Part shown: positions 1 to 8,983 of the stretch, one piece after another
Numbering within the stretch: position 1 is the first letter of the stretch
Layout: every line of letters starts with the position of its first letter
Origin: a bacterium
GTDB lineage: Bacteria; ARS69
Assembly: GCA_025774865.1 (NCBI GenBank)
Contig: JALGZO010000366.1
Span: 1 to 8,983 of the forward strand
Direction of reading: 5' to 3'
Length of the DNA stretch: 8,983 bases
Position numbers and translations under genes: made by a program
Notes under the pieces: model-generated
Databases searched by the model: none
Told to the model about the DNA's origin: nothing
Seen by the model: the letters and a program-made list of their open reading frames with translations, nothing else

Positions 1-767
1 GTATTGGTGTTGTCCGGGAAAGGGGTCCACTCCGTGAACGAGTCCGCGAGGTGTGTCGCGCAAGGAGACCCCACCTGCGCCCGAAGCTGCACGCGATACT
101 CGAGAAAACGGCGCTCGGTCGTCGCGTTGCGGCTCAAGTCGGTGGCGTTGATGAGGAACGTGTGCGCCTGTCTTCCCTCCAGACGACCGCACCCCTGGTT
201 GTTGGCGCCCGGCGGCCCGCAAGCTGCGCTGTCCCAGTTGTTGTCGGTGGTCCCGAGCACCGCGCACGGCTTGATATCGTCGAAGAACACGTAGAAGAGG
301 TGCGTCTCGGGACTTTCGTCCGGCAAACCGCCGTCGTCGATCACGCGGGCGCGCATCTCGTACCAGCCGTCGGGGAGATCGCGGAACGTCTCACTGTGCA
401 CGGTCGCCCGGTCCGACCAGCACGCCTCGGACTCGCTGGGGCAGTCTATCGGAGACCTCGGCGGGGCGACGAGACGGAGGACTTCGCCGGACTGCCCTTC
501 GCTATCGAAGTAGTCGAAGTCGACCTCGACGAGCTGATACTGGGAGGCGACGACGTCGCTGTCCTCGTCGGTTCCGAGCCACTCGAAGAAGCGCTCGTTC
601 TGAAAAATGGTGTCGCGTGGCGCGTTCGCGGGCGGAATCTGGAAGATCGTGGTCGGGGGCTCGTTCTGCCGCTCTTCCTCTTCGATCTTGAGCCCGCACC
701 CGGCCGCGAATCCGATCGCCACGAGCGACCCCAGGGCGACGGTCGTGGCCCGCCTGCCTCGATTCAC
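1..767 (-). CDS. Putative exported lipoprotein with FN3/Ig-like domain (3' end outside window)
   Basis: This frame is open from a GTG at 767-765 to the left edge (255 codons, no stop), so the C-terminus is missing. The GTG start is chosen because GGAGG lies 5 bases upstream and a strong promoter lies before that. The N-terminus has a basic segment (NRGRR), a hydrophobic stretch (residues 8-22) and a lipobox-like FAAGC with the candidate lipidated Cys24; the -3 residue is Ala rather than the usual Leu. Residues about 58-162 look like a fibronectin III/Ig-like beta sandwich, with RFFEWLGTDEDSD, YQLVEVDFDYF, LPDGWYEMRARVIDDGG and a closing FYVFF strand. After Cys24 there are six more cysteines (109, 116, 168, 183, 193, 236), consistent with disulfides outside the cytoplasm. 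It is probably anchored in a membrane facing the periplasm or cell surface. The exact role is unknown and no enzymatic motif is visible. The reading frame is secure; the lipoprotein call is likely; the domain call is moderate. Confidence 0.8.
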   Translation of the reverse strand, partial: MNRGRRATTVALGSLVAIGFAAGCGLKIEEEERQNEPPTTIFQIPPANAPRDTIFQNERFFEWLGTDEDSDVVASQYQLVEVDFDYFDSEGQSGEVLRLVAPPRSPIDCPSESEACWSDRATVHSETFRDLPDGWYEMRARVIDDGGLPDESPETHLFYVFFDDIKPCAVLGTTDNNWDSAACGPPGANNQGCGRLEGRQAHTFLINATDLSRNATTERRFLEYRVQLRAQVGSPCATHLADSFTEWTPFPDNTN

Positions 768-772
768 TGACG

Positions 773-777
773 CCTCC
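773..777 (-). promoter_or_regulatory. Ribosome binding site of the lipoprotein gene
   Basis: The minus strand reads GGAGG followed by five bases (CGTCA) and then GTG. This strong Shine-Dalgarno match at good spacing decides the GTG start at 767. No other start codon lies nearby in that frame. Confidence 0.85.
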
Positions 778-818
778 GAACTGACGTATTTCCAGGAACT
801 TGCACCCGAGACCCGATG

Positions 819-847
819 ACTATAGAAAGTGGCCCGTCACGTGTCAA
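819..847 (-). promoter_or_regulatory. Sigma70-type promoter for the lipoprotein gene
   Basis: On the minus strand, TTGACA (847-842, perfect -35) is followed by exactly 17 bases (841-825) and TATAGT (824-819, one mismatch to TATAAT). Transcription would be expected to begin near 812, giving a 5' untranslated leader of about 45 bases before the GTG at 767. The -35 box overlaps the TGA stop (846-844) of the preceding glycosyltransferase gene. Such a full match is unlikely by chance in DNA this rich in GC, and it sits in the largest intergenic gap of the window. It implies that the lipoprotein can be transcribed independently of the upstream operon. A CACGTG palindrome (838-843) touches the -35 region. 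Confidence 0.75.
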
Positions 848-2280
848 GGCTCCGGCATGAGACGGGCCGGCAACATGCCCACGGTTCCGTTCGGATGCAC
901 GAGCACCGCCAGGCGATCCGGTTCCGGCAGTCCCTCGGGCAGCTCTCCCTCCTTCGCGTAGGGGCGACCCCTCCAGTACAACCGGACCATGGAGTCGAAT
1001 CCGTTGCGGAAGACCCAAGCCGAGCGGTGGTCGTCGGGGACACCTACGAACTCGATGGGCGTCCGCGCATCGCGCGACTCCAGCGCGGGCCACCGGCCCG
1101 TGATCTCCCGGGTCCAGGAGGCGGCGGTGATCCAGTCCGCTTGTCGATCGAGGCTGCCCCCCACGTGGAGGCCGAGCGCCGCGAGCACCCCGGCCCGGGC
1201 GATCCACCGCCGGCGCGACCTCTCCCCCCAGCGCAGGACCGCCTTCGCCGCGAGCCCCCAGGCGAGACACGCTCCGAACGACGGCAGGTAGAGGAACCGT
1301 TCGCCGGAGCCCGGGAGGGCGAGAAACGGTGTCGCCGCGAGGAGGATCCAGAGGAGCGACCCGCGGACGTGGCGATCGCCTCGGCACCAGAGCCCGACGA
1401 GCGCCGCGACCCCCAGCGCGATGGGAGCCGCGAGCCCCGGACGTTGCGTCAGGGCTCCGAGGAACGGCCCGATCCCCCGCGCCCCCTCCCACACGTTCTG
1501 GACTTCCCAGTAGCGCAGCGGCACGAATCCCCCGAGCGCGAAGAACGCGACGTTCTTCACGATATTGGGGCCGACCGCGAACTGGTACGGGGAGGCGTCG
1601 CCGCCGCGCTCGATGCCCGTGGTCACCGTGAAGTATGCCGCCAGCAAGATCACGAACGGCAGAGCCTCGCGCGTGGTCGGTCGGCGCGGAGTGGCCGCTC
1701 CTTCGACCGGCCACCACCACGTCGTGAGCAGCCAGAGCGGAACGAATGCGATCGCGGTCTCCTTGGATCCCAGCGCCGCCGCGAATGCGAGCACGGCGAG
1801 AACCCGATTCAGCGTCGACCGAGTACGACGAGCCTGACGGATCCGGATGAGCGCAAAGAAGACGAAGATCGTCACCCAGACCGAAGTGACGCCCGACGCC
1901 CACACGACCGGCTCCACGTGGATGAAGTGTAGCGCGAAGAAGAGCCCCGCCCAACGCGCGGCGCGTGCGTGCTTGGCACCCAGGAGGCTCGTCGCCAGAA
2001 CGACGGCGAGGCAGGACGCCACCGCGTGCAGGAGCACCCCCACGAGATTCCATACGAGAACTCGATCGCCCGCGAACCCCCGCAGAATGCCGAAGTGGAG
2101 ACGCGCCACGGGACGATAGAAGTCGATGTCTTTCGTCGAGAAGAAGCCGAGTGCGTCCGCCAGGGTCTGAAAGCCATTCCGTTCGAAGTTCAGGAAATCG
2201 TCCGACACGAAGAAGTGATTGAGCGACGGAGCGAAGAGGACGAGAGAGGCCAGGACGACCAGCAGGGCCGCTCGCTTCAT
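844..2280 (-). CDS. Polytopic GT-C glycosyltransferase, TMTC/PMT-like, without TPR repeats
   Basis: A 478-residue integral membrane protein that probably transfers a sugar from a polyprenyl-phosphate donor on the outer face of the cytoplasmic membrane. The first hydrophobic helix (about 4-20) leads into a loop with Asp27-Asp28 (VSDDF), where GT-C enzymes keep catalytic Asp. Further landmarks fit the bacterial relatives of TMTC O-mannosyltransferases: YRP at 55-57, the FALHFIHVEPVVW block (about 115-127), GSKE (171-174) and ERFLYLP (327-333). Many hydrophobic helices span about 1-365, followed by a soluble tail of about 110 residues. TMTC proteins carry TPR repeats after the membrane part; none are visible here. 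The ATG at 2280 overlaps the upstream stop (ATGA) and has GGAGG 5 bases before it. It is the last gene of the coupled glycan operon. Acceptor and sugar are unknown; it could glycosylate protein or lipid-linked glycan. Family call is firm at the GT-C level, moderate for the TMTC subgroup. Confidence 0.82.
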   Translation of the reverse strand: MKRAALLVVLASLVLFAPSLNHFFVSDDFLNFERNGFQTLADALGFFSTKDIDFYRPVARLHFGILRGFAGDRVLVWNLVGVLLHAVASCLAVVLATSLLGAKHARAARWAGLFFALHFIHVEPVVWASGVTSVWVTIFVFFALIRIRQARRTRSTLNRVLAVLAFAAALGSKETAIAFVPLWLLTTWWWPVEGAATPRRPTTREALPFVILLAAYFTVTTGIERGGDASPYQFAVGPNIVKNVAFFALGGFVPLRYWEVQNVWEGARGIGPFLGALTQRPGLAAPIALGVAALVGLWCRGDRHVRGSLLWILLAATPFLALPGSGERFLYLPSFGACLAWGLAAKAVLRWGERSRRRWIARAGVLAALGLHVGGSLDRQADWITAASWTREITGRWPALESRDARTPIEFVGVPDDHRSAWVFRNGFDSMVRLYWRGRPYAKEGELPEGLPEPDRLAVLVHPNGTVGMLPARLMPEP

Positions 2281-3236
2281 CGCGGCCTCCGGAGAGCCTG
2301 ACGGTACCCGTCGAGGTACGCGGCCGCTCGCACGAAGTCGTAGAGCGGATCGAGCCGGACCCTCCGCGGCAGCCTCTCCGCCAAAGCGGCGGCGAGCCCC
2401 CAGAGCGAGCGCCGGCAGGAGGCGGCGACCGCCAGTTTGCGAAGGATCACCGCGACCCCGTCTCGCGAGTCGATCGGTTCCGCCAGATCGAGGTGCAGCT
2501 CCCGCCGAGCGCGGGGCGCCTTCCGGACGAGAATGGGGAGCATCGTCTCACCGTAGCGGCGCAATCGGTCCGCCGTCGCCGACGGCGACGCGAGGTCGAG
2601 GTGGTACGACACGGCGCCCTTCGCGTGCCGGAAGTCGCCCCCGTTCGCGGCGAGCCGATAGCCCATTTCGGTGTCCTCCCCGCCGTATTCGTAGAACTCC
2701 TCGTCGAAGCCCCCCGCTTGCGACAGAAGCGGCCCGGCCACCGAGCAGTTACCGGTGAGGAAGTAGCGAGGCGGAATCTCCTCTCCCGCCCCGACCTTCT
2801 GGACGCCGCGGGAATCGATGTACTCCACGAACCCGTTGCGGGGAATCTCGGGCGCGGTGAGGATCTCGCCGAGGACGACCGCTTCGGCGCCGCCGTGCCC
2901 GTCCGCGTGAGCGTCGAGAAAGCCCGGAACGACTTCCATGTCGCCGTCGAGGAACACGATGACGTCACCCTTCGCCGCCGTGATACCGGAGTTCCGCGCC
3001 GCGGCGCGGCCGCGCGAGCGGCTGTGGTGAACGACCCGCACGTCGCACGCCAGGTCGAGCAAGCGCGCGTATTCGGTCAAGCCCGGATCGGCCCCGTCGT
3101 CGATCACGATCACCTCGAACGGCGGCGCGTCCTGCTGCCGATCGAGGCTCTTCAGAGTTCGCTCCAGGAGCTCCCGCCGACCGTGTGTCGGAATGACGAC
3201 CGACATCAGCCGGGGGCGCGCGCCGGCGCCGCTCAC
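2277..3236 (-). CDS. Family 2 (GT-A) glycosyltransferase
   Basis: A 319-residue, probably cytoplasmic inverting glycosyltransferase that would add a nucleotide-activated sugar to a glycan or lipid-linked acceptor. Visible landmarks in order: SVVIPTHGR (12-20), the nucleotide-binding VIDDG with Asp46-Asp47, AARNSGI (79-85), the metal-binding DGD at 97-99, FLTGNCSV (159-166) and the late acceptor-side motif GGFDEEF...YGGED (175-188) containing the likely catalytic base Asp188. These are the full set expected of an active GT2. Residues about 210-319 form an Arg-rich, mostly helical C-terminal extension, possibly for membrane association. The GTG at 3236 is preferred because it overlaps the flippase stop (GTGA); an internal ATG at 3206 (Met11) is a workable alternative that keeps the whole fold. 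The donor sugar cannot be told from sequence. Confidence 0.9.
   Translation of the reverse strand: MSGAGARPRLMSVVIPTHGRRELLERTLKSLDRQQDAPPFEVIVIDDGADPGLTEYARLLDLACDVRVVHHSRSRGRAAARNSGITAAKGDVIVFLDGDMEVVPGFLDAHADGHGGAEAVVLGEILTAPEIPRNGFVEYIDSRGVQKVGAGEEIPPRYFLTGNCSVAGPLLSQAGGFDEEFYEYGGEDTEMGYRLAANGGDFRHAKGAVSYHLDLASPSATADRLRRYGETMLPILVRKAPRARRELHLDLAEPIDSRDGVAVILRKLAVAASCRRSLWGLAAALAERLPRRVRLDPLYDFVRAAAYLDGYRQALRRPR
2286..2290 (-). promoter_or_regulatory. Ribosome binding site inside the upstream gene, for the GT-C gene
   Basis: GGAGG lies 5 bases before the ATG at 2280, within the last codons of the upstream family 2 glycosyltransferase. Together with the ATGA overlap it supports both the start choice and translational coupling. 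Confidence 0.8.
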
Positions 3237-4702
3237 GCGTCGGATCTCCGCCCGAGCTCACGCACGACGCCCGGAAGGCGGCGAAGCTCCTCGCCGGACA
3301 GGACCCGTCCGGAAACGAGGAGCACGGGAAAGACCAGAACGAGCGCTCCGCGCAGTACGAGCCGGGGGGCAAACGGAAGCGCCCCCAAGGCGTCGGCGGC
3401 GACCACGAGTCCGGCCGCGACCCCGACCAGGCGCGCGAGCTTCCCCAGCTCGAATGGAATCCGGAACTGCCGGTTCGATTCCCGGAGCACGAGTCCCGAC
3501 AGGACGGCGTTCGTCACGACGGTCGCGACCGCGGCTCCGACCTCGCGCCAGAGCGGAATCATGAGTACGTTCAACGCCGTGTTGACGACGGCCGCCAGCA
3601 GAACGAGGAGAGGCAGCCGACGCGTGTCTCCGGCGACCTGCAGACCCGTGCCGAACAGCTGCGACACCGCGTACAAGCACGTGGCGAGCGCCAGCAGAGG
3701 CACGATGCGCTCCGACGTGTCGTAGGCTTCCGTCCCGACGACGGCGAGGATCTCCCGGCGGAACACGGCAATCAGGAGCGCGCCACCGACCACGACGACG
3801 ATCGCGTGACGAAAGACGCGGGCGAGCTCTTCGGGCCCGCCATCGCTCCGCGCCCGCGCGAACGCAAAGGACGGCCATGCCAGCCAGAACGACGTGACGA
3901 GCAGGGCAATCGGGAGACAGAGCTCCGAGCCGAACTGGTACACACCGACCGACGAAAGGTCCGCGAGCAGACGCAGGAGGTAGGTGTCGAGGTAGCTGAG
4001 AGCCCACAGACCGAGCGCCGACGGCACGAGCGGCAAGCCGAACCGGAGAACCCGACGAAGGCGCGATCCCGCCCCGGTGAGGTCCAGCCCCGACCGGGCC
4101 AGGTGCCGCGGAACGAAGATCGCGGCCATCAAGGCGGGGCCGGCCAGATTGCCGAGAAGAAACCCGGTCACCCCCATCTCGAAGCCGAAGACGAGGATCA
4201 GCGTCGCCACGAAGGAGACGATGCCCTTCGCCCCGAGGATCAGCGCGAATGAACGGGAACGGTCGTGCGCGCGGAGGTGACCGAGGAACAGCTGGAGCTG
4301 CGCGCCGAAGAACGCCGCCCCGACTGCGATCACCACAAGCAGGCCGTGGTCGGGCGTACCGAACAGCGCGCGGGAGACGAGGTCGCGCCCGAGCAGAAAC
4401 GGGGCGGCGAGCATCACGTCGAAGGCGGGCAGAGCCAGGAACAGCGTAGATCGAAGTCGCACCGGCTCCGCGGGCTCCTCCGTGTCGTGGTGGTAGCGAA
4501 TGAGCGCGGTGACGAGTCCGAGCTCGAACACGACGTGCAGCAGATTCGTCGCCGCGAGGAGCAACGCGAGGACGCCGAACTCGTCCGTCGACAGGCGCCG
4601 GGCGATGACCGGGAGGAGGGCCGCCCGCGTGACCCCTCCCACCACCGACCCCGTCGCGTACGCCAGCGTGTGGCGCGCGATCCTCGTGGTGGATCCGGTC
4701 AC
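3233..4702 (-). CDS. Wzx-like polysaccharide/oligosaccharide flippase (MOP superfamily)
   Basis: A 489-residue, highly hydrophobic protein with roughly 12-14 membrane helices, expected to move a polyprenyl-diphosphate-linked glycan from the cytoplasmic to the outer face of the inner membrane. The N-terminus is typical of the RfbX/Wzx family: a short basic head, a first helix (about 12-33), then LSTDEFGVLALLLA (37-50) and ELGLVTALIRY (60-70), which matches the family's first two helices and their link. Length is within the usual range. The GTG at 4702 is chosen because it overlaps the upstream stop (GTGA) and a GGTGG lies 5 bases before it. A longer version from a TTG at 4738 would add 12 residues rich in Gly and Arg and is less likely. 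It sits between two glycosyltransferases, as expected for a glycan assembly operon. Which glycan it carries is not determinable here. Confidence 0.88.
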   Translation of the reverse strand: MTGSTTRIARHTLAYATGSVVGGVTRAALLPVIARRLSTDEFGVLALLLAATNLLHVVFELGLVTALIRYHHDTEEPAEPVRLRSTLFLALPAFDVMLAAPFLLGRDLVSRALFGTPDHGLLVVIAVGAAFFGAQLQLFLGHLRAHDRSRSFALILGAKGIVSFVATLILVFGFEMGVTGFLLGNLAGPALMAAIFVPRHLARSGLDLTGAGSRLRRVLRFGLPLVPSALGLWALSYLDTYLLRLLADLSSVGVYQFGSELCLPIALLVTSFWLAWPSFAFARARSDGGPEELARVFRHAIVVVVGGALLIAVFRREILAVVGTEAYDTSERIVPLLALATCLYAVSQLFGTGLQVAGDTRRLPLLVLLAAVVNTALNVLMIPLWREVGAAVATVVTNAVLSGLVLRESNRQFRIPFELGKLARLVGVAAGLVVAADALGALPFAPRLVLRGALVLVFPVLLVSGRVLSGEELRRLPGVVRELGRRSDA

Positions 4703-5817
4703 GCGCCCGCCACCCAACCGCCCTCGGAGTCCAACCAACCGAGCTCCCGATACTTCTGGTAGATCCCTTCAACGATTCGATCCGCTCCGTGGACCCGCTC
4801 CACCCACTCCCGGCCACGTCGGGCGTGCGCGGCGAGCACGGCGGGGTTCCGCGCGAGCTCAGCCAGCCTCTCCTCGAGCGTGTCGCTGGTCGCGAGCAGG
4901 AACGGGTGATCACCCAGGAAGTCGCGGTACGAAGGCGTCATCGAAGTCAGGGCCGGCACGCCCATGGAGAGTGCCTCCAGCGAGTTCATTCCGTAGCCGG
5001 TGGTCACTTCGTCCGGGTCGACCTGATCGATCAGCAGATTCGCTCGCCGCTTCCGGCGGATCGCCTCTTCGTGTCTCACGCCTTCGACGAGATCAAACTC
5101 GAGGTCGATGTGTCGCCGCAGCCGTTCGATCGTTTCGATCACGCGTTCGGTTCCCTTGATGGACCGGTTCCGCGGCGCGTGCACGATCCGCAGCTTGTCG
5201 GTCGGTGGCTCCCGAAACTCGTATTTCGTGACGTCGAACGGAATGAAGAAGTAGATCAGATCGGGATCGAGCGCCAGGTGATCCCACTCGCAAGTGAGAT
5301 TCAGATCCGAGAGCTCACGCACCGCCGGGATCACACCCCGGTCTCGCAGGTCGGTCCCCAGGTAGTAGCAGACAATCCGCTTGCCGCGCGTCCTCATCTG
5401 ACGGAGGAACCGCGCGTCCCGGTAGAAGCCGACGCCCGACTCCAGGTGATACACGTCGAATTCGCCGAGTTGATGCTCGCGGATCGCGCGCTCGATCCGG
5501 CGCTTCCACAACACCTCCTCGCGCCATCGAAAGAACGCCGCCTCCCAGCGACTCCGCGGCCGCCACTCGGGCACCCCTTCGGTGGAGTGCTCGTACTTCG
5601 CCCGGCCGCCGTGGAACCGGTTCATGACGCCCTTCATCGCCAAGTGCAGCGACGTTCCCTTCAACAACGGGAGGTGAAGACAGATGTCCTCCTCGAGCTC
5701 GTTCACGCATTCGCAAAGGGTCACCAGACGGGCCTCGTGTCCATGCCGCCGGTGCGCGTCGACGAACGCGTTCGCCATGCCAACCCAGTTCTGATCGCAG
5801 ATGTGGAGAATGCGCAC
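4699..5817 (-). CDS. GT4-type (GT-B) glycosyltransferase
   Basis: A 372-residue, probably cytoplasmic retaining glycosyltransferase. The N-terminal Rossmann half begins directly at the start codon (MRILHICDQNWVGMANAF), with the glycine turn and the HRRHGHEARLVTL helix-strand. The donor-binding half contains IVHAPRNRSIKGT (211-223), VEGVRHEEAI (244-253), LLIDQV (261-266) and GYGMNSLEALSMGVP (274-288). Glu281 corresponds to the second Glu of the E-x7-E motif; the first Glu position is Thr273. The HAP..R.IKGT and IDQ...YG..EALS.G combination recalls GT4 enzymes of capsule and O-antigen clusters. The GTG at 5817 has no clear Shine-Dalgarno sequence, but the first ATG (Met14) would delete the first strand of the fold, so GTG is preferred. 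It follows the amidohydrolase by 13 bases and overlaps the flippase by 4 bases. Donor and acceptor are unknown. Confidence 0.86.
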   Translation of the reverse strand: MRILHICDQNWVGMANAFVDAHRRHGHEARLVTLCECVNELEEDICLHLPLLKGTSLHLAMKGVMNRFHGGRAKYEHSTEGVPEWRPRSRWEAAFFRWREEVLWKRRIERAIREHQLGEFDVYHLESGVGFYRDARFLRQMRTRGKRIVCYYLGTDLRDRGVIPAVRELSDLNLTCEWDHLALDPDLIYFFIPFDVTKYEFREPPTDKLRIVHAPRNRSIKGTERVIETIERLRRHIDLEFDLVEGVRHEEAIRRKRRANLLIDQVDPDEVTTGYGMNSLEALSMGVPALTSMTPSYRDFLGDHPFLLATSDTLEERLAELARNPAVLAAHARRGREWVERVHGADRIVEGIYQKYRELGWLDSEGGWVAGA

Positions 5818-5830
5818 GGTTCGGCGCCCG

Positions 5831-6592
5831 TCACCCGGCCCGACGGCGACGGATCAGACGGAGGAGATTCTCTCCGAGAACGAGCCGCCGTTCCTCGTCG
5901 CTCGGCCCGGCGCCCTCGAAGACCTGCAGGTACGCGGCCGGCCACCCGAGGGGAAAGTCGCTTCCGAAGAGGATCTTCTCGGGGCCGAGCCGATCCAAGG
6001 CGAGACGGAGGGAGTAGTACTCGCGAATCGACTCGGTACCGAGGTACGCGTTCGGCAGGCGGCGCCGGGCCATTTCCTCGGAGCATTCCTGCTGCAGCGT
6101 CGGGAGGTCGCCGCCCAGGTGCGCGACGATGATGGCCGCATCAGGATGTCGCTCTGCCACCGTGAGGGGGAATCTCCAGCTCGCCATCTCCTGCCACCGG
6201 CCGGTGTGGATGATGACGGGCAGACGCCTGGCCTCCGCGAACTCGTAGAATGGCCGCCACCCGTCGTCGTCCGCGCGGAGCCGCTCGAGCGACGGGTGGA
6301 CCTTGAGTCCCGCGAGTCGACTCGAGTGTTCTTCCAGAAACTCGAGCGTTCGATCCGAGTGATGCGGGTCGATCCACGCGAAGAAGTGAAAGCCGTCACC
6401 GTCGGAAGCGAGCGAGCGAGCCAGGCCTTCGTTGTCGCCGGCATCCGTCGGCATGAGTACCGCGCCGTCGATCCCCGAGCGCCGCAGCGCGTCGCGGATC
6501 TCGGCGATCCCGGCGCCCGGCCATCCCTCCCGCTCGGGGCGCCACTGGCCCCAGTGAACGTGACCGTCGACGATGACGGGACGCTTTGTCAT
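5831..6592 (-). CDS. Metal-dependent amidohydrolase (Amidohydrolase_2, ACMSD-like TIM barrel)
   Basis: A 253-residue soluble enzyme with the complete metal site of the Amidohydrolase_2 family. The first strand carries HVH (His11, His13); GLKVHP gives Lys97 and His99; VIIHTGR gives His129; IVAHLGGD gives His158; and LFGSDFP gives Asp212. In ACMSD and its relatives the HxH pair, the middle His and the late Asp bind metal while the His of the AHLGG motif is catalytic, so this protein is probably active as a hydrolase or non-oxidative decarboxylase. It is compact compared with many relatives (about 280-330 residues). The ATG at 6592 overlaps the upstream stop as ATGA; an upstream in-frame start at 6706 would add 38 Arg-rich residues that lie within the propeller gene and is rejected. 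No signal peptide is present, so it should act in the cytoplasm. The substrate is unknown, and its place in a glycan operon is unusual. Confidence 0.87.
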   Translation of the reverse strand: MTKRPVIVDGHVHWGQWRPEREGWPGAGIAEIRDALRRSGIDGAVLMPTDAGDNEGLARSLASDGDGFHFFAWIDPHHSDRTLEFLEEHSSRLAGLKVHPSLERLRADDDGWRPFYEFAEARRLPVIIHTGRWQEMASWRFPLTVAERHPDAAIIVAHLGGDLPTLQQECSEEMARRRLPNAYLGTESIREYYSLRLALDRLGPEKILFGSDFPLGWPAAYLQVFEGAGPSDEERRLVLGENLLRLIRRRRAG

Positions 6593-6900
6593 CGGATGAC
6601 CGCGACTTTCCCTTCGTACTTGCCCCGTGTGCCGTCCGACGACTTTGCGACGACCAGGTAGACCCCGGACTCCACGAGCGCGTCCCGAGCGTTCGTGCCG
6701 TTCCACGTCTTGGGATCGGGGCCGGGGATCACCTTCTCATGGACGAGCTCGCCGGCGGCGCTGTAGATGCGGATCTCCGTCGTTTCGTCCGGCGGGATCC
6801 CCTCGAAGGTCACGATCGACGCGCGCTGGTTCAGGAGCTTGGGATCGTCTCCCGCATACTCCAGGGCCCAGGGATTCGGGTACGCTTCGAGGGTCGACTC
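6589..6900 (-). other. C-terminal sorting/FlgD-Ig-like domain of the propeller protein
   Basis: These final 103 residues follow a Gly-rich linker (GLTGGAGP) and start with the YPNPW element typical of such tails. The fold would be an Ig-like sandwich ending in a basic, hydrophobic last strand (KVAVIR). In Bacteroidota, type A C-terminal domains direct proteins through the type IX secretion system and are cleaved and replaced by a lipopolysaccharide anchor. Whether this organism has that system is not shown in the window. Confidence 0.65.
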
Positions 6901-8983
6901 CGTGGGGCCGGCGCCTCCGGTCAGACCGATCCTGGCGATCCCTCCGTTCGCCGTTCCGACGTACACACTCTTCGATCGCTCGTCGACGTGAAGTCCCGTG
7001 ATCGACTGGTCGGGTAGCGGGCAACCCGCGAGCTGATCGAACCACGTCCAGGTCACTTGATCCCTGGACACCCGCACGAGTCCCGAGCTCTCGGTTCCGA
7101 TCCAGATGCTCTCGTCCCAGTCCAGCTTGGAGACGCGATACGGCAAGGGATTGCGGCCGCCCAACTGGCTCGAGGTGGGCTCGACCAGGTCCCAGTCCGT
7201 GAACCGGACGTTGGTGTTGTCGATCTGCCCGACGACCAGGCCCTTCCCTCCCGCCAGCCAGATCTGATCCGAAGAGTCGATCGAAACCGCGAGGACCTCG
7301 CCGATGTCCTCGATCTCGTTCGCGACGTTGAACTCCGTGTACTCGTCGTCGGATTGGTCCGCGATCGTCCCGTTCGTGTCTATGACGTAGACCTTGCCGA
7401 TGATCGGCCCTTCACTGAACGTCGTCACCCAGACCCGATTCTGCGAGTCGAACGCCAGGTCCCGGAGCGCGGTCGTGGCGTTGGCGAAGATGATCTCGAA
7501 GGGAAAGTCCGTGATCTGGCGGCTCGGCCACTCGATGACCGAGAGCCCCGGGTCGACAGCCTGTCCGTAGCAGACCCAGAGATTGTCCCCCGCGTCGAGC
7601 CCCATCGACCAGATGTTGCGCCCCAGTGTGGCTTTGCCCCCCGATGCCGTGGGGAAGTAGGCCTCCATCGAATCGGGCGGCAGGTAACGGTTCAGGCCAC
7701 CGAATTGCGCGCTGACGCGCGACCCGAACCAGATCGAACCGTCCGGCCAGACCTCGACTTCCGTCACGTTCTCGTGGAGCACGTCGGGCGGCGTCAGGGC
7801 GCTCCAGTCGGTCCCGTCGAACAGGCCGACGCCGGCGGACCTCGCGGCGCCGGTCTGATCCCCCGTGCCGAAGTAGAGAATGCCGTCTTGATCGATGTCC
7901 AGGTCCGCAACGCGCGGCCAGTGAGGCCCGAGCGGAGGCGGACAGATCCAGTCCAGGCCATCGCGTACCGAGAACGAGCGCACCCGGGTCCCCAGCACGA
8001 TCTTGCCGTCATCGCTGACCCCGACCTCCCGGGGAGCGTAGAGCGTGTCCCCGGCGCAGTCCGAACGCGGTATCCGCAGAGTGGACGGTTGCGTGAGGTC
8101 GATCTCGTAGAGATCCCGGTCGAAGTCCGGGGACGGGGTCTCCGCGAGCACGTACAGCCGATCGCCGGTCCCGTAGAGATCCAGGATGTTCTGGCCGGAG
8201 AACTGCGCGATCGTATCCAGCACCGCTCCGTTCCACGCGTGGAGCCCGCCCCCGGTCCCGATCCACAGGACGTCGGGGCCGGGTTGACCGAGCGCGGGGG
8301 CGCGTACGAGCTTCTTGACGTTGTCGCTGACGAGGCCGCCGTCGGTTCGGCTGAGGACCTGGTCGAGCATGCCCGTGCCGTCGTCGCGCCGCCATAGACC
8401 TTGCCCGGCGGTGCCGATCCAAACCCCGCCGCTCTCGGTCAGGAGCTCCTGGCTCTTGGCCAGCGTGTTCGCGAATCCTTCGCGCTCGAAGACCCAGCGG
8501 TCCCCGTCGCGCCCGATCCGGACGATGACGAACCCACCCCCCTCGGGCAGACCCGTCGAGGGGGCGTAGCTGTCAGCCCCTGAAATCACGACCCGGTCGC
8601 AGGTCATGCTGCGTCCCTCGATGATGCAAGTCTCGGTCTGGCCGAGCGCGGCGGCGGCGATCACCTTGTCGCTGTAAAGCAGATCATCGAACGAGAAGAG
8701 ATTCCCGATGTGCCTCCCCTGACTGTCGAAGACCGACACTCCATCTTCGCGCGTCCCGACCCACACGTTGCCGAAGGCGTCGATCGTGAGACAGGTGAGG
8801 GTGGTCGACACGAGCCCCTCGGCGTCCGAGATCTTGGACTGGGCGGGTTTCGGGTTCCGGATGGTCGAAAGATCGATGCGGATCACACCGCCGATCGCCG
8901 CGATCCAGGCCTCCTGCCCTCGGACGGCCACGTCGACGATCTCTCCGGTCGCCGCGTACAACGTCCAGTCGTCCGAGGCACAT
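6589..8983 (-). CDS. Exported beta-propeller protein with FlgD/Por-type C-terminal domain (5' end outside window)
   Basis: The frame is open to the right edge (797 residues visible), so the true N-terminus and any signal peptide are missing. The visible part is built of repeated blades ending in W-[IVL]-G-T-like strands, including VWVGT, VWIGT, VLWIGT, ILYFGT, SIWFGS, NLWVCY, RVWVTT, QIWLAG, SIWIGT and SVYVGT. The first block, with GLVSTTLTCLTIDAFGNVWVGT, matches the two-component regulator propeller repeat (Reg_prop) pattern. The last 103 residues (6900-6589) form a separate domain: AYPNPW, a TFEGIPPDETTEIRIYSAAGE strand pair, TWNGTNARD, SGVYLVVAKS and a terminal GKVAVIR strand. This is the FlgD-Ig/Por secretion-type sorting domain seen at the C-terminus of exported proteins in FCB-type bacteria. 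There is no kinase domain, so this is probably a surface or secreted binding protein rather than a sensor kinase. Its stop overlaps the amidohydrolase start. The ligand is unknown. Confidence 0.85.
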   Translation of the reverse strand, partial: CASDDWTLYAATGEIVDVAVRGQEAWIAAIGGVIRIDLSTIRNPKPAQSKISDAEGLVSTTLTCLTIDAFGNVWVGTREDGVSVFDSQGRHIGNLFSFDDLLYSDKVIAAAALGQTETCIIEGRSMTCDRVVISGADSYAPSTGLPEGGGFVIVRIGRDGDRWVFEREGFANTLAKSQELLTESGGVWIGTAGQGLWRRDDGTGMLDQVLSRTDGGLVSDNVKKLVRAPALGQPGPDVLWIGTGGGLHAWNGAVLDTIAQFSGQNILDLYGTGDRLYVLAETPSPDFDRDLYEIDLTQPSTLRIPRSDCAGDTLYAPREVGVSDDGKIVLGTRVRSFSVRDGLDWICPPPLGPHWPRVADLDIDQDGILYFGTGDQTGAARSAGVGLFDGTDWSALTPPDVLHENVTEVEVWPDGSIWFGSRVSAQFGGLNRYLPPDSMEAYFPTASGGKATLGRNIWSMGLDAGDNLWVCYGQAVDPGLSVIEWPSRQITDFPFEIIFANATTALRDLAFDSQNRVWVTTFSEGPIIGKVYVIDTNGTIADQSDDEYTEFNVANEIEDIGEVLAVSIDSSDQIWLAGGKGLVVGQIDNTNVRFTDWDLVEPTSSQLGGRNPLPYRVSKLDWDESIWIGTESSGLVRVSRDQVTWTWFDQLAGCPLPDQSITGLHVDERSKSVYVGTANGGIARIGLTGGAGPTESTLEAYPNPWALEYAGDDPKLLNQRASIVTFEGIPPDETTEIRIYSAAGELVHEKVIPGPDPKTWNGTNARDALVESGVYLVVAKSSDGTRGKYEGKVAVIR

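Follow-up and report, generated by a model that had tools for sequence, protein, structure and literature searches.

The window, by which we mean the whole stretch of 8,983 nucleotides analysed here, encodes a protein with two beta-propellers that is most plausibly a divergent PorZ, a distant relative of the Porphyromonas gingivalis protein. In the reading we favour, with a probability of about 0.6, it is the PorZ-type component of the type IX secretion system (T9SS) of this lineage, and its operon makes a glycan that is handled by PorZ. Most likely, this is the glycan to which PorU couples many exported proteins.

Organization of the locus

The six genes of the window (Table 1) are co-directional, with junctions of -4, +13, -4, -4 and -4 bases; the linkage that had been described for them, through overlaps of 4 bases and a single gap of 13, is borne out by the coordinates. 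Of the operon limits proposed originally, 844 and 8983, the former is sound, because a promoter-like site lies directly after the last gene, while the latter is merely the contig end. The site is the sole promoter-like site of the window and is probably the start of the next transcription unit; past it come a lipoprotein gene (767 to 1) and then the mraZ/rsmH/ftsI/mur cluster. Both contig ends share 114 identical bases with two neighbouring contigs, giving a joined length of 39.8 kb. In the joined sequence the propeller gene overlaps the gene upstream of it by 4 bases and the run reaches about 16 kb further upstream, the six genes being the tail end of a run of about 19 genes. An assembly artefact at the join is ruled out by the relative G002, in which an unbroken contig of 118 kb keeps the identical gene order.

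Table 1. Features of the window, with the evidence for each.
Feature	Position	Strand	Evidence or remark
Promoter-like site after the last gene	819..847	-	11/12 consensus bases, 0.5 expected by chance
GT-C-like polytopic membrane protein	844..2280	-	inferred from sequence character and homologs only
GT2 glycosyltransferase	2277..3236	-	Glycos_transf_2, E 1.2e-24
Wzx/MOP-type flippase	3233..4702	-	Polysacc_synt, E 5e-18
GT4-type glycosyltransferase, distinct family (GT4b)	4699..5817	-	weak Glyco_trans_1_2 and Glycos_transf_1 matches
Amidohydrolase-2 family enzyme	5831..6592	-	PF04909 (Amidohydro_2), E 2.4e-22
PorZ-like two-propeller protein with C-terminal T9SS-type domain	6589..8983	-	5' end outside the window
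C-terminal FlgD/Por-type beta-sandwich domain	6592..6825 (start approximate)	-	FlgD_ig, CHU_C, Por_Secre_tail

Genes accompanying the propeller

The amidohydrolase has its putative metal ligands intact and is 67-79% identical to its relatives in the alignment. Its profile matches in the PDB are generic amidohydrolase and decarboxylase relatives only, so it is not assigned to a named enzyme and no activity is claimed for it. The family to which the GT4-type enzyme belongs, GT4b, is bimodal across 386 genomes. The GT-C-like protein, for which no match was found in Pfam or NCBIfam, is kept in four relatives at 50-59% identity. Upstream, a GT2 fusion contains a truncated Bac_transf domain, and since the match spans only positions 95-175 of the 179 in the profile, a role as initiating phosphoglycosyl transferase is doubtful. 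With Wzx-dependent EPS-type loci, the window locus has in common the GT4, GT2 and Wzx genes, the GT2 glycosyltransferase of Table 1 giving an EpsD-like match below cut-off. It differs from them in its PorZ-like gene, and neither a Wzy nor a complete initiating enzyme was recognised in it.

Conservation of the gene neighbourhood

Each of the five genomes of the phylum that were examined keeps the gene order, propeller included. These represent five genera, which rules out a horizontal cassette private to one genome. In a second phylum, PorZ is followed by glycan genes in 22 of 22 sampled loci, usually together with the dcw cluster. Among 21 PorZ loci of a third phylum, GT4b is present in 18 and the flippase in 19, compared to 0 of 20 arbitrary control regions, the reference sequences for this count coming from the window locus only. 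PorZ-like genes lie in glycan loci of at least two other phyla, and the GT4-flippase-GT2 trio of the window, with its order kept, is among the genes found there. Genome G120, which was included arbitrarily, counts only as an unplanned negative. In G136 and G267, PorZ stands with GT4b and the amidohydrolase, and these two loci additionally carry a DegT aminotransferase and a FemAB-type acyltransferase.

Glycan clusters regularly lacking the propeller had been named as evidence that would speak against the link, and on this point the outcome is mixed: GT4 homologs without an adjacent propeller occur in many genomes, while PorZ and GT4b co-occur far above chance (16 shared among 386 genomes, Fisher p 3e-14, a statistic inflated by shared T9SS ancestry). 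Adjacency of PorZ and glycan genes is not required, as several T9SS genomes have PorZ beside riboflavin/recN or recO genes, without glycan neighbours.

Alternatively, the operon might produce an O-antigen or exopolysaccharide for the cell surface in general, the PorZ-like gene being there only through clustering of envelope genes near dcw and lnt. The locus does adjoin the mraZ-mur cluster, in the second phylum lnt, PorZ, glycosyltransferases and mraZ follow one another, and in the third phylum Wza- and Wzc-like genes come after. Against this, GT4b, flippase and GT2 occur as a trio close to PorZ in separate lineages whose gene surroundings differ, and genomes tend to have GT4b and PorZ together also where the two genes lie far apart, which makes a general polysaccharide rather unlikely, though it is the best of the alternatives.

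Sequence and fold of the propeller protein

The propeller protein starts at a TTG codon followed by a signal peptide, outside the window, at a position equivalent to 9060. Pfam supports Reg_prop and FlgD-like parts; in the C-terminal domain, FlgD_ig (residues 731-783), CHU_C (733-792) and Por_Secre_tail (725-785) all match below their curated cut-offs. Compared with the NCBIfam PorZ model NF052228, the protein scores 117.9 bits (E 4.8e-34), which does not reach the curated cut-off of 260 bits, and strict membership of this PorZ equivalog is not claimed. For these lineages the threshold may be set too high, given that other PorZ-like genes in T9SS genomes score only 75-230 bits; a Bacteroidota-type copy scores 682 bits.

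When profiles are aligned with hhalign, the propeller protein matches an alignment of PorZ from other lineages with a probability of 100 (E 6.5e-57, 682 columns), columns 5-777 against 27-734, and is homologous along its length. That PorZ alignment in turn matches the PorZ structure (PDB entry 5m11) over its full length (E 1.1e-89), and the propeller protein itself matches 5m11 contiguously through the second propeller and the C-terminal domain (E 1.5e-18). For the predicted model of the propeller protein, 5m11 ranks first both in Foldseek (E 7.9e-24) and in VIA (Z 30.6, 596 aligned), the match taking in both propellers, residues 4-692; carbohydrate-sensing kinases with similar double propellers match the fold almost as well as PorZ does. 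In a PorZ search of each genome, the propeller of the locus ranks top in 5 of 5, at 79-101 bits, with the runner-up at about 35 bits and covering the sorting domain only. It is therefore the only PorZ candidate in each of these genomes, that of the window being about 93% complete.

Type IX secretion genes

PorU is found in all five genomes of the phylum, as is PorV, which adjoins it; SprA is above cut-off in four of the five. Each genome encodes dozens of proteins with a C-terminal sorting domain (CTD). At the genome level, a T9SS with its sortase is thus represented by SprA, PorU, PorV and type A sorting domains.

The original prediction was that the operon makes a glycan for its own surface protein. 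Its link between propeller and glycan genes is strongly supported by the five genomes and by other phyla; the idea that the propeller is itself the protein glycosylated or anchored is less favoured, as it resembles PorZ, which delivers the glycan to the sortase for every cargo protein with a sorting domain. As ordinary T9SS cargo, the sole object of a dedicated glycan, the propeller would have the expected signal peptide, C-terminal FlgD/Por-type domain and translational linkage to the glycan genes. It matches PorZ along its length, by far the best such match in each genome, however, and P. gingivalis PorZ retains its CTD and belongs to the delivery step rather than to the cargo (PMC8545088, PMC5121618). 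A one-protein system would also be less economical, with dozens of other CTD proteins per genome needing an anchor. On the PorZ matches, the propeller as cargo only is set aside as improbable.

It is more improbable still that the propeller serves to sense carbohydrates or as a structural surface protein, with no T9SS function: its Reg_prop repeats and the close fold matches to the ectodomains of the hybrid two-component sensors BT3049 and BT4663, with which it shares two Reg_prop propellers and a C-terminal beta domain, would fit, but those are kinase-linked and membrane-bound, whereas our protein is without a transmembrane or kinase part and ends in a T9SS-type domain, and the best sensor match (4a2l) consists of scattered short blades, in contrast to a PorZ match that is contiguous and includes the CTD.

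Proposed working of the operon

If the propeller is a PorZ, the cytoplasmic glycosyltransferases would assemble a lipid-linked glycan, which the flippase would carry across the inner membrane. GT-C enzymes could then extend it with polyprenyl-phosphate sugars, which the GT2 enzymes encoded upstream would provide. Once the glycan arrives at the surface, the PorZ-like propeller would bind it and present it to the sortase PorU, which would cleave the sorting domain from the cargo and couple the new C-terminus to the glycan. The amidohydrolase may trim an acyl group from a sugar, comparable to the role proposed for VimE.

As far as our literature search showed, P. gingivalis and Tannerella forsythia are the only species in which the type IX anchor glycan has been characterised. 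A delivery protein beside glycosyltransferases and a flippase would offer a defined list of candidate genes for surface anchoring in other phyla with a T9SS, suggests a T9SS role for GT4b, a glycosyltransferase family without a specific family model, and points to the anchor pathway of these uncultured bacteria. More tentatively, several phyla outside the Bacteroidota may carry a dedicated T9SS anchor-glycan operon with its own PorZ, a specific GT4-flippase-GT2 core and sugar-modifying enzymes of the FemAB or amidohydrolase type; a single locus could then be read for the anchor used by the entire secreted surface proteome, an anchor that would differ in chemistry from P. gingivalis A-LPS.

Comparison with P. 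gingivalis

P. gingivalis PorZ, which binds anionic LPS (A-LPS) and PorU and presents the former to the latter (PMC8545088), properties known only for that species, shares with our protein the signal peptide, the two beta-propellers, the C-terminal Ig-like domain and a collinear full-length profile match; in both cases the genome has one clear candidate, and PorU, PorV and SprA accompany it. The window protein differs in its identity of only about 15% in the structural alignment, in its score below the NCBIfam cut-off, in its occurrence outside the Bacteroidota and in being encoded within a glycan operon. A porZ operon is not mentioned in PMC8545088 or PMC5121618.

With the A-LPS/Wbp-Vim pathway of P. 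gingivalis (WbpA/B/E/D, VimA/E/F, WbaP and the PorS flippase), the window locus shares glycosyltransferases, a flippase and a Gfo/Idh sugar dehydrogenase-like gene. Within this locus, no homolog of WbpA, WbpE, WbpD, VimA or VimE was recognised; the only linking-sugar gene is UDP-GlcNAc 3-dehydrogenase-like, with a match below cut-off, and an amidohydrolase from a different superfamily is present. Equivalence of GT4b and VimF is an idea only. The DegT aminotransferase and FemAB-type acyltransferase of the G136 and G267 loci are further points in common with the P. gingivalis pathway, VimA itself matching the FemAB-type acyltransferase family (PMC7468200).

Extent and content of the operon

Contig C370, which is the entire window, belongs to a fragmented metagenome-assembled genome (MAG) of 4.7 Mb, divided over 785 contigs, with completeness of about 93% and contamination of 8%. 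All six genes named in the original prediction are present on the minus strand and, from the propeller to GT-C, their junctions measure -4, +13, -4, -4 and -4 bases. The window ends share 114 identical bases with contigs C754 and C63, and the joined stretch spans 39.8 kb. In it, the propeller gene starts with TTG, preceded by GAGGAG and with a four-base overlap onto the stop codon of the gene before it, and encodes an N-terminal signal peptide. The operon reaches further upstream than predicted. The upstream genes are, in order, a sulfatase-like gene, GT4, GT2, a small polyprenyl-phosphate-type GT2, two GT-C/TPR proteins, a DUF2304 protein, a third GT-C/TPR protein, GT2, a Gfo/Idh dehydrogenase, two GT2 enzymes and a GT2 fused to a truncated sugar-phosphotransferase domain. 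At the other end the prediction stands: a strong promoter-like site lies between the GT-C and lipoprotein-like genes, so the operon probably terminates at 844. Beyond the lipoprotein-like gene follow mraZ, rsmH, ftsI and mur genes.

Coordinates of the genes in the window and of related features
Feature	Location	Strand	Remarks
Propeller	6589–8983	-	5' end outside the window
Amidohydrolase	5831–6592	-
GT4b glycosyltransferase	4699–5817	-	family feature 4702–5817
Flippase	3233–4702	-
GT2	2277–3236	-
GT-C	844–2280	-
Lipoprotein-like gene	767–1, into L006	-	between operon and mraZ; lipobox ...AAGC; 36–46% conserved in relatives; no Pfam or NCBIfam match
GT2 fusion	L005:191–2275		upstream of propeller; GT2, membrane region, CoA_binding_3, truncated Bac_transf (no N-terminal half; same truncation in genomes G002 and G136)
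Myxococcota amidohydrolase	L078:4866–5615		39% identical; beside polyprenyl-phosphate-type GT2, with no propeller

Identity of the propeller

The best family match of the propeller is the NCBIfam PorZ model (118 bits against a cut-off of 260), and in each of the five phylum genomes it ranks first for PorZ, far ahead of any other protein. The five-propeller profile aligns with the Porphyromonas gingivalis PorZ structure (5m11) over a single contiguous stretch, comprising the second propeller and the carboxy-terminal domain (CTD); the sensor protein 4a2l scores better in this search, but via scattered blades only. Compared profile to profile with PorZ from other lineages, the propeller matches over nearly its full length (E 6.5e-57), and the PorZ alignment from those lineages matches 5m11 over its full length (E 1.1e-89). 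With an AlphaFold model of moderate quality (pLDDT 72, pTM 0.61), PorZ ranks first in Foldseek and VIA searches; in Foldseek it leads other double propellers by a modest margin, and the VIA alignment takes in the propellers, not the CTD. The propeller is very probably a PorZ-type protein, which would work like PorZ without being a strict member by the NCBIfam model, its homology lying below the official cut-off. P. gingivalis PorZ, to which it is likened from sequence and predicted fold, retains its CTD, binds A-LPS and hands it to the sortase PorU (PMC8545088).

Predicted signal-peptide cleavage leaves an amino-terminal Gln-Cys in the propeller (AMA|QC) and in relatives G001 and G002 (AHG|QC, ARA|QC), resembling the Bacteroidetes Q-rule.

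Conservation within the phylum

The phylum sample consists of only five genomes, one per genus. All five keep the gene order as far as their contigs extend, to the mraZ/mur cluster where covered, and all contain the amidohydrolase (67–79% identical). PorU scores above its cut-off in all five, with PorV present beside it in each, and SprA is above cut-off in four. Sorting domains of the PorZ or PorU type number in the dozens per genome. Two relatives were deposited as 'Gemmatimonadota' or 'Gemmatimonadetes' MAGs; Gemmatimonadetes are named among phyla that may possess a type IX secretion system (T9SS) (PMC11285876).

PorZ and glycan genes in other genomes

Of 386 genomes, 29 encode a PorZ-like protein at a strict threshold. 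In the G289 phylum a PorZ-like gene, almost always single, is present in 59 of 60 genomes. At all 22 loci inspected it is followed by glycan genes; the usual set is a FemAB/GNAT gene with two GT4 and one GT2, then mraZ-rsmH-ftsI where the stretch reaches. A large secreted-type gene on the opposite strand (S786) is conserved there between the PorZ-glycan genes and mraZ (L158–L177, GT2 to mraZ). In the phylum of G356, GT4b, flippase and GT2 occur in the window's order, with PorZ a few genes later; using window-locus proteins only as queries, GT4b was found at 18 and the flippase at 19 of 21 loci, against 0 of 20 arbitrary control regions. Also in the vicinity are genes resembling RmlA and RmlB, and one for a polysaccharide-export protein. 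Loci inside one phylum are not independent of each other. PorU is present in sampled genomes of both phyla.

Strong GT4b members occur in 26 of the 386 genomes, and 16 of these also have a PorZ-like match (Fisher p 3e-14 for co-occurrence with PorZ by genome, ~1e-12 by family, to which shared T9SS-lineage ancestry contributes). Genomes G136 and G267 reproduce the window's propeller-amidohydrolase-GT4-flippase set, in the order GT2-fusion, PorZ, epimerase, DegT aminotransferase, FemAB, amidohydrolase, GT4b, with the flippase seen next in G136; the order in G063 is lnt, PorZ, FemAB, GT-C, GT4b, flippase, GT2. In several genomes, GT4b adjoins FemAB without PorZ. Conversely, glycan genes are absent beside PorZ at six other loci, with riboflavin genes and/or recN, and at one with recO. 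The linkage is therefore frequent, not obligatory. No description of PorZ within a glycan operon was found in the literature searched, subscription papers being outside that search.

The alternative conserved neighbourhood consists of ribD-ribE-ribAB-ribH or ribH alone, PorZ and usually recN (L109, L112, L113, L116, L118, L121). GT4b lies beside or near FemAB/GNAT in many T9SS genomes (L234–L237, L241–L244), even with PorZ elsewhere.

Proposed role of the operon

The operon enzymes would make, flip and extend a glycan, which the PorZ-like propeller would present to PorU for attachment to cargo. That the operon makes the anchor glycan is our favoured reading, with a probability of roughly 0.6. 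In P. gingivalis, the linking sugar requires an aminotransferase, the FemAB-related acyltransferase VimA and the deacetylase VimE (PMC7468200). VimA matches the FemAB family. The position of the amidohydrolase directly after the FemAB gene in G136 and G267 suggests a possible role for this enzyme as a non-homologous VimE. Every lineage examined retains its putative metal ligands.
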